From NCBI GenBank assembly GCA_029263455.1, contig JAJCXM010000019.1, positions 124,001 through 188,000 on the forward strand: a stretch of DNA of 64,000 nucleotides. Direction: 5' to 3'. The stretch comes from Holophagae bacterium (GTDB lineage Bacteria > Acidobacteriota > Holophagae > Acanthopleuribacterales > Acanthopleuribacteraceae). The position numbers and the translations under genes are program-made. The notes below the pieces were generated by a model. It was not told the DNA's origin. It did no database searches and saw only the letters and a program-made list of their open reading frames with translations. This document shows, in pieces, positions 1 to 64,000 of this stretch; within the stretch, counting starts at the first letter, position 1, and each line of letters opens with the position of its first letter.

Positions 1-663
1 CCTGCCGGCTTCGCTTTAACGACCACTAATCTGCCATTGCCAGTTACACTGTTGGCGGGCGGCGACTTCAATGACGGCGACTTCGGCTACCAGGATTCTC
101 GTGGTTCGATTGGCGTCGCTAAAGCGGCCACATCTACTACTACATCCGTTAGTTACGTCTTCAGAGTTGAAAACACGGGAACCGTAGCGCTGATGGACCT
201 GTCAATTCTTGAAGATCTCGACGCTGTCTTTGGCGTTGGTATCTACCAAGTTGCCGCGCCTCCCATGGTCATCAACGCATTAGGGTCCACTGCGAATGGC
301 AATCCAGGATTCAATGGTAATAGTGACCAAGAACTATTCGCAGCGAACTCAGGGCTTGCGGTCGGCGGGTTTGTTGAATTATTGGTCACGGTTGATATGA
401 TCGCTTCCACACCACCAGGTACAATCTTTACCAATCAGGTTACAGCCACGGCAACCACGACAACGGGAGTGCAGGTTTCTGATCTTTCGCATAATGGAAC
501 AGATCCAGACGAAAACGGCAATGGCGATCCGGGCGATGACCAAACCCCAACAACCATCTTCCTTCAATTTGCGGTCCCCACATTAGGGCCATGGATGTTA
601 GGTCTCATGGTTATCGCACTCATGGTTGTGGCCATTCGACGTAACCGTTCTTTTAGTGTCTAA
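1..663 (+). CDS. C-terminal part of an IPTL-CTERM surface protein with a DUF11-like repeat
   Basis: The frame is open from base 1, so the 5' end lies outside the window; the apparent TTG at 37 is only an internal codon. The visible part holds one beta-sandwich repeat of the DUF11/conserved-repeat type (a stretch on 'NTG' and 'FTNQVTATATT', then an acidic 'DPDENGNGDPGDD' segment). The last ~30 residues read VPTLGPW, a hydrophobic span and then RRNR. This is the IPTL-CTERM tripartite sorting signal (P-T-L-x-x-W, transmembrane helix, basic tail) known from surface proteins of Gram-negative bacteria. The inferred role is an exported, envelope-anchored structural or adhesive protein. A perfect hairpin follows the stop. 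The domain call is by eye; the sorting signal is the firmer part. Confidence 0.85.
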   Translation, partial: PAGFALTTTNLPLPVTLLAGGDFNDGDFGYQDSRGSIGVAKAATSTTTSVSYVFRVENTGTVALMDLSILEDLDAVFGVGIYQVAAPPMVINALGSTANGNPGFNGNSDQELFAANSGLAVGGFVELLVTVDMIASTPPGTIFTNQVTATATTTTGVQVSDLSHNGTDPDENGNGDPGDDQTPTTIFLQFAVPTLGPWMLGLMVIALMVVAIRRNRSFSV

Positions 664-671
664 GACATCAT

Positions 672-696
672 TGCGGAGTACTTCTAGTACTCCGCA
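672..696 (+). terminator. Terminator-like perfect hairpin after the IPTL protein
   Basis: Bases 672-681 (tgcggagtac) pair perfectly with 687-696 (gtactccgca), and the 5-base loop ttcta can close one more pair. The hairpin starts 9 bases after the stop codon of the first gene. No T-run follows, so it may act as an RNA 3'-end stabiliser or a Rho-assisted end rather than a classic intrinsic terminator. Confidence 0.55.
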
Positions 697-855
697 GTCC
701 AATCCATTTCATAAGCTGAAGTCTTGCAGTTAGTTGCTTTGATGTGTTGCTCACCTACAACAAAAAGACCCTGCATTTAGGTAAAACTTAGGTAACATGC
801 CGTCTATCTAGCCAGCCAGCCTAGTAATCATGGGCGCCTTTGCATAGAATGGGCA

Positions 856-904
856 ACTTATGCCGGACGCGACCCGCTCTGGATGTCATCCATAAGTCCG
901 GCAT
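856..904 (+). promoter_or_regulatory. Overlapping inverted repeats in the leader of the ThrE-type exporter
   Basis: ATGCCGGAC (860-868) and GTCCGGCAT (896-904) are perfect reverse complements. ACTTATG (856-862) and CATAAGT (891-897) are a second, overlapping pair. The two pairings share bases and exclude each other, as in a switch or attenuator leader. They lie just upstream of the favoured ATG at 925. If the ATG at 883 were used, the 3' arm would be coding. Function is inference. Confidence 0.35.
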
Positions 905-924
905 TCCTTTTAAGGCGTTTCATT

Positions 925-2184
925 ATGGGACCCGTCGTTACACGTTCTTTTGACATCAGCCTCAATTCATCGGTCGACCGCCAATCGGCTTCCGCCGAGA
1001 TTAAACTATTAGTGAGACTGGCGACTGCTCTGCAGCATTATGGCGCGCCAGCTCACCGCCTAGAGCGAGCCTGCGGAGCTGTGGCAAACAAAGTCGGCCT
1101 CGAAGCAAATTTTTTCTCGACGCCAACGGCGGTATTTGCGTCATTCGGGAACCTGGACATTCAAAACACGTATTTATTGCGCTCTGACTCTGGCGACGTT
1201 CATCTCGAAAAGTTGTCCCAGATCGATCACATGATCGAAGAACTCATGGTCGACCGTTATGACTCAGAAACAGCATTTCATTATCTCGAAGAACTAACTC
1301 AAGCTCCTGAAAGATATGGTCCCGTGCTAACGACGCTAAGTTTTTCCGTTGCATCGGCAACAGCTAGTCGATTTCTGGGCGGCGGCTGGCCTGAAATCGT
1401 TGTGGCCGGATTTATTGGATTACTGATCGGTTTGTTGGCATTAATCGGGGCGAAGAATGCGGGCTTAGCTAATGTGCTCATGCCGATCTCGGCCATTATT
1501 GCATCAAGCATTGCAGCCGTCAGCGCAGCATTTTATCCGGGCTTTATCGCCTACACGGCCACCATCGCTGGCCTCATTGTCCTTGTTCCTGGCCTTAGTT
1601 TCACGACTGCAATGGTCGAATTGTCGACCGGACATTTAGCTTCTGGAACCGCTCGTCTTGCCAAGGCCACCTCTATGTTCTTACTTATCGCGTTTGGCAT
1701 CGCGTTAGGCAGTCAAGTGAATCGTTTTCTTCCTGCGGCCAGCGAAATATCCTTAAGCCAACTCCCAAAATGGTCTGAGTGGTTGGCCCTATTGGTTGCG
1801 CCACCGGCATTTGCCGTACTTTTTCGAGCACGTCCCAAAGATTTCATATGGATTATGATCGCAGGTCCGCTGGCTTTCTACAGTGCCAGATTGGGTGGCA
1901 AAATACTCGGTCCGGAACTGGGTAGCTTTATTGCGTCCTTTATTCTTGGGGTTGTCAGTAATCTGTTTGCGCGGCTGCTTAGAATGCCTTCTGCCATTAT
2001 GATGGAGCCAGGAATTATTTTCCTTGTGCCGGGCACGATTGGCTTACGTAGTCTTGGTGCTTTGCTCGCCAATGATCCTATCAGTGGCGTTGAGACGGCG
2101 TTCTCAATGATCCTGATCGCCATCGCGCTTGTCATTGGCCTCTTGTTCGCTCATGTCGTCGTTCCGCCACGTCGCTCACTCTGA
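925..2184 (+). CDS. ThrE-family threonine/serine exporter-like membrane protein
   Basis: The N-terminal ~120 residues match the ThrE (DUF1212) soluble half, with the family pattern around 'ALQHYGAPAHRLE' and 'FFSTPTAVFASFG'. The rest is about ten hydrophobic helices corresponding to the ThrE N-terminal membrane part and the second ThrE_2 (DUF3815-like) unit, so both halves are fused as in Corynebacterium ThrE. The likely role is inner-membrane export of small hydroxy amino acids, though substrates of distant members are unknown. I chose ATG 925 (420 codons including stop) because TAAGG lies 9 bases upstream. ATG 883 adds 14 residues but has no Shine-Dalgarno and lies inside the inverted repeats. 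The 3' end overlaps the convergent GFA gene by 9 bases. Confidence 0.85.
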   Translation: MGPVVTRSFDISLNSSVDRQSASAEIKLLVRLATALQHYGAPAHRLERACGAVANKVGLEANFFSTPTAVFASFGNLDIQNTYLLRSDSGDVHLEKLSQIDHMIEELMVDRYDSETAFHYLEELTQAPERYGPVLTTLSFSVASATASRFLGGGWPEIVVAGFIGLLIGLLALIGAKNAGLANVLMPISAIIASSIAAVSAAFYPGFIAYTATIAGLIVLVPGLSFTTAMVELSTGHLASGTARLAKATSMFLLIAFGIALGSQVNRFLPAASEISLSQLPKWSEWLALLVAPPAFAVLFRARPKDFIWIMIAGPLAFYSARLGGKILGPELGSFIASFILGVVSNLFARLLRMPSAIMMEPGIIFLVPGTIGLRSLGALLANDPISGVETAFSMILIAIALVIGLLFAHVVVPPRRSL

Positions 2185-2607
2185 TCCTTCTTCGCAGGGT
2201 TCCGTTCCGCTCAGTCCGCCGTAACGCTTAAGCGCATCGAAATTTTTGACCCAAGCTACATGACCATCAAAGAAGACGTGGGCCTTAGGCTCACGATCAA
2301 GTGGATCGTCCAGACTGGCTAAAGCGATATGAATCTCATCGGACCAGCGTAAGCCTTCAAAGAAAAGGCTAGTCCCACATCGCAGGCAAAAGCCACGATT
2401 GGCTTCATCTGAACTGGGATACCATTTCAGGAATTCTTGACCTCGTGTTATGGAAAACTGGTTGGTTGCGATGCCAAACCAGGTGACAAAGGCAGCGCCA
2501 TGTGACTTGCGGCACATGCCGCAATGACAATGAGCACACCATTTACTAGGTAACTCAATTTGATAGCCGATCGCCTGACACAGGCAGCTTCCACGTTTGG
2601 TGTCCAT
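2176..2607 (-). CDS. GFA/CENP-V-domain protein (glutathione-dependent formaldehyde-activating-like)
   Basis: A short protein of about 143 residues with the cysteine pattern of the GFA fold: CLC near the N-terminus, CAHCHCGMC about 20 residues later and a later CLRCG. These cysteines bind zinc in the family. Members are annotated as S-(hydroxymethyl)glutathione synthase or Gfa-like, but most small single-domain members have no proven reaction, so the formaldehyde role is not assured. ATG 2607 has GAGAGGA five bases upstream and is preferred over ATG 2625, which lacks one. The final codons overlap the end of the plus-strand exporter. Confidence 0.88.
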   Translation of the reverse strand: MDTKRGSCLCQAIGYQIELPSKWCAHCHCGMCRKSHGAAFVTWFGIATNQFSITRGQEFLKWYPSSDEANRGFCLRCGTSLFFEGLRWSDEIHIALASLDDPLDREPKAHVFFDGHVAWVKNFDALKRYGGLSGTEPCEEGSE

Positions 2608-2858
2608 AGCCGTCCTCTCACTCATATCTAATCGTCTCGTTGCTCACTATTCTGGTGGTGGCATCAATCATGGTCAAGCCCGATCTCTTGAGTGTGTATA
2701 TCCAGCGCCGCTGTAGTAGCCAAACTCTTGTGGAATCCCCCTTTTATTCTTTGAACTCGGCTGTTCTAAGTACTTCGCCACACAGCTAATCTCATCCACG
2801 AAGCCAACGAGCCTTCTTTTCGATGCCTTGCTGGAGCACATGCTGATATATTGAAACC

Positions 2859-5387
2859 ATGATCCGCGTGGGCGACCAAGTTGGCAATATCGAGCTACGA
2901 TCGATCCTCGGTGCTGGCGGAATGGGCCAAGTATTTGAAGGATGGGACGACAAACTTAAACGTCGAGTTGCGGTTAAGGTCATTCGAAGCGACCGCATGG
3001 ACAGTCAGTCGCGCGTTCGTTTCCTACGAGAAGCGCAAGTTCTTTCTCAGCTCAAGGATCCTAGGATTTGCGCAATCTACGATTATGTAGGTGGCGAAAG
3101 TAACGACTTTCTGATTCTTGAGTACATCGAGGGCATCACACTAACAAAAGCCATCAAACAAGGACTAGCGCCGGCTCAACGCCTGCAGCTAGCCATTGCA
3201 TTGGCAGAGGTCTTGATCGAAGCCCATCAGAACGGTGTAATTCATCGTGATCTAAAACCTGAGAACGTTATGGTGACTACCGAAGGAGAATTACGTGTTT
3301 TGGACTTTGGACTTTCATGCTCGGTCGACTATGACTCACAAAACGTAAAGCCACAAACCATAGACCTTGATAGCGGTGACATCACAACCACCAAAACACT
3401 GATAAGCCCGATCAAAATGGAGACCGATGAAATAAGTCGCCAAGTTCTTACAGGCGATGGACGTGTTTTGGGTACACTTTCCTACATGAGCCCTGAACAA
3501 CTGGCTGCCGAACGACTGTCGCCTGCAACCGACATGTTCTCTACCGGGTTAATCTTGCAGGAGATGTGGACAGGCGACTCTGCCTACGACGTCTCTGCGG
3601 CACCCCCTGTGCTGATGGCGGCCGTTGCACAGGGCGCACCACGCCCTCACTCGATAAAAGGTGAGTTGGGGAAGTTAGTGAATGAGTTGACGGCTTTCTC
3701 GCCAGAGTCACGTCCAAATGCCGCGGAGGTCAGGGAGCGGTTACAGATCATACAACACAGGCCGCGGCAACGAATCAAGATGGCAGTTGGCGCCTTAATT
3801 GCCCTTTCATTCATCCTAATGGCAGCAAAATATACGTTTGATTTGCGTCATGAGCGGAACGCCGCACTCGTGGCCCAAGACACCGCCGAAAAAGAACGTG
3901 ACCGGGCAGACGAGGCTCAAAAAGTCACTCAAGCTGGCATGCGTTTCCTGGAGAACCTCTTCTTGGGAGCTGCGCCTGAAGTAGCTCAGGGTAATCAAGT
4001 TGACGCCATCGATTTGTTGAATCGAGCAACACGCCAACTTGAAACCGGTGAAGCCGAAAACCCAGCCGTCAAGGCACGGCTCGAACTGACGATCGGGAAT
4101 GTCTATATGTCTATGGGTCGGTTCGAAGACTCGAAGCCACTGCTCGAGTCTGCGGTCAACTATTACCGCAACCATCATCATGGAAATCATTACTTGAAAG
4201 TCCTGTTCGATTCCGGAGCCCTTTACTCTCGCATGGGCGATTACGCAGCGGCTGAGAGGGCATTTCAACAGGCCTATGAACTGACGTCTGATCCGGATTT
4301 CACTGATCTTAATCACCGCTCAGGTGCAGCATCGATGCTCGCCATCGTCTTGATGGAGACAGGTAAGTATCAGGAGGCCACAGAAATACTTGAGCACACG
4401 TTGGAACTACGGCGAGAAATCCTACCAGCGGGACACATAGATCTGGCTCATACGATGGTCAACCTCGGAGTCGCATATCGAGCACTCGACAACCACGAGC
4501 GAACTGTTGACTTGTGGCATGAGGCTCTGGAAATCTACGAAGTCAACTTGGGTTATGACCACCCGGCAACAGCCGGCGCTTTGGCCAACCTGAGTATTGT
4601 TCACAGTGAGCTGGGTCAGGTCGTTGAGGCTCTTGATACCGGTATACGTGCCCTTGACACCCGCTTGCGAGTCTTAGGGAAAAACCACGTCGATGTGGCC
4701 GCTAGCCGTCAAAACTTAGCAAAATTATTGCTGGACTGTGAGCGATTAGATGAAGCCGAGAAGCACCTAAAAGTATCGCGCCACATCTATTTTGCAGCCA
4801 ACACAAGCAACCACTCAAAGATAGCGAACAACTATAGACTCGAAGCTCAGCTCTGTCTTTTGAAAGGCAATCCTGATCGGGGCATCAACGCCTTACATCA
4901 AGCAATTCAATTACATGGCCAAGGCAGAGATTCAGCAACTCTAGCGAGCGATCTAATCCTTCAAGGCCGGCTACAGACACGATTGAATCAACTCCCCGAA
5001 GCCGAAGTAACGATTATGTCCGGATTGGCTACCGCCCATGAAAAAGTAGAAAAATCGCCAGTCGCCATCGACGCTTGGACAGGTTTGGCCGAACTTGAAT
5101 TGAGAAAAAGCAATCCGACCAAAGCGATTGATCACCTGAACGTAGGCATCCAACTAGCGACAGAAAGGGGCCGCAAACACCTTTTATCCCTTTATGCAAA
5201 ACGAGCGAATATATACCGTGACCTGCAAAAGACAGACGATGCTCGCCGTGACCTCCGACTCGCTATCTCTTCTGGAACTCCATTTGCTCCATACGGGGAA
5301 CAGACGTTGAAGGCTTGTCAGTCGTTATTAACGCAACTAGAATCACAAACAGACCTACAATTATTGGATGCCAGCAAAAACGAATGA
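2859..5387 (+). CDS. Membrane Ser/Thr protein kinase with C-terminal TPR repeats
   Basis: An active-looking Hanks-type kinase occupies residues ~10-300: Gly loop GAGGMG (18-23), Lys40 in AVKV, HRD at 129-131 followed by LKPEN, DFG at 149-151 and the SPEQ element near 211. About 60 residues separate DFG from SPEQ, and this Thr/Ser-rich activation segment is longer than usual. A single transmembrane helix lies near 307-328, followed by a coiled segment and roughly ten TPR units to the C-terminus. The kinase is thus cytoplasmic and the TPR part is probably on the other side of the membrane. Kinase-TM-TPR proteins are common in Acidobacteriota, Planctomycetes and Myxococcota. Its stop overlaps the next start as ATGA, so the cupin protein is probably translationally coupled. 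No clear Shine-Dalgarno precedes ATG 2859. Confidence 0.93.
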   Translation: MIRVGDQVGNIELRSILGAGGMGQVFEGWDDKLKRRVAVKVIRSDRMDSQSRVRFLREAQVLSQLKDPRICAIYDYVGGESNDFLILEYIEGITLTKAIKQGLAPAQRLQLAIALAEVLIEAHQNGVIHRDLKPENVMVTTEGELRVLDFGLSCSVDYDSQNVKPQTIDLDSGDITTTKTLISPIKMETDEISRQVLTGDGRVLGTLSYMSPEQLAAERLSPATDMFSTGLILQEMWTGDSAYDVSAAPPVLMAAVAQGAPRPHSIKGELGKLVNELTAFSPESRPNAAEVRERLQIIQHRPRQRIKMAVGALIALSFILMAAKYTFDLRHERNAALVAQDTAEKERDRADEAQKVTQAGMRFLENLFLGAAPEVAQGNQVDAIDLLNRATRQLETGEAENPAVKARLELTIGNVYMSMGRFEDSKPLLESAVNYYRNHHHGNHYLKVLFDSGALYSRMGDYAAAERAFQQAYELTSDPDFTDLNHRSGAASMLAIVLMETGKYQEATEILEHTLELRREILPAGHIDLAHTMVNLGVAYRALDNHERTVDLWHEALEIYEVNLGYDHPATAGALANLSIVHSELGQVVEALDTGIRALDTRLRVLGKNHVDVAASRQNLAKLLLDCERLDEAEKHLKVSRHIYFAANTSNHSKIANNYRLEAQLCLLKGNPDRGINALHQAIQLHGQGRDSATLASDLILQGRLQTRLNQLPEAEVTIMSGLATAHEKVEKSPVAIDAWTGLAELELRKSNPTKAIDHLNVGIQLATERGRKHLLSLYAKRANIYRDLQKTDDARRDLRLAISSGTPFAPYGEQTLKACQSLLTQLESQTDLQLLDASKNE

Positions 5388-6148
5388 CGACGCGACAGCA
5401 GTTTCTGCAACATTTACAAACGCTCTTCCTGACTGCGTTACTACCTTATTGGCGAGTCTCAAAACAGACTTCCATATCAAAAACAGACAGAGAGATAGAC
5501 ACCTGGTTCCGCCAAGTTACCGACCTTTATGACGGCTTAAATGCAGGCCTATTGTCTCCGGGGCAATGGCAAGAAGCGGTCGACGCAATATTAACAAAAG
5601 TCCCATTTGCGGAATTACTCGAGGCCATCGATTTTGCTTCCTTACGATCGGCTACCACACCCTCAGATGAAACGCCTAAAGGTACTCGGCTGGTTTTTCC
5701 AAACCTTGAAAGGCGCAGCTTTGGTCAGAAAATCATGGGGCTTAAACAAGGGTCGGCAATCATTCCCCACGGGCACAATGGCTTAGCTTCAGCTCACTTA
5801 ATCGTGTCTGGCAGTTACCGAACACGAACATTCGATCGTGACCATCAGCACGAAGAAAGCGGAAGTATGCTCTTGAGCCCAACGTTGGATGCCTCGCTAG
5901 GGCCAGGATCATTTATCACCATGAGTGAAGATCGCGACAATGTGCATTGGATGATTGCGGAAACTGAATACGCTTACACGCTGAGCATGCCTATAACGAC
6001 CGCTAGTCAATTGCCCATCAAGAACCCGGCAAATCAAAATCGCATGGTGTTCTTAGACCCCGATCGAGGCGTTTCCAACGAGCAAGGTCAAATGCGTGTT
6101 CCGGTTGTAACCATGCAAGACTGTCTGGCGCGTTATGGCACCAAGTAG
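5384..6148 (+). CDS. Cupin-like protein translationally coupled to the kinase
   Basis: ATG 5384 overlaps the kinase stop (ATGA) and gives 254 residues; the earlier GTG at 5315 lies well inside the kinase. The N-terminal third is helical. The middle has a cupin-type motif: Gly-rich entry, PHGHNG with two His spaced H-x-H, then a strand ending VSGSYR, as in cupin motif 1. A later 'DRDNVHWM' supplies another His, as expected for motif 2. The fold suggests a metal-binding small-molecule sensor or enzyme; the ligand and reaction are unknown. The tight coupling suggests a regulator or target of the kinase, which is inference. Confidence 0.7.
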   Translation: MTTRQQFLQHLQTLFLTALLPYWRVSKQTSISKTDREIDTWFRQVTDLYDGLNAGLLSPGQWQEAVDAILTKVPFAELLEAIDFASLRSATTPSDETPKGTRLVFPNLERRSFGQKIMGLKQGSAIIPHGHNGLASAHLIVSGSYRTRTFDRDHQHEESGSMLLSPTLDASLGPGSFITMSEDRDNVHWMIAETEYAYTLSMPITTASQLPIKNPANQNRMVFLDPDRGVSNEQGQMRVPVVTMQDCLARYGTK

Positions 6149-6211
6149 AAAAAGTAAAGGATTGTGACGTTGCTCGCTGCCAGCGCTGTATACATCGATT
6201 AGAATACCTCT

Positions 6212-7201
6212 ATGTCTATCCTTGTGCTTACTCTGTTATCACAGCTCACTGTGGACGCCGGCCCCATAAAAGTCGTTTGCGGTGGGCAAGAAGTAACGCT
6301 TCAAGGTTCCATCACCAACGCCCCAGTCAATTTCACGCTCGACTGGGACGGCCTATTCGGCTATGAGTTACATGTGGTAAATCCAGCAGTCACAACCGAA
6401 TACACGCTGACTTTAACTGATCTCGACACACTATTGGAAACCAGCGATACGACGCGGGTCCTGGTTCATCCAGGCGACGCCGACCTCAATGGCGATTTCT
6501 TTTACGACGAACAGGATTGGCTGCTCTATTTCGGGGAGTGGCGTAAACCCAATCATGCGTCCGACATGGATCCTGACCTGGACGGCCAGGTAACTATCTT
6601 GGATTGGTTCTACTTTTGTAACTTCACCTTGGACCCGCCCAACACGCCGCCATTCTTTGTCACTTCCATTGAAAGTGTGGGCGTCATAAGCAATCAATTA
6701 GTGGTTATCCCCTACGAAATAGACGACTTAGAACAAACACCATACATTAAAATTGACCAACTTCCCCCAAACGGAACCGCAACTATTAGTGCAGGGGTAT
6801 TAAGATACTCGTCTAACGCTGGATTTTCGGGGACTGATTCGTTTACGGTGCGCGCGTATGATCACTTCACGCCGTCCGAAGGACTTTATAGTGCGCCCGA
6901 GATTGTCAATGTCACGGTGATTCCGCCAGAGACGTGGCAAGATCTTTACAACGACATATTTTTCCCGGTTTGCAAGGCATGCCACATCGATGCCAACGAA
7001 GGCATGCTGAGCCTAAGCAGTTATAAAAATGCACAAATGGGTGGCGCAAGTGGACCTGGCTTTGTGATTGGGGACCCCAGTTCAAGTCTTATCTATATTC
7101 GAGTCTCCAACGAAACCATGCCGTTAATGGCGCCGCCGCTGAGTTTTGAAGATAAGGAACGCATTCGTTTGTGGATTCTACAAGGGGCACCTGAGTTCTA
7201 G
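6212..7201 (+). CDS. Secreted protein with dockerin-like pair, cadherin-like domain and c-type heme motif
   Basis: The first ~17 residues are hydrophobic and look like a signal peptide. Residues ~85-140 hold two Asp/Asn-rich calcium loops (DADLNGDFFYDEQD and DPDLDGQVTILD), the layout of a type I dockerin. Next comes a cadherin/Ig-like beta domain ending near 235. The C-terminal ~90 residues contain CKACH (near 254) and a later 'NETMPLM', the heme-binding CxxCH with a candidate distal Met seen in planctomycete-type cytochrome domains. The predicted product is an extracytoplasmic electron-transfer or binding protein. No Shine-Dalgarno is evident at ATG 6212. The stop codon overlaps the stop of the convergent oxidoreductase. 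Confidence 0.8.
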   Translation: MSILVLTLLSQLTVDAGPIKVVCGGQEVTLQGSITNAPVNFTLDWDGLFGYELHVVNPAVTTEYTLTLTDLDTLLETSDTTRVLVHPGDADLNGDFFYDEQDWLLYFGEWRKPNHASDMDPDLDGQVTILDWFYFCNFTLDPPNTPPFFVTSIESVGVISNQLVVIPYEIDDLEQTPYIKIDQLPPNGTATISAGVLRYSSNAGFSGTDSFTVRAYDHFTPSEGLYSAPEIVNVTVIPPETWQDLYNDIFFPVCKACHIDANEGMLSLSSYKNAQMGGASGPGFVIGDPSSSLIYIRVSNETMPLMAPPLSFEDKERIRLWILQGAPEF

Positions 7202-8238
7202 TTGGCGACGATCCATTTAGACACAAGCTCGCCTATCGCCATCGAGGCTGTCAGTCCAGGTGAATCAATACCCAGGCAATGGATGATTTGCTTATCCGGT
7301 CCTTCACTGACAAAGGTGAAATCGCGATTCTCGGTACGGCTCAATTTGGGCCTGATTCCGGCATATGCGGGGCTCAAATCGGCAGCGGTCAGACCGGGCA
7401 AGTAGCGCTCTGCAGCGTCAGCAAATGCTTGAGCGCGACTTTCATCGACCGCGTAATCAATCTTTTCTACCCACTCAAAATCGGGTCCTAAATACCATTC
7501 GTGGTTAGTGGTACGTAAAAGGTGAACGCCCAATGACAAACTCTTTTTCGAAATAGCGGGATATACCAGAGAGTCGAGTTCCTTGAGCGCCGGATGACGA
7601 ATCGAGAAATAGCTTCCTTTTGCATAATCATGATGGTGATCAGGGGTGAAATCAGTCGCTTGCAGGCCTGCGCAATTGATCACATGATTGGCAGACACGC
7701 GCTCACCGTTGGTCGTGACCCATGCTCTGTCTTCGTCACCTTCGATAGCGGTTACTTCGATATCAAATAGACAAGTGGCAGCGCTGGCGAGCAGCAGCGC
7801 GTCGACAAGGGCGTGTTGATCGACAACACCAGATTCGGGCGAAAAAACCGCTGCCGTTGCGCGAATCCCAACTGGCCAACGGTCAACAGCATAAAGTGGT
7901 GTGGGGGCCGCGTTAACGAGCAGCCACTTCAAATAGGTCTCTTCGTCTGGCCCATTTGCAACCACATATTTACCGTTCTTCTCATGCGCGACCTTGTGCT
8001 CACGTGCAAATGCATAGATCATGTCACGACCTAAACGACACAAATCGGCCTTGTTACTGCCAGGCGGGTAGTAGAGTCCGGCATGAATGACACCGCTATT
8101 TCGGCTTGTGGTTGCCGTAGCCGCTCTATGGGCTTTTTCAATGATGGTCACTTCGCGATTGTGATCTCTAAGCGCATAGGCAACCGATGCACCTATGACC
8201 CCACAGCCAACCACCAGTACGTCAAAATCAGCTGCCAT
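7198..8238 (-). CDS. FAD-dependent L-2-hydroxyglutarate dehydrogenase/oxidase-like protein (DAO superfamily)
   Basis: The N-terminus carries the Rossmann FAD motif (VVGCGVIGAS), followed by the pattern around SRNSGVIHAGLYYPPGS typical of LhgO/L2HGDH. A C-terminal 'PGLTAS' GxxS-like segment contacts FAD in the family. It probably oxidises L-2-hydroxyglutarate or a related 2-hydroxy acid to the 2-oxo acid; other DAO-family substrates are possible. I chose ATG 8238 (346 residues) because AGGTGAG precedes it and because the longer start at 8274 would fall inside the perfect hairpin at 8258-8281. The gene is convergent with the heme-motif protein and shares its stop region. Confidence 0.85.
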   Translation of the reverse strand: MAADFDVLVVGCGVIGASVAYALRDHNREVTIIEKAHRAATATTSRNSGVIHAGLYYPPGSNKADLCRLGRDMIYAFAREHKVAHEKNGKYVVANGPDEETYLKWLLVNAAPTPLYAVDRWPVGIRATAAVFSPESGVVDQHALVDALLLASAATCLFDIEVTAIEGDEDRAWVTTNGERVSANHVINCAGLQATDFTPDHHHDYAKGSYFSIRHPALKELDSLVYPAISKKSLSLGVHLLRTTNHEWYLGPDFEWVEKIDYAVDESRAQAFADAAERYLPGLTAADLSPAYAGIRPKLSRTENRDFTFVSEGPDKQIIHCLGIDSPGLTASMAIGELVSKWIVAN

Positions 8239-8257
8239 CTCACCTACTTTAAGAGAA

Positions 8258-8281
8258 ATGAGGGGTGAATGCACCCCTCAT
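8258..8281 (-). terminator. Hairpin terminator between the tricorn gene and the oxidoreductase
   Basis: Bases 8258-8267 (atgaggggtg) pair perfectly with 8272-8281 (cacccctcat) around a 4-base loop. The hairpin lies 16 bases past the tricorn stop in the minus direction and is followed by a moderately T-rich stretch (ttctctt). It probably ends the tricorn transcript, and it argues that the next minus-strand gene starts at 8238 rather than 8274. Confidence 0.6.
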
Positions 8282-8297
8282 CATCGAGCATAAAGTT

Positions 8298-11200
8298 CTA
8301 TTCTACAGGAGCTGGAGTCTTAATAGGGTCGGCTGGACGAGCAGGTAACGACTTGGGACTGCTCTGCATGCGCTTGAGAACCTCTTGGATGCCGCGATCA
8401 AGTTGATTATCTTTGCCGTTGATCACGGAAAGTGGATCGTTCTCGACTTCGATGTCCGGATCCACGCCGTGTCCTTCAACAACCCATTCGCCACTATCGC
8501 TGGCATTGCCGAATTCTGGGACGTTGACGCTCCCGCCATCCAGTAACGGTCCGTGGTTGGTGATGCCAACGATGCCACCCCAGGAGCGTTTGCCGATCAA
8601 GGGTCCAAGACCTGCGCGCCTGAACGTCCAGGGGAAAATATCACCATCACTCGCGGATGTTTGGCTCAACAAACACACCATTGAGCCGTGAAAAACGATA
8701 TTCGGATAAGTGGTTGGCAGATCGGTATGACGGGCGTAGTCGAGCCCTAATAGAGTACGAGACAAACGATTAATGATCATCTGTGAGACATTGCCGCCTC
8801 CGTTACCGCGAACATCGATTATCAAGCCCTCTTTGCGGATCTGACCGTAATACCATTTAATGAACTCACGGATACCGCTAGCGCCCATATCCGGAATATG
8901 GAGATAGCCTACACGACCATCAGTTTGGGCGGTCACATAGTCACGGTTCTTGTTGACCCAAGTCAAGTAGCGCAGCGATGATTCGTCTCCGATCGGTGCG
9001 ACAAGTACTTTACGTGCCGATTTACCATCCGCTGTCTTAGAAACAGTGAGCTCCAGGCCTTGGCCACCTGCATGACGCAAAATCGCGTAAGGATTAGACC
9101 CCTCACCTAGCTTCGATCCATTGATTGCCAGCAGATACTCTCCACTTGCGACCTGGACACCCACTTCGGTGAGTGGCGATCGATAAGTTGGTTCTTGGTT
9201 GTTTCCGGCGATGATACGACCGAACTGGAAGTGTTTGGCCGCTTCGTTCCAGGTCAATTCAGCACCTAATAATGCCGAATTGGGGCGAGCTGGCGCGCCC
9301 GTGTCACCACCGCTGACATAAGCATGAGAGACATTGAGTTCAGCTGCCATTTCACCCAGAATATAGTTCAAATCGCTGCGGTGTGAGACATGAGGTAATA
9401 GCGCCCGATACTGATTGCCAATAGCATCCCAGTCGTAGCCATGCATATTTTCGACGTAGAAATGATCGCGGAACCGACGCCACACCTCATCAAAAATCGT
9501 GGCCCACTCTTCTTTTGGAACCCGCCATGCCCGTAAATTTGAGGTCGAGACAGGTTTCGGCTTATCGCCGTTATTCAAAGTGTACAGACTGTAGGCACCA
9601 GAACTGGAAGCCAAAATCGACTGTCCATCGCGAGAAAGGGCCCAGCCATTCAGGCGGCTGGCGATTTCTTTAGATTCCTGCTTTTCGATGTCGTAGTGGA
9701 AAAGCGCTGTCGGCACATCGCTACTTCGCCCGTAATAAAAGGCGCCACCACGACCGTACAATAAGCCACCCTCAATCGGACTGATAGCAACATAATTGTC
9801 CGTTTCTACTGGTATGCGAATGACGCGCTCAGCCAAGCCATCGAAATCAATTTTCACCTTTGGCGTCTCTGGCTTTTTTTCGTCCTTCTCGTTCTTGGTC
9901 TTGCCCTTCTTAGCAGGTTTCGATGGCTCTTCCGGGTGCTTGGCTTCGTCCGCTTTCAACTCGTCATCGTTCCTAGGCGTATAAGGATTTTTGACATCGG
10001 CATGCAATGCTAAGGCGTATATGCCCGTTTCGCGATCGACCACGTAATTCCACTCAAAGCTGCCAATCTGGGGTTCAAAACCACGTCGACTCAGGTAATA
10101 CAGGAGTTCGCCTTTGGGGTCCCAACGCGGACTGTACTCATCGAAGTAACTATCGGTCACTTTAGTGGTCTTTTTGCTGGCTGCACTCCATATGTAGATC
10201 GAAGAAAGCTGATTAGGCTCATTTAATGAGAATGTCAAGAATTGAGCATCTGGCGACCAAGCATAATCCGTTCGGTAGTTGTATATCTCGTCAGCGACCT
10301 CTGTCATTTGTCCACTAGCCACGTCGATAACCCAAATCTTGCCACCTTTCTCGGTGAGCGCGATTAATTTGGAATCAGGCGACCAGCGCGGCGAATAAAG
10401 GCGGGTTTTGATGTCTTTACTAATCTGTCGTATCGAACCACCGTCGTGAGCCATGACATACAAATGTTCTTCGCCTGTTTGATCCGATACGTAGGCTATC
10501 CACTGACCATCTGGCGACCAGGCAACTTCACGTTCATGAGCATCCGACGACTGCGTCAAATTACGTGTCACACCCTGTTCGACGGGCGCCGTAAATATGT
10601 CACCTCGTGCCACGAACAAGGCGCGTTTTGCATTGGGGCTAAGATCAAATTCTTCAATCTGATTGGCGACCGAGATCATTTCAGGCCTACTCGCTATGCC
10701 GTCGTCACCAACTTGGATATCGAGTTTGCGACTTTCAAGCGTTGTCACATCCAAAACATGTAACACCCCACCCAGCTCGTAAATGATTTGATGGTCCTTA
10801 TCGGATGAAGGCCAGCGTACATCCCATTCAGTGGAATGCGTGAGTTGGGTGACGCCATCGGTCGCGAAGTCATAGCGGTACAAATTGAAATGACCGTCGC
10901 GGTCAGAATTGAAATACACCGCATCACCCATCCACATTGGATCGCGATCGGCTCGTTTACTTGTGGCAATTCTACGTGCGTCATGTGTTTGCAAATCAAA
11001 GACGAGTAGCTCTTGAGCCCAGCCCCCCTGATAGCGTTTCCAAGTACGGAAATCTCGCACCAAAGGCGAATAGACCACTTTTTTGCCATCCGATGAAAAA
11101 TCACCAGCTCCTGCAACTGGCATCGGCAGGGCAACGGGCATCCCACCACCAGTCGATACCGTGAACAACTTCGAATCTGACAAGTCCCATGAGTCACGTA

Positions 11201-11600
11201 AGGAACGGAACAGAACCGATTGGCCATCGACACTCCAGCCATAGACTTGATTGTCGTAACCCCATCGATCAGGCAAGGGCCCGCGTGCCGGGTAAAAGGT
11301 CAACTGCTGAGGAGCGCCCCCAGTTGTTGGCATCACGTAAACTTGCTCATCACCGTCATATTGACCCGTAAATGCGATCTGTGAACCGTCGGGCGAGAAT
11401 TCCGCGAAGAACTCGAGTCCTTCGTCACTAGTCAATCGACTCGCGTTTCCACCCTCGGCAGAAGCCAACCAAAGATCACCGGCATAAGTGAAAAGGATTT
11501 GATTGCCGTGGATCGCCGGAAATCGAAGAAGTTTTGTATTGGCAAAGCTAAGCGTGCAAACGAGCGCAACAAGAGCCACACCGACAGTTTTTCGGTCCAT
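8298..11600 (-). CDS. Tricorn-type protease homologue (S41), exported
   Basis: This 1100-residue protein starts with a signal peptide (hydrophobic 6-20). The first ~550 residues form WD40-like/PD40 propeller repeats ('SPDG', 'WSPDG', 'RWSPDSK'). A Lys/Glu-rich linker lies near 545-575. The C-terminal ~450 residues contain the tricorn core: a His in VSHAYVSGGD (near 758), a PDZ-like segment, VRGNGGGN and the nucleophile Ser in SASDGD (near 982), then a Glu in VVEGHGVDPD. All the charge-relay elements known from Thermoplasma tricorn appear present. Here the signal peptide places it in the periplasm, so it probably degrades oligopeptides there. GGAGG lies 8 bases before ATG 11600. Confidence 0.93.
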   Translation of the reverse strand: MDRKTVGVALVALVCTLSFANTKLLRFPAIHGNQILFTYAGDLWLASAEGGNASRLTSDEGLEFFAEFSPDGSQIAFTGQYDGDEQVYVMPTTGGAPQQLTFYPARGPLPDRWGYDNQVYGWSVDGQSVLFRSLRDSWDLSDSKLFTVSTGGGMPVALPMPVAGAGDFSSDGKKVVYSPLVRDFRTWKRYQGGWAQELLVFDLQTHDARRIATSKRADRDPMWMGDAVYFNSDRDGHFNLYRYDFATDGVTQLTHSTEWDVRWPSSDKDHQIIYELGGVLHVLDVTTLESRKLDIQVGDDGIASRPEMISVANQIEEFDLSPNAKRALFVARGDIFTAPVEQGVTRNLTQSSDAHEREVAWSPDGQWIAYVSDQTGEEHLYVMAHDGGSIRQISKDIKTRLYSPRWSPDSKLIALTEKGGKIWVIDVASGQMTEVADEIYNYRTDYAWSPDAQFLTFSLNEPNQLSSIYIWSAASKKTTKVTDSYFDEYSPRWDPKGELLYYLSRRGFEPQIGSFEWNYVVDRETGIYALALHADVKNPYTPRNDDELKADEAKHPEEPSKPAKKGKTKNEKDEKKPETPKVKIDFDGLAERVIRIPVETDNYVAISPIEGGLLYGRGGAFYYGRSSDVPTALFHYDIEKQESKEIASRLNGWALSRDGQSILASSSGAYSLYTLNNGDKPKPVSTSNLRAWRVPKEEWATIFDEVWRRFRDHFYVENMHGYDWDAIGNQYRALLPHVSHRSDLNYILGEMAAELNVSHAYVSGGDTGAPARPNSALLGAELTWNEAAKHFQFGRIIAGNNQEPTYRSPLTEVGVQVASGEYLLAINGSKLGEGSNPYAILRHAGGQGLELTVSKTADGKSARKVLVAPIGDESSLRYLTWVNKNRDYVTAQTDGRVGYLHIPDMGASGIREFIKWYYGQIRKEGLIIDVRGNGGGNVSQMIINRLSRTLLGLDYARHTDLPTTYPNIVFHGSMVCLLSQTSASDGDIFPWTFRRAGLGPLIGKRSWGGIVGITNHGPLLDGGSVNVPEFGNASDSGEWVVEGHGVDPDIEVENDPLSVINGKDNQLDRGIQEVLKRMQSSPKSLPARPADPIKTPAPVE

Positions 11601-11730
11601 TTATGAGTCCTCCAGTAAGGGATAGGTATGGGCAGACTTTTAGCGCCGCACCTAATTTAGTGATGTCAAGACTTACGGGCCACCGCACGGCAAGTTTCAA
11701 ATGCTGTGAATTCAGACCTTAGGTATTTTT

Positions 11731-11784
11731 CACGAAACCATCGCCCTTGATACGCGCCTTGAATCAATGAACGATGGCTTCGTG
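11731..11784. repeat. Large-loop inverted repeat downstream of the M36 peptidase gene
   Basis: CACGAAACCATCG (11731-11743) is complementary to CGATGGCTTCGTG (11772-11784) at 12 of 13 positions, with a 28-base loop. Read on the minus strand the odd pair is a G-U wobble, so the stem is continuous in RNA from the peptidase gene. There is no T-run on that side, so terminator function is uncertain. The rest of 11601-11789 shows nothing I can assign beyond the tricorn leader. Confidence 0.3.
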
Positions 11785-11789
11785 GTTCT

Positions 11790-14492
11790 TTAGATTTCGT
11801 TTACGGCCAAAACGAGGTCAGCAATGTCTACAATGCCGTTACCCAACGCATCACCACAGACAGTTGGAGTTAGCCATGTTGCGGCAACAGGCGTCGAATA
11901 AACCACCACGTTAACTACCAGAACGGCAGGAGTAGATACATAGTCGGGTCCGCAGCCTCCCATCGCTCTGCAGGTATAACTGGCTGAATCTGACCCTGCA
12001 ACGGCTAGTAGTGTTAGATCGGGTGACGTCTCACCCATGATGTCTACCCCGTCCTTCATCCATTGAAGTGTCCATCCTGTGCCTGCAATCTCGATGGAGA
12101 AGGTGACGTCTTCACCTGCACAGACTTCTACACCCTCTGGATTGTGATAAAAGGGGCCACAATCGCATGGCAAATCAAATGCCTCACTGCCGTCAGCAAT
12201 TAATCCACTTGAACCCTGGCTTGCCGAGAAACCTAGTCCGCGGCGAGCAAAGGCACGCCAAATATCACAACGATTGGCCGTTCCGTTGATGGCTACATCG
12301 GCCGCTAATATCGCATCTCGGCCATCCACCATGCCAGGGCTACAAGGTTGTATTTTCATGCCTTCGAGGACTAATTGCATGGCCAGATTGTTACCACCTG
12401 TGCCATTGATAAGATCAGGATCAAAGCCATACTGATTAACGAGCGGCCAATACATATCCCACAACATGGTGCACCACAGGAAGCCAACGCCGTGAGGGAT
12501 CGCAATATTGGCATCTGCTCGATTGGCGTAGGTCAATTCGTTGATGAAGAAGTCAGTCGAATAAGGTCGAGGCCGAATGCCGTAGCCGTCGACAGGCTGG
12601 AAGGAAGCATAGGTTCCAACGCCACGAATCGTGCCTTCTTCGTGTGCTGCCGTTGCCGTCATGTAAAGGCCAATAAAGTCGCTCCAGCCTTCGCCCATCT
12701 GTTCTTCATTTTGTAAGCAACTCACGTTTAGTCGGCCACCTGTCAAACGGTTCGAAACGCCATGGCCATATTCGTGGGCAATAATTCCGCTATCAAAATC
12801 ACTGTCGCGATTGACTTCCGCATCATTATTCAAAATATTCGCCATTACCGTTTGGCTTAGGGCCAATTGATCCTTAATCAGCTGACCATCGGCCATGCTC
12901 ATGAAAACGCCCGGGATGACGACGGTCGGATCGGTACCACCCATTTGTTGGATGCCATTAGGTGCGTTGTTCACGACAATGGCGAGAATGGCGCCCGCGT
13001 CCTGAGCATTCTTCACTTTGAGGGTGAAATTACATCCGCCTCGATCGATCACAGCAATCTTGCCGCTGATTTCAGCGCCGTTAACGAGGACTTCACAGCC
13101 ATCAGAGGTCGTACCAACGCCGTCGTCCACGAGAACCAATTCACCGGCAATGCCACCCATAGGAACGGTCCCACCGAAGGCCGCACCACCAGCAAAATAG
13201 GCCCCGGCGATGATGCCGGGTTCCGTGACATTAACCACATAAGCCGCGGCCGGTTCCCATTCATACATACGCATTCGCGGATTTCCGCCATCGCCAGGCG
13301 TTGAAAAATTAGCGTTGTTGCGCGTCGTGCTAGAGGAAGGCTGGTCGGCTCTTGATTGGCTTTGCGCGTTCACACTATCTAAACCAGCTGCACCTGCCCC
13401 ATAGTTGTTTTCCTGAAAATTTCCAGACGCTGCATCAAAGCCAAGATTGTTCAACAGGTCATGGACCATATTGTTCCAATAAAAAAGGTTGATGGTTGCC
13501 GCATCCGTATAGGTATTGGGTTGCATCCCAAAATCCGGCACCACGGAAAATACAAGACCAGGACCGCCATCCGGATCATCGCCAGATGGAAGGTCGTTGC
13601 CATCTCGATCCTGATAAGCGTGAACGTTATTGCCTTGGGTGGTTGTGAATTCAGCGCCAATAGCACCATCGGTGTCATGCCAGCCAAAGGGGGATGCCAT
13701 TAGATCGAAAGGGTCAAGCGCATTCGTAAAGGCACCATGGTTTGGGCTCTCTACGGGCATTTCCAGCACGTAATATGAGTTGGAACTTTGCTTTGACTCG
13801 ATCACCCTTTGCGCTTTCATCTGCCGGTCTGTTTCGCTCACAAATCCACCGGTAAAAGAGTCGTGGACGGTCCAGTTGAAACGCGTCAGTTCCTCACCGC
13901 TATTGGCGTCGATCAGCAGTTGCCACCAATCAACGGAATCAACAGGGAGCACTTCAACGACCCAGACGACTCTCAACTCATCTTCGATTCGCAAATAATT
14001 TAAATAAGCGGCGATAGGTTCAACCGAAAAATTGGCAGCCACAAAATCGTGCCGCAACTCAGCGCCCGCTGTTGTTTGAACAGACAGATCATCCAAGGCT
14101 CCGACATAGCCCAATATGCGGCTAGCTGCAGCCAACGCATCAGTACCACTCAGGCCAGCTTGTTCGTCACCGATATTTAATAGCCTACGGTCATGGAATC
14201 GATGAATCAGGTTGAGTACAGAACCGTCTTGTTTCATGGAGGCGGTCATGATCGCGTTGTGCACGCGAATGCCATGGACCGTCTGGTTGGTATAGATATG
14301 AGATAAGTCAGAACGCGCACTGAATGTTGTGCTCGAAAGCTGCATTTCATTAATATCTTCAGCGGCGATCTCGGGAGAATCGCCTGCCAAGAGATGGGCA
14401 CGCAACCCTTCCATTAGTTGACTGTCACTCAAAGGCTGAGCCAAAACCAAACAAAACCCAAGCACACCTATAACAAATCCACGAATCCACAT
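11790..14492 (-). CDS. Secreted M36 fungalysin-type metallopeptidase with PA, Ig-like and dockerin-like domains
   Basis: ATG 14492 has GGGGAG five bases upstream and opens a clean signal peptide; the start at 14522 adds ten residues and lacks a Shine-Dalgarno. The order is an FTP-type propeptide (to ~230), the M36 catalytic domain with an inserted PA domain (around 'GKIAVIDRGGCNF'), and the zinc motif HEYGH near residue 572 with a downstream Glu in 'EGWSDF'. An Ig-like domain with 'WMKDGV' and a 'YTCRA' Cys pair follows. The last ~25 residues (CGDALGNGIVDIADLV) form one dockerin-like calcium loop. It is predicted to be an extracellular zinc endopeptidase for nutrient protein breakdown, self-activated by propeptide removal. 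The dockerin-like end resembles those of the nearby endonuclease and heme-motif proteins. Confidence 0.93.
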   Translation of the reverse strand: MWIRGFVIGVLGFCLVLAQPLSDSQLMEGLRAHLLAGDSPEIAAEDINEMQLSSTTFSARSDLSHIYTNQTVHGIRVHNAIMTASMKQDGSVLNLIHRFHDRRLLNIGDEQAGLSGTDALAAASRILGYVGALDDLSVQTTAGAELRHDFVAANFSVEPIAAYLNYLRIEDELRVVWVVEVLPVDSVDWWQLLIDANSGEELTRFNWTVHDSFTGGFVSETDRQMKAQRVIESKQSSNSYYVLEMPVESPNHGAFTNALDPFDLMASPFGWHDTDGAIGAEFTTTQGNNVHAYQDRDGNDLPSGDDPDGGPGLVFSVVPDFGMQPNTYTDAATINLFYWNNMVHDLLNNLGFDAASGNFQENNYGAGAAGLDSVNAQSQSRADQPSSSTTRNNANFSTPGDGGNPRMRMYEWEPAAAYVVNVTEPGIIAGAYFAGGAAFGGTVPMGGIAGELVLVDDGVGTTSDGCEVLVNGAEISGKIAVIDRGGCNFTLKVKNAQDAGAILAIVVNNAPNGIQQMGGTDPTVVIPGVFMSMADGQLIKDQLALSQTVMANILNNDAEVNRDSDFDSGIIAHEYGHGVSNRLTGGRLNVSCLQNEEQMGEGWSDFIGLYMTATAAHEEGTIRGVGTYASFQPVDGYGIRPRPYSTDFFINELTYANRADANIAIPHGVGFLWCTMLWDMYWPLVNQYGFDPDLINGTGGNNLAMQLVLEGMKIQPCSPGMVDGRDAILAADVAINGTANRCDIWRAFARRGLGFSASQGSSGLIADGSEAFDLPCDCGPFYHNPEGVEVCAGEDVTFSIEIAGTGWTLQWMKDGVDIMGETSPDLTLLAVAGSDSASYTCRAMGGCGPDYVSTPAVLVVNVVVYSTPVAATWLTPTVCGDALGNGIVDIADLVLAVNEI

Positions 14493-14531
14493 ACACACTC
14501 CCCAAAAATAAAACGATGTCAAAAGATCTTA

Positions 14532-14539
14532 ATTTTATA
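14532..14539 (-). promoter_or_regulatory. Candidate -10 element of the M36 peptidase gene
   Basis: On the minus strand TATAAAAT lies 40 bases upstream of ATG 14492 in an AT-rich stretch. The best upstream -35 candidate (TTGGGT) has a long 19-base spacing, so the call rests mainly on the -10 match. Confidence 0.3.
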
Positions 14540-14586
14540 GTCTATTGCTACGGTAGTCACCCAAAAACAAATCTGGTAGCGCATCT

Positions 14587-14596
14587 TGACGCGTCA
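14587..14596. promoter_or_regulatory. Perfect palindrome TGACGCGTCA, possible operator
   Basis: A 10-base self-complementary site sits about 50 bases upstream of the candidate -10 of the M36 gene and about 90 bases beyond the end of the next minus-strand gene. The position suits an activator or repressor dimer, but no protein can be named and a site this short can arise by chance. Confidence 0.2.
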
Positions 14597-14682
14597 TGAC
14601 TCCGGTGTTTAAGAGAAATGCCTGGTTTAAAAAGAGATTCAATTTCGATATTGATAGATATTTTTCCACACTTAAACGGTTC

Positions 14683-15444
14683 TTACAGATCTGATTGTTT
14701 GGAGAACAAGTCGACGTCCAAATTTAGGTCAGATACGCTGTCTGCGATTTCCACGGTTAGATCTAGGTTAAACGGTCCTAAACGGTGGCTGTGAGAGATG
14801 AGAGCGCCTTCTCCCATCACTTTCCAATCCTCCCATGTGGTTGATAGTCCACCAATGGGAATAATCGAAACCCACATCAACCATTGATTAGGACGGCCTT
14901 GCTCGTCCAAGAAAACCAAATATGTGTCGCCAGGAGTGACACCTCCTTGACCAAAACTCACCAATAAGCCTTGTTTTCCATCCCATTCAATGAGGGATCT
15001 AACGGTTCCTTGATTGCGAAAACTACAGAATGGGTTGAGCCAAAAGGCATCATTGATGAAGTGACTCCAACCCTCATCAACCGCCTCTCTATTTAACGGT
15101 CCAGTCAAAATCTGACCATTTCTATAGGCAACGCCATCTTGATCGGCCACCTGAATCAGCGTGATGGTGTCAGCGAAAGTAGACTGGACTTGATCGCGTT
15201 GACGATCCCAAACATGGGTTCTCTGATTTTTGAAGGTCCATTTGAGCACCTTAACTCGGTCCCACGCCTCACAGCCTAAAGTATCGAAGAGTTGATCGGT
15301 CAAACGCTCGGCTGCCTCACTCGGTGCGTGTTTTGGCAGAGGCTTGTCCAGACTTTTGAGATAAAGAAAACCCATTAGACCAATCACAAGAACAGACACG
15401 ATTGACGTGATCAGACAGCTAAACACGCGACGATTTTTAGCCAT
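14683..15444 (-). CDS. Membrane-anchored protein of unknown function
   Basis: ATG 15444 follows AAGGTG at a spacing of six and gives ~253 residues; the 46 extra codons up to 15582 have no good ribosome site. One transmembrane helix near residues 10-30 follows a basic start (AKNRR), so the rest is probably periplasmic. The body is rich in Trp and aromatic beta strands ('WTFKNQRTHVWDR', 'FWLNPFCSF', 'TTWEDWKVMG'), which gives the impression of a LolA-like or START-like beta fold. I do not recognise the family. It is divergent from the HELFH peptidase gene and upstream of the M36 gene on the same strand, but 190 bases separate them. Confidence 0.7.
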   Translation of the reverse strand: MAKNRRVFSCLITSIVSVLVIGLMGFLYLKSLDKPLPKHAPSEAAERLTDQLFDTLGCEAWDRVKVLKWTFKNQRTHVWDRQRDQVQSTFADTITLIQVADQDGVAYRNGQILTGPLNREAVDEGWSHFINDAFWLNPFCSFRNQGTVRSLIEWDGKQGLLVSFGQGGVTPGDTYLVFLDEQGRPNQWLMWVSIIPIGGLSTTWEDWKVMGEGALISHSHRLGPFNLDLTVEIADSVSDLNLDVDLFSKQSDL

Positions 15445-15653
15445 AAAACACACCTTTTGATTGCTTTGTGATGTCTGACGACGAACCAAGCACAACACAT
15501 ACAAGCTTAACTCAAGCCTTCCTTTTACTAACAATGCGATCAGATGGCGCAAACATCTATCCCAATACCTTAGAAGCGACATTCATAGGTTATTCTTAAG
15601 CCGAGACTCAGCAATTAGCCGGAGATGACGTTGTGAAGCAAGGAAGGATGCTT

Positions 15654-16934
15654 ATGAATCTATTACGGAATCTACTTGGACATGCATTAACGGCCGCCTT
15701 GGCCGTGCCCCTGCTGCCCTGCTTGTTGCATGCTCAGGTAGATCATGAAAGAGCACAGGCCTATTTCCAAGAAGCAGCCGAACTATGCGAGCGAGAGGCT
15801 GGCCAAATATGGGGTGTGCCGCTGCACGGTCCCATGATCGTCGCTGATGTCACGACAAACAGCTTTGCCAGTAACCAACCTGTTCCGGAAGAAGCGCGCC
15901 CGAAATTCTTGGGATACGCCAACACGGCGGCTCAGTGGGGAGACCAGCGATGGTCCACATTTGTTTGGCAGATGATCCCAAAAGACGATGCTGACGCCAG
16001 GGCGCGGATGATGATGCACGAACTTTTTCACCGAGTCCAACCGCAACTTGGCCTACTAATTAAAGCGATGCCTGGCTCAAATGATCACCTTGATGGACTA
16101 GAGGGTCGCTTCTGGATGCAACTGGAATGGCGTGCACTAGCCAAAGCCTTAGCCGCTAATCGAAGCCAATCTCTCGCAGCCATTAGCGATGCTATGTCCT
16201 TTAGAGAGGCACGCCGTCAGCGATTTGTGGGATCGGCGGCATCTGAGCAGGCAAGCGAAATCAATGAGGGTTTGGCTCAATACACAGGAACCAAAACCGC
16301 ATACTCGACCCGTGAGGCGGTGGTCGCCGACGCCATCGAGCAGCTCAATCAGGCGGCCATGAAAGAGACATTTGTCCTCACCTTTGCCTATGCGACCGGC
16401 GCTGCCTATGGTCTATTGCTTGACGAATTTTCGCCGGGCTGGACGCGTCACATAAAGGCTTCCGACGATGTTGGTCAACTACTCATTCAAGCAGCAGGCA
16501 TTGAGTCTCTGGCTGACCCGGAACTGGCCAAACTGAAATACGGCGGGCCCGATTTGTGGGTTGCAGAACAAGAACGAGAGCAACAACGTCTACGCCGGGT
16601 CGCCGAATTGCGAAGTCGATTTGTGGAGGGTCCGGTCCTTGCCCTGCCTCGCGGTAAAAACGCGGTTTTCATCACCTTGGGCGTAACGCCTATCCCCGGC
16701 GCTGGCACCGTATATCCCAGCTACCGAGTAAGCGGGCGATGGGGTCAAATTGAGGCTGATCTCGTCTTGGTATCAACGGATGGTCAAACACTGACTGTGC
16801 CTGCGCCTTTCGATCAGGACGGAGAAACCTTATCAGGCGCCGGTTGGCAAGCCACGCTAAATCCAGGTTGGGCCTTGCAACCGGGTCAACGACAAGGCGA
16901 TACCGTCGTATTTCAAGTGGCGCAAGATCCTTAG
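15654..16934 (+). CDS. Predicted secreted gluzincin-like metallopeptidase (HELFH)
   Basis: A signal peptide (hydrophobic core, then 'LHAQ') is followed by a helical domain carrying HELFH (near residue 120) and, about 90 residues later, EINEGLAQYTG. This arrangement, two His and a Glu from HExxH plus a downstream Glu in a helix, is that of gluzincin zinc peptidases. The C-terminal ~130 residues form a beta domain. I cannot place it in a named family, so the substrate is unknown. ATG 15654 has AAGGAAGG six bases upstream; GTG 15633 with GGAG eight bases upstream is a real alternative and would add seven residues. Nothing clear is seen in the divergent 209-base upstream gap. Confidence 0.75.
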   Translation: MNLLRNLLGHALTAALAVPLLPCLLHAQVDHERAQAYFQEAAELCEREAGQIWGVPLHGPMIVADVTTNSFASNQPVPEEARPKFLGYANTAAQWGDQRWSTFVWQMIPKDDADARARMMMHELFHRVQPQLGLLIKAMPGSNDHLDGLEGRFWMQLEWRALAKALAANRSQSLAAISDAMSFREARRQRFVGSAASEQASEINEGLAQYTGTKTAYSTREAVVADAIEQLNQAAMKETFVLTFAYATGAAYGLLLDEFSPGWTRHIKASDDVGQLLIQAAGIESLADPELAKLKYGGPDLWVAEQEREQQRLRRVAELRSRFVEGPVLALPRGKNAVFITLGVTPIPGAGTVYPSYRVSGRWGQIEADLVLVSTDGQTLTVPAPFDQDGETLSGAGWQATLNPGWALQPGQRQGDTVVFQVAQDP

Positions 16935-17086
16935 AACCATAGGTCCCACACATTCAAAACGCTGAGAAAGCTGACTGTATAAGAAAGTTCCCCTAGCCAC
17001 AACGGCATTTGTTCGACAAAAGCGTCGTCCCTGTTGCCCCAAAAGACATCAAATAGCTTATGCTTTAGAAAAGCATGGAGAGCCAA

Positions 17087-18700
17087 ATGGAGCAAACCGA
17101 TGTGGTGATTGTTGGAGCTGGCTTGGCCGGCATTTCGGCCGCCAGTGAATGCCTCGATCTGGGCATGAGTGTGCGCTTGATAGATCGTTCCAATCCCAGT
17201 AATTGGGGAGGACTGGCCAAGAAATCGTTTGGTGGCGTCATGTTAGTTGATACACCTCATCAACGCAGAACGGGTATTAAGGACAGCCCCACGCTAGCCA
17301 TGGAAGACTGGCTTTCGTTTGCTGAATTTGGAGACCAAGACCATTGGCCCAAGCTGTGGGCGGAGCGTTACTGTTCCGAATCGATCCCAGACATCTATGA
17401 ATGGCTTTCCCAACGCGGTGTGCAATTTATGCCTGTTGTAAATTGGCCAGAACGCGGGCTAGACCGCCATGGTAATTCGGTCCCGCGCTGGCATATTACA
17501 TGGGGGACGGGTCATCGCTTGATCGAGTGCCTGAAAGACGCGCTCGGTAGGCACAGGAACGCGGCGAATTTGTTTACCCACCACGTCCATAGAGTTGAAT
17601 CGTTCATTCAAAAAAACGGGCGAATTGTAGGCGTGCAAGGATGTCACGAAAAAACAGGCCTACCGTTTGAAGCGCTTGGAGAGGCCGTTATTTTGGCCTG
17701 TGGCGGCATCTGTGGAGGTGATTTGACTCAGGTCCGTAAACATTGGTACCCGTCCTGGGGATCACCTCCTGAGAACTTATTGAATGGTTCACATGTATAT
17801 GCCGACGGGCTCCTTCACGATGCAGTCCAGACCATCGGAGGTTCGGTAACTCATTTAGAAAAGCAGTGGCATTACGCGGCGGGTGTGCATCATCCCGAGG
17901 CCCAACTAGAAAATCATGGATTGAGTTTAGTTCCGCCCCGTTCAGCGTTGTGGTGCGATGCTACGGGTGCACGCTTCGGTCCACGGCCATTAGTCGGATA
18001 CACGGATACTAGGCATTTGGTAGAAACCATTTGTAAAGCGCCCGGTCAATATTCTTGGTTGATCATGAACTGGAAAATCGCCATCAAGGAATTGGCCGTA
18101 TCGGGAACCGAATACATGACTGCATTTCGAGAGCGCAACCGTCTGTTGCTGCTTAAGAACCTCGCCTTTGGAAATGGCGAATTGGTACGACGCCTGATTC
18201 AAGAATGTGACGACGTTTTTGAAGCGGTAGATCTAGATGGGCTCATTACCGGCATGCAGAAGCGAAGTAAACCCGGAATTAAGATCAACGGAGCTGCACT
18301 CAAGGGTGATGTAAAGAGATACGACGAAGCGATTAGGCGTGGCCCAAAATATGTCACTGACGAACAACTACTGCGTATTAAAGGATCGAGGCGCTATCGA
18401 GGTGATCGTATTCGGATTTGTAATTTTCAAAAGATCGACGACTCTAAAGCCTTGCCATTAATCGCCATTCGCTGTTTTATTTTGTCTCGGAAGAGTTTAG
18501 GCGGCATGCAAACAGATTTAGATTGTCGTGTCCTAAACCAAGAAGGCGAACCTATTGCAGGTCTCTTCGCCGCGGGCGAGGCGGCTGGTTTTGGTGGCGG
18601 CGGGATTCACGGATTAAGGTCCCTGGAAGGTACGTTCTTAGGTGCGTGTGTGATGACAGGCAGACAGGCAGCGCGTTCGATTAAGGGAGGAAAAGTATGA
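17087..18700 (+). CDS. FAD-binding dehydrogenase (KstD/fumarate reductase-like)
   Basis: The N-terminus has the FAD dinucleotide motif VVIVGAGLAGISAA and the C-terminus the second FAD segment (AAGEAAGFGGGGIHG, then 'GTFLGAC'), as in the flavoprotein family of 3-ketosteroid dehydrogenases and fumarate reductases. At ~537 residues it matches the uncharacterised 'FAD-binding dehydrogenase' group, whose substrates are not known. ATG 17087 has GGAG six bases upstream, whereas the ATG at 17075 overlaps that site, so 17087 is preferred. Its TGA overlaps the next gene's ATG (ATGA), so the two products are made together and probably act in one pathway. Confidence 0.88.
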   Translation: MEQTDVVIVGAGLAGISAASECLDLGMSVRLIDRSNPSNWGGLAKKSFGGVMLVDTPHQRRTGIKDSPTLAMEDWLSFAEFGDQDHWPKLWAERYCSESIPDIYEWLSQRGVQFMPVVNWPERGLDRHGNSVPRWHITWGTGHRLIECLKDALGRHRNAANLFTHHVHRVESFIQKNGRIVGVQGCHEKTGLPFEALGEAVILACGGICGGDLTQVRKHWYPSWGSPPENLLNGSHVYADGLLHDAVQTIGGSVTHLEKQWHYAAGVHHPEAQLENHGLSLVPPRSALWCDATGARFGPRPLVGYTDTRHLVETICKAPGQYSWLIMNWKIAIKELAVSGTEYMTAFRERNRLLLLKNLAFGNGELVRRLIQECDDVFEAVDLDGLITGMQKRSKPGIKINGAALKGDVKRYDEAIRRGPKYVTDEQLLRIKGSRRYRGDRIRICNFQKIDDSKALPLIAIRCFILSRKSLGGMQTDLDCRVLNQEGEPIAGLFAAGEAAGFGGGGIHGLRSLEGTFLGACVMTGRQAARSIKGGKV

Positions 18701-20427
18701 AGAGATCAGGGGCTTGGCTCATTCGATATGCGCTCGAGCAAGTGGGTGTCCGATACACTTTCGGCATCCCGGGCGTTCATGTCACAGAACTTTACGACGA
18801 ACTTAATAACTCGGACCAAATTACGCCTGTACTTGTTACCCACGAAGGCGGCGGCGCCTTTATGGCCGAGGGCTTTAGTCGAACTAGCGATTCGATCGGA
18901 ACTCTGGTTGTCGTTCCGGCAGCTGGCCTAACACACGCGATGAGCGGTGTGGGCGAAGCCTTTCTTGATGGCATCCCAATGCTTGTCATTGCCGGCAGCA
19001 CACGACGAGATACTGGCTTCAGCTACCAACTCCATCAATTAGATCAACAACGCTTAATGGAGCCTCTCACAAAAAAAACTTACTTGGTGGTTGAACATAA
19101 AGACATCGTTCCCATGATCTACGAAGCCTATCGGCACGCAGTAAGTGGCGAACCAGGCCCGGTCTTCGTCGAGATCCCAGTCGAAGTTCAACTGTTTCGG
19201 GGCGACGTTGGAAATTTACAGACCTATCAACCACTCATAACAGAGAAAGCAGTTGAGATGGAATCTATTGATCAAGCCGTCGAATTGCTGAAGACCGCTA
19301 AGCACCCAGCCATATTCGCGGGTTGGGGCGCTCGTGATGCGACACAAGCGCTCATAAGTCTCGCCGAATCTTTAGGCGCTCCGGTGGCCACATCTTTACA
19401 AGGTCTTAGTGTATTCCCAGCCAGTCACGCACTGCATGCTGGCATGAGTTTTGGCAAAGCGGCTGTACCGGCTGCACAAAATGCATTCAAGGATTGCGAC
19501 TGTCTGCTGGCGGTCGGCGTTCGTTTTGGCGAGATAGGCACCGGAAGTTACAGCATTGATGTGCCTGAAAACCTCATCCATATTGACATCAACCCAGAAG
19601 TTTTTGACAAGAACTACGCGGCCAAGCAAGCGATTCAAGGTGATGCGACCGTCATCCTGAATCATCTTATCGGGAAACTGGCAGACATACGCCACGATAC
19701 CAGGCGACACGGAGTCGAAGCGCAAATTAAAGCAGACAAAGCCGCGTACCATCAAGAATGGTTACAACACGACGCTAAAGATCGCGTAAATCCTCAAGTA
19801 TTCTTTGATGCGCTTAGCGACGCTCTGGACGACGATGCCTTTCTCGTCGTGGACGATGGCAATCACACGTTCCTGGCTGCCGAGCTGTTCCCCGTTCAAA
19901 AAGCCAAACACTTCATCTCGCCAACAGATTTCAATTGCATGGGCTATGCCGTGCCCGCCGCTATCGGTGTCAAGTTGGGCAATCCGGGGCACCAGGTGGC
20001 CGCCATCGTGGGTGATGGTGCCTTTATGATGACCTGTATGGAAATAGTAACTGCCGCAAGCTTGAATCTGGGCGTCATCTATTTTGTTTTCAATGACGGA
20101 GAACTATCACAAATTTCTCAAGGACAAGAGATTCCCTATAACCGCAAAACCTGTACGGTGTTGGGCAAAGTAAATTACGAAGGCGTTGCGCTAGCAACAG
20201 GCGCCGAGCTTGTCCTCCTAAATAACAACCAAGCTGCCGCCCAGGCTATCGAACAGGCAATGCAGGCTTCAAAACAAGGCCATCCAGTGGTGGTCGATGT
20301 TCACATCGACTACAGTAAAAGATCCCAATTCACACAAGGCATCGTGAAAGCGAATTTAGGGCGCTTTCCACTGAAAGAAAAGATTCGATTCATTAGCCGC
20401 GCACTCACGCGTAAAGTAACGGGTTAG
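18697..20427 (+). CDS. Thiamine-diphosphate-dependent enzyme (acetolactate synthase-like)
   Basis: This 576-residue protein has the standard three-domain ThDP architecture. The N-terminal PYR domain contains the catalytic-type Glu in THEGGGAFMAEG, the middle domain is the Rossmann-like spacer (~190-330), and the C-terminal PP domain has the GDGAF...N-D-G thiamine/Mg motif near 445-475. Family members make acetolactate, decarboxylate 2-oxo acids, or cleave 2-hydroxyacyl-CoA. The sequence alone does not pick one, and no acetolactate regulatory subunit is adjacent. The ribosome site (GGGAGG) lies in the end of the FAD dehydrogenase gene, with ATGA overlap. Pairing with a flavoprotein suggests an oxidative carbon-carbon cleavage or synthesis route, which is inference. 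Confidence 0.9.
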   Translation: MKRSGAWLIRYALEQVGVRYTFGIPGVHVTELYDELNNSDQITPVLVTHEGGGAFMAEGFSRTSDSIGTLVVVPAAGLTHAMSGVGEAFLDGIPMLVIAGSTRRDTGFSYQLHQLDQQRLMEPLTKKTYLVVEHKDIVPMIYEAYRHAVSGEPGPVFVEIPVEVQLFRGDVGNLQTYQPLITEKAVEMESIDQAVELLKTAKHPAIFAGWGARDATQALISLAESLGAPVATSLQGLSVFPASHALHAGMSFGKAAVPAAQNAFKDCDCLLAVGVRFGEIGTGSYSIDVPENLIHIDINPEVFDKNYAAKQAIQGDATVILNHLIGKLADIRHDTRRHGVEAQIKADKAAYHQEWLQHDAKDRVNPQVFFDALSDALDDDAFLVVDDGNHTFLAAELFPVQKAKHFISPTDFNCMGYAVPAAIGVKLGNPGHQVAAIVGDGAFMMTCMEIVTAASLNLGVIYFVFNDGELSQISQGQEIPYNRKTCTVLGKVNYEGVALATGAELVLLNNNQAAAQAIEQAMQASKQGHPVVVDVHIDYSKRSQFTQGIVKANLGRFPLKEKIRFISRALTRKVTG

Positions 20428-20428
20428 G

Positions 20429-22576
20429 TCAAGGAGCGGGGCAGTTACAGACACCACTAACGAGTCCCACATAGTCAAGAATACTTAAGTTACCCGATTG
20501 GCAATCCAGAGCGGGTCCAACTTTCCAATCACCGTACAAAGCAACCGTACATGGGGGAAGCACATCACCACAAACGCCTAAGTAGAGGCATTCCACCCAT
20601 TCCGGATGATCGACGAAGGGGTTGCGATTACCTTGAAACACCTGAACAACCTCGTTGCGTAAGCGTTCCTGATCATCGACGGGATCGGCCAGGTGCCATT
20701 CGATCAAAACCGATAAGAAACCCATATAGGCTGTTCCCGTTGTGTTGCTGCCACTACTTACGATTAAGGCGCGATTATCCGTTAAAGCGAGATTCGGTTC
20801 GGCAATACCAGATTCAGGGTGATTGCCGCCATCGTAACGAATATCCATGTAAAAGATGGAGCGAGCTACATCACCCTTACGATGCCCCCAAGTTTCAAAA
20901 TTATCGTCTCGCAGCGATCCATCAAACCAATTGGAGTTGCCCGGGTAGGTTCCAGAACCGCCGCCGGTTCCGTTGTTAGACATCGTCGTACGTTCACTAC
21001 AGCTCTCACAGTTGTTAAAGGGCGCGCTGCCGCGATCACTGTTATAGCTGATGTCGCATAACCGCAAATGATGGCAATCTGTATAGGGATAGGCACTGGC
21101 GGTGTCGTCGGGAAAACCGAATGTCTTGGGCCAAGTATGCTCGCGATTGTAAAAGGAGTTACCACCACCTTGTTTAACATAGCTGGCATTCTTGTAAACA
21201 TCGATAATTGCGGTGGGGTCACTTGGATTCTCGTCTGCCATTTCTAAGATATCCCAGCTATCGGTCGAAGATGAGCTGTAAGGATATTTGATATGACCCT
21301 GAACCGCGTTATGCAAGCTGGTCCTTAAGTTAACTTGCGAATTGGCAGAGACGTTTCCGTAATAGATAGGAAGCGCGACACGATTGACTAGCCCAGGTGT
21401 GTTGAATGCCTCGTTTTGGTCAATGACTCCCACGACACCTGCTAATCCGAGCAGGCCAGGATCGTTCAAAACCCAGTCACTGGCCGTATCCGTGTCTAAA
21501 TAGTAAGGGAATCTGGAAGCACCGCCGACGGCACCCAGGTCCACGCTTGAGTAACTCAAGAAGCCGCCATCGACGCTCGCTGAAACGGAAAGCGAATCGG
21601 CAAGTTCACTCCACGGAGTGACATCTAGTACACCGTCGTCATTGCTGTCCAAGTCGTCTAAGACCGCGCCACTAAATCCAGAAACAAGCAATAAGGTGGC
21701 AGCGCCATCTTCAAATGTCTCCACGAAGAAAGCTGAAGACCAAAATCCCACGGAACTGGTGGAGCCAACGTTGACGACCGTATCAATTTGACCGGGATTC
21801 TCGCCCACGTCACCTTCTAGGATAACGACCGCATAGTCAGAGTAGCTTGTTGACGCATCGCCATGGATTTCAACAAACTCAAAATCGTCTTGGCCGTCAT
21901 GACGCAACAAGAATTCGCTTAACTTGGCCCCCGAGCCCGGCGGCCCAACAAATATCTCGTTAACGTCTCCAGGAGTATTGTAGGCCTCGTTGGGCGCGAT
22001 CGAACCGGCATATCCGGGCAATCCCGCTCCATCAAAATCGTTGCGCACCCAATCTGAAATCGAACCTGTGTTGGTGCCGTCTGGATAACGAGAAGCGCCA
22101 CCTGGTACAAAAACGACGCCATCAAAATTCGGCGCTAAAACGACGCCCGGCCCATAGTTAAAGTCGCCGATATCATTATCGGTGGTGCCTATTGAGTCGG
22201 TTAAGACCGACCACAAAACGTTGTCGATGGTGCCGTCATCGTTGGCATCTATATCGTCATTTTGGGAGCCGCTAAAAGTATCTACCAGAAGAATCGACAA
22301 GGTATGGTCATTATCAAAAACGCTCATTTGGAATGGTGTGACATAGTGCCCGGTACTGTTTGTACTGCCCACGGAAAAAACATGTTTTATTAATCCTGGA
22401 TCCTCAGCCACATCACCTTCAACGATCAGAATCGTAAGGTGGCTCAGGTCCGTATTTACCGGTCCAAAAACTTCAACGAACTCATAGTTATCTGCGCCTG
22501 AAAGGTTAGTGATGTATTCATTAATCACCTGGGCAGACAACGAGTATGACAATAAAGACAAAGCCAAATAACGCAC
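20429..22576 (-). CDS. Secreted endonuclease I with tandem lamin-tail-like domains and dockerin-like end
   Basis: The short signal peptide starts at GTG 22576 (GGGG six to seven bases upstream). Residues ~18-200 and ~215-400 are two copies of a beta domain ('NEYITNLSGADNYEFVEVFG' and 'SEFLLRHDGQDDFEFVEIHG'; both end 'NEAxNTPG'), like lamin-tail domains of secreted nucleases. Residues ~410-660 are endonuclease I: NREHTWP, then D-CHHL, NSDRGSAPFNNC and later 'GDVARSIFYMDIRY', including the His and metal-binding Asn/His expected of the beta-beta-alpha-Me site. The last ~35 residues resemble a dockerin half ('CQSGNLSILDYVGLV'). It probably degrades extracellular DNA for nutrients or matrix release. 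One base separates its stop from the convergent ThDP gene stop. Confidence 0.9.
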   Translation of the reverse strand: MRYLALSLLSYSLSAQVINEYITNLSGADNYEFVEVFGPVNTDLSHLTILIVEGDVAEDPGLIKHVFSVGSTNSTGHYVTPFQMSVFDNDHTLSILLVDTFSGSQNDDIDANDDGTIDNVLWSVLTDSIGTTDNDIGDFNYGPGVVLAPNFDGVVFVPGGASRYPDGTNTGSISDWVRNDFDGAGLPGYAGSIAPNEAYNTPGDVNEIFVGPPGSGAKLSEFLLRHDGQDDFEFVEIHGDASTSYSDYAVVILEGDVGENPGQIDTVVNVGSTSSVGFWSSAFFVETFEDGAATLLLVSGFSGAVLDDLDSNDDGVLDVTPWSELADSLSVSASVDGGFLSYSSVDLGAVGGASRFPYYLDTDTASDWVLNDPGLLGLAGVVGVIDQNEAFNTPGLVNRVALPIYYGNVSANSQVNLRTSLHNAVQGHIKYPYSSSSTDSWDILEMADENPSDPTAIIDVYKNASYVKQGGGNSFYNREHTWPKTFGFPDDTASAYPYTDCHHLRLCDISYNSDRGSAPFNNCESCSERTTMSNNGTGGGSGTYPGNSNWFDGSLRDDNFETWGHRKGDVARSIFYMDIRYDGGNHPESGIAEPNLALTDNRALIVSSGSNTTGTAYMGFLSVLIEWHLADPVDDQERLRNEVVQVFQGNRNPFVDHPEWVECLYLGVCGDVLPPCTVALYGDWKVGPALDCQSGNLSILDYVGLVSGVCNCPAP

Positions 22577-22645
22577 AAACTTACCCCAAATTGAAATCGC
22601 AACAAGTCGCCCATTCTAGCTAACTTATTATTGTGACGAAAGTAC

Positions 22646-25048
22646 TTAGTCCACGAAAATAGATACCGGTTCGCTAGCTGCAAACGCGTGAGGTAGTTTG
22701 GCGACGATCACATGTTGACCTGTCAGGATGGGCCAGCGCGCCTCATAAGGATAGGAACTCCGCGAAAACAGTTCGCCATCTACCCACCATTCGATTTGAG
22801 GAACGCGAGGTTCAACTTCCGCACGTAGTGCGAGGGATTGGAAACGTCTCGGGATCTCAGGATCCATAAATACACGGCTCCCAGAAGTGGGTGTTTGCAC
22901 CGCTAAACGCACGATAGGAACGCCAATCTGTGATTGAGGTGGAGGTGCCAAATGTCTTCGATCGGCCCAAACAGCGTATTCGGGAGGCAACGCTAAGGAC
23001 TCACGCACCACCACCCGTTCTGCAGGCGTCCAACTTTCAGCTTGTTGCCCGTTCTGACGGTCTATTGCCACATCAACATGAGCACCACACATGGGTACCG
23101 GTTGAGAACCTTCTTCAAAGTATTCAGTCATATTTGATCCGCAGCGACTGGTTGCGCGTAAGCCAGTCCATCCACATACGGTTACTGCTTCATGATCATC
23201 CGCAATTTTGAAGGGAACTGTTTGAATGCCACGACTCTCTTGCGGGTGTAGATGACTCATGACTTTATGCACCAGTCCCGCTGCCGCTAAACCGCCCACC
23301 CGGTTCATCTTCAGCCAATCTTTGTCACCTAACCAAGCTCCCACCACATACTTATCGCTATATGCTACGCACCAAGCATCACGAAACCCTTGGGACGTTC
23401 CCGTCTTTACGGCGACGGGAAATGGGTATTCAAGGGGGCCCATTCGAGGGAAACTGGGCAATCGTGCTTGTGGGTCACTGAGAAATAGGGTGACTTGACG
23501 CGCAGCATTGGTATCGATGACCTGTTGCTTATTTACTCGATCGTCAGTGAACCAGATTAGGGGCGCAAAACGACCATCTTGGCCAAGTGCAGCGTAGGCA
23601 GGTAGCAATTGCTCCAAGGAACAATACAAGCCCCCAATGGCAAGGCCTAGTCCATATCGTTCTGGACGATCAGACTGCTCCACTAATCCCAAACCCCTAA
23701 TTTCCTCGAACAGATAGGCCAGCCCAAGTCGTTTCAAGACCTCAACTGCTGGGATATTTCGACTATTGGCAAGCGCTCGGCGCACGATCAATGGCCCCAA
23801 ATAATCATCATCGTAATTAGAAACCGAATAATGTCCACTTGGATGCACGATATGCAGAGGGAGGTCGGGCAGTATTTCGTTTGCACGAATCGTTTTCGAC
23901 GCCAACGCACTGGCGAAAATAAAAGGTTTTATAGTGCTGCCCGTGGATCGTTTTAGATTTGCATAATTGATTGATCCGGCATGGTTGGTGTCATCGTAGA
24001 ACGACGATCCCACGTAGGCGAGCACGTGATTAGATTGGATGTCCATGACGATCAGAGCAACATTACCCGCGCCCTGGCCGCGATAACTGACAACCGTATC
24101 GTTCGCCCATTCATCAACTTTTGCCTGAAGATCGAGATCCAGGCTGGCGCGAATCGGCTTGTTCCTTTTGATGTTCTGTTGATCCGCTTGCTGTTGAAGT
24201 CTGAAGATCGCATGCATGCTATGGAAGGGTCTGGTTTCGCGGATAGGTATTTCGAGATAATTTAGATGATCCAGCGCGTATTGGTAGGCATCTTTATCTA
24301 TCCAACCCATTTCAAGGACGCGCCCCAATACGATGCGCGCTCGCGCACGCGCCAGTTCACGCCCTTGTCGTTGATAGAGATTCATCGTACCGGGCGCCTT
24401 CGGAAGCGACGCCAACAACGCCGATTCAGCCCAACTCAGGTCCTGTAAAGGTTTATGAAAGTAGCGACGAGCGGCGTAGGACACCCCATGAATGCGGTTA
24501 CCCATAGGCACGATCCGTAGATACTGATTGAGCACAGCCTCCCGCCCAAAACTTTGGGTCAGTCCGCGCGCAATAAACATCTCACCAATTTTTCTGAAAT
24601 AGCTACGTTCGCCTGGCTTTTGCATACGCGCAACCTGCATGGCTATGGTCGATGCCCCTTGTCGAGATTGGCCTGAAAGGTTATTAGCAAAAGCCCGAAA
24701 AAGGGCGCGCAGGTCAATCCCTTGGTGCTGCCAAAAGCGGTGATCTTCGATGGCTAAAATGCAAGCTTGCATGCGCGTGTTTGCGCCGGTTTCGACATCC
24801 CAATAACCTAACCTGTCGCCATCAGACTCGCTTAAGAATCGACCCTTGCGATCTTCAAACAAATGGCTTGGAACGTATTCGGCAAATTCGATCTGGTCAC
24901 GAAGGTTTACCAACCATAGACCGAACAAAAAAACAGCCACCACAGCTAATGCAAACAAGGACCATCTTCGCTTCCAAAGCAGTTTGACTATGGCGCGAAG
25001 CCGATTCTTAAGCACTAATTTAGTCTTTCTGTTTCGCACTAATAACAA
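22646..25048 (-). CDS. pbpC: Penicillin-binding protein 1C, bifunctional transglycosylase/transpeptidase
   Basis: One transmembrane anchor (~30-48) precedes the GT51 transglycosylase with catalytic Glu101 in EDHRFWQHQGID and GASTIAMQVARM at 131-142. The transpeptidase has STGSTIKP (SxxK near 368), SRNIP (SxN) and KTGTSQG (near 548). The C-terminal ~100 residues are the Ig-like BiPBP_C domain typical of PBP1C. It polymerises and cross-links peptidoglycan; PbpC is classically paired with bacterial alpha-2-macroglobulin, proposed to repair the wall after protease or effector attack. The ATG lies inside the end of the macroglobulin gene (29-base overlap). A GTG at about 25012, just past that stop, is a weaker alternative. 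Confidence 0.95.
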   Translation of the reverse strand: MLLVRNRKTKLVLKNRLRAIVKLLWKRRWSLFALAVVAVFLFGLWLVNLRDQIEFAEYVPSHLFEDRKGRFLSESDGDRLGYWDVETGANTRMQACILAIEDHRFWQHQGIDLRALFRAFANNLSGQSRQGASTIAMQVARMQKPGERSYFRKIGEMFIARGLTQSFGREAVLNQYLRIVPMGNRIHGVSYAARRYFHKPLQDLSWAESALLASLPKAPGTMNLYQRQGRELARARARIVLGRVLEMGWIDKDAYQYALDHLNYLEIPIRETRPFHSMHAIFRLQQQADQQNIKRNKPIRASLDLDLQAKVDEWANDTVVSYRGQGAGNVALIVMDIQSNHVLAYVGSSFYDDTNHAGSINYANLKRSTGSTIKPFIFASALASKTIRANEILPDLPLHIVHPSGHYSVSNYDDDYLGPLIVRRALANSRNIPAVEVLKRLGLAYLFEEIRGLGLVEQSDRPERYGLGLAIGGLYCSLEQLLPAYAALGQDGRFAPLIWFTDDRVNKQQVIDTNAARQVTLFLSDPQARLPSFPRMGPLEYPFPVAVKTGTSQGFRDAWCVAYSDKYVVGAWLGDKDWLKMNRVGGLAAAGLVHKVMSHLHPQESRGIQTVPFKIADDHEAVTVCGWTGLRATSRCGSNMTEYFEEGSQPVPMCGAHVDVAIDRQNGQQAESWTPAERVVVRESLALPPEYAVWADRRHLAPPPQSQIGVPIVRLAVQTPTSGSRVFMDPEIPRRFQSLALRAEVEPRVPQIEWWVDGELFSRSSYPYEARWPILTGQHVIVAKLPHAFAASEPVSIFVD

Positions 25049-28000
25049 CCGAAGACCCTGGAGATCGCCCCATGACCGCCTGTTGGTACATCATTTCGGC
25101 AAACGCGGGAGGTTGTGTATAGGTGCCTTCAAAAGAGGCTTTTAATCTCACGAAGAAGTCGTAACTGCCTGCTGGCAACTCGTTGTAGAAATAGACGATT
25201 TGATCGTCTGAAAAACGAATGTAGGTAGGTTCTTTGCTGAGCTGACCTTGAGGTGTGGCTTCGGGAGGTGCCGTGGCCAGATTCGCGTTTAAGGGATCAA
25301 AACCAGCGGCGAAAGGAATGCTGATCGCCACATAAACACGGTCCTCCGCATTGACGACACGGGTGTATTCCTCAACCACATCTCCCACTTGGACTTCGAG
25401 AGCACTGCCTGCCGTCACTTGAGTTCGAATAGCTGGCGCATCCAAATCCTTAAAAACCAACCAGGTGCGATCAACCGCAAATCCACTTGCCGTAGCTTGA
25501 GTGAGTGATCCTGGGCCAGCTGGTAGATAGTCGAGTCGCTGCCATAATAGGGCAGGCTTATCAACTCCCTGAAGAACCAACTGCCCAACTTCATCGGCCG
25601 CTATATCGATCTGGGTAAACATCGACTCCCTTAATTCAAACGAGCGTACAGGCTTGCTAGGATGCCTTAGATCAAGAGACCCACCGCCCAGTCCGCTCCC
25701 TTCGGGTAAGTCACGCAAAGCCAATATTGCTGCCGCATTGGCGTTGGTACTGCCCCAGCCATTATTCCCAGCTCCGTCTAGCAATGCTTGTTTTAGGATA
25801 GGAACTGACGAATGGTTCTTGTCCACCGCATAAAGCGCTCGCATGACTTCAGCCACCGTGCGTACTTCACTACTATGAATGCGACCGCCCCATGAAGTGG
25901 ATCGATATTGCAGCCCTGTAAAAACACGTTGATTGTCTTTGAGCGTGAATATCAAACTACGTTCTAAGTCTTCAATGAGTGATTTGTTGGCATCTGTACG
26001 CAGATTGTGAGTAGCCAGCACATATAGGACCTTAGCTTCACTTTCCAGGGTTAGGTTCTGTCCTCGCGAAGCCAATTCAAACGCGTAAGATCGGTCCAAA
26101 CGACCAGCTTTCGCAAGCGTCGCCAAAGCAAAAGTCCGTTCTGAGTAGGCATGTGCTTTGATTAGGAAGCGACTGTCAGATCGCAACGCTTCAGCCAGTG
26201 CTCGTAGGCCGCGATCCAAGAGACCAGCATCAACTAGGTAACCGGCTTTTTCAGCCTCCAATAGAAACTCACAGACATAAGCAGTCAAACCTACGTATCC
26301 GGTTGATCCGGGCCAATAGCCAAATAGACCTGATTCCGATTGCGCTTCCTTTAGAAACAAGAGCGTATCATCCATCCAGCGTTGCATTTCAGGTGCTCGG
26401 TCATTAACACCGACCGCTGCCAGCACCTGTTTCAAAGCGACCTCAGGATAGAGACGCGAGACCCGTTGTTCCGCACAGCCGTACGGATATCGCCTTAGGT
26501 ATTCCAACCCCATGATCATTCTTACCAAGGCTGGGTCCGCAGCAACCAACAGCGACCGCTTCATTGATCCAGGCAAAACATTCTCTTGCGGGTTGAGTAA
26601 TGGCGTAACGACGCCCAAGGTCGCTTCGCCAAAAGATTCTTCGTTGATCCACGCTCGATCCGCTAGTACGGGCAAATTCACCTTAAAGGCGTCCCGTGAC
26701 CCATCGCTTGACCTTTCAACCGCCATCTGAAAGGTTATCGTATTTGCATCTTGACCCGGAGCGGCCGCATCGGCGACAACCTTCATGGGCAGATAAAGTT
26801 GTTGCGCCGTATTAGGCTGCCAATCAACGTCCCACGACGTACCGCTGGCCGTCTCCAGTCCTTCTATCTGTAGCTCTACTCGTCCTTTACCGCCCTCACC
26901 TTCGACCACTCGTCCGATTCCGCCAGCCACAAATTCATCGCCATGACGTACAAAACGCGGTAATGCGGCTTGCACAATGACCGGTAGACGAATAGCTAAC
27001 CTAGACTTCGCGAGCGCAAATCGGCGATTACCATCCGTTGCGATAGCGCGCACCGCAAATTCGGTCAAGTTATCGGGTAACTCGATTTCAAGTTCGGCCT
27101 GGCCGCCTTTTACGTCGATGTGTGGATTGTAATAAGGGACAGTCTTGAAGTTTTTGCGTACCGTGACTCGTTCGAAAAGAGATTCTTCAGATTTTGCCGC
27201 CCCATCGCCACCAGGTAATTCCTCCAGTGGCAATTCCCCAATCACTTCATTGCGGCCATCGCGTAACCTGATCCAGCGATAACCATCGCGAAGGAAGGTG
27301 TCAACAGGATTGAGGTCCATTTCCTTGGCCAATGCCAATACTGCTCGATCCACTAGCCATAACGTCACCTCACCATCCAGAGGCTCGCCATCGGGATCGG
27401 TTAGTTCAATCTGCATCTTCATCTTGCTTCCGGGTAAATTCTTTACGGCATGATTAAGTGCTAACTTCATCTGTAACGATTTGGGTTTCACGTTTAACCA
27501 CGACGAGGAACCGACTGTTTTGGGTTTAAAGAAGGCATCGGGCACCGTCGAATTATTACGATCCAATCGCCCCCTCATAGCTAGAACATAAACAGGAATA
27601 CGCGGCGCCATGTCGCCATTGACACGAATTGTAAAGACACCTTGTCCATTCTTGATATGGACCCAGTGATAGGTCGTCTCGGCTTTATCCTCGACGACTA
27701 CTAACGCGCGACCTCGTTGAAATGGTGGCTTGAGCACTAGCTGGGCCTGCTCGCCCGGGTCGTATTTTGATTTGTCCCACACGACGTCAAACAGCAGCTC
27801 TTTCTTCTTGTCCCATGTAACCGGTGATTCCCCTAAGATGAGCACGTCACCACGAACCGTTTGCAATCGTCCAAGCTGATCTCGAGCGGTGATTTCGATG
27901 ACATAAACGCCCGACTCCTGCATATCGAATTCATGCGTCAACGCTGACTCGGTGGAAGTCGCGAGCGTCTCCTTAACTAATGTATCAACGACATCCGTTT

Positions 28001-30722
28001 GGTACTTGGCTGGACCCGTTGTGAAATCGCTTTCCACTAAGTTGGCATGCCACTCACGTCGATACACTCGCGTTCTAACTTCATGGCCGGCAATGGGCTT
28101 TCCATCGAAGCCTAGAACAATCGATTGTGGTTTGATTAACTTATGGCCCTTAATCACTCGATCTAACTTCAGCCCGAGCGCAAACGGAGGTAAAACAAGA
28201 ACCCGCTTTGTGGCCGTGACCGTCTGTTCATCAGCGCCTTCCACCGTCGCTTCAATCACATAACGACGCGGTTCACCACTTAACTCTTGGGTTGGGTCAA
28301 TCTTGACCGTTGACCCACCATTGTCGTCAGTGCGATCAAAAAACTGCTGAGTCTCACGAGAAATCGGAGGCATGTTCCCTCGAAACCTTTCGTCGGAGGA
28401 GAACAGGAAACCGGGAAACGATTTGGGCTGGAAGCGGTATGGAAATGGCGTGATCTGCCAACTCACCTGATGATCGACAACCCGACCACCGGCGTAGAAT
28501 TCCGCGGTTAGGTTTACGTCAAAAGAGCGGTCCAGCGGTGTCTCGTCCGGACCATCAAGAAGGACTTCAAATCGGGGAATGCGATAGGCTTCTTTAGCGA
28601 AGCTTGCCCAACCAACCCAACGATCATCGGTCAGGTCATGCAGCTGTACTTCGTAATTTCCTGTTGGCGCATCTTCTAGCTCAAAGGCATGGTAGAAGCT
28701 GCCATAGACAGTCAATTCAAGCGGAAATGTCCACTGCTGCGCTCCCGGTCCCCGAACAACTAATTGCCATTTGCCATCGGTGACGGTTTCGATGCGATCC
28801 TTAATCAGACGCCTGAGATAGCCCTTAATGTGAACCACCTCTTCTGGACGGTACATAGGTCGTTCGGGAGCAATAAATGCCCGTATTTCCGCTTTGTCTT
28901 TGGATGTCTGTGGACTGCGATTCAACCAAGACAGGTAGCGTGCGCCTGAGCCATACCAATGATTATCATCAAACGAAGGTGGCGGTAATTCGGGATCAAT
29001 GACTAGCGTATCTTGCCCGTTGCGGACGGAAACCCGCGAAACATATATCTCTTGCGATTTATCATGGACAAACCTGATCTTGCCACTGGCATCCGTTTTT
29101 CCGCGCAAGATAATATGACGCGTGCCATCGGCATCATCATTGCCTTCAATCACAACTTCAGCACCTGCTACCGGGTCAGCACTCTTCAAGGACGTCACAA
29201 AAAAGACGACCGCACCCTCTTCTTCGATCGAAGTCACGTTTAGATCGGTTACTTGTATGCGCGCGTACCGTCTTTGGTTTTCCGATCCCAATAATCGGTA
29301 ACCTACTAAATAGGTGCCAGGCTTTTCCTTTCCAGAAATTTCCGTGAGCATCTCGGTGATGTTGACACCAAAAACATGTGATCCCATGGTGGGCCGCAAT
29401 GGCGTGGCAACAACTCTAGAAATAAGCGGACTGCCCAGCAGTTGAATTTGGTTTGACATATCCGTCGCGTAATCGGGTTCTTCACCCGGGCCCGGAGGTC
29501 GCTGATCTTCGTTAACACTCACACCACGCCGCGGAAACGGCCAAAAATTGCGGTCTAATGCACCGATCTTGAAGATCCTTAAGTCGATCGCATCGTATCC
29601 TCGTCCCTCCAATGGGATTTGTTGCGGTCCATACGTCTCCAGGATCCCTTGTTCTTGACGCCATCGAAGATAGGGCGTCTGGCTTTGATAGGCAAAAAAC
29701 AAACTGGATGGACCAAACTCGTCTAAGCTACGGTCCGATTGATCCCGGATTGGCGTGTGAGCAATGTCTATACGATAGAGGCGTTCGCGATCACACTCAA
29801 AATGTAACAGGATGCGGTTGCCACTCAAATCCGCGCTTAGGTTTCTCACCTGAGGTTCAAAACGCACCATGCGTTTGACGTCAGCCAAATCAAATTTTTC
29901 GGGCGCTGCACTGAACTCGAGAAACAGCGGCGAGCTTCCAGTACCAGCATGAATAACCTGCTGTGCAGAATACATACTGCCATTGACCGCAATGGGATAA
30001 CGAATTGAATGTGTACCAGCCGCAATTAATCGAAAGCGTGGACGGGTCTGCACCCGAAAACTAGCAAGCGAACGCTGATCCTTTTCGTTCAAAGACAGTT
30101 TGAGTCTGATTTCAATAGCCTGCCCAAAACTAATTTCTTCATTAAGGTGCACGACATAAGCAGACCGGTCCTGCAATGACGCGCGCTCGAGTTTCTTCAC
30201 CACAAAATTCTTATGCGTCAAGATACGTGTAGATTCCGAGCTCAGTCCGGGCAACTCCTGAACGCGAAAGCTCAGCATTTCGGCCAGGCGCTGCGGTTGA
30301 ATCGCATAGGCGAACTCGAAGCTGAAATCACGTATCGGATCGAGATTTGTAGCACCTGCTCGTGGATTCATAACGACAGGCGCCGACATAAATGTCACCA
30401 AATCGAACGTCTTCTTACCAATCGTCAAACGATATTTCTCCAGCGCTGGCCAAGCGGTCGTAGGATTGAATTGTAGGGTTCGACGATCAACCCAGCCCCA
30501 ATCGCCCGGGTGACTGGGGTTCAAATTGACAACCCCATCCGGGTTATCCAGTGGACCATAATCAACCGGACCTTCATCGTCTGGGAAGAACAATGTAATT
30601 GGGTCATAGCCCCTTAGATAACTCTCTGGTACAAGCGTTACCTTCTTTTGCCCCAACTGATGGCTTTGAGCAAACGTAAATAGTGATATCAGGCAAAAAG
30701 GGCCAACTATGATTGATCTCAT
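25020..30722 (-). CDS. yfhM: Bacterial alpha-2-macroglobulin with intact thioester motif
   Basis: At 1900 residues it is longer than E. coli YfhM (about 1650). It has a signal peptide, a run of MG beta-sandwich domains (~30-1150, with 'FIAPERPMYRPEEVVHIKGYLR' type MG boundaries), the 'LPDNLTEFAVRAIATD' region, and the thioester site GCAEQ near residue 1414 inside the helical TED domain, then further MG-like domains. The Cys-Gln thioester traps attacking proteases in periplasmic macroglobulins. No lipobox Cys follows the signal peptide, so unlike E. coli YfhM it appears soluble unless held by a partner. AAGGAG lies seven bases before ATG 30722. The ATG overlaps the upstream gene's TGA. Confidence 0.95.
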   Translation of the reverse strand: MRSIIVGPFCLISLFTFAQSHQLGQKKVTLVPESYLRGYDPITLFFPDDEGPVDYGPLDNPDGVVNLNPSHPGDWGWVDRRTLQFNPTTAWPALEKYRLTIGKKTFDLVTFMSAPVVMNPRAGATNLDPIRDFSFEFAYAIQPQRLAEMLSFRVQELPGLSSESTRILTHKNFVVKKLERASLQDRSAYVVHLNEEISFGQAIEIRLKLSLNEKDQRSLASFRVQTRPRFRLIAAGTHSIRYPIAVNGSMYSAQQVIHAGTGSSPLFLEFSAAPEKFDLADVKRMVRFEPQVRNLSADLSGNRILLHFECDRERLYRIDIAHTPIRDQSDRSLDEFGPSSLFFAYQSQTPYLRWRQEQGILETYGPQQIPLEGRGYDAIDLRIFKIGALDRNFWPFPRRGVSVNEDQRPPGPGEEPDYATDMSNQIQLLGSPLISRVVATPLRPTMGSHVFGVNITEMLTEISGKEKPGTYLVGYRLLGSENQRRYARIQVTDLNVTSIEEEGAVVFFVTSLKSADPVAGAEVVIEGNDDADGTRHIILRGKTDASGKIRFVHDKSQEIYVSRVSVRNGQDTLVIDPELPPPSFDDNHWYGSGARYLSWLNRSPQTSKDKAEIRAFIAPERPMYRPEEVVHIKGYLRRLIKDRIETVTDGKWQLVVRGPGAQQWTFPLELTVYGSFYHAFELEDAPTGNYEVQLHDLTDDRWVGWASFAKEAYRIPRFEVLLDGPDETPLDRSFDVNLTAEFYAGGRVVDHQVSWQITPFPYRFQPKSFPGFLFSSDERFRGNMPPISRETQQFFDRTDDNGGSTVKIDPTQELSGEPRRYVIEATVEGADEQTVTATKRVLVLPPFALGLKLDRVIKGHKLIKPQSIVLGFDGKPIAGHEVRTRVYRREWHANLVESDFTTGPAKYQTDVVDTLVKETLATSTESALTHEFDMQESGVYVIEITARDQLGRLQTVRGDVLILGESPVTWDKKKELLFDVVWDKSKYDPGEQAQLVLKPPFQRGRALVVVEDKAETTYHWVHIKNGQGVFTIRVNGDMAPRIPVYVLAMRGRLDRNNSTVPDAFFKPKTVGSSSWLNVKPKSLQMKLALNHAVKNLPGSKMKMQIELTDPDGEPLDGEVTLWLVDRAVLALAKEMDLNPVDTFLRDGYRWIRLRDGRNEVIGELPLEELPGGDGAAKSEESLFERVTVRKNFKTVPYYNPHIDVKGGQAELEIELPDNLTEFAVRAIATDGNRRFALAKSRLAIRLPVIVQAALPRFVRHGDEFVAGGIGRVVEGEGGKGRVELQIEGLETASGTSWDVDWQPNTAQQLYLPMKVVADAAAPGQDANTITFQMAVERSSDGSRDAFKVNLPVLADRAWINEESFGEATLGVVTPLLNPQENVLPGSMKRSLLVAADPALVRMIMGLEYLRRYPYGCAEQRVSRLYPEVALKQVLAAVGVNDRAPEMQRWMDDTLLFLKEAQSESGLFGYWPGSTGYVGLTAYVCEFLLEAEKAGYLVDAGLLDRGLRALAEALRSDSRFLIKAHAYSERTFALATLAKAGRLDRSYAFELASRGQNLTLESEAKVLYVLATHNLRTDANKSLIEDLERSLIFTLKDNQRVFTGLQYRSTSWGGRIHSSEVRTVAEVMRALYAVDKNHSSVPILKQALLDGAGNNGWGSTNANAAAILALRDLPEGSGLGGGSLDLRHPSKPVRSFELRESMFTQIDIAADEVGQLVLQGVDKPALLWQRLDYLPAGPGSLTQATASGFAVDRTWLVFKDLDAPAIRTQVTAGSALEVQVGDVVEEYTRVVNAEDRVYVAISIPFAAGFDPLNANLATAPPEATPQGQLSKEPTYIRFSDDQIVYFYNELPAGSYDFFVRLKASFEGTYTQPPAFAEMMYQQAVMGRSPGSSVVISAKQKD

Positions 30723-33700
30723 CGTGTTTCTCCTTCGCCAAAGCCCTTTAGTATTTCGTCCGGAATCTCAATTCGGGTGGCCCTGCCCTGAACCGTCACT
30801 TGATAGTCGACCGGCTCTTCATCTGCCAAAACCACGATGTAATAGTCACCTGGCTCCATCATTTCGATAGCCAATGGTCCTTCAGCCAAGAGTCTTTGCT
30901 GATTGTCGAATATTTTGATCTGAGCCTCGCCGGATCGCGTCACAACGCCGACCCCAATATTGCTTTCTTCCTCTATCGTCAACACATACGCGTGCACTTC
31001 GCCAGGCTTAAGCCAACGAGATTCGCTTAAACCATCGCCTAACGGCCACAAAGGTTCGTTACGGATGTTGACCGTACCGCCCACTTGCCCTCGGCGCGTT
31101 CTTTGTCTAATCACGTATTCTGCCTTGTCTGCGAGATGGAGTATGACGGGAGTTAGACCATGATCAATGGCTAAAGCCTTATCATCACGATAGACACTTA
31201 GGACCGAAGCGACCTCTGATCTAATGGCCAACAAACCGGGTTGATCTGCTTGAAAACGCCATGCGTTGATACCGGACACCACCGGGTTATCACCCAATTT
31301 GGCCTGGGCCATAGCCGTTAATTCATTGGGAAAAAGACCATTCATTTCACCATATTGCTCCCAAACCAAATACCACCCAGCATTTTCGGGGATATGAAGT
31401 ATGCCGTTTAAATGCTGTCCTGCCTGTAATTCCGTAACAGACACGCGCTTGCCTTTGGCTGTCAACACCATGCCCCGTTCGCCATCGCACAACATCTTTA
31501 GCTGAGGCGAATCGCTACCGCTAGGTAAGGAAATCGCCAAGACCCCGGGACCATTCCAATAGCCCTCGAGTCCGCCACGTAAATTTTGCTCACTAACGGG
31601 CATAACGGGATCGACCGCTGTGATTTCAAAACTAATGTTCTTGTCAGTTGTGTTCCAAATACGTATTTGTTTGATCATGGACGTTGAATGCCAAACCGAC
31701 GATTGCTCAAAAGCATGGAACGAGCTCGATCCATCAGCCGAAAGCGCGTCAAATACCAAACCGGCGGGACCGGTCAGCATGAATCCTTTCGGTTCAGACC
31801 ACGACATAGTCGCGACCGTTCCTGTTTTCAGATCTAAGCGATCCACAACATCTTTGACCTCAAGTGCCTTGAAATTATGGACTTCAAAATCAACCCGCCC
31901 TAACGGTGCATTTGGCTTGGATGAGATGAAAGTGAGGTGCCGTCCAACCTTATGGGGTAACAAGATGCCCTTCGATGTCTCGGCTAGCTGGCTCCAATCA
32001 AAAACATCAGCTAATCCGTAATTCGCAGACAGCAAACCCTGTGGGGATGACAATTGGATCAGCGCGTTTTCATTGGCAGCCACGCCAGCCTCGACACGAT
32101 ATAGGTCGCCCCAATCACGACTCTCCAACGGAAATCGTCCCAATGTCAGTGGACTCAACTCAAATTCCTTTGCATTGATGACCCAAATCTGTTTTTGGCT
32201 CATATCGAGCGCCGTTGACTCACGAAAAACTGGATTGTCTCGGCTTGCACGCCAAATGCTGCTGGTGCTGCTCAATGTCTCTGTTGAATTCGAATCAAAC
32301 TTATAAACACCAGCAGAGAAACGCCTTTTCTTGTCGACGGTCAAGGCATCGGGAATTACGGATTGCCCAGTCAGCATAATTTCGTCGTCTGTTTCACAAA
32401 CACACCACACTTCATATTGCTGCTCATAAGCCAACCAATCCAACTGCTTCTCGCCACTGCCAAGTTCTTTGCCACCGGCATGTACAGAAAGTCTGCCGGG
32501 ACAACCGCTTACGCGAATCACCTCACCCGCTCCAGTTGTTGTGATGGGTATGACGACGGTGCCTTCAACACCTGCTTCTTTCTCTGTCAACGGTAGTGTC
32601 GCTGCAGGCCATCGCTTCACCAGTCTCGGTTGCAGGCGGAAATGGGCTGTTCCTGTGGTCCTGCCTTGTGATTTCACTTTTACGCGATATCGACCTGGTT
32701 CGAGGCTCAAGTTGAGGTCAATATTCCAATCATTATTGGCGTCGTCCTGTTCAGCAACAAGTCTTCCAGACGCATCATAAACCTCAACCTGGACGTCAAC
32801 CGCGCCCATTGAGGTCAGCTTCACTTGGCTCTGCCGACCAATGGCCATTTCGAGTTCGGCCGGGAAACGCCTCACGTCAACGGGAACACCAAGCGCCAAG
32901 AGCTGGCTTTTCACGCTGAATTGATAGCTGAAAAGGTCGTCTTCTTCGGCTCTGCTGACTTGCAACTGATATTTGCCTTCAGCCAGATTGATTTCTTGTT
33001 CCTGACCACCAAGAACGCTTTGATTAAGTCCTTCGCCTTTAACTTCCATACGCATGCCGCGTTCCAGCTGGATTGTGGCCCGCAAATCCGCAGGCGCATC
33101 GATGTTAAATACGTCAGCCTCGCCCTTACGCCACATATGAGCCACAGTTTGGTTGAAAGAAATAACATGCGGGCCTTTGCCCTCTAGCCTGGCCTCGTCC
33201 ATCACTTGGCTGTAGCCCAGAATACGACGACTCTCAATCGCTTCGGGCAGCGATATCAACTTATAAGCGCCCGCTTCTAATCTTAATCTCGTATTAGCAC
33301 TTTTCTGATTGGCGACGATGGGCCACTGATCTTGATCTTCAATGCGAAAGGAAAATGTCTTACCTAAGCCAAGGCCAAAGAACTTGTATTCCGCTCTATG
33401 GTCAATCGTAAAGGGAAGCGAGACCGCTGCGTCGGGAACAAGCGCATGTTTTTGGGGTATATCGATCAGTAGAGGCTCGCCTTCGGTCAGTTCTTCGCGT
33501 TTCAAATGCACCCCCAATCGCCCCTGGCTCTTGCCCAAGACCTGCACGGTCACCAAATATTCGCCCGGTCGAAGATACTGCTGAATTAACGCGTTACGTC
33601 CAATACCATTTTGGGACTGTAAAAAGAGTTTTGTCTGCACCCGTGTACGTAACGATAGCTGGGTTGCCAACCGCCCTGTCGTCTCCAAACGGTACAATGC

Positions 33701-35623
33701 AGGGTCCTGAACCTCTAAAACGAAATACTGGCTTTCTCCGCGTTTGAAGTCACGGTATAGAGGCCGATCGTTTTTTAGCCGAGCTAAGTCGAGCCCAAAC
33801 TCGGGAGGTACCGCATCGACTGACCAGCCTGGCGCAGACTCGCTATCCAAGTCGGCAATGACGGCATGATCACTGATGTTCTCGACCATCATGTCGTAGT
33901 TTCGGGCATTCGTTTTCTGCCGCGTACCAATTTCAAGGCCATTCAACTGGACCTTGACCGTTTCTTCCTCAAAATTGATCCAGCTCGTGTGTCCAAATCC
34001 TACGTTTAGATTAACAGACTCGGCAGGTTGCAAAGGTATCGCTATTGCATTCGTCAACTGCAATGGAAGCGGTCTAATGTCACTGCCAATGACCACACCA
34101 GATCGTTCAGGCACCCATAAGCTGTACCATCTTTCGGATTTGGGCAGCGACACATCCGTCCAAGTTAGATGGGTCAAACGGCCTTCGTTGATTTCGTATT
34201 TTTCTAGCGATAATTGATGATGGGTAGAAGTGAATACAAAGGAGATGGGACCCTTGAGTAAAGGTCGCAGAGTTAACTTATATAGGCCTGCAATGAGATT
34301 TACCTGATCGCCAGGACGGCGGTAAACAGGGCGCGGAGTGGCATCGGATCGTTCTAGCAGAGCTGGCTCGATGGCAAACTCGAAAGTGCCGCCTAAATCT
34401 TCAATGATGCGGATCGCGTATTGACCATCGGTTTTTATGTGCATGAACAGTGACGATTCACCGTGTAGATTTGTTCGTCGAGCTATTGACTGGCTTGAGC
34501 TGGCCTCAAGGACCTGCATGCGAACCGGCGTTTCTTGTTTCGGATGCGTTAAGATAGCCGTCACATCTAAGGCGTCATCCCCCATCTTTGACTGATGGAC
34601 CGACACGAAATAGTTACCAACTTCACTATCTAAACGATAAAGTTGCTGATTTTGTAGAAAAACGAGCTCTACCTCAGCGCCGGGCTCCGCTTCTACAAAC
34701 ACCCACTGCCAATCCGACGAAAACGAATAACTATCCTGACAAAGCGCAAACCTGGAATCCGAGTTAATTTCAGTCGTACGCTCATAATTGTGTCTGGAAT
34801 TGAATTGATTAAACGGCGCTCGATGGAGGCGTGCATTCTTCTTTTCTTGCCTGGATAACTCGATAAACTGCGCTTGTTTGGGAAGCAAGAAACTATCTCT
34901 ACCAAATGCAGAAACACGAAAGCTTCGACGGCCGCTCACTGCAAGTTTGGACACATCTAGGCGTAAATGCAGGGGACGACTCTCGTCGTTGCTGGTCCAC
35001 TTAGCCGACGGTCCTCCATAGACCACAAGTTGATATCGTCCTGCTGCTAGCTGACCATGAATTTCAAGGTAGGTCATCGGCTTACCAGGCACCGCACTGA
35101 ACGTTTGCCTGGTTTTGGCTATGTCTAAGACCCAGCCACCATTCAACACTAAAAAAGCGTCTTGCAAGTGGCGCCCGAACAATTCCAATTGGAAGGGTTC
35201 TTGTCTTGGAATATCGATCCAATAACGACGCGCCTGTAGATCGTTTAAGGTGTCCGTTTTCACAGCATAGCGCGTCAAGTTCTGTGTTTCTGGCTCCTGA
35301 AATTCAAATGCTTCAAGCGCAACGTCACCAGATGCCTTTTCGTGACAAACTGCTCGTAACAGGTAGGTTCCCTGATCAAGCATGACATCAATGCGACCAT
35401 CTTTTGATCCTGCCGTACCGTCACGAGAAACAACGCCCGCCATGCGGTCTACAAGTTCTAACTCAACGCCTTGTTCAGAATGACAAGAGAAGCTGTAGCG
35501 ACCCGCTAACGCCACATCGACTTTAACTTTCTGAACGCCTTTGGCTGGTACTTGACGACGATCAAGCACCACATCTTGGGCAAACAAGCTCAAAGAGCTG
35601 AGAATGATCAGCCATGAACGCAC
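30719..35623 (-). CDS. 1634-residue secreted beta-rich protein of unknown function, first gene of the macroglobulin operon
   Basis: GTG 35623 has GGAGG six bases upstream and opens a signal peptide (LIILSSLSLFAQ). The mature protein has no transmembrane helix that I can see. It appears to be a string of perhaps 12-15 beta-sandwich modules resembling pre-peptidase C-terminal (PPC) domains, with recurring patterns such as 'PGEYLVTVQVLG', 'EGKYQLQVSRAE', 'PGRYRVKVKSQG' and 'AGRYQLVVYGG'. I know no family of this length and recognise no enzyme motif. Its stop overlaps the macroglobulin start (ATGA), so it is made in fixed ratio with it. It could be a scaffold, a bait or a surface anchor for the lipobox-less macroglobulin; this is inference. 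Confidence 0.85.
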   Translation of the reverse strand: MRSWLIILSSLSLFAQDVVLDRRQVPAKGVQKVKVDVALAGRYSFSCHSEQGVELELVDRMAGVVSRDGTAGSKDGRIDVMLDQGTYLLRAVCHEKASGDVALEAFEFQEPETQNLTRYAVKTDTLNDLQARRYWIDIPRQEPFQLELFGRHLQDAFLVLNGGWVLDIAKTRQTFSAVPGKPMTYLEIHGQLAAGRYQLVVYGGPSAKWTSNDESRPLHLRLDVSKLAVSGRRSFRVSAFGRDSFLLPKQAQFIELSRQEKKNARLHRAPFNQFNSRHNYERTTEINSDSRFALCQDSYSFSSDWQWVFVEAEPGAEVELVFLQNQQLYRLDSEVGNYFVSVHQSKMGDDALDVTAILTHPKQETPVRMQVLEASSSQSIARRTNLHGESSLFMHIKTDGQYAIRIIEDLGGTFEFAIEPALLERSDATPRPVYRRPGDQVNLIAGLYKLTLRPLLKGPISFVFTSTHHQLSLEKYEINEGRLTHLTWTDVSLPKSERWYSLWVPERSGVVIGSDIRPLPLQLTNAIAIPLQPAESVNLNVGFGHTSWINFEEETVKVQLNGLEIGTRQKTNARNYDMMVENISDHAVIADLDSESAPGWSVDAVPPEFGLDLARLKNDRPLYRDFKRGESQYFVLEVQDPALYRLETTGRLATQLSLRTRVQTKLFLQSQNGIGRNALIQQYLRPGEYLVTVQVLGKSQGRLGVHLKREELTEGEPLLIDIPQKHALVPDAAVSLPFTIDHRAEYKFFGLGLGKTFSFRIEDQDQWPIVANQKSANTRLRLEAGAYKLISLPEAIESRRILGYSQVMDEARLEGKGPHVISFNQTVAHMWRKGEADVFNIDAPADLRATIQLERGMRMEVKGEGLNQSVLGGQEQEINLAEGKYQLQVSRAEEDDLFSYQFSVKSQLLALGVPVDVRRFPAELEMAIGRQSQVKLTSMGAVDVQVEVYDASGRLVAEQDDANNDWNIDLNLSLEPGRYRVKVKSQGRTTGTAHFRLQPRLVKRWPAATLPLTEKEAGVEGTVVIPITTTGAGEVIRVSGCPGRLSVHAGGKELGSGEKQLDWLAYEQQYEVWCVCETDDEIMLTGQSVIPDALTVDKKRRFSAGVYKFDSNSTETLSSTSSIWRASRDNPVFRESTALDMSQKQIWVINAKEFELSPLTLGRFPLESRDWGDLYRVEAGVAANENALIQLSSPQGLLSANYGLADVFDWSQLAETSKGILLPHKVGRHLTFISSKPNAPLGRVDFEVHNFKALEVKDVVDRLDLKTGTVATMSWSEPKGFMLTGPAGLVFDALSADGSSSFHAFEQSSVWHSTSMIKQIRIWNTTDKNISFEITAVDPVMPVSEQNLRGGLEGYWNGPGVLAISLPSGSDSPQLKMLCDGERGMVLTAKGKRVSVTELQAGQHLNGILHIPENAGWYLVWEQYGEMNGLFPNELTAMAQAKLGDNPVVSGINAWRFQADQPGLLAIRSEVASVLSVYRDDKALAIDHGLTPVILHLADKAEYVIRQRTRRGQVGGTVNIRNEPLWPLGDGLSESRWLKPGEVHAYVLTIEEESNIGVGVVTRSGEAQIKIFDNQQRLLAEGPLAIEMMEPGDYYIVVLADEEPVDYQVTVQGRATRIEIPDEILKGFGEGETR

Positions 35624-35805
35624 ACATCACCTCCGGGGTCGTTTCGCTCGCATTTACAGGAGTTAGTACGGGTCAGATCATAACCCGTATTGCTTTGTTT
35701 TGGATGAATACAGCTTAGTTCAAATTCGCTTCCTACGGGCGTAAAAATGGGGTAAACAGTTTGTAGCGCTTATCTGCGAGACAAGACTTTGTTATGCGAT
35801 TGCCA

Positions 35806-35814
35806 TGCTAAAAT
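35806..35814 (+). promoter_or_regulatory. Candidate extended -10 promoter for the DUF6916-like gene
   Basis: TG-C-TAAAAT matches an extended -10 and lies 39 bases upstream of ATG 35854, with a GGAG ribosome site in between (about 9 bases before the ATG). The -35 region is poor, as is tolerated by extended -10 promoters. The rest of the 230-base divergent gap 35624-35853 shows only the GGAGG leader of the minus-strand operon. Confidence 0.35.
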
Positions 35815-35853
35815 ACCCGTTCAATAAACAATATTCTGGCGGAGCAATTAACC

Positions 35854-36150
35854 ATGGGTAAGATTCCAGATTTCGATACATTCGATAAATTATCTGGTCA
35901 ATCATTCAAAGCTACGCTGAACGACAAAGATTTTGAATTGATTTGCTGCCGCGTCAAGTCCGCTAGGGCACCCAAAGGCTATTCCTGTTTCGCTTTGCAT
36001 TTTCGGGGCGCCAAAGAATTTGCTTTTGAACAGCAAACGATCTCATTGGAACACGCCGACACTGGGCCCATGGATCTGTTTCTAGTACCGTTTGCCTTAG
36101 ATGAAGACGGATATCGCTACGAAGCGATCATTAACCAGAAAATCGATTGA
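35854..36150 (+). CDS. Small DUF6916-like protein
   Basis: The 98-residue protein has the pattern I associate with DUF6916: an N-terminal 'F..L.GQ.F', a central 'FALHFRGA' strand, then 'SLEHADTGPMDLFLVPF' and a C-terminal 'YRYEAIIN'. The function of that family is not known to me, but members recur next to tail-collar (microcystin-dependent-type) proteins, as here. No signal peptide or membrane helix is seen, so it is probably cytoplasmic, perhaps an assembly or loading factor (inference). A GGAG lies nine bases before the ATG. The Tat-signal gene follows after ~100 bases on the same strand. Confidence 0.75.
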   Translation: MGKIPDFDTFDKLSGQSFKATLNDKDFELICCRVKSARAPKGYSCFALHFRGAKEFAFEQQTISLEHADTGPMDLFLVPFALDEDGYRYEAIINQKID

Positions 36151-36253
36151 TTCTCAAGAACCAAGCCCAAGATATATGTGCGATACTGCATTATAAGATC
36201 GTTACTTGAATATAGGCAGGCGCGAGAGAGATGTTCACCGATTGGAGGACAGA

Positions 36254-37069
36254 ATGTTCAAAATGAAACGACGTAAGTTTGTGGCTCTGACAACAGCGGG
36301 CGTTCTTGGCGCGGTAACAGCAAAGGCTGAAAGCAGCTCACTTAAAGACGTCAAAGTGCCCCGAATCAAGAAACAAAAGAGCGATCAATTAAGCATCGGA
36401 TCTTGGGCAAAGCTCAATTCAACTGAGACAGCGCATCAAGCTTTAACACAGCCGGAGCTGGCGGGAAAAACACCATGGCAGCTTCAATCCAAAGCTGGCA
36501 ATCCCATGCTTGAACTTGATCAGGGTGCTCAATTCGCGTCGGGTTTGAGTAAAGGCGATCCCGAGTTTCTACAGCGAGGTGTTCGAGTAACTATTTACGG
36601 TCCTGAACCCCTACAAGAAACTTGGGCAAATGAGGGTATAAAACATTTCTCGTTATGGGGACGCACTGTTCCACTAAAGCGCGCACCTAAGGTACCACCA
36701 GTCCTCTTATGGAGATTCGAGCACAACGAGGCGCGAATCGCCAGCAGCTCACCAATTAGTTATACGGCCTCCATCGATGACAGCGGACTGGTCTTATACA
36801 GTGATCTTGATCGTGATGGCGACGGCTGGCATTCGCTTCGGTTCACCATGGACAACGATCCTGATTGGCCCTCTCTACAACGAGGCGCCTACCTAATAGG
36901 CTTAGCTAGTGGTCGCCAAGCCACCCTCCCAGACTGGAGCGCTTATGGATGGCATGCCAGTGATGAAGGTGATCAAGGTGAGCGTAAATACTTATTCACC
37001 AAACGTGGCACGGGGCTGGAGCTCGCCATGTTCCCCTATTTGGTTGTGGTGATTGACTACGCGAGTTGA
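36254..37069 (+). CDS. Tat-exported protein of unknown function
   Basis: ATG 36254 has GGAGG five bases upstream; the longer start at 36206 has none. The protein begins FKMKRRKFVALTTAG, a twin-arginine signal (R-R-x-F-V with a moderate hydrophobic stretch ending in an Ala-rich 'TAKAE'), so it is probably folded in the cytoplasm before export. The mature ~240 residues are beta-rich with many Trp ('RGVRVTIYGPEP', 'HFSLWGRTVP', 'ASGRQATLPDWSAYGW'). I recognise no enzyme motif and no metal-site cluster. Its place between the DUF6916-like gene and the collar cassette suggests a role in the same surface structure, by context only. Confidence 0.75.
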   Translation: MFKMKRRKFVALTTAGVLGAVTAKAESSSLKDVKVPRIKKQKSDQLSIGSWAKLNSTETAHQALTQPELAGKTPWQLQSKAGNPMLELDQGAQFASGLSKGDPEFLQRGVRVTIYGPEPLQETWANEGIKHFSLWGRTVPLKRAPKVPPVLLWRFEHNEARIASSSPISYTASIDDSGLVLYSDLDRDGDGWHSLRFTMDNDPDWPSLQRGAYLIGLASGRQATLPDWSAYGWHASDEGDQGERKYLFTKRGTGLELAMFPYLVVVIDYAS

Positions 37070-37094
37070 CTAGGTCTATTAATCTTGTTGCCCG

Positions 37095-37571
37095 CTAAGG
37101 GACCGCATGCTCCATCAGGTGATAGATGCCACTTTCTTCGATTTTCACAAAGCCCAGACGGAGGTAGAGTCGCATCGCTGGGTTATTGTGTTCCACATGG
37201 ATCCTCAATGGTTTCCCGGTAGACTGCGATTCGTCAAGCAACTGTGCCAATAATTTACTGCCTAGGCCTTGATTTCTGTACTCGGGCATAAGGGCAATAT
37301 CAATTAACCGAATCTCGTTTTCACGTCGATCAACATAAAGCCGCCCGGCAGGCTGCCCTTCCACTTCAATCAGGTCGAACCGGGCACTCGGGAACTGCTG
37401 CTGGTAATAGGTGTGCTGCGCGTGGAATTGGAATGCTACAAATTTTGCCTTTTCGGCATCACTCCAAGGGATCTGTGCTAACTCCAATGCGCGCGTTGAA
37501 CCATAGAGTCGCTCGAGAAAAGGGAGATCTTTTGGTGTAATTGCCCTCAAACGCCAGGTTTCAATAGACAA
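37095..37571 (-). CDS. GNAT-family N-acetyltransferase, last gene of the collar operon
   Basis: The acetyl-CoA site motif A is clear: IALMPEYRNQGLGSKLL with the R/Q-x-x-G-x-G/A pattern, followed by the strand 'LRIHVEHNNPAMRLYLRLGF', the family's N-x-x-A-x-x-x-Y-x-x-x-G-F element. At 158 residues it is a single-domain enzyme. It starts at TTG 37571, five bases after the stop of the first collar gene, so it is co-transcribed and perhaps coupled. Acetylation of a collar protein or another cassette protein is a reasonable guess; the substrate cannot be read from sequence. Confidence 0.9.
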   Translation of the reverse strand: MSIETWRLRAITPKDLPFLERLYGSTRALELAQIPWSDAEKAKFVAFQFHAQHTYYQQQFPSARFDLIEVEGQPAGRLYVDRRENEIRLIDIALMPEYRNQGLGSKLLAQLLDESQSTGKPLRIHVEHNNPAMRLYLRLGFVKIEESGIYHLMEHAVP

Positions 37572-37576
37572 TTCAG

Positions 37577-38095
37577 TTACTCACTGGGATAAAGGCCTAC
37601 CAAAGCAATGATGTAGTTCAAGGTTAAAAAGGGTTGCAGATTGTTGTGAGCCTGGTCTCCGCCGGTCGATGGTAAGGTTTGCGGTGCCATGGTGACCAAA
37701 TTGTTCGGGGGAGCGTATAGGTTCATACCCAGAGCCCGAGCAATCACGGAATCGTTTTCTACATCATCGTCACCAGCGGGAGCGGGCACGGCTCGCATTG
37801 TATGGGTATGGTTTGGTATTTGCGCTTCTGTAAGCGTGACCGATTCCACACCGCCTCGTTGTCCCAATCGACGCGAAGTCAATCCAGGTCCTTGACCTGG
37901 GTGCATGGGCGCGCGTCCAGCAAGATTTGGCAACGCCGTGGTCGTCTCGCCATCACCTCCATAGGTGGTTCCAATTAACGAAAATAGAGCCGTGTTTTGA
38001 GCAATGGGCAATAGTTGGCCATTGCAAAACGCCCAGCCCTGAGGGGCAAAATTACCGGCAAAAATGCGGATTTCAGCGACAAATGGCTCAGACAT
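37577..38095 (-). CDS. Tail-collar-domain protein 1 (microcystin-dependent-protein type)
   Basis: The 172-residue protein has the phage tail-collar fold signature: MSEPFVAEIR, 'GWAFCNGQLLPI', 'LFSLIGTTYGGDGETTTALPNLAGR', 'RLGQRGGVESVTL' and the C-terminal 'QPFLTLNYIIALVGLYPS'. An NHTH motif and a later QAH-N could place His around a trimer axis, as His-x-His pairs bind metal in T4 short and long tail fibres. There is no signal peptide. GAGGAGG seven bases before ATG 38095 is one of the best ribosome sites in the window, pointing to high expression. It is followed by the GNAT gene and preceded by two paralogues with 12-base gaps. Confidence 0.92.
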   Translation of the reverse strand: MSEPFVAEIRIFAGNFAPQGWAFCNGQLLPIAQNTALFSLIGTTYGGDGETTTALPNLAGRAPMHPGQGPGLTSRRLGQRGGVESVTLTEAQIPNHTHTMRAVPAPAGDDDVENDSVIARALGMNLYAPPNNLVTMAPQTLPSTGGDQAHNNLQPFLTLNYIIALVGLYPSE

Positions 38096-38107
38096 TAGGA
38101 TTCCTCC

Positions 38108-38626
38108 TCAGCTACTTGGATAGATACCGACCAACGCGATAATGAAATGGATACACAAATAGGGCATTAAATTGGTATGGCTACGCGACCCGCCAGTATT
38201 GCTAATTGCCGATGAAGCCATAGCAACCGTTGTGGGCGGGTTCTGAAAATAGATGTCCAGCGGTACATTCGAGCCAGTCACATTCCCCAGGGGTCTGGTT
38301 TCCGTTGCTGTATCGGCCGATCCCTGCATTTGGTGTGAATGGGATGGCATTTGATTGACCGTAAGCGTGACATTCTCGCTACCGGCTCTGGAACCAAGTT
38401 GCCTCGGCGATAGTCCCGGACCTGAGCCTGCATGAATCGGCAATCGACCTCTCAAATCAGGTAATCCAAAAGTCGTTTCGCCGTCACCACCATAAATTGT
38501 TCCAAGTAAGCTGAATAATGCGTCATTCTGCGAAACAGCAAGTAATTGACCGTCGCAAAACGCCCAACCACCAGGCGCGAAATTGCCGGCAAACATGCGT
38601 ATCTCACCTACAAAGGGTTCTGACAT
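38108..38626 (-). CDS. Tail-collar-domain protein 2
   Basis: A paralogue of its two neighbours (172 residues) with the same blocks: 'EIRMFAGNFAPGGWAFCDGQ', 'GTIYGGDGETTFGLPDLRGR', 'QLGSRAGSENVTL' and 'MPYLCIHFIIALVGIYPS'. The variable middle (~95-145) differs most, carrying SHSH and later RSHTN where copy 1 has NHTH and QAHNN. The surface loop therefore seems to diverge while the fold and candidate metal His are kept. GGAG lies nine bases before ATG 38626. It lacks a signal peptide. Confidence 0.92.
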   Translation of the reverse strand: MSEPFVGEIRMFAGNFAPGGWAFCDGQLLAVSQNDALFSLLGTIYGGDGETTFGLPDLRGRLPIHAGSGPGLSPRQLGSRAGSENVTLTVNQMPSHSHQMQGSADTATETRPLGNVTGSNVPLDIYFQNPPTTVAMASSAISNTGGSRSHTNLMPYLCIHFIIALVGIYPSS

Positions 38627-38638
38627 ATGGTTTTGCTC

Positions 38639-39154
38639 CTAATTCTCGCTTGGGAATACACCTTGTAAAGCGATACAAAAGTTTAATGCAAGGTACGGTT
38701 GCATATTGTCGTGTGCCTGGCCACCGCCAACCGACGTCAGCGCTTGGCTAGACATACCCACTAGGTTGTTAGGTGGTTGATACGAAGTATTTGTCGCACG
38801 TGCAAAAACATTGTTTTGTGGGTCATTGGTCGTTGCGTTGTCATCCGAACACATAGCAATATGGTCATGATTGGATATCTCAGCGGCAGAAAGCGTATGC
38901 GTCTCTTCGCCACTTCGTTGCCCAAGCTGATGTGGTGCTACGCCATTAGAGCTGCCAACGTGGATTGGCACCCGTCCGCGCAAGTCCGGCAAAGCAAATG
39001 ATGTTTCGCCGTCACCGCCATAAGTGGTTCCTAATAACGAATAGAGCGACTGGTTCTGATTAATAGGCAAAATCTGGCCATCACAAAAAGCCCATCCCGA
39101 AGGGGCAAAGTTGAATCCGATAATGCGGATTTCTGCGAGAAAGGGTTCAGACAT
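38639..39154 (-). CDS. Tail-collar-domain protein 3
   Basis: The third paralogue (171 residues) lies directly after the giant adhesin gene (24-base gap). Conserved blocks are 'EIRIIGFNFAPSGWAFCDGQ', 'GTTYGGDGETSFALPDLRGR', 'QLGQRSGEETHTL' and 'MQPYLALNFCIALQGVFPS'. The variable middle carries NHDH and QAHDN. GAGGAG lies eight bases before ATG 39154. With three different copies in one operon, a heteromeric or stacked fibre is possible. No other phage structural gene is nearby. Confidence 0.92.
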   Translation of the reverse strand: MSEPFLAEIRIIGFNFAPSGWAFCDGQILPINQNQSLYSLLGTTYGGDGETSFALPDLRGRVPIHVGSSNGVAPHQLGQRSGEETHTLSAAEISNHDHIAMCSDDNATTNDPQNNVFARATNTSYQPPNNLVGMSSQALTSVGGGQAHDNMQPYLALNFCIALQGVFPSEN

Positions 39155-39178
39155 GTCTCTAACTCCTCAGCCAGCTAT

Positions 39179-42100
39179 TCATGGATTACAGGTTCCGTTG
39201 ACAACATTGGTAATGGCGCCACCGATACTGAAAGTCGTTGTGGCCGGGTTATTCAGGCTAAGTACCGTCACTACGGGATCAGCTAAAGCTGCCATACCTT
39301 GCTCAAGATTATGAACGCCGGTGTCCTGATCAATATGTATGCCTTCGCCTAAGCCAGGGAAACCGCCGTCGTTCCCAACACTTGTGTTGCCACTAATTTC
39401 GGAACAAACGGGATTCGTGTCTCGTTGACGGATACTGATCCCGTGGGCGATCATCGTGGCCATATCCACGTTGTTATTTGTGACCGTAATATCCAAAGAC
39501 CCAGGCCCACCTACGATGTCCCTGGCCTCTGCGAAAATACCCTCTGCTTCATGAACGGACACGACATTAGTGTCGATCAGTACTGTGGCGACCGGATCTA
39601 CATCGATGCGTACATTGACACCGCGATCTAGACGATTGGTACAGCCTCCACAAACGGTTCCATCGATCATGTTACCCATGATCGTCGCATCCAGAGCTGC
39701 ATCATCGTCGGCGTTACACAAAATGGCAAAAAAGTTCCCGTTATTAATTGTATTGTTTAGGATTTCAATGGCCGCTGTGGAGTCACTGGCCGTCACCGAC
39801 TGAATGCCACCAGAACCAAAAGCGTTGCCACAGTTGAAGGTATTGCCATCAATGACGCCTTCAAAATCAGCCATGCCTATTGAAGAAAAGATCACACCAA
39901 GCGCACCTTCCGCATTGATGGTAAATGTCGAGTTGTTGACCTCAACCCGTTGTAGCGATGTTCCGTCAGGTTGGATCAGCACGCCGTTTTCGCCGTGCTC
40001 GCTTTGATGGCCAGAGAACGTACAGCCGTCGACAACCAATTCATCACGAGTTCCATCGTCCGCTGTTGTATTCGCCGCAAAAATCCCGTTTTCATTGATG
40101 CTAGGAAAGTCCACATTTTGGATCAGACTAATCCCGAATAGATTCAAGGCATGGATGCCGTTTTCATCATCGCCGGCCGCCCCTACGATGTTGGTGGTGT
40201 CGCTGACGGTGCTTTCCGTCATGGTAAATCCGACAACGTTTTGCAACAGAACTTCGTGATCGTTGGCATTGGAAATAGTCATGTAATTGAGTGAAGGCGA
40301 CGTTGACGTATTGATGTCCACGCCATTTTGGGTAGAAGCGTTGATAATGCCACCCGAATTAGCGGTTGAACCATCGCCAGTGACTTGGAAAGAGCCTGTC
40401 GTTCCGGTCGTATTCAATACAATCCCACTGGTCGCACCGTTGACGTGGATCTGTCTGAAAGTCACACCCGGTGCGCCTATTGTGGTGTTTTGGATGGTGA
40501 CACCCACGCCAGTGATTGGCGTTGCCATCGAGCCAATGGCATTATTGATCCCAGTTGCTGAGACCGTCCCGCCACCGGTCGCGGTGAATGCATTGTTAGC
40601 GCCCGTATCCAAATCCAGATCGCCACTGAAATTGATGGTGGAACCCGTATTGTTGTTGAGAAAGATTCCGGTCCCGCTATCGCTAATATTGCCGTTAAAG
40701 GCCACCGTTCCAGCCATGCGATTCATGACTTCTACCGATCGACTGGCCGTATTCGTGATCGAGCCAGCGTAGGTTACATCACCCTGGCCGCCGCTGACCT
40801 GGAAGGCGATACCGCCGGCACCGCTGATGTCACTAGCAGCACCGTTAATCGTGACCGAACCCACATTGCTGCTGAGACTAATCCCGTTATTAGGGGCACT
40901 ATTATGATTGATGTCAAGACTAGAAAAGGTGACGCTGGCTCCCATGCTTGAGGTGATCATCAAGGAATCTGTATTGTCAGTCGTTTGGTTGTCGATAGTG
41001 GTGTCTCCAAAGACAACAACTTGGTTGATGTTAGAAATCTCAATGCCCACGTCGTCGCGGTTATCTATGTTTAGGTCACCCAAGGTGGTGCTCATTGACC
41101 CACCTGAAACCAACACGCTTGTTTGGCTGGCGTTATTGATGACGGAAGTGCCTGTGACCGTAACTGGACTTAGCACATTTACCAACCGTATGCCATTGCC
41201 CGGTGAATTGGAGGATGTCGGGTTTTGGAAGTTAAACATTCCAGCCGTGTTTTCGATGTTGATGGCAGGACCGCCATTTGCGTTGAACGTTGGCGATGTA
41301 CCTGTGAGATTAACCGTGCCGCTATTAATGGCGATGAGTCCGGTACCGGTCACAGTGGTCATATTACCTAGGTTATTGAAGGTAAATGTGCCTGGCGAAC
41401 CGTTAATTCGAATGGCATCGGTGCCGTTGGCCGTAATTGTGGTGTTGCCAAAGTTGGCTGAATCGCCGCCTAACGTAAAACTGGAGTCGATGTTGACGCC
41501 GCGGGTACTCGCATCTGAGATCGTTGTATTTGTCGCGGAGAAACTACCCGTCACTCCTGCGGTTATCTCGATCCCATGGTTTGCACTCATGTCAGACTGA
41601 ATATTGTTGAACGTCATAGCAATCGCCAATGGACCCGCAAGATCCAACGCCATGCCGCCATTCGTCTCGATATTGCTCGTGCCCATTACATTCACGGTGC
41701 CGCTGTTGGCAGCGTCAATCCCTCGAGTGGTCGTGAAAGTTCCACCAATATTCAAGTCGGTAAACGTGAAAACCGACGCGGGATTGTTAAACAACCGAAT
41801 CGCCGTGCCCAACTGATCGATGGTCAAACCCATGGCATTGACCGTGAACCCACCAGGGTCCGAAAACTCAACCCGGAACCCGGATCCGCTTGCGCCCGGC
41901 ATACCCAAAATATTGGAATTAGTGATGGTCAAAAGGCCAGCGCGCCCAAATAACGCTAGTCCGTCGCTGGCGTTACTGGTTTGGAAGGACACATAGTCGA
42001 TCGCTGCAGTGCCCACCTTACCACTCGCGTGGCCTTGTTTCCTGGGCTCGATCCCTGCTGCAATACCAGCGCTGTTCTGCGGCTGTAGCGTCATGCCTTG

Positions 42101-45100
42101 CACCGTATTGTTCATAGCAAGTGTCACCACATCACCATTGGCACCATTGGTGTTGGTGATGACCGGGCCATTGGCGATCGATGGATTGCCACCTACCACA
42201 TTGAGCGCAACCGTATCCACCACCAGGTCGATGCCTTCGCCATGAAGTATTTGGCCGTCTAGCAGAGTAATGCCGGCAGGCGTGGCCGCATCGTAGGCCA
42301 TTGCGGCATCGTAAACAAAGATGCGATCGCCCACGTCTGGATCATCGGTCGCCATCATTCCTTGTTCGGCCATGAAGGCCGGGATGTTGTTAAAAGGACT
42401 GACCGAAGACCCGATTCCTGCACCCGCGTCGCCGTCGATGAACCAGACCATGTCGACCACATCAATCGTTACAGTTCCCATGGCCGTCATCGGCATACCT
42501 GGATCGTTGTCTGAAACCGTGTAGGTGAAGGTGTCCGTAAGGGTGGTTTCACCCAGAGGTGGCTGGTACGTAAATTCACCCGTCGTCATATTCATGGCAA
42601 TTGCGCCGCCAGCTGTACTAGCGGCGTCAAAGGCTGTAATACTCAGGAGTCCTGGCGTTTCTGCGTCTGTGTCGTTATCAAGAACGTCACCCATGACGAA
42701 TACGCGAGGCGTGGTGACGGCAGAGGCATTAGCAAATTCGAAGGTTGTGTTACCAATAGCTCGGTTGCCGGCTGTCTGAAAGTTTTCGTCCAAAATGATC
42801 GGGGGGTCGTTGACGCCGGTGATAGTCAAGGTAACGGTAGCGGTTTCCGCACAGGTGCCCGAACCATCGTCAATCGTGTAGGTAAACATATCAGTGGTCA
42901 TTTGCCCGGCCGTTAAGACAAAGGCGCCGTTGGCATCGTAACTAAAGGTTCCATTGGCGTTGACCGTGAGCAAGGCCCCCGAGGCCAGGGCGAATTGTAC
43001 GCCCACATTGGCTGAGTTACCGTTGACGGCCGTCACATCCAATCCATCACCTTCAATGTCACTGTCAGGTGTCGTCGGGTTAGCCACTAACACATCGCCG
43101 TTGAGCACCATGTTCTCAAGTGTGCCTACTGCATCGTCAACCGCCACTGGGCAATCATTTACGCCATTGATGGTGACGGTGACAGTAGCCGTCTCAGCGC
43201 AGGTACCCGATCCGTCGTCAATCGTATAAGTAAACATTTCCATAGCACTGTCGCCCACGCCCAAGGACTCGTAGCCACTGCTGGGATCGAAGCTGAAGGT
43301 GCCATTGGCATTGACTGTGACTAATCCAGAGCCCAATGCGATCTGAATGCCCACATTAGCTGGGTTACCGTTGACGGCAGTAACTACCAGGCTATCGCCT
43401 TCAGGGTCACTATCAGGCGTGGTTGGATTGGCGGCATAGACGTCGCCATTGAGTAACGTATCTTCGTCAGTTGTCGCGGCATCGTCAACGGCAACGGGAC
43501 AGTCGTTAACGCCGTTGATGGTGACAGTAACCGTAGCCGTCTCTGTGCAGGTGCCCGATCCGTCATCGATGGCATAGGTAAAGCTGTCCATAGCCATATC
43601 GCCAGCGGCTAACGCATCAAACGCACCATTAGGGTCATAACTAAAAGTTCCATTGGCGTTGACCGTAACCAATGCACCAGAACCCAAGGCAATCTGCATA
43701 CCTACGTTAGCGCCTACTCCCTGCACCTGAACCACCGTCAGCATGTCGCCTTCAATATCGCTATCGGGCGTGGTGGGATTGGCCACTAGCACATCACCGT
43801 TAAGCAAGGTATCTTCGTCAGTGCTAACCGCATCATCCACCGCTGTTGGGCAATCGTTGACCCCATCAATCGTGATGTCGACCGTTGTAGAGAGTTGCGC
43901 CAATCCTGTACAACCAGAACCGTCGTCAATCGAATAGGTAAAGCTATCCATGGCAGATCCACCCACCGACAGCGATTCAAATTGACCATTAGGATCGTAG
44001 GCAAAGGTTCCGTCGGTGTTGACCGTCAACAATGCACCCGAACCCAATGTGATTTGGACACCTACATTGGCAAGCGATCCGTTAACTGCTGTGATATTTA
44101 GTACGTCTGATTCTGGATCCGTATCCGCGCCGCTGCCGTTGTCGACCGTGACATCGCCATTCAATAGGGTGTCTTCGTCGGTCATAACTGCATCCGCAAC
44201 TGCGGTTGGGCAGTCGTTGACGCCATCTATAGTAAGCGACACGGTTGCCAACTGGGCACAAGTCGCCGAGCCATCGTCAATGGCGTAAGTGAAACTGTCC
44301 ATGGCGGTGTCGCCTACAGCTAAGCTCTCAAATTGGCCGTTGGGATCGTAATCAAAGGTGCCATCGGCGTTGACAGTTACCAATGCGCCGGAACCTAATG
44401 TGACTTGCACGCCGACATTGGCTGGCATGCCTTCCACTTCGACCACATTTAGCGGATCACTTTCTGGATCACTATCCGGACCTAACCCGTTGTCTACCAA
44501 CACATTACCTGAGGTGGGTGTATCTTCGTCGGTAGTAACCGCATCATCGGCAGCGAAGGGACAATCATTGACACCGTCAATGGTGACGGTCACGGTCGCA
44601 GCCTCACTGCAAAGAGCGGTGCTGTCATCCAATGAGTAAGTCCAGGAATCGGTATCCATTTGACCGGGCGCCAGCACGTCGAAGGCGCCGTTGGGGTCGT
44701 AGGCAAAGGTTCCGTCCATGTTCTGAGTTAGCAATGCGCCCGAAGACAGCGAAACTTGTACGCCTACATCTCCTGCCATGCCGTTAACGGCAACCACAAC
44801 CAAAGGGCCTGGGCCATCAATATCGGTATCCGGTCCGTTGCCATTGTCCAGTAATACATCGCCGATGAGCAGAGTGTCCTCATCGGTTGCGACGGCATCA
44901 TCCTGAGGTACTGGGCAATCGTTGACCGCGTTGAAGATAATGCTAAATGACTGAGAAGCGGAAGTATCCACGCCACCATTCATCATCCCGCCATCGTCCA
45001 TTAGGACCAATTCAATGACTGCTGTGCCGTTCGCATCCGGCTCATTTTCGAAAGTCAGGTCTCCGCTAGTTTCGTCTACTGCAGGAGCACCCGTCATTGA

Positions 45101-46336
45101 AAAAAGTGCAGGGTTGCTGTTGTTAGTTACGATGAATGTCAAGATTTGGCTCGACTCATTGGCCGGACCCGCGCTGATGGCAGTTGCCCAGCCAGGAACC
45201 GTTTGTGGGCCTATATCCTTGTCGATCTGTTGATCAGCGCCCGCCAAGAAACTCGGCACATCGTTAACAGGGTCAATGGTTAGTTCGACGGTTGCGGGCA
45301 CCGAATTCACAATGCTGTCGTTTACGACAAACGAAAAGCTGTCGAGTCCAAAGTAATCTGCGTTAGGGGTATAGTCGACGGAAGCTGATGTTGCATCAAT
45401 TGGTGTGATCGCGCTTAAAAGGCCATTACTAGGTCCCGTATCGATAGCGAACGTAAGTGGCTGTCCTTCAGGATCCATACCCGTCAAGGTAATGGTCATT
45501 GGTGGATCGTCCTCAAGCAACATTTGCATTTGAGGATCGGCAATAGGGGCAAGATTTAAAACAGCATCTATGCGTAGATAGAGCGATTGTGCATTAGGGC
45601 TAATGCCTTGCACACAGTAAAAGAAAGCCAAAATATCAGGCGCATTGCCATTATCGCCGCTTGGATCCGTAGCAACAGGACCGCCCGACCAATCATTCGC
45701 GTCGCCGTCAAGGACAATGCTTGGACCAAACCCCACAAATGTGATGGACGCCACCAGTAAAAAGACCATTATCGCGGCGCGTTGATTAGGATGACGGCGC
45801 ATCCACCAAATGGCCACGATCATCATCAAAACTATCCATACTATGAGTAGCCATTGAGAAAGCGTTGGCACAGGAATGAATAGCAGAAACGAAATCGGAT
45901 TTCCGTCCGCCAAAAGCAATGCGTCCTCATCGCCGCCCTGCCCACTGGCCGTCAATGCAGACCGTACGTAGCCTGTGGGAGTTGAAAAAACCGACATCGG
46001 GTACAGCGTCTCAATGACATCGGAACCGTTGAGCCCATTTCCCTGACCTACCGACCATCCGCCAACATTAACGGATACAGGTGCGGCAAACACCAAGCCT
46101 GTACAATCGGCGATCGAGACATCTGTAACCGTCATAGTTAACTGATCGACGGTTGTGATTAGCACTTGTTCGGCACCAAAAAAATCGCCATCTACCGTGT
46201 TTACGGTACAACCCGTATTCGGATCATCATCAAGATCAAGAGGAATACGGAATTCAACGGTCTGGGCCACTGACCATATCACCGAAAGCCCAAGTACAAC
46301 CGCACACCGAGTCAAGAAACGCGCTGCGTGAATCAT
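39179..46336 (-). CDS. Giant secreted adhesin: internal IPTL-like segment, cadherin/VCBS repeats, beta-helix
   Basis: About 2385 residues. ATG 46336 has AAGGG eight bases upstream and is preferred over GTG 46345. A signal peptide (to ~27) leads to a ~130-residue domain ('DLDDDPNTGCTV', 'GGWSVGQGNGLNGSDVIE'). The PVPTLSQW sequence, a hydrophobic helix and WMRRH (~155-182) form an IPTL-type signal, here internal. A second hydrophobic stretch (~187-203) and a 'LDGDANDWSG' domain follow. Then come two cadherin-like domains, six near-identical ~115-residue VCBS/RapA2-like repeats each opening VNDCPxAxDDA, a seventh divergent one, and a C-terminal ~1050-residue right-handed beta-helix ('FNNIPAFMAEQ' start, many N-x-x-I/V-x-x-N rungs). 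It heads the collar-GNAT operon. The predicted role is a surface fibre or adhesin; the ligand is unknown. Confidence 0.9.
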   Translation of the reverse strand: MIHAARFLTRCAVVLGLSVIWSVAQTVEFRIPLDLDDDPNTGCTVNTVDGDFFGAEQVLITTVDQLTMTVTDVSIADCTGLVFAAPVSVNVGGWSVGQGNGLNGSDVIETLYPMSVFSTPTGYVRSALTASGQGGDEDALLLADGNPISFLLFIPVPTLSQWLLIVWIVLMMIVAIWWMRRHPNQRAAIMVFLLVASITFVGFGPSIVLDGDANDWSGGPVATDPSGDNGNAPDILAFFYCVQGISPNAQSLYLRIDAVLNLAPIADPQMQMLLEDDPPMTITLTGMDPEGQPLTFAIDTGPSNGLLSAITPIDATSASVDYTPNADYFGLDSFSFVVNDSIVNSVPATVELTIDPVNDVPSFLAGADQQIDKDIGPQTVPGWATAISAGPANESSQILTFIVTNNSNPALFSMTGAPAVDETSGDLTFENEPDANGTAVIELVLMDDGGMMNGGVDTSASQSFSIIFNAVNDCPVPQDDAVATDEDTLLIGDVLLDNGNGPDTDIDGPGPLVVVAVNGMAGDVGVQVSLSSGALLTQNMDGTFAYDPNGAFDVLAPGQMDTDSWTYSLDDSTALCSEAATVTVTIDGVNDCPFAADDAVTTDEDTPTSGNVLVDNGLGPDSDPESDPLNVVEVEGMPANVGVQVTLGSGALVTVNADGTFDYDPNGQFESLAVGDTAMDSFTYAIDDGSATCAQLATVSLTIDGVNDCPTAVADAVMTDEDTLLNGDVTVDNGSGADTDPESDVLNITAVNGSLANVGVQITLGSGALLTVNTDGTFAYDPNGQFESLSVGGSAMDSFTYSIDDGSGCTGLAQLSTTVDITIDGVNDCPTAVDDAVSTDEDTLLNGDVLVANPTTPDSDIEGDMLTVVQVQGVGANVGMQIALGSGALVTVNANGTFSYDPNGAFDALAAGDMAMDSFTYAIDDGSGTCTETATVTVTINGVNDCPVAVDDAATTDEDTLLNGDVYAANPTTPDSDPEGDSLVVTAVNGNPANVGIQIALGSGLVTVNANGTFSFDPSSGYESLGVGDSAMEMFTYTIDDGSGTCAETATVTVTINGVNDCPVAVDDAVGTLENMVLNGDVLVANPTTPDSDIEGDGLDVTAVNGNSANVGVQFALASGALLTVNANGTFSYDANGAFVLTAGQMTTDMFTYTIDDGSGTCAETATVTLTITGVNDPPIILDENFQTAGNRAIGNTTFEFANASAVTTPRVFVMGDVLDNDTDAETPGLLSITAFDAASTAGGAIAMNMTTGEFTYQPPLGETTLTDTFTYTVSDNDPGMPMTAMGTVTIDVVDMVWFIDGDAGAGIGSSVSPFNNIPAFMAEQGMMATDDPDVGDRIFVYDAAMAYDAATPAGITLLDGQILHGEGIDLVVDTVALNVVGGNPSIANGPVITNTNGANGDVVTLAMNNTVQGMTLQPQNSAGIAAGIEPRKQGHASGKVGTAAIDYVSFQTSNASDGLALFGRAGLLTITNSNILGMPGASGSGFRVEFSDPGGFTVNAMGLTIDQLGTAIRLFNNPASVFTFTDLNIGGTFTTTRGIDAANSGTVNVMGTSNIETNGGMALDLAGPLAIAMTFNNIQSDMSANHGIEITAGVTGSFSATNTTISDASTRGVNIDSSFTLGGDSANFGNTTITANGTDAIRINGSPGTFTFNNLGNMTTVTGTGLIAINSGTVNLTGTSPTFNANGGPAINIENTAGMFNFQNPTSSNSPGNGIRLVNVLSPVTVTGTSVINNASQTSVLVSGGSMSTTLGDLNIDNRDDVGIEISNINQVVVFGDTTIDNQTTDNTDSLMITSSMGASVTFSSLDINHNSAPNNGISLSSNVGSVTINGAASDISGAGGIAFQVSGGQGDVTYAGSITNTASRSVEVMNRMAGTVAFNGNISDSGTGIFLNNNTGSTINFSGDLDLDTGANNAFTATGGGTVSATGINNAIGSMATPITGVGVTIQNTTIGAPGVTFRQIHVNGATSGIVLNTTGTTGSFQVTGDGSTANSGGIINASTQNGVDINTSTSPSLNYMTISNANDHEVLLQNVVGFTMTESTVSDTTNIVGAAGDDENGIHALNLFGISLIQNVDFPSINENGIFAANTTADDGTRDELVVDGCTFSGHQSEHGENGVLIQPDGTSLQRVEVNNSTFTINAEGALGVIFSSIGMADFEGVIDGNTFNCGNAFGSGGIQSVTASDSTAAIEILNNTINNGNFFAILCNADDDAALDATIMGNMIDGTVCGGCTNRLDRGVNVRIDVDPVATVLIDTNVVSVHEAEGIFAEARDIVGGPGSLDITVTNNNVDMATMIAHGISIRQRDTNPVCSEISGNTSVGNDGGFPGLGEGIHIDQDTGVHNLEQGMAALADPVVTVLSLNNPATTTFSIGGAITNVVNGTCNP
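42795..44935 (-). repeat. Six near-identical ~345-base VCBS-type repeats inside the giant gene
   Basis: Repeat starts, marked by the codons for VNDCP, fall near 44925, 44575, 44215, 43860, 43505 and 43155; a divergent seventh starts near 42805. Each copy has the order VNDCP-DDA-TDEDTLLNGDV, then GSGALVTVN, then DGTFxYDPNG, then DSFTYxIDDGSGTC, then VTVTING. The high DNA similarity makes the array prone to expansion or loss by recombination. Confidence 0.85.
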
Positions 46337-46474
46337 AATTGTCACCCTTTTCTCTCGATGGTTGATGTGCCTAGTCGCAGCATAGTCTAACTACACCTAT
46401 CCAGCAAGCAAGCGATCTCGGTAATCTCTCCGTGTTTCCATGAAGCCTCAGGTCTCATTTTTTGACTCAAAGCC

Positions 46475-46747
46475 ATGCTGGAACCTCACGATTTCGTCGA
46501 GGAAACCGCCCCTTTAATTGATGTGCAACTCGATGATTCGAGCCTAAGGCGAGCAATTAGAGACATTTTGGCATGTGGATATTGTATCCCCACACTGACG
46601 CCACGGTACCGACTTGCTATTCCTATCTATAACAACGGTCTACTCGCTTTCGTGCGCACAAAGAATTCTGAAGTGATCGCAAAATATCGTCGCGCCGAGG
46701 TGAAACTCAGACAAGTGGTACCCGATCGTCGATTGGCGCAAGACTGA
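46475..46747 (+). CDS. Small protein of unknown function
   Basis: The 90-residue protein opens with an acidic segment (EPHDFVEETAPLIDVQLDD) and ends basic (KYRRAEVKLRQVVPDRR). No signal peptide, membrane helix or known motif is seen. It occupies the gap between the divergent giant gene and the MscS gene, and it stops seven bases before the convergent MscS gene. No good ribosome site precedes the ATG. Its even composition and its fit in the gap argue for a real gene, but it could be spurious. Confidence 0.5.
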   Translation: MLEPHDFVEETAPLIDVQLDDSSLRRAIRDILACGYCIPTLTPRYRLAIPIYNNGLLAFVRTKNSEVIAKYRRAEVKLRQVVPDRRLAQD

Positions 46748-46753
46748 CGCCTG

Positions 46754-47701
46754 TTATTGGCTGCCAGGGTTGCCGGAACCAGGTGCTGGCGCTCGCGCGT
46801 TTTCCTTGCCTTCCAAGTGATTGAGGTAGTAGCGAACCGTCGGATAGGCGAAATCTATGTCGTCATGTTTGGCGAATTCTTTGAGAATATCTTCCCAAAT
46901 CTCCTGACCTGTACTACGGCGCCGGCGGGGGTCACAGAGATATCGTATTGTCAACATCACACCCGAATCTTTGACCTCAGTCCAGACAATGGGTGTGAGC
47001 TTATTGTAGAAAATCATCAATTGCTGAGCAGAGCGACGTAATTCTTCTTGGGCCATCGTAGAAAAGTGCTGGGTACGATCATCGACGATGGTTTGCAGGA
47101 TTGATTTTGCTTTCTCCCAGTCACTCTCAAAAGTCACCAACACACCCAATTCATTCCAAATATGCTTGAAGCCGCGGTGATAATTGGCAAGCGTTCGCTT
47201 GAATATCAAACCGTTAGGAATCTGAACCACGCGACCGGTTGATTGGTCCGCATTCACCCATTTCCCCACTTCCATCATGCTAAACATGAAAATACGCAGG
47301 TCAATCACGTCGCCGGTATGATCTGCTATCTCAATCCGATCACCGACATCAAACGGCCGACGCCAAAGAATGAAGAGCCAACCAGCAAAATTAACCACTA
47401 AGTCCTGCAAGGCGATTGTCAGTCCAGCGGCCAGCAATCCGGCAAAAGTCGCAACCGATTGCAGGCCTTCAAGCCAAATCCTGCCCACCAAAAAAATGGC
47501 TAAGAAAGTTGAACTATAGGTGAGGGCCTTGCGCCACCGATAGCGTTTCGTGATGCTTTCAGTTTGTCTGAGAACCGTTCTGAGAATGATGTATCGCGCG
47601 CCATAGAGAACAACCAAAACGGCAACGGATGTCGTTAAGTTATGAACGGCCGAGTCAGAGAAACCCACGTTTTCACTTAGCCACTGCTTAAAAATCAGCA
47701 T
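46754..47701 (-). CDS. Mechanosensitive channel of the MscS family
   Basis: The 315-residue protein has three N-terminal helices (about 25-45, 65-85 and 90-115). The pore-lining TM3 and the conserved first beta-domain element follow: 'LLAAGLTIALQDLVVNFAGWLFILWRRPFDVGDRIEI', 'GDVIDLRIFMFSMME' and 'QIPNG', the MscS signature. The C-terminal alpha/beta vestibule runs to ~300. It should open under membrane tension and release solutes on osmotic downshock. The start has AGGG four bases upstream. It is divergent from the propeller-type sensor (147-base gap in which no clear promoter was found). Confidence 0.93.
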   Translation of the reverse strand: MLIFKQWLSENVGFSDSAVHNLTTSVAVLVVLYGARYIILRTVLRQTESITKRYRWRKALTYSSTFLAIFLVGRIWLEGLQSVATFAGLLAAGLTIALQDLVVNFAGWLFILWRRPFDVGDRIEIADHTGDVIDLRIFMFSMMEVGKWVNADQSTGRVVQIPNGLIFKRTLANYHRGFKHIWNELGVLVTFESDWEKAKSILQTIVDDRTQHFSTMAQEELRRSAQQLMIFYNKLTPIVWTEVKDSGVMLTIRYLCDPRRRRSTGQEIWEDILKEFAKHDDIDFAYPTVRYYLNHLEGKENARAPAPGSGNPGSQ

Positions 47702-47848
47702 GATTCCCTGGCCCTTTCGAGTCCAATCACTTGTGTGACTACCATTCCTGACAAAAACCGCTCAATGATGTTGAGACACAACCCTTTAGAACCGCAATTC
47801 ATCTCGCTATCTTAGCAAATTGACGTCGATAGAAGACTTAACCCTTCA

Positions 47849-50800
47849 ATGGTTTGCTTATTTAATTTCAGCATTTGCGTTCACATGCCGATGAATGACA
47901 TGCATATGTTAAACAAACTCGATTACATAATCTATCGAATCGTTATTCCGTCTTTTGTGATCATATTTAACGGTTCAAGCGAGCGTGTTAATTTCACGCA
48001 CCATAACACGTCGTCTGGATTTCCCTCGCAAAGAGTCTGGTCCATCATGCAGGATCCGCTTGGTTATATGTACTTTGGAACCGAGGACGGTTTGGTCATA
48101 TACGATGGTGTTGGCTATCAGATTTTTCACGAACGGGACGGTCTACCAGGGACCCCCGTCCTTGCTATTCAATCTGTAAACGAAAAAGTTTGGGTCGCTA
48201 CGCCCAGAGGCCTTGGGATATTTGACGGGACATCGTTTCAGCCTATCGAAGGCTGGGGTAACGGATTTTTTCGCTGCTTAGCAACTGGCGCTGCGGGTCA
48301 AGTTGCAGCGGGGTCGGCTAACGGATTGTGGATCTGGAATCAAAATGACGCAAAGGCGCTACTTCCGGAATCTGATATTCGCGAGCTACTCTTTGACGGC
48401 AATGATTTATTCATTGGTACCGCCAACGGCGACGTCTTCAAGCTAGACGCCCGACATCGTTTGAAACTCATTGGCACAACCGGCCACGTTGTGCGAGGGT
48501 TAACGCGTGTAGGTGGGACCTTGTACATTTCATCAAACGCTGGACTCTTCCAATGGTCAGAAAGCAGAGATTGGGACCAGGTTTCAGGGCTACCAGATTA
48601 TCCGTTCTCATCCATTACCCACAATCAGGCAGGCGAACTTTGGATCGGAACTTGGGGCGTCGGTCTCATTTGTTTTAAACCCGAATCCGGTCACTATGAT
48701 TTTTATGATACGAATCATGGGATCCCAACACCCTTTATCACCGATATCATGACCGACTATGAGGACAGTCTTTGGATTTGCACTCGAGACGGGGGTATTG
48801 CCAAATTATCCCAACCCGAATTCGAGTTTTACGATCTATCTCATCTCGGTGCCGGAACGCATATTGTCAACGATCACAAAAATCGACTTTGGTTTGCCGG
48901 TCCGCAACTCGGTTTGGCTCGCCTCAATGCACCCACAAATGAGGTGCAGAAGATGCTTTCGTTCAAAAAGCCAGATCTCATCTTCTTTATGCTGGCCGAT
49001 CACAAAGAACGTATTTTCCTACTTAAACAAGACGGCGTATTCGTCTATCAAGGAAACGAGCTTGAAGCCGTTCCAACTGTCATGAAAGATGGTGTCTTTC
49101 GTTGGGCCGCCATGGATTCTGAAAACGACATTTGGTTTGGCGGATCAAGCGGTCTAGGCCGCCTCACGCCCGCTGGCGCTATTGAGGACATGAACCCCGA
49201 CCCCAGCATTAAGTCACATTTTCGGGATGGTGCTCGCCTAAGCCAAGACGCCATGATTTTCACGACAAAAGAACAAATCTGGATTTATGACAACCGCGTG
49301 TTTAAGGCATATCCATTTCCAAGCGGATTCACAGGCGAACCGGCCTCATTAGCCACCGACAAAGAGGGAACCCTCGCTATCGCCACCGACCGCGGCTTGC
49401 TTATTCGAACAACCGATGAGCACTGGCATTCTTACCTTGAAGGTGAACCCGTCACGGCACTGCTTTTTGATGAACAACGGTTGTTTGCGGCCACCAGACA
49501 AAACGTGATCAGTATCCAAAATGGGCATGTTCAAAACTTATATGGCCTTGCACATGCGATTAGTCATATCCAGCAGATCATTAAAGACCAGTCAGGCCAG
49601 TACTGGTTCATTGCCCATAATATGGTCATATCCTTTAGTAACGGTACCTGGAGTGAAATGGCCATCACGGACCACGACTCTGTGCCAGGAATCCTTGCAG
49701 CTGTCTTAGACAACAATGGACAACCTTGGTTTTCAACGACGAAAGGCATTGTTGCTTACGACGCCGCACGAAAACGGCCGCACACACCCGCGCCACGGAT
49801 CGCCGTAACCATTAACCCAGGTGATCACCGTATTGCCGACGGACAAACTTTATACCTACCAGCAAACCACCATCCATTGAACCTCTCCGTTCGCGCACTT
49901 AGTTATATCAATGAAGATCTCAATTCGTTTCTTGTCGACATATCAGGTCCGGCACCTTCTCGTGAATTCTTCACCGCCAATGAAAAACAATTGGCTCCAC
50001 TACCTGCGGGAAAATCTGTCATTAAGATTTGGGCCATCAATGCGGCAGGAATACAAAGCAGCAATCCCATTACTACTCACGTAAACGTCGCACCTGCCTA
50101 CTGGAATACGCTCACTTTTCGATGGTTGGTACCACTCGCACTGGCGCTGGTCATTTGGCTATTTACCGTGTTATTTAGCCGTTACCGCACGAGGCGCCTC
50201 TCAACCTGGAATAGGCAGCTGGAACGAGAGTTGGCGATCAAGTCGGCATCTTTGGTTGAAGCAAAAAACTTAGAAACAGCCAATGCTTTGATGGTCACCC
50301 TTAGTCACGAAATTACACAACCATTGGCTGCCATCCAAGGATCATTGGACCTGCTCAAATTGGACGAAGCCCATATTGCAGCCGCTAGTACAAACATTCA
50401 GTCGGCCTTGAATTCCATCATGAACATCCTCAGGCGACTCAGACACATTGACCAAGTTCGTTTTGCCGATTATACCCCTGGCGTTAAGATGGTTGCATTA
50501 GGGCCTGATGATTCCCATCAAGTAAGCCGCAAGAATCGCAGTGTCCTATTTGTTGATGATGATCCGATGTTGTTGGAGATTTGGACCACCTATTTTCAAG
50601 AGTTAGGCTATCTAACATTGCACGCAAATAGTGGTGATCAAGGATTTGAAATATTCGAATATGAACGTTCTCATCTTGGTATGATTATTTCTGACAATAA
50701 AATGCCCGGCTTGAGTGGCTTCGAATTCTATAAAAAGGTTAGGGCCATTGACGCTGACATCCCATTTTACATCTTTACTGGTTACGACTGCGGCGACGAT

Positions 50801-50905
50801 TTGAGTCAAGAACTTCGGGCATCTCTGAGCGGAATCATTCGTAAACCGATTCGATTGCGAGAACTGCAAGCAGTCATCGAGAGCCACCTAACTGTGCCGA
50901 ATTGA
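47849..50905 (+). CDS. Propeller-type membrane sensor with DHp and receiver domains but no visible ATPase domain
   Basis: The order is an N-terminal export or anchor segment, two-component-regulator propeller repeats (~50-640: 'GLPGTPVLAI', 'GELWIGTWGVGLI', 'DSLWICTRDGGIAKL'), a Y_Y_Y-like Ig domain (~655-735), one transmembrane helix (~755-775), a coiled region, a HisKA/DHp helix with LSHEITQPLAA (His near 822), then a receiver domain (~897-1015, Asp near 948 in SDNKMPG, Lys in IIRKPI). Between DHp and receiver only ~65 residues remain, with no N, G1 or G2 box, so the catalytic ATPase domain is missing. Propeller hybrid kinases usually carry it. Several Met codons (47849-47906) compete as start and none has a good ribosome site. 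The phosphodiesterase gene follows after 60 bases. Confidence 0.88.
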   Translation: MVCLFNFSICVHMPMNDMHMLNKLDYIIYRIVIPSFVIIFNGSSERVNFTHHNTSSGFPSQRVWSIMQDPLGYMYFGTEDGLVIYDGVGYQIFHERDGLPGTPVLAIQSVNEKVWVATPRGLGIFDGTSFQPIEGWGNGFFRCLATGAAGQVAAGSANGLWIWNQNDAKALLPESDIRELLFDGNDLFIGTANGDVFKLDARHRLKLIGTTGHVVRGLTRVGGTLYISSNAGLFQWSESRDWDQVSGLPDYPFSSITHNQAGELWIGTWGVGLICFKPESGHYDFYDTNHGIPTPFITDIMTDYEDSLWICTRDGGIAKLSQPEFEFYDLSHLGAGTHIVNDHKNRLWFAGPQLGLARLNAPTNEVQKMLSFKKPDLIFFMLADHKERIFLLKQDGVFVYQGNELEAVPTVMKDGVFRWAAMDSENDIWFGGSSGLGRLTPAGAIEDMNPDPSIKSHFRDGARLSQDAMIFTTKEQIWIYDNRVFKAYPFPSGFTGEPASLATDKEGTLAIATDRGLLIRTTDEHWHSYLEGEPVTALLFDEQRLFAATRQNVISIQNGHVQNLYGLAHAISHIQQIIKDQSGQYWFIAHNMVISFSNGTWSEMAITDHDSVPGILAAVLDNNGQPWFSTTKGIVAYDAARKRPHTPAPRIAVTINPGDHRIADGQTLYLPANHHPLNLSVRALSYINEDLNSFLVDISGPAPSREFFTANEKQLAPLPAGKSVIKIWAINAAGIQSSNPITTHVNVAPAYWNTLTFRWLVPLALALVIWLFTVLFSRYRTRRLSTWNRQLERELAIKSASLVEAKNLETANALMVTLSHEITQPLAAIQGSLDLLKLDEAHIAAASTNIQSALNSIMNILRRLRHIDQVRFADYTPGVKMVALGPDDSHQVSRKNRSVLFVDDDPMLLEIWTTYFQELGYLTLHANSGDQGFEIFEYERSHLGMIISDNKMPGLSGFEFYKKVRAIDADIPFYIFTGYDCGDDLSQELRASLSGIIRKPIRLRELQAVIESHLTVPN

Positions 50906-50965
50906 ATTTAAGACAAGTTAAACCGATAATAAGTACAAAGTTACTGTGTCTATGACGGAAATCCA

Positions 50966-53044
50966 ATGAAACCGACCGGACTTCATGACGAGATGACATT
51001 GATCGTGATGCAAAACGATTTCATCTCAAAAATGATCGCAGCCCAGTTGCGACGCCATAGTTATCCGAGTTGCGCGGCCATCGATTTTGAGCAGGCTGCC
51101 GTCACCCTAAAACAGGAACATATTGATTTGGTGTTACTGGACGGAGACCTTATTGGTACCAACGGCTTTGAAGCGCTGAAGCGATTACGTAAACAATGGA
51201 CTCAATCAGAGTTACCCATCATTATCATGACGCCGATAAACCAAAAAGATCAAATTGCAAAAGCACTGACGCTTGGCGCAAACGATTTCATTACGAAGCC
51301 CATTGACCTCAATATCGCCATCGCCCGTATTGAGATTCAAATGGAGCTCAAAAGAGCCACTGGGGCTTTGAGAGTCAGCGAGGAACGTTACTCATTAGCT
51401 ATTGAAGGGGCCTCTGACGGAATATGGGATTGGGACTTCATAAAGGACCGTGTCTTTTACGCGCCGCGCTGGAAAGCCATGTTGGGCTACAAGGAAAATG
51501 AAATCGGCGAGAGTATCGATGACTGGTTTACACGTGTACACCCGGACGATCGGCAAAGAGTCAATCGCGCCATCAACGACTACTTGACAAGGAAGACCTC
51601 ACAATTCGCTGCTGAGTACCGAATCATGCATAAGGACACGCGCTATATTTGGTGTTTGGCGAGAGCCACCGCCCGTTTTGGTGCCGACGGCAGCCCTCAC
51701 CGTATGGTTGGTTCTCAAACCGACATCACACGTCGAGGGATTCACGACGATTTGACCGGCCTTCCTCGGCGCGAAATATTTTTAGAGAGAATTGCCAATG
51801 CCATCTCACGAGTCCGCGAGCCTGACCGGCCTTTTTTCGCGGTTTTAGAGATAGACCTACGCCGATTTCAGGAATTGCGCACATCATTTGGCGAATTGCT
51901 GGCTGACCAACTGCTTTTGGCGTTTGTGGAACGCGTCACCAAGTTACTTACACCACGGGAAACTATGGCCCGTCTAGATGGCTCACATTTCATCATCCTG
52001 CAGGATGACCTACACGAAACCAGTGAAGCTGAAGAACTTGCTAATCGCGTAATCAAGTCGCTACATGAACCGTTTGAGATCGCGAAGCAACAGGTTGTTG
52101 TGCGAGTTCGGATCGGCGTTGCCATCGCGGAACCGCCCCTCTTACTTCCTGAGGATGTCTTGCAAAACGCTCACGCCGCGCTCATCAATGCAACTCGAAA
52201 CGACCGTCGCATCGATCTCTTCAATCCAGACATGCGTGAAACCGTTGTCGAACGCGTTGAGCTGGAGATGGAACTTCGTCATGCACTTGACCGCAACGAG
52301 TTCCACCTAGTTTTTCAACCAAAATTCAACACACAAAGCAAGTTGATCACTGGCGCTGAGGTATTGTTACGATGGGACCACCCACAATACGGGAGTGTTT
52401 CTCCGGCACGATTTATCCCAGTTGCTGAAGCCTGCGGTGAAATATCTAATATTGGCGTATGGGTTCTAAGGCGCGCTTGTGAGACCGCCGTTGCATGGCG
52501 AGATGAGGGCCTTCCAGAGATTCGAATTGCCGTCAATCTCTCCGCGCAACAGGTTAAAGAACACGGCCTTGTAGGTCGTATTCGTAAAGTATTTGACGAA
52601 ACAGGTTTTGATCCGAAAAATCTTGACGTGGAACTCACCGAATCAATGTTGCTTGAGAATCACCAGCTAACCCAGAGCATTCTCCGTGAAATTGCCGATC
52701 TCGGTTGTGGCATCCATATCGACGACTTCGGTACCGGTTACTCGTCCCTGAGCTATTTGGCCTATTTCCCTATCGACGCTATAAAGATAGATCGTTCCTT
52801 CGTCACGGGAATTGAAAGTCACAACGAAAAACGCACCATCGTGGATGCCATTATCGCCATGGCTCGACATATGGGGCGAAAGGTGATTGCAGAAGGCGTA
52901 GAAACCCAAGAACAGTTCGATATCCTAAGCGAGATGAAATGCGACGAAATCCAAGGGTTCTTGTTGGGGCGCCCCATGCTCGGCACTGATTTCAGTAAGT
53001 TATTAGCAGACCTGCCGGCCAACCACAATGCGACCCTGCATTAA
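50966..53044 (+). CDS. REC-PAS-GGDEF-EAL regulator, probable cyclic-di-GMP phosphodiesterase
   Basis: The order is a receiver (10-125, acceptor Asp in LVLLDGD near 59, Lys in ITKPID), a PAS fold (138-255, 'DGIWDWDF', 'VHPDDR'), a GGDEF-like domain (256-415) and EAL (430-680). In the GGDEF the active-site loop reads RLDGSHF, so cyclase activity is unlikely. The EAL keeps its catalytic set: E-V-L-L, NLS, ELTES, DDFGTGYSS, IKIDRSF and AEGVET. It therefore probably hydrolyses cyclic-di-GMP under control of phosphorylation and a PAS ligand. A weak GGA lies eight to nine bases before ATG 50966. Its location after the sensor suggests a phosphorelay to cyclic-di-GMP output. Confidence 0.93.
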   Translation: MKPTGLHDEMTLIVMQNDFISKMIAAQLRRHSYPSCAAIDFEQAAVTLKQEHIDLVLLDGDLIGTNGFEALKRLRKQWTQSELPIIIMTPINQKDQIAKALTLGANDFITKPIDLNIAIARIEIQMELKRATGALRVSEERYSLAIEGASDGIWDWDFIKDRVFYAPRWKAMLGYKENEIGESIDDWFTRVHPDDRQRVNRAINDYLTRKTSQFAAEYRIMHKDTRYIWCLARATARFGADGSPHRMVGSQTDITRRGIHDDLTGLPRREIFLERIANAISRVREPDRPFFAVLEIDLRRFQELRTSFGELLADQLLLAFVERVTKLLTPRETMARLDGSHFIILQDDLHETSEAEELANRVIKSLHEPFEIAKQQVVVRVRIGVAIAEPPLLLPEDVLQNAHAALINATRNDRRIDLFNPDMRETVVERVELEMELRHALDRNEFHLVFQPKFNTQSKLITGAEVLLRWDHPQYGSVSPARFIPVAEACGEISNIGVWVLRRACETAVAWRDEGLPEIRIAVNLSAQQVKEHGLVGRIRKVFDETGFDPKNLDVELTESMLLENHQLTQSILREIADLGCGIHIDDFGTGYSSLSYLAYFPIDAIKIDRSFVTGIESHNEKRTIVDAIIAMARHMGRKVIAEGVETQEQFDILSEMKCDEIQGFLLGRPMLGTDFSKLLADLPANHNATLH

Positions 53045-53128
53045 GAAACCGGTGCGGTCACAAACTCGGCTGGCTTCACTTAAGCCACGCAGGGTAGAAT
53101 GACGCAAATCTGACAGCGCGAGTAAAGC

Positions 53129-54076
53129 TTGAACCTGACATTTCCACCCAAGGGTTTCCAATTTTCCGAAAACGACACCTATACCTTTATGGAAGAACTC
53201 GGCAAAGGTGCCCACGGCAACGTATTCAAAATAAGGAATCGTGCCGGACGTTATTACGCTTGCAAGGTCTTCGACCCTAAAGTCCTTGACGATGAAGGTC
53301 AGTACCGCAAATTCTTACAAGAAACCCAAATCGGCATTAATATTTATCATGAGCATCTTGTTTCATTTCATAAGAGTGTGCTCATTAGGGAATCGGCTGA
53401 TGCAGATGCCACAAGGTACCCGGCCATATTAATGGATTACATCAACGGACATGACCTTGCGACCTTCAAGAAGATGTATGAATTTCGATTCGAAAAGCCA
53501 TTTCCGCGGAATTTTGCCGCTCTCATCTTAGCCAAAGCCTGCTCAGGCTTAGAGGTTCTTCATCGACTCAATATCCAGCACGGAGACATAAAGCCAGGCA
53601 ACATACTGATCAGCGAAACCGGCTATCCAAAATTAACCGACTACGGTATTGCCACTTTTATAGGTGACACAAGCATGACGGCCGAATTATCGGGCACGCT
53701 ACGTTATTTAGCCCCTGAGCAAATTGTAAGTGTGAAAGATGGAAACGTGAAAGTGGACCTCAGAGCGGATATTTATGCCATTGGTATCGTAGCCCTGGAG
53801 TTAACCGCAGGTCTTCCTGGCCAAATGTACAGTCATCCAGGCCAGGTCCTGGATTTCATCGTAAACCACAACGAAGCCTTGCTGAACCACGTCGAAAAAA
53901 GCGAACTCGCTTCAGACCTCAAGTTTGTGATTCGATCCTGTCTTGATAGTCGAGTCAAGCGACGTCCCAGCAAGGTTAGAGAGTTACAAAATGTTTTGTT
54001 TCACACGATTTACGGCTCCCATAAAGGCCTGACGTTGGAAGACATCGGCGATGAAATGAAACGACTGGTTCCTTAA
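53129..54076 (+). CDS. Soluble Ser/Thr protein kinase
   Basis: The 315-residue protein is little more than a kinase domain: Gly loop GKGAHG, Lys in ACKVF, catalytic HGDIKPGN (the usual Arg of HRD is Gly, a non-RD type), DYG in place of DFG, and 'GTLRYLAPEQ'. The essential Lys, Asp, Asn and Asp are all present, so it can be active. No transmembrane helix is seen. It starts at TTG 53129; the next Met would cut into the first kinase strand. Non-RD kinases do not need activation-loop phosphorylation in general. The J-domain gene follows after five bases, so the two are co-expressed. Confidence 0.88.
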   Translation: MNLTFPPKGFQFSENDTYTFMEELGKGAHGNVFKIRNRAGRYYACKVFDPKVLDDEGQYRKFLQETQIGINIYHEHLVSFHKSVLIRESADADATRYPAILMDYINGHDLATFKKMYEFRFEKPFPRNFAALILAKACSGLEVLHRLNIQHGDIKPGNILISETGYPKLTDYGIATFIGDTSMTAELSGTLRYLAPEQIVSVKDGNVKVDLRADIYAIGIVALELTAGLPGQMYSHPGQVLDFIVNHNEALLNHVEKSELASDLKFVIRSCLDSRVKRRPSKVRELQNVLFHTIYGSHKGLTLEDIGDEMKRLVP

Positions 54077-54081
54077 GCACC

Positions 54082-54519
54082 ATGCGATGGTTAAACACAC
54101 TCAGTAGGATTTATCACGCGACGCCAAAATGGCTTCGATGGACCTACCTCGTCATGGTGATTTTGTACGTCGTTTCACCGATTGACGGAGCGCCAGACTT
54201 CATTCCCAGGATTGGGCGACTAGACGACTTAGCCGTTATTTGGCTTGCCTGGACCTTACTTAGTCGCGCACCCGTGATGTCAGATTTTTTCGAGTCTGTC
54301 AGCAAAAAAGGTCAGGTACCAACGCAATCGGCTCACCAGACATTGGGACTGAACCCGGGCGCAACACCAACCGAAATCAAACGAGCCTACCGAAAACTCA
54401 TTCGTACCTACCATCCCGACAAATTCGTTCACATGGGTCCAGACTACGAAAAGGCGGCCAGTGAAAAGACGCAGCTCATTGTGGAGGCGTATCGTCAGTT
54501 ACAGGCTGCAACGGGTTAG
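54082..54519 (+). CDS. DUF1232/YkvA-like membrane protein with C-terminal J-domain
   Basis: The 145-residue protein begins with a DUF1232-type segment: two hydrophobic stretches around 'YVVSPIDGAPDFIPRIGRLDD' (the family's SPIDxxPDFIPxxGxxDD). The last ~65 residues are a J-domain, with 'LGLNPGATPTEIKRAYRKLIRTYHPDKF' including the HPD tripeptide that stimulates DnaK. The fusion places a chaperone-recruiting domain on the membrane. It is five bases after the kinase gene and overlaps the convergent membrane protein gene by 44 bases. Its partner is probably cellular DnaK. Confidence 0.88.
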   Translation: MRWLNTLSRIYHATPKWLRWTYLVMVILYVVSPIDGAPDFIPRIGRLDDLAVIWLAWTLLSRAPVMSDFFESVSKKGQVPTQSAHQTLGLNPGATPTEIKRAYRKLIRTYHPDKFVHMGPDYEKAASEKTQLIVEAYRQLQAATG

Positions 54520-54949
54520 GCTTTTTGCCTTTCAACAGGAACGCGAGTGTAAATGCGATCCAGATAAGGGTAAACATGACAAGCGGCGGAATGGTGAGAT
54601 AGCGCGCGGAAACGGCAACAAGACACATGGACATGAAAAGGTTGAGCACCGCAAGATTGCTCATCAATTCCCAAAGGTGCCCACCATGTTTAGCTAAGAG
54701 ATAGTTTTGTAAGCCGGTAAATCCTGTAAATAGAAACAAGGTCCAGCTAAAGCCTTTCATCATTTCAAAGAGCGTGCGATCAAAGCCCACATGAAAAACG
54801 TATTCGGTGTAGAGTTCCCAGAATATGCCACCTTCGGTGCCAACAAACAACGGCCTCACGTCTGAAAAATGGCCCACTAAATGCAAGACCGATCCAACAA
54901 CTAAAAGTAAACTTCCTGTTTTGAAGGCTATCAGCCCTTTGTTATGCAC
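54476..54949 (-). CDS. Small integral membrane protein of unknown function
   Basis: The 157-residue protein has four hydrophobic helices (about 8-28, 68-80, 92-112 and 118-140) and a polar, Pro-rich C-terminal tail. It starts at GTG 54949 with AAGGG about six bases upstream. I do not recognise a family; its shape resembles small four-helix membrane proteins of the DoxX or DUF type, but I see no diagnostic motif. It lies ten bases from the end of the gamma-glutamyltransferase gene on the same strand, so it may be the last gene of that unit. Its 3' end overlaps the J-domain gene. Confidence 0.75.
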   Translation of the reverse strand: MHNKGLIAFKTGSLLLVVGSVLHLVGHFSDVRPLFVGTEGGIFWELYTEYVFHVGFDRTLFEMMKGFSWTLFLFTGFTGLQNYLLAKHGGHLWELMSNLAVLNLFMSMCLVAVSARYLTIPPLVMFTLIWIAFTLAFLLKGKKPNPLQPVTDDTPPQ

Positions 54950-54959
54950 ATTACACCCT

Positions 54960-56666
54960 TCAATAGCCTACGACCTGACCATCTTTACGAGACTCTGATG
55001 CGCCAATATACACACCCGTTGTAGGATTGCGCAAGATGGCCTGATATCCGCCAAAACCGCCAAATCCAGACCTAATGTCATGTCCCTTGAGCTGGAGAGC
55101 GCGGATGACGTCCAGTGGAAATCCCGTTTCCATTTCTAAAAAGCCGCCATTTTTTATCTTTGATCCTGTCGGTTCAGACGAGCCCATATGTTGCCACCGC
55201 GATGCATCGCCGGCCTCTTGCAGGTTCATGTCGAAGTCCAATAGATTGGTGACAATCTGCACGTGCCCTTGCGGCTGCATGGCGCCGCCCATGACGCCAA
55301 ACGCCAGTACGGGCTGCCCGTTCTTGGTCATAAACGCCGGAATAATGGTGTGAAATGGTCTCTTACCAGGAGCATATACATTCGGGTGACCGGGTTCCAT
55401 TGTGAATAGTTCGCCACGATCCTGGAATACGAATCCTAGACCCGGAACGACCACGCCGGACCCCATGCCCCGATAATTGGACTGAATAAGCGAAACCATG
55501 TTTCCGTGGCGGTCGGCGGTGGTGAGATATATGGTATCCCCTTCGTCAAGTTGGCGTGGGTTTCCGTGTTTTGGTTGCCTGTTTGCTCGCAGGGAGTCGA
55601 TCTGTTTGAGGCGACGCTTTGCGTAAGTAGTCGAAATTAGTTCTTCGATTGGAAGTTGATTGAAATCAGGATCCGCGTAGAACCTGGCTCGATCCTCAAA
55701 CGCGAGTTTCTTGGCTTCGATCATTAGGTGCAGTGTTTCCGGGTTCAATCGCCCTAACGCGCGCAAATCAACCTGTTCCAGCATTGCCAACATTTGTAGG
55801 GCCGCGATCCCCTGTCCATTTGGAGGTAGCTCCCAAACTTCATGCCCTCGGTATGAGACCGACATCGGCTGAACCCAAGTCGACGTATGTTGACTCAGAT
55901 CCTGATAGCTCAAAAACCCACCAATCGATTTCATAAATGCATCTATTTTTTTGGCGATTTCTCCGCGATAGAAGACATCGCGGCCTTCATCGGCGAGGCG
56001 CTGATAGGTTGAGCCGAGGTCCGGATTTCGGAAAATTTCGCCCTTTCGTGGTGCGCGCCCGGTTGGTGCGAAAGTGGCGGCAAAAGCACCAGGCTGTTTA
56101 CTCAACCTCGGTGTACTTCTGTCCCAATAATAGGCAATCAACTCCGTCAGTGGAAAACCCTCGTTGCAGTACTCAATCGCAGGAGCTAATACTTCTTTCA
56201 TTGGTAAACTGCCAAAGCGTTCATGTAACTCGAACCAGCCATCAACCGCACCGGGAACAGAGATAGGTAAGACTCCAAGCGGAGGAATGCTATCGGTTTT
56301 CAGTGACTCGAGTTCATTCTTTAATCGTTCAAAACTCAAAGACAAAGGCGATCGTCCGCTGGCATTTAGTCCGTATAGTTTCTTGCTCTTGGCATCCCAA
56401 ACAATAGCGAATAAGTCACCACCAATGCCACAGCCAACTGGCTCCATTAGGCCCAAGGTTGCATTTGCCGCAATCGCTGCATCAACAGCGGAACCGCCGC
56501 GCTTCAAAATATCCAGGCCAACTTGTGATGCCAACGGGTGACTAGTTGCGACCATGCCATGGGTAGCGATCACTTCGGATCGGGTGGCAAAGGGTTGGCC
56601 TGTAACCCGATCAATTTGACCAAAAACGGCAATGCCGATCCAAAAACTCAATACGACTAATTTCAC
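54960..56666 (-). CDS. ggt: Gamma-glutamyltransferase, exported
   Basis: GTG 56666, with a G-rich GGGGG site seven bases upstream, opens a signal peptide (KLVVLSFWIGIAVFG); the ATG at 56726 adds 20 residues that do not look like a signal. The enzyme has the N-terminal 'ATSHPLASQVGLDILKRGGSAVDAAIAA' and 'CGIGGDLFAIV' blocks, the autoprocessing nucleophile Thr in the 'GDTIYLTTADRHGNMVSLIQS' region, and 'FGVMGGAMQPQGH'. It is made as a proenzyme that self-cleaves before that Thr. It hydrolyses or transfers gamma-glutamyl groups, for example of glutathione, in the periplasm. The AmpG-like transporter gene ends 52 bases upstream on the same strand. Confidence 0.92.
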   Translation of the reverse strand: MKLVVLSFWIGIAVFGQIDRVTGQPFATRSEVIATHGMVATSHPLASQVGLDILKRGGSAVDAAIAANATLGLMEPVGCGIGGDLFAIVWDAKSKKLYGLNASGRSPLSLSFERLKNELESLKTDSIPPLGVLPISVPGAVDGWFELHERFGSLPMKEVLAPAIEYCNEGFPLTELIAYYWDRSTPRLSKQPGAFAATFAPTGRAPRKGEIFRNPDLGSTYQRLADEGRDVFYRGEIAKKIDAFMKSIGGFLSYQDLSQHTSTWVQPMSVSYRGHEVWELPPNGQGIAALQMLAMLEQVDLRALGRLNPETLHLMIEAKKLAFEDRARFYADPDFNQLPIEELISTTYAKRRLKQIDSLRANRQPKHGNPRQLDEGDTIYLTTADRHGNMVSLIQSNYRGMGSGVVVPGLGFVFQDRGELFTMEPGHPNVYAPGKRPFHTIIPAFMTKNGQPVLAFGVMGGAMQPQGHVQIVTNLLDFDMNLQEAGDASRWQHMGSSEPTGSKIKNGGFLEMETGFPLDVIRALQLKGHDIRSGFGGFGGYQAILRNPTTGVYIGASESRKDGQVVGY

Positions 56667-56718
56667 TTTGGGACCCCCAACGTTTGCGTGCTTCAGTCTA
56701 ACAAAACCGCTTCCAAGC

Positions 56719-57918
56719 TCAAGCAACCTTTAACTCAGCCTGAGGATTCAGCCGCTGATTAAGCCGCGGGTAGGCTTTTGCGAACCAAAATGCACCCAGG
56801 AGACTCAACAGACCCGCCACTAAAAAGTTAGCCGAATATCCGTGGATTTCAGCCACCAGACCGGCCACGATCCCAGACATGAGCGTGGCGATGACGACGA
56901 AACTAGCTTGAATTGAATAGTCTGTGGCTGCTGATTCAGATTCGCACATGTCCATCATGACCGTAAACAGCGCCGCAGTGGCCATGCCACCAGTAAAATG
57001 CTCAAACGCGCATAGCCATGGGATCCAAATACCTGAGAGTCCGTTGTCCAGCCCGATGTACATCAACACGGCGATAGCCTGAACCACGCCCATTAACACC
57101 ACAGCCCAATACCTGCCAAGCCGATTAACCAACGCACCACCCACCAGAGCTCCGATCAATCCCGAAACAAAACCCAGCGTCCCTAATATTTGCCCAACTT
57201 CTACCAGCCCCAATCCCATGTCATAAAAGAACGGACGAAGCATTTCGCTGGCCATGGCATCCCCGAATTTAAAAAAACCAATAACGGCTAACCATTTCAA
57301 CATGCCGACTCGGCTTATTCGCTGCCGGAGACTTGGCGATGCTTGTCGCGTGTGCTTAGGCAAAACGAGCTCTCTCGTCATGATGAGAGGTAGTGTTGAG
57401 ACGGCCAGCATCGCCGCCAGGCAAAAGAACATGCCCCGCCATCCTAAGAATCCAAAACCCATCAAGATGAAGCCGCCACCCATAATCATGCCAACCCGAT
57501 AGCCGGCCACTTGAAAACCATTGCCCCAACCACGCTCGCGGCTGGTTAACAATGTAACCGCCATGCCATCACTAGCAATATCTTGCGTCGCGGCAATGAC
57601 GTTGGTGGCAAAAAAGGCCCATGCCAGCAACACATAGTCATCAGATGAACCCCAAATAGCCAGAGCCGCGAACAAAAAACAACTAGCGCTCTGTAACCCA
57701 ACGATCCAATGTTTGCGACGACCCACACGATCGATAAATGGTGCCCACAAAAATTTGAGCGCCCAAGGCAAGGCGAAAAGTGAGAAGAGACCTATTTTCG
57801 GTAGACTGGCACCTTGCTCTCGCATAATGACAGGCAGCGCTTGTTTAAAGAAGCCATACGGCAAGCCTTGAGCCACATATAGACTAATAAGCAGAACGAA
57901 TTTATGTGATGTTTTCAA
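56719..57918 (-). CDS. MFS transporter of the AmpG/PAT type
   Basis: Twelve hydrophobic helices in 399 residues. The first repeat holds 'YVAQGLPYGFF', 'LFALPWALKFLWAPFIDRVGRRKHWI' and 'ATQDIASDGMAV', which are the markers of AmpG and peptide-acetyl-CoA transporters (PAT family). AmpG imports anhydromuropeptides, but relatives carry acetyl-CoA or siderophore-like solutes, so the substrate is open. Placement before gamma-glutamyltransferase would suit import of a cleaved glutamyl product or muropeptide. It starts at TTG 57918 with GGAG close by. The 5' end faces the divergent DUF1579-like gene. Confidence 0.88.
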   Translation of the reverse strand: MKTSHKFVLLISLYVAQGLPYGFFKQALPVIMREQGASLPKIGLFSLFALPWALKFLWAPFIDRVGRRKHWIVGLQSASCFLFAALAIWGSSDDYVLLAWAFFATNVIAATQDIASDGMAVTLLTSRERGWGNGFQVAGYRVGMIMGGGFILMGFGFLGWRGMFFCLAAMLAVSTLPLIMTRELVLPKHTRQASPSLRQRISRVGMLKWLAVIGFFKFGDAMASEMLRPFFYDMGLGLVEVGQILGTLGFVSGLIGALVGGALVNRLGRYWAVVLMGVVQAIAVLMYIGLDNGLSGIWIPWLCAFEHFTGGMATAALFTVMMDMCESESAATDYSIQASFVVIATLMSGIVAGLVAEIHGYSANFLVAGLLSLLGAFWFAKAYPRLNQRLNPQAELKVA

Positions 57919-58025
57919 TTACTCCGCCCAAAGCCAATGACGAGACTTTATCAAGGCAACGAACACAAAGCCACACCCTCCTGAGCTATGATGCTGCTAG
58001 AATGCGCCTGACTGGGAGGCTCCAC

Positions 58026-58505
58026 ATGGAACAGCATCAACCTCGTTCAGAGCACGTTTGGTTACAAAAAGCAGCAGGAGACTGGTATGTCGCCTGTGCC
58101 TATTTCACGGCCGCAAATCAGCCGCCAGTTAAGGTGCAAGGTTCAGAGTGTGTCACCTCGCTTGGCCAATTCTGGACAGTGACCACCTTTGAAGCGGATA
58201 TGATGGGTTTGCTCATTCAGGGACATGCAACGTTAGGATTTGACGTGATCAACCAGTGTTTCATTTCTACCTGGGTCGATTCGTCCACACCCCACCTTTA
58301 CAGATTCAAAGGTCAGTTGGACACCGCCACACAGACGTTGACCATGAGTGGCGAGAACATGGATCCGTTAACAGGCAAATTGGCAAACTACCGCAGTGTG
58401 GAAACCCGCAACTCTGATGACCATCGCGATTTTGCGCTCTACGTAAAGACCGAAAATCGAGCCGAAACGCCGGTCTTACGTTATAGCTACACACGAAAAC
58501 GTTAA
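58026..58505 (+). CDS. DUF1579-like protein
   Basis: ATG 58026 has GGGAGG six bases upstream and gives 159 residues; the open frame back to 57906 would overlap the divergent transporter gene and has no ribosome site. The sequence has the DUF1579 layout: 'GDWYVACAYF', 'FEADMMGLLIQGHATLGFD', 'ISTWVDSSTP' and 'MSGENMDPLTGK', consistent with a lipocalin-like beta barrel for a small hydrophobic ligand. The reaction or ligand is unknown. No signal peptide is present. The TauE/SafE gene starts 11 bases later on the same strand. Confidence 0.8.
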   Translation: MEQHQPRSEHVWLQKAAGDWYVACAYFTAANQPPVKVQGSECVTSLGQFWTVTTFEADMMGLLIQGHATLGFDVINQCFISTWVDSSTPHLYRFKGQLDTATQTLTMSGENMDPLTGKLANYRSVETRNSDDHRDFALYVKTENRAETPVLRYSYTRKR

Positions 58506-58516
58506 AGGCTTAAACA

Positions 58517-59260
58517 TTGCTCTGGATTGGAATCGCGTGTTCCGTTTTTATTGGCGTGTTTTTGGGATTGCTCGGCGGTGGCGGCTCGATCCTAACCGTC
58601 CCGATTCTGCTCTATATTATTAAAGTTGACGCCCACCAAGCTATCGCAACGAGCTTATTCGTGGTGGGCACCACAAGTTTCATTGGCGCTGTGCAACACG
58701 CCAGGTTAGGCCAGATCGATTGGCGCATTGGGAGCACGTTCGGATTGGCGAGTATGGTTGGCGCCTTTTTTGGTGGCATGTTAGGCAGTCGTCTGCCTGG
58801 CACATTCCTGCTCGTCTTTTTCGCGGTCATGATGTTACTGACTGCCGCAGCCATGATGCGCAAAAAAGAAGTAGAGACACAAAAAATAGGACCTAAAAGG
58901 CCGTTTGCATGGGTTTTATTAGACGGTGTTCTGGTCGGCGCATTTACGGGAATGGTGGGCGCGGGCGGTGGCTTTTTGGTGGTTCCGGCCCTGGCTATCC
59001 TAGCCGGATTACCAATCAGGAAGGCCATAGGTACGTCGTTGTTCGTGATTGGTCTCAAATCTTTTGCCGGCTTTGCGGGATACATGTCGAGTGTCGAAAT
59101 GCCTTGGAAAATCGTCCTTTATGTGACAGCCGCAGCCATTTTTGGGACCTTCTTTGGTACGCGTTTATCCGGCCGCTGGTCACCCCAAAAACTGCGACGC
59201 ATTTTTGCCATTTTCGTGGTAGTTATGGCCTGTTACGTGTTGATCAAGGAATTATTGTAA
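58517..59260 (+). CDS. TauE/SafE-family anion exporter
   Basis: The 247-residue membrane protein has eight hydrophobic helices in two inverted halves. Each half opens with the family's Gly-rich motif: 'GVFLGLLGGGGSILTVPIL' near residue 12 and 'GAFTGMVGAGGGFLVVPAL' near 140. Family members move sulfite, sulfoacetate or related organosulfur anions. It begins at TTG 58517. It follows the DUF1579-like gene by 11 bases, so they are probably one unit. The gap to 59338 contains only a weak nested inverted repeat (59267-59310). Confidence 0.92.
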   Translation: MLWIGIACSVFIGVFLGLLGGGGSILTVPILLYIIKVDAHQAIATSLFVVGTTSFIGAVQHARLGQIDWRIGSTFGLASMVGAFFGGMLGSRLPGTFLLVFFAVMMLLTAAAMMRKKEVETQKIGPKRPFAWVLLDGVLVGAFTGMVGAGGGFLVVPALAILAGLPIRKAIGTSLFVIGLKSFAGFAGYMSSVEMPWKIVLYVTAAAIFGTFFGTRLSGRWSPQKLRRIFAIFVVVMACYVLIKELL

Positions 59261-59338
59261 AGCGGTGCCTAAAACCGATACTTTTGCTCGCATGAGCGAC
59301 CGTGTTAGGCTTGGCCGTCAGGGCAAGGGGTTAATGGG

Positions 59339-60502
59339 GTGTCAGATCAAGTTTCCGCACATTATGTGCGCTTTTTTTATGTCTGTTTTGCGTCATTTTC
59401 GCTCGGCATTGCCATCCAACAAATTATGTTGTGCCTCCTGATCTTACTTGGATTAGGTCTCTCCATAATCAGCTCTAACAAATTTGGCAGTTCATACAAC
59501 GGCATTCAAAGTGCCGGCCTCTTTATGGGCGTCATGTTAGCCATGATCCTGGCTCATCAATGGCTGTCTGATTTTGAACAGCCAGCTAGTATTCACTGGG
59601 CATTTGTCGTTCTTTGGGCGGTGAACATCGCTCTTATTAGGCAGGTGAATTGGGTCACTCTGCACCGTATTCTGATCCTGATTTCGATACCCGGGTTGCT
59701 ATACAGCTTTCATCTCTTGATGGAGCCAGCCGAGTTCATGTGGGCTCTCAAGATCGAGTCTTTCAGTATGTACCCCAGAGCATATGGCTTAGTATCCAAT
59801 CCGATCACCAATGCCGAAGGACTCGTGGTCATAGCCGGTTGGACACTGGCTCGGTTAGGCAATGGTGTACGCGGTAAAGAGCGCAAATGGCTCATTGTCC
59901 ACATCGTCGTCAGTGCGCTGATCATTACCCTTTCGCGAGTGCGAGCAGGCGTGATCGGATTTGCCTTGATTTTGGTTGTGCATGCCATTTTGCACCCCAA
60001 GTATAGGAAGAACATGATGTGGGGCTTGGCCGCATTGCTGCTAGCATTTCTTATCACCATCCCTATTTTCGGCTTTAATCTGGCCTCCATCGAAGAACGC
60101 GTTCAGTTAACAAAACACAGTCTATATATCCTAAAATCTCATTTTTGGTTAGGAATCGGGGCCGATCAATTTGATTTATTCACTTCACCATTCACGACCA
60201 CCCCAGCCCATCCCCATAACACCTTATTGGCTGTGATCACCGAGTTAGGCATCTTTGGTCTATTGGCCTTCTTATGGTTGATGTTCCATATCGCGCGTCG
60301 ACTGCTATCACTCTCGACCACTTACCGATTGAGCAAGGACTCCCTATCTTGGGTCACAACGGCCTTGGCTTATTCTTTTTGTAGCTTCATTGTTTTTGGT
60401 CTATTTGATTTCAACTTTGGTGATTCGGAACTACTCATATTTCACGGTTACCATTGGGCACTAGCCTTCCGGATCCCTTTAAAGCACGAGGCATTAGAGT
60501 AA
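59339..60502 (+). CDS. O-antigen ligase/polymerase-like membrane protein
   Basis: About ten hydrophobic helices in 387 residues. The Wzy_C/WaaL signature lies in the second half: 'LSRVRAGVIGFALIL' (Arg-rich loop), 'HFWLGIGADQFDLF', and 'PAHPHNTLLAVITELGIFGLLAFL' with the H-x-x-H/HN element of O-antigen ligases. It would join or polymerise undecaprenyl-linked glycans at the periplasmic face; no glycosyltransferase cluster is adjacent, so the glycan is unknown. GTG 59339 has AAGGGG ten bases upstream. The PAP2 gene begins directly after its stop codon with no gap. Confidence 0.85.
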   Translation: MSDQVSAHYVRFFYVCFASFSLGIAIQQIMLCLLILLGLGLSIISSNKFGSSYNGIQSAGLFMGVMLAMILAHQWLSDFEQPASIHWAFVVLWAVNIALIRQVNWVTLHRILILISIPGLLYSFHLLMEPAEFMWALKIESFSMYPRAYGLVSNPITNAEGLVVIAGWTLARLGNGVRGKERKWLIVHIVVSALIITLSRVRAGVIGFALILVVHAILHPKYRKNMMWGLAALLLAFLITIPIFGFNLASIEERVQLTKHSLYILKSHFWLGIGADQFDLFTSPFTTTPAHPHNTLLAVITELGIFGLLAFLWLMFHIARRLLSLSTTYRLSKDSLSWVTTALAYSFCSFIVFGLFDFNFGDSELLIFHGYHWALAFRIPLKHEALE

Positions 60503-61639
60503 ATGGGTGGTCATCAGTCCGCGAACGGCGATATAAGCGTCACAACCCAGAAAATGCCATCGCTTTTGCGAGACATGGGTCTCTATTTCCTGTTCTTGAT
60601 CTTACCGTTGGCCTTGTACGCTTGGCTGGCCCAACGAGCTCTAAACGCCCACAAGATCTCCATTCAATTGCAGAAACTGGACTGGTTGCAAAGTGCTGGA
60701 ACCATCATTACGATTGTCGGTTTAGGGATGGGCTATTGCGGCGTCCGAGCCTTAATCGACCGCACCAAGAATCGTAAGAAGCGTATCGATCAACTATGGG
60801 TCAAACGCTTAAGACATCTATTTACACCAGCCACCCTCCTGCGACTGGCCGTCCTATTGGTTTGTGACACGTTTTTGGTGGTCGTTTATCTCACCTTAAA
60901 GCAATTCACGCCCATCCTTAACCCTGGGCTGTGCGATCAAGAGCTCATCGTCCTGGATCAACTCATCCATTTCGGCTACAACCCTTATCCAGATTGGGTC
61001 GCGTTATGGCCAGGACGGAGTATGACCCATGGAATTCAGATTCTGTATACGGCATGGTTTGGTTTAAAGATACCTATCTTCGCCTATTTCATGTTCCGTA
61101 GTACGCCACGATCGATCCAGTTCTTTTCTAGTTACTTCTTGCTGTTCATTATCGCTGGCAGCATTGCGATTGCCTTACCGAGCCTGGGTCCCTACTGCGT
61201 GATTCGGCACCAGACCATTGATGCCGAGCGCGCTGGAACACCATCTGATTTGGCCTTTAAGTATGCGTCAAGGTGGTACGACCGAGTTCTTCAAGACCAC
61301 ACCGCCTATCAACGCAACTCCATTGGTGGACTAGCTGCATTCCCCAGCCTGCATGTGGGCATGGTGGCTCTGGCCGCTCTGTTCTTCTGCAAAACCAGAC
61401 GGATACGTTGGCTATTCCTGATCTATTGGTTCATCATCCAGTTTGGTTCCGTTTATCTGGGATGGCACTATGCGATTGATGGCTATTTTTCGACCTTACT
61501 GGTCGTTGTCATTGTATGGGCAACAGGCCAATGCGTTCATAGTTTGACAGGCGAACCCGTGCTAAACCCGCTATCCTTTTTGAGGTCAAAAAGCACGCTT
61601 AATAGCTCCCAAAAGTCCTCGAGCCAACTGCCTCCCTAA
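60503..61639 (+). CDS. PAP2-superfamily membrane phosphatase/phosphotransferase (Aur1/Ipt-like)
   Basis: The 378-residue multi-helix protein carries the PAP2_3 pattern: '[18 protein letters not shown]' (motif with catalytic-type SLH) and '[16 protein letters not shown]' (second His and Asp). The first PAP2 motif is not evident, as is common in the Aur1/inositolphosphotransferase branch. It could act on polyprenyl phosphate, phosphatidate or a sphingolipid/inositol lipid. It abuts the O-antigen ligase gene with zero spacing, so a lipid-carrier recycling role is attractive but unproven. Its end overlaps the convergent HerA-like gene by 54 bases. Confidence 0.85.
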
Positions 61640-63082
61640 ACTTGTCCCTAAAGTTCGAGCTGCGCTCTTAACGAAGGCTTCACCACTTGACTGACGCCGT
61701 GACCTGGAAGAAGTCTTTCGCGAACGTGACGTCGTACGTTGTTCTTGCTGCTGCCGACGAGCTTCACGTTTGGCTTCTCGTTCTGCGAGCCGTTCTGCTT
61801 GATCACGTCTACGTTTCAGCATCTCGAAAGCTGATGTACGGTCTACGCCTCGATCGTATTTTCTGCCCATCTGTGAAGCGTCCATGACGGCTTGTCTTTC
61901 TTGGTCAGTGGCTGGCCCGATGCGGGAAGCCGGAGGCCTAACCAACACGCGTTCGACGATCGTAGGGACTCCTTTTTCATCCAACACTGAAACCAAGGCT
62001 TCACCGACGCCGAGTTCCGAAATGATCTGTTCCGTATCAAGATCGGGGTTCTGTCTGAATGTTTGTGCCGCTGCTTTGACGGCTTTTCTATCTCTCGGCG
62101 TGTAGGCACGCAAAGCGTGCGTCACCCGATGACCCAATTGCCCCAAAACGGCATCAGGAACATCACCTGGGTTCTGAGTAACAAAATAGACACCCACGGC
62201 TTTCGATCGGATAAGGCGCACGACTTGTTCGATTTGGTCAATAAGCGAATCAGGCGCGTCCTTGAACAATAGATGTGCCTCATCGAAGAAAAAGACAAGT
62301 TTTGGACGATCCAAATCGCCAGCTTCTGGCAAGTCCTCAAACAGTTCCGCCAATAACCATAACAAAAATGTGGCATATAATTTTGGCCGCATCATCAGCT
62401 CTTGCGAAGCCAATACGTTGATCAAGCCGCGACCATCGGTGTCCTTGCGCATGAGGTCCGAAAGCTCTAAGGCCGGCTCACCAAAAAAGAGATCCGCGCC
62501 TTGTTCTTCCAGAACCAATAAACGTCTAGCCATCGCACCCACAGAGGCCTTACTAACATTGCCATAGGTCGCCGTTAACTCATTTGATTTTTCGGCTACA
62601 AGCTGCAACATGGCACGTAAATCTTTTAAGTCGAGTAAGGCTAGACCCTCGTCGTCGGCCAAACGAAAAGCAATATTGAGCACCCCTTCTTGGGTTTCGT
62701 TGAGATCCATTAAACGGGCAAGCAAAATAGGTCCCATCTCGCTTATGGTTGTACGCACGGGATGCCCTAATTTGCCCAATAGGTCCCAAAAGACAAGTGG
62801 GAAGGCTTTTGGCGCATAATCATCAATCCCTATGACATCAAGCCGTTTCTGAACGTGCTTGTTCATTTCAATCGCCTGGCACATACCGGACAAATCGCCT
62901 TTAACGTCGGCAAAAAAAACAGGGACTCCGGCTTCGGAAAAGCCTTCGGCTAAGATCTGGAGCGTTACGGTCTTACCCGTACCCGTTGCGCCCGTAATCA
63001 ATCCATGGCGATTCGCCTGTTTCGTTAGAATATGTACTTTTTTCCCAGCACCACCCACCAATACGTGACCAGATTCCGACAT
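61586..63082 (-). CDS. HerA/YjgR-type ATPase (DUF853)
   Basis: The 498-residue protein has a Walker [13 protein letters not shown] (about 30-41), '[12 protein letters not shown]', a Walker B with '[13 protein letters not shown]', and the sensor region '[39 protein letters not shown]', which are hallmarks of the YjgR/DUF853 group. The last ~100 residues are Arg/Glu/Gln-rich coil followed by a hydrophobic-basic tail. The family resembles DNA-translocating HerA/FtsK ATPases, but the biological job is not established. It starts at ATG 63082 and converges on the PAP2 gene. Confidence 0.92.
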
Positions 63083-63219
63083 GCCACAACCTCATTCATG
63101 ATTTGGGACCCATCATAGCGGCTTTCATGGACTGTCGTCACAGACTATCGGATATCCAGAAATGAATTGAGCGCTCATGTCAAATGACCGGCACTTGTTA
63201 CATGCTATGATCGCTGCCG

Positions 63220-64000
63220 ATGAATTGCCCGCAATGCGATACCTACAACCAATCGACGGCCGTTCAATGTGACTGCGGTTACTTGTTCGCCGCGGCTGAG
63301 CGAGTTCGCAAGCGCAAAGATCCATCCACCAAGGTGGGTCCACTAAATCGAATCCTAATTGTCATTTTGGTTGTGTCATTATGCGTTTTTAGCATCACTT
63401 TCTTTTACACGCCCAACCTGCCCGACAAGAGCGAAATCCTACCGCAGCTCTACCACGCCCCAATACAAGATGATGCAGCTGTTCCCGACCCATTTATGGT
63501 TGAAAAGAAGGGTATGTTTTACCGGATCGCACCCAAATTTGAATACCAACTCAATGGCTTGGTGGTGAGCACCCACGACGCCGACTCCTTGTCAGACGTT
63601 TTACATGAACAATGGAAAGACTACTTAAACATCATGGATATTTGCGTCATTTGGGGCGCAAACATCGACAATGAGGTCTATCACCGCATTGAATTCTCAA
63701 GCGGAAACTTTACTTGTTTTTGTCGCTGGTTCGATGCGCAGACTGGCAAGATGTTCCATGGCGATGCACTTTCCAACAATCACTTGTTGACCGACGACAA
63801 ACGGATCGCCAAGAAGATACTCAAGGTCAAACCAGGCGACCAAATATCGTTCAAAGGGTTCTTGGCCGCATACGAGAACCAGGGCTATGGGTTCAGTCGC
63901 GGCACGAGTACATCGCGCACAGATACGGGTAACCGGGCCTGCGAAACGGTCTACGTCACCGATTTTGAGATACTCAAGAAGGGCCAGGTTTTGCTTCCAA
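63220..64000 (+). CDS. Zinc-ribbon membrane protein of unknown function, 3' end cut by window
   Basis: The frame starts at ATG 63220 (NCPQCDTYNQ) and stays open to the window end, 260 codons without stop. Two Cys pairs (CPQC and CDCGY, residues 3-20) form a zinc-ribbon knuckle, followed by a basic stretch, one transmembrane helix (~49-68), and a C-terminal domain with 'YLNIMDICVIWGAN', 'FSSGNFTCFCRWF' and 'IAKKILKVKPGDQISFKGFLAAYEN'. This recurring family of membrane proteins has no function known to me. A weak ribosome site is seen. The start lies 137 bases from the divergent HerA-like gene, in a gap where nothing else is evident. Confidence 0.85.
   Translation, partial: MNCPQCDTYNQSTAVQCDCGYLFAAAERVRKRKDPSTKVGPLNRILIVILVVSLCVFSITFFYTPNLPDKSEILPQLYHAPIQDDAAVPDPFMVEKKGMFYRIAPKFEYQLNGLVVSTHDADSLSDVLHEQWKDYLNIMDICVIWGANIDNEVYHRIEFSSGNFTCFCRWFDAQTGKMFHGDALSNNHLLTDDKRIAKKILKVKPGDQISFKGFLAAYENQGYGFSRGTSTSRTDTGNRACETVYVTDFEILKKGQVLLP

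Follow-up and report, generated by a model that had tools for sequence, protein, structure and literature searches.

The window analysed here, a stretch of 64,000 nucleotides from a Holophagae bacterium, encodes a giant fibre protein that carries in its interior an IPTL-type exosortase signal followed directly by a second export-like stretch. Together these form a hairpin of two hydrophobic helices (TM1 and TM2) between an N-terminal beta domain, the N-domain, and a short segment with the motif LDGxxxDW, the half-domain. The anatomy of the hairpin is conserved, proteins bearing it co-occur with the exosortase XrtH, a signal-peptidase-like site lies at its end, and its two flanks are obligately paired. 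The hairpin is quite probably processed twice, with both cuts predicted from sequence, and the full reading, in which the hairpin serves one secreted protein as a double processing module and its flanks are held as one domain, has in our estimate an even chance of being correct.

On the minus strand a single frame is open from 46345 through 39179 (Table 1). Its likely start is the ATG at 46336, which has an RBS-like AAAAGGG 9 bases upstream and gives a protein of 2385 aa; the alternative start, GTG 46345, gives 2388 residues, and the residue numbers used here for the mid-protein signal count from this GTG. The ends of the giant proteins (window 39182-39199; L040, L041, L046-L049 and L051) are alike in a short, conserved tail that has a single Cys together with Pro, for example NGTCNP, GTSCPTP or GGCASP, which is possibly a second, C-terminal signal or a disulfide. 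The fibre gene heads a cluster in which three tail-collar genes and then a GNAT gene follow on the same strand (window 37095-39154). This set is repeated in order in three other genomes (G001, G005 and G006); in G004 the stretch examined ends after the first two collar genes, and a betaproteobacterial MAG (L062) has three collar genes followed by a GNAT-like match. Collar genes are absent beside the other paralogues examined (L041, L047, L048 and L050). The cluster points to a defined surface system; a literature search on tail-collar/MdpB found nothing relevant.

Table 1. Features of the fibre gene and its neighbours, in window coordinates.
Feature	Position	Strand	Basis
Giant hairpin-bearing fibre protein	39179..46336	-	open frame, RBS-like AAAAGGG before ATG
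N-terminal signal peptide (MIHAARFLTRCAVVLGLSVIWSVA/Q)	46265..46336	-	translation; counterpart in all homologues
N-domain, ~130 aa, all-beta; proposed C-terminal two thirds of permuted sandwich domain	45875..46264	-	alignment, AlphaFold model of homologue, permuted-profile test
IPTL-type exosortase signal, mid-protein, residues 158-185: PVPTLSQW, TM1, RRH (PVPTLSQWLLIVWIVLMMIVAIWWMRRH)	45791..45874	-	translation, NF033207 match, conservation
Putative internal signal peptide: basic loop RRHPNQR, TM2, small-residue site GFG/PS or GPS/IV	45719..45799	-	family-wide [AVST]xA site
LDGxxxDW half-domain, ~55 aa; proposed N-terminal third of the N-domain's domain	45554..45718	-	alignment; always in frame with N-domain
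Tandem Ig/cadherin-like repeats, limits approximate	42452..45553	-	PF17963, PF17803, PF17892; NF012211 tand_rpt_95
C-terminal repeat region, ends NGTCNP; predicted parallel beta helix	39182..42451	-	sequence
Tail-collar (PF07484) protein A	38639..39154	-	Pfam; conserved neighbour
Tail-collar (PF07484) protein B	38108..38626	-	Pfam; conserved neighbour
Tail-collar (PF07484) protein C	37577..38095	-	Pfam; conserved neighbour
GNAT-family acetyltransferase	37095..37571	-	PF00583; conserved neighbour

An earlier note on this DNA had described an IPTL-type signal in mid-protein followed by a second export-like stretch, and both are borne out within one open frame, the signal lying within 3 bases of where the note had placed it. 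The second hydrophobic run, at residues ~190-205, follows PNQRAA and ends in VGFGPS, immediately before IVLDGDANDW. The NCBIfam model NF033207 (midcut_by_XrtH) matches residues 157-204 with an E value of 7.7e-6 and 26.1 bits, below the model cut-off of 45 bits, and the mid-protein motif-TM-basic loop-TM hairpin that characterizes NF033207 is present in the fibre protein. Relaxing the threshold to E <= 1 still gave no match of the IPTL_CTERM model TIGR04174 (cut-off 20.5) to the fibre protein. The window's first gene, which the note had also read as ending in an IPTL signal, does so by the same model, scoring 20.7 bits against this cut-off.

The order of signal peptide, ~130-aa beta domain, PxL motif, TM1, basic loop, TM2, LDGxxxDW segment and Ig-like repeats recurs in 37 non-redundant proteins from Acidobacteriota and Proteobacteria, so that a search for the same order in other genomes, proposed in the note, was answered in two phyla. 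The hairpin occupies the identical place in 12 homologues from the source genome, its family and its phylum. The architecture was found in the same genus (the neighbour being an Acidobacteria MAG, L060/G001), in four other genomes from the family and in a different family within the phylum, and also in proteobacterial MAGs and in gammaproteobacterial genomes, where the N-domain is present in 42 of the 151 sampled. Wherever both flanks were detected in a non-redundant protein, the hairpin is there too, with the exception of L122. Matches in G020 and G107 in the genome profile search lacked the motif and were taken as chance. The source genome (6.2 Mb in 40 contigs) holds at least six more copies with the N-domain, five of them at contig ends (C7, C17, C20, C23 and C36); near-identical giant genes probably broke the assembly at those ends, and there may in truth be more copies, or some contig ends may be parts of one gene. 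The fibre family is large, unnamed, spread over two phyla and distinct from the members of NF033207.

Across the 37 proteins, the loop between the helices holds 2-6 K/R and at most one D/E in its best 10-mer. At the end of TM2, before the half-domain, the pattern [AVST]xA occurs in 27 of the 37, as compared to a mean of 13.4 and a maximum of 23 in 2000 within-segment shuffles over the same proteins, and xWA occurs in 19 (shuffle mean 1.4); the [AVST]xA site sits a few residues ahead of the LDG strand. Because of this signal-peptidase-like site, TM2 is best read as an internal signal peptide. The fibre protein's own site is weaker than those of proteobacterial members, with Pro at one of its two candidate +1 positions. 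Homologues without PTLxxW, which the note had set against its own reading, exist in part: exact PTL is found in 14 of the 37, most of the others have PxL or PxI, and in two a simple scan finds none of these, the whole hairpin being absent only from L122. A protein of a Lysobacterales MAG (L061) has VPVAGLGG in place of the PTL motif, yet its genome has XrtH; judging from this case, the PxL-type motifs tolerated by XrtH may be more varied than those in the IPTL model.

The sorting signals of the PEP-CTERM/exosortase, rhombosortase and myxosortase systems share a logic of motif, helix and basic cluster leading to cleavage and surface anchoring (PMC3237569, PMC11980579). The source genome has 10 IPTL-type matches at E <= 0.001 and one XrtH-like exosortase, which scores 77.9 bits, below the TIGR04177 cut-off of 86 and in the same range as all members of family f1; this related exosortase keeps the catalytic Cys, Arg and His in NCNG, NEMR and FHE. 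XrtH is present in 12 of 120 Acidobacteriota relatives, including all seven genomes shown with the fibre architecture, an overlap with p = 1.3e-8 if genomes were independent, which they are not. Among 151 gammaproteobacterial relatives, XrtH exceeds the cut-off in 40 of the 42 genomes with the N-domain and in 64 of the 109 without it (Fisher p = 2.7e-6), a statistic likewise to be read with the phylogenetic clustering of XrtH-bearing genomes in mind. The four genomes obtained from the sequence search all have XrtH, three of them over the cut-off. On this co-occurrence, the fibre protein is a putative substrate of XrtH. Among the papers searched, none dealt with midcut, with IPTL and exosortase together or with XrtH chemistry.

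The two flanks of the hairpin are rather likely to belong to one beta domain in circularly permuted form, as its complementary C- and N-terminal parts. This reading is put forward because of their obligate pairing, the profile scores of L123, L125 and L127, the hhalign results and the linker of L122. In 8 genomes, profiles of the N-domain and half-domain match frames in common and no case of separation was found, those N-domain matches that have no half-domain partner lying at contig ends; the half-domain is only ~55 aa long before the repeats begin. A joined profile, with the half-domain placed ahead of the N-domain and thus in the opposite order to the fibre protein, was searched against 199 Acidobacteriota genomes. 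L123 (G107:C75) displays the unpermuted order of landmarks, IDGxxxDW...DPTGD...DI...LYLYID and then directly LRLCFDTDNNPASG...GAEL, and scores 35.1 bits with the joined profile versus 28.2 with its first part alone, a value that none of 60 column-shuffled controls reached. L125 and L127 also exceed all 60 controls; L127 was found with the joined profile and its score is biased, while L123 and L125 can be found by the half-domain alone. No clear gain over such controls was seen for L124, L126, L128, L129, L130 and L134. By hhalign, the half-domain aligns to positions 2-37 of the unpermuted set and the start of the N-domain to 78-104, so that both methods match the two parts to one unpermuted protein, L123, in the opposite order. 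In L122 (G285:C44), from an XrtH-positive genome, the two parts are joined by a ~27-aa linker without a helix. The hairpin would then be inserted into, or be the linker of, a circularly permuted domain.

AlphaFold predicts the N-domain as all-beta and the half-domain as two strands, in two models of modest confidence (mean pLDDT 65.7 and 72.2); in a betaproteobacterial homologue, blocks over the first 110 residues are mostly at pLDDT 75-92. Pfam contains no match for the N-domain, the half-domain or the unpermuted chimera, and PDB sequence and Foldseek searches of the two models found no relative, Foldseek reading topology in order and the models being modest. For a CBM9/DOMON-like sandwich, searches of Pfam, PDB and Foldseek gave no matching curated model or solved fold, and a literature search on permutation returned nothing relevant. 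The unpermuted domain of L123 stands at the head of a secreted endonuclease/exonuclease/phosphatase-like protein and has a weak match to the N-terminal part of a further sorting-signal family, TIGR04145 (Firmicu-CTERM).

In the mechanism proposed here, the N-terminal signal peptide would export the N-domain until TM1 halts transfer, leaving the basic loop in the cytoplasm, and TM2, acting as an internal signal peptide, would restart export for the half-domain, repeats and fibre. XrtH would cut at the PxL motif ahead of TM1, probably attaching an anchor to the N-domain, and signal peptidase I would cut behind TM2. Removal of the hairpin would thereby yield an anchored N-part of ~130 aa and a fibre of ~2180 aa, and the fibre would stay docked on the N-part without a covalent bond. 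Non-covalent docking is proposed because the flanks look like complementary parts of one permuted beta-sandwich domain. The first half of this predicted series of steps is well supported by sequence, and its last step, in which both chains may stay together as one domain, is a proposal. The note's suggestion that cleavage divides the protein between a short anchored N-part and a long fibre fits the conservation, the XrtH co-occurrence, the peptidase-like site and the midcut concept, with the cleavage itself standing as a prediction. That the giant fibre is clamped non-covalently to a short, enzyme-anchored partner from the same gene is a tentative proposal, somewhat short of even in our estimate, in which both the anchor and the docking are conjectural.

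The note had alternatively read the frame as two exported proteins fused, and had raised a missed stop near the junction. The two halves do each look export-competent, but homologues refute recent fusion, missed stop and assembly error alike, and the probability left to them is vanishingly small. The same open frame occurs in paralogues and in other phyla, neither the fibre protein nor any homologue has a stop or frameshift at the junction, and the dN of the hairpin between paralogues is 0.32-0.44 versus 0.94-1.2 for the N-terminal signal peptide (dS being at least 1.4 where estimable and otherwise saturated). Sequencing error and recent fusion are set aside because the architecture recurs so widely and hairpin dN lies below that of the signal peptide; the unseparated flanks, their resemblance to one permuted domain and the plain linker of L122 also speak against a joining of two proteins. 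An internal translation start at MRRHPNQ, by which the fibre would be made as a second protein, is very improbable, since the Met is not conserved among homologues and a good ribosome site is lacking upstream, although MRRHPNQRAAIMVFLL resembles a signal peptide; this candidate was rejected on both counts.

Two further explanations leave the gene intact and differ in what becomes of its product. XrtH, with or without signal peptidase, could separate the N-domain from the fibre, the two being independent afterwards and the flanks being two ordinary domains. The conserved signals and the XrtH co-occurrence would fit such a separation, and the curated NF033207 members L081-L084 have a very short N-part, indicating that the device needs no partner domain in order to work. 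We nevertheless consider this outcome unlikely, given flanks that are never found apart in the 8 genomes, a half-domain of so few residues ahead of the repeats, and the existence of unpermuted single-chain versions. Slightly less likely still is that the hairpin escapes cleavage and serves as a double-helix anchor of the fibre in the inner membrane. Strong hydrophobicity of both helices, the basic loop between them and the degenerate PTL motif of several members such as L061 agree with an uncut anchor, but the XrtH association and the [AVST]xA site after TM2 would be left unexplained, and the hairpin resembles that of NF033207 and not a generic helix pair.

Exosortase signals are taught as C-terminal tags. 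The fibre family departs from this norm in using such a signal in mid-protein together with a putative internal signal peptide. Should the flanks prove to be a single split domain, giant fibres would be attached to the Gram-negative surface in a new way. XrtH chemistry also becomes testable, since a single protein would have two cut ends whose positions are predicted, and the conserved cluster of three tail-collar proteins and an acetyltransferase provides a defined system for study.

The mid-protein concept is already named in NCBIfam as midcut-by-XrtH, and NF033207 shares with the unnamed fibre family the signal peptide, mid-protein exosortase H-type motif, TM1, basic loop, TM2 and a secreted part. 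The curated members L081-L084 are open frames of only 165-396 aa, with an N-part that is little beyond the signal peptide and a small Cys-containing C-part, whereas the fibre family has a 130-aa N-domain, the LDGxxxDW half-domain and a giant fibre. Mostly only the hairpin aligns (model positions about 33-95); the fibre protein covers only positions 35-82 of the 175 in the model, as compared to 3-174 for the best true members, and nearly all fibre-family members tested fall below the cut-off, L040 just passing at 45.2 bits. Filing the fibre protein under NF033207 was rejected on score and coverage. Because the match is confined to the hairpin and scores below the cut-off, the family is held separate from NF033207, yet it appears to use the same hairpin device. 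With the IPTL-CTERM (TIGR04174) and exosortase H (TIGR04177) system it shares the motif, helix, basic cluster and an XrtH gene, but the fibre signal is not C-terminal, being followed by a second signal peptide and more than 2000 residues. The unpermuted LDGxxxDW proteins (for example L123 and L125), which resemble a CBM9/DOMON-type sandwich, share the landmarks DG-DW, D-GD, LYxxID, DxDxNxxTG and GAE, and the order of these is reversed around the hairpin in the fibre family. In the GAIN and SEA domains of eukaryotic receptors and mucins, an autoproteolysed chain has its pieces held together by one fold. The cut-but-joined logic proposed for the fibre protein is alike, without homology, except that here an exosortase and a signal peptidase would cut the hairpin.
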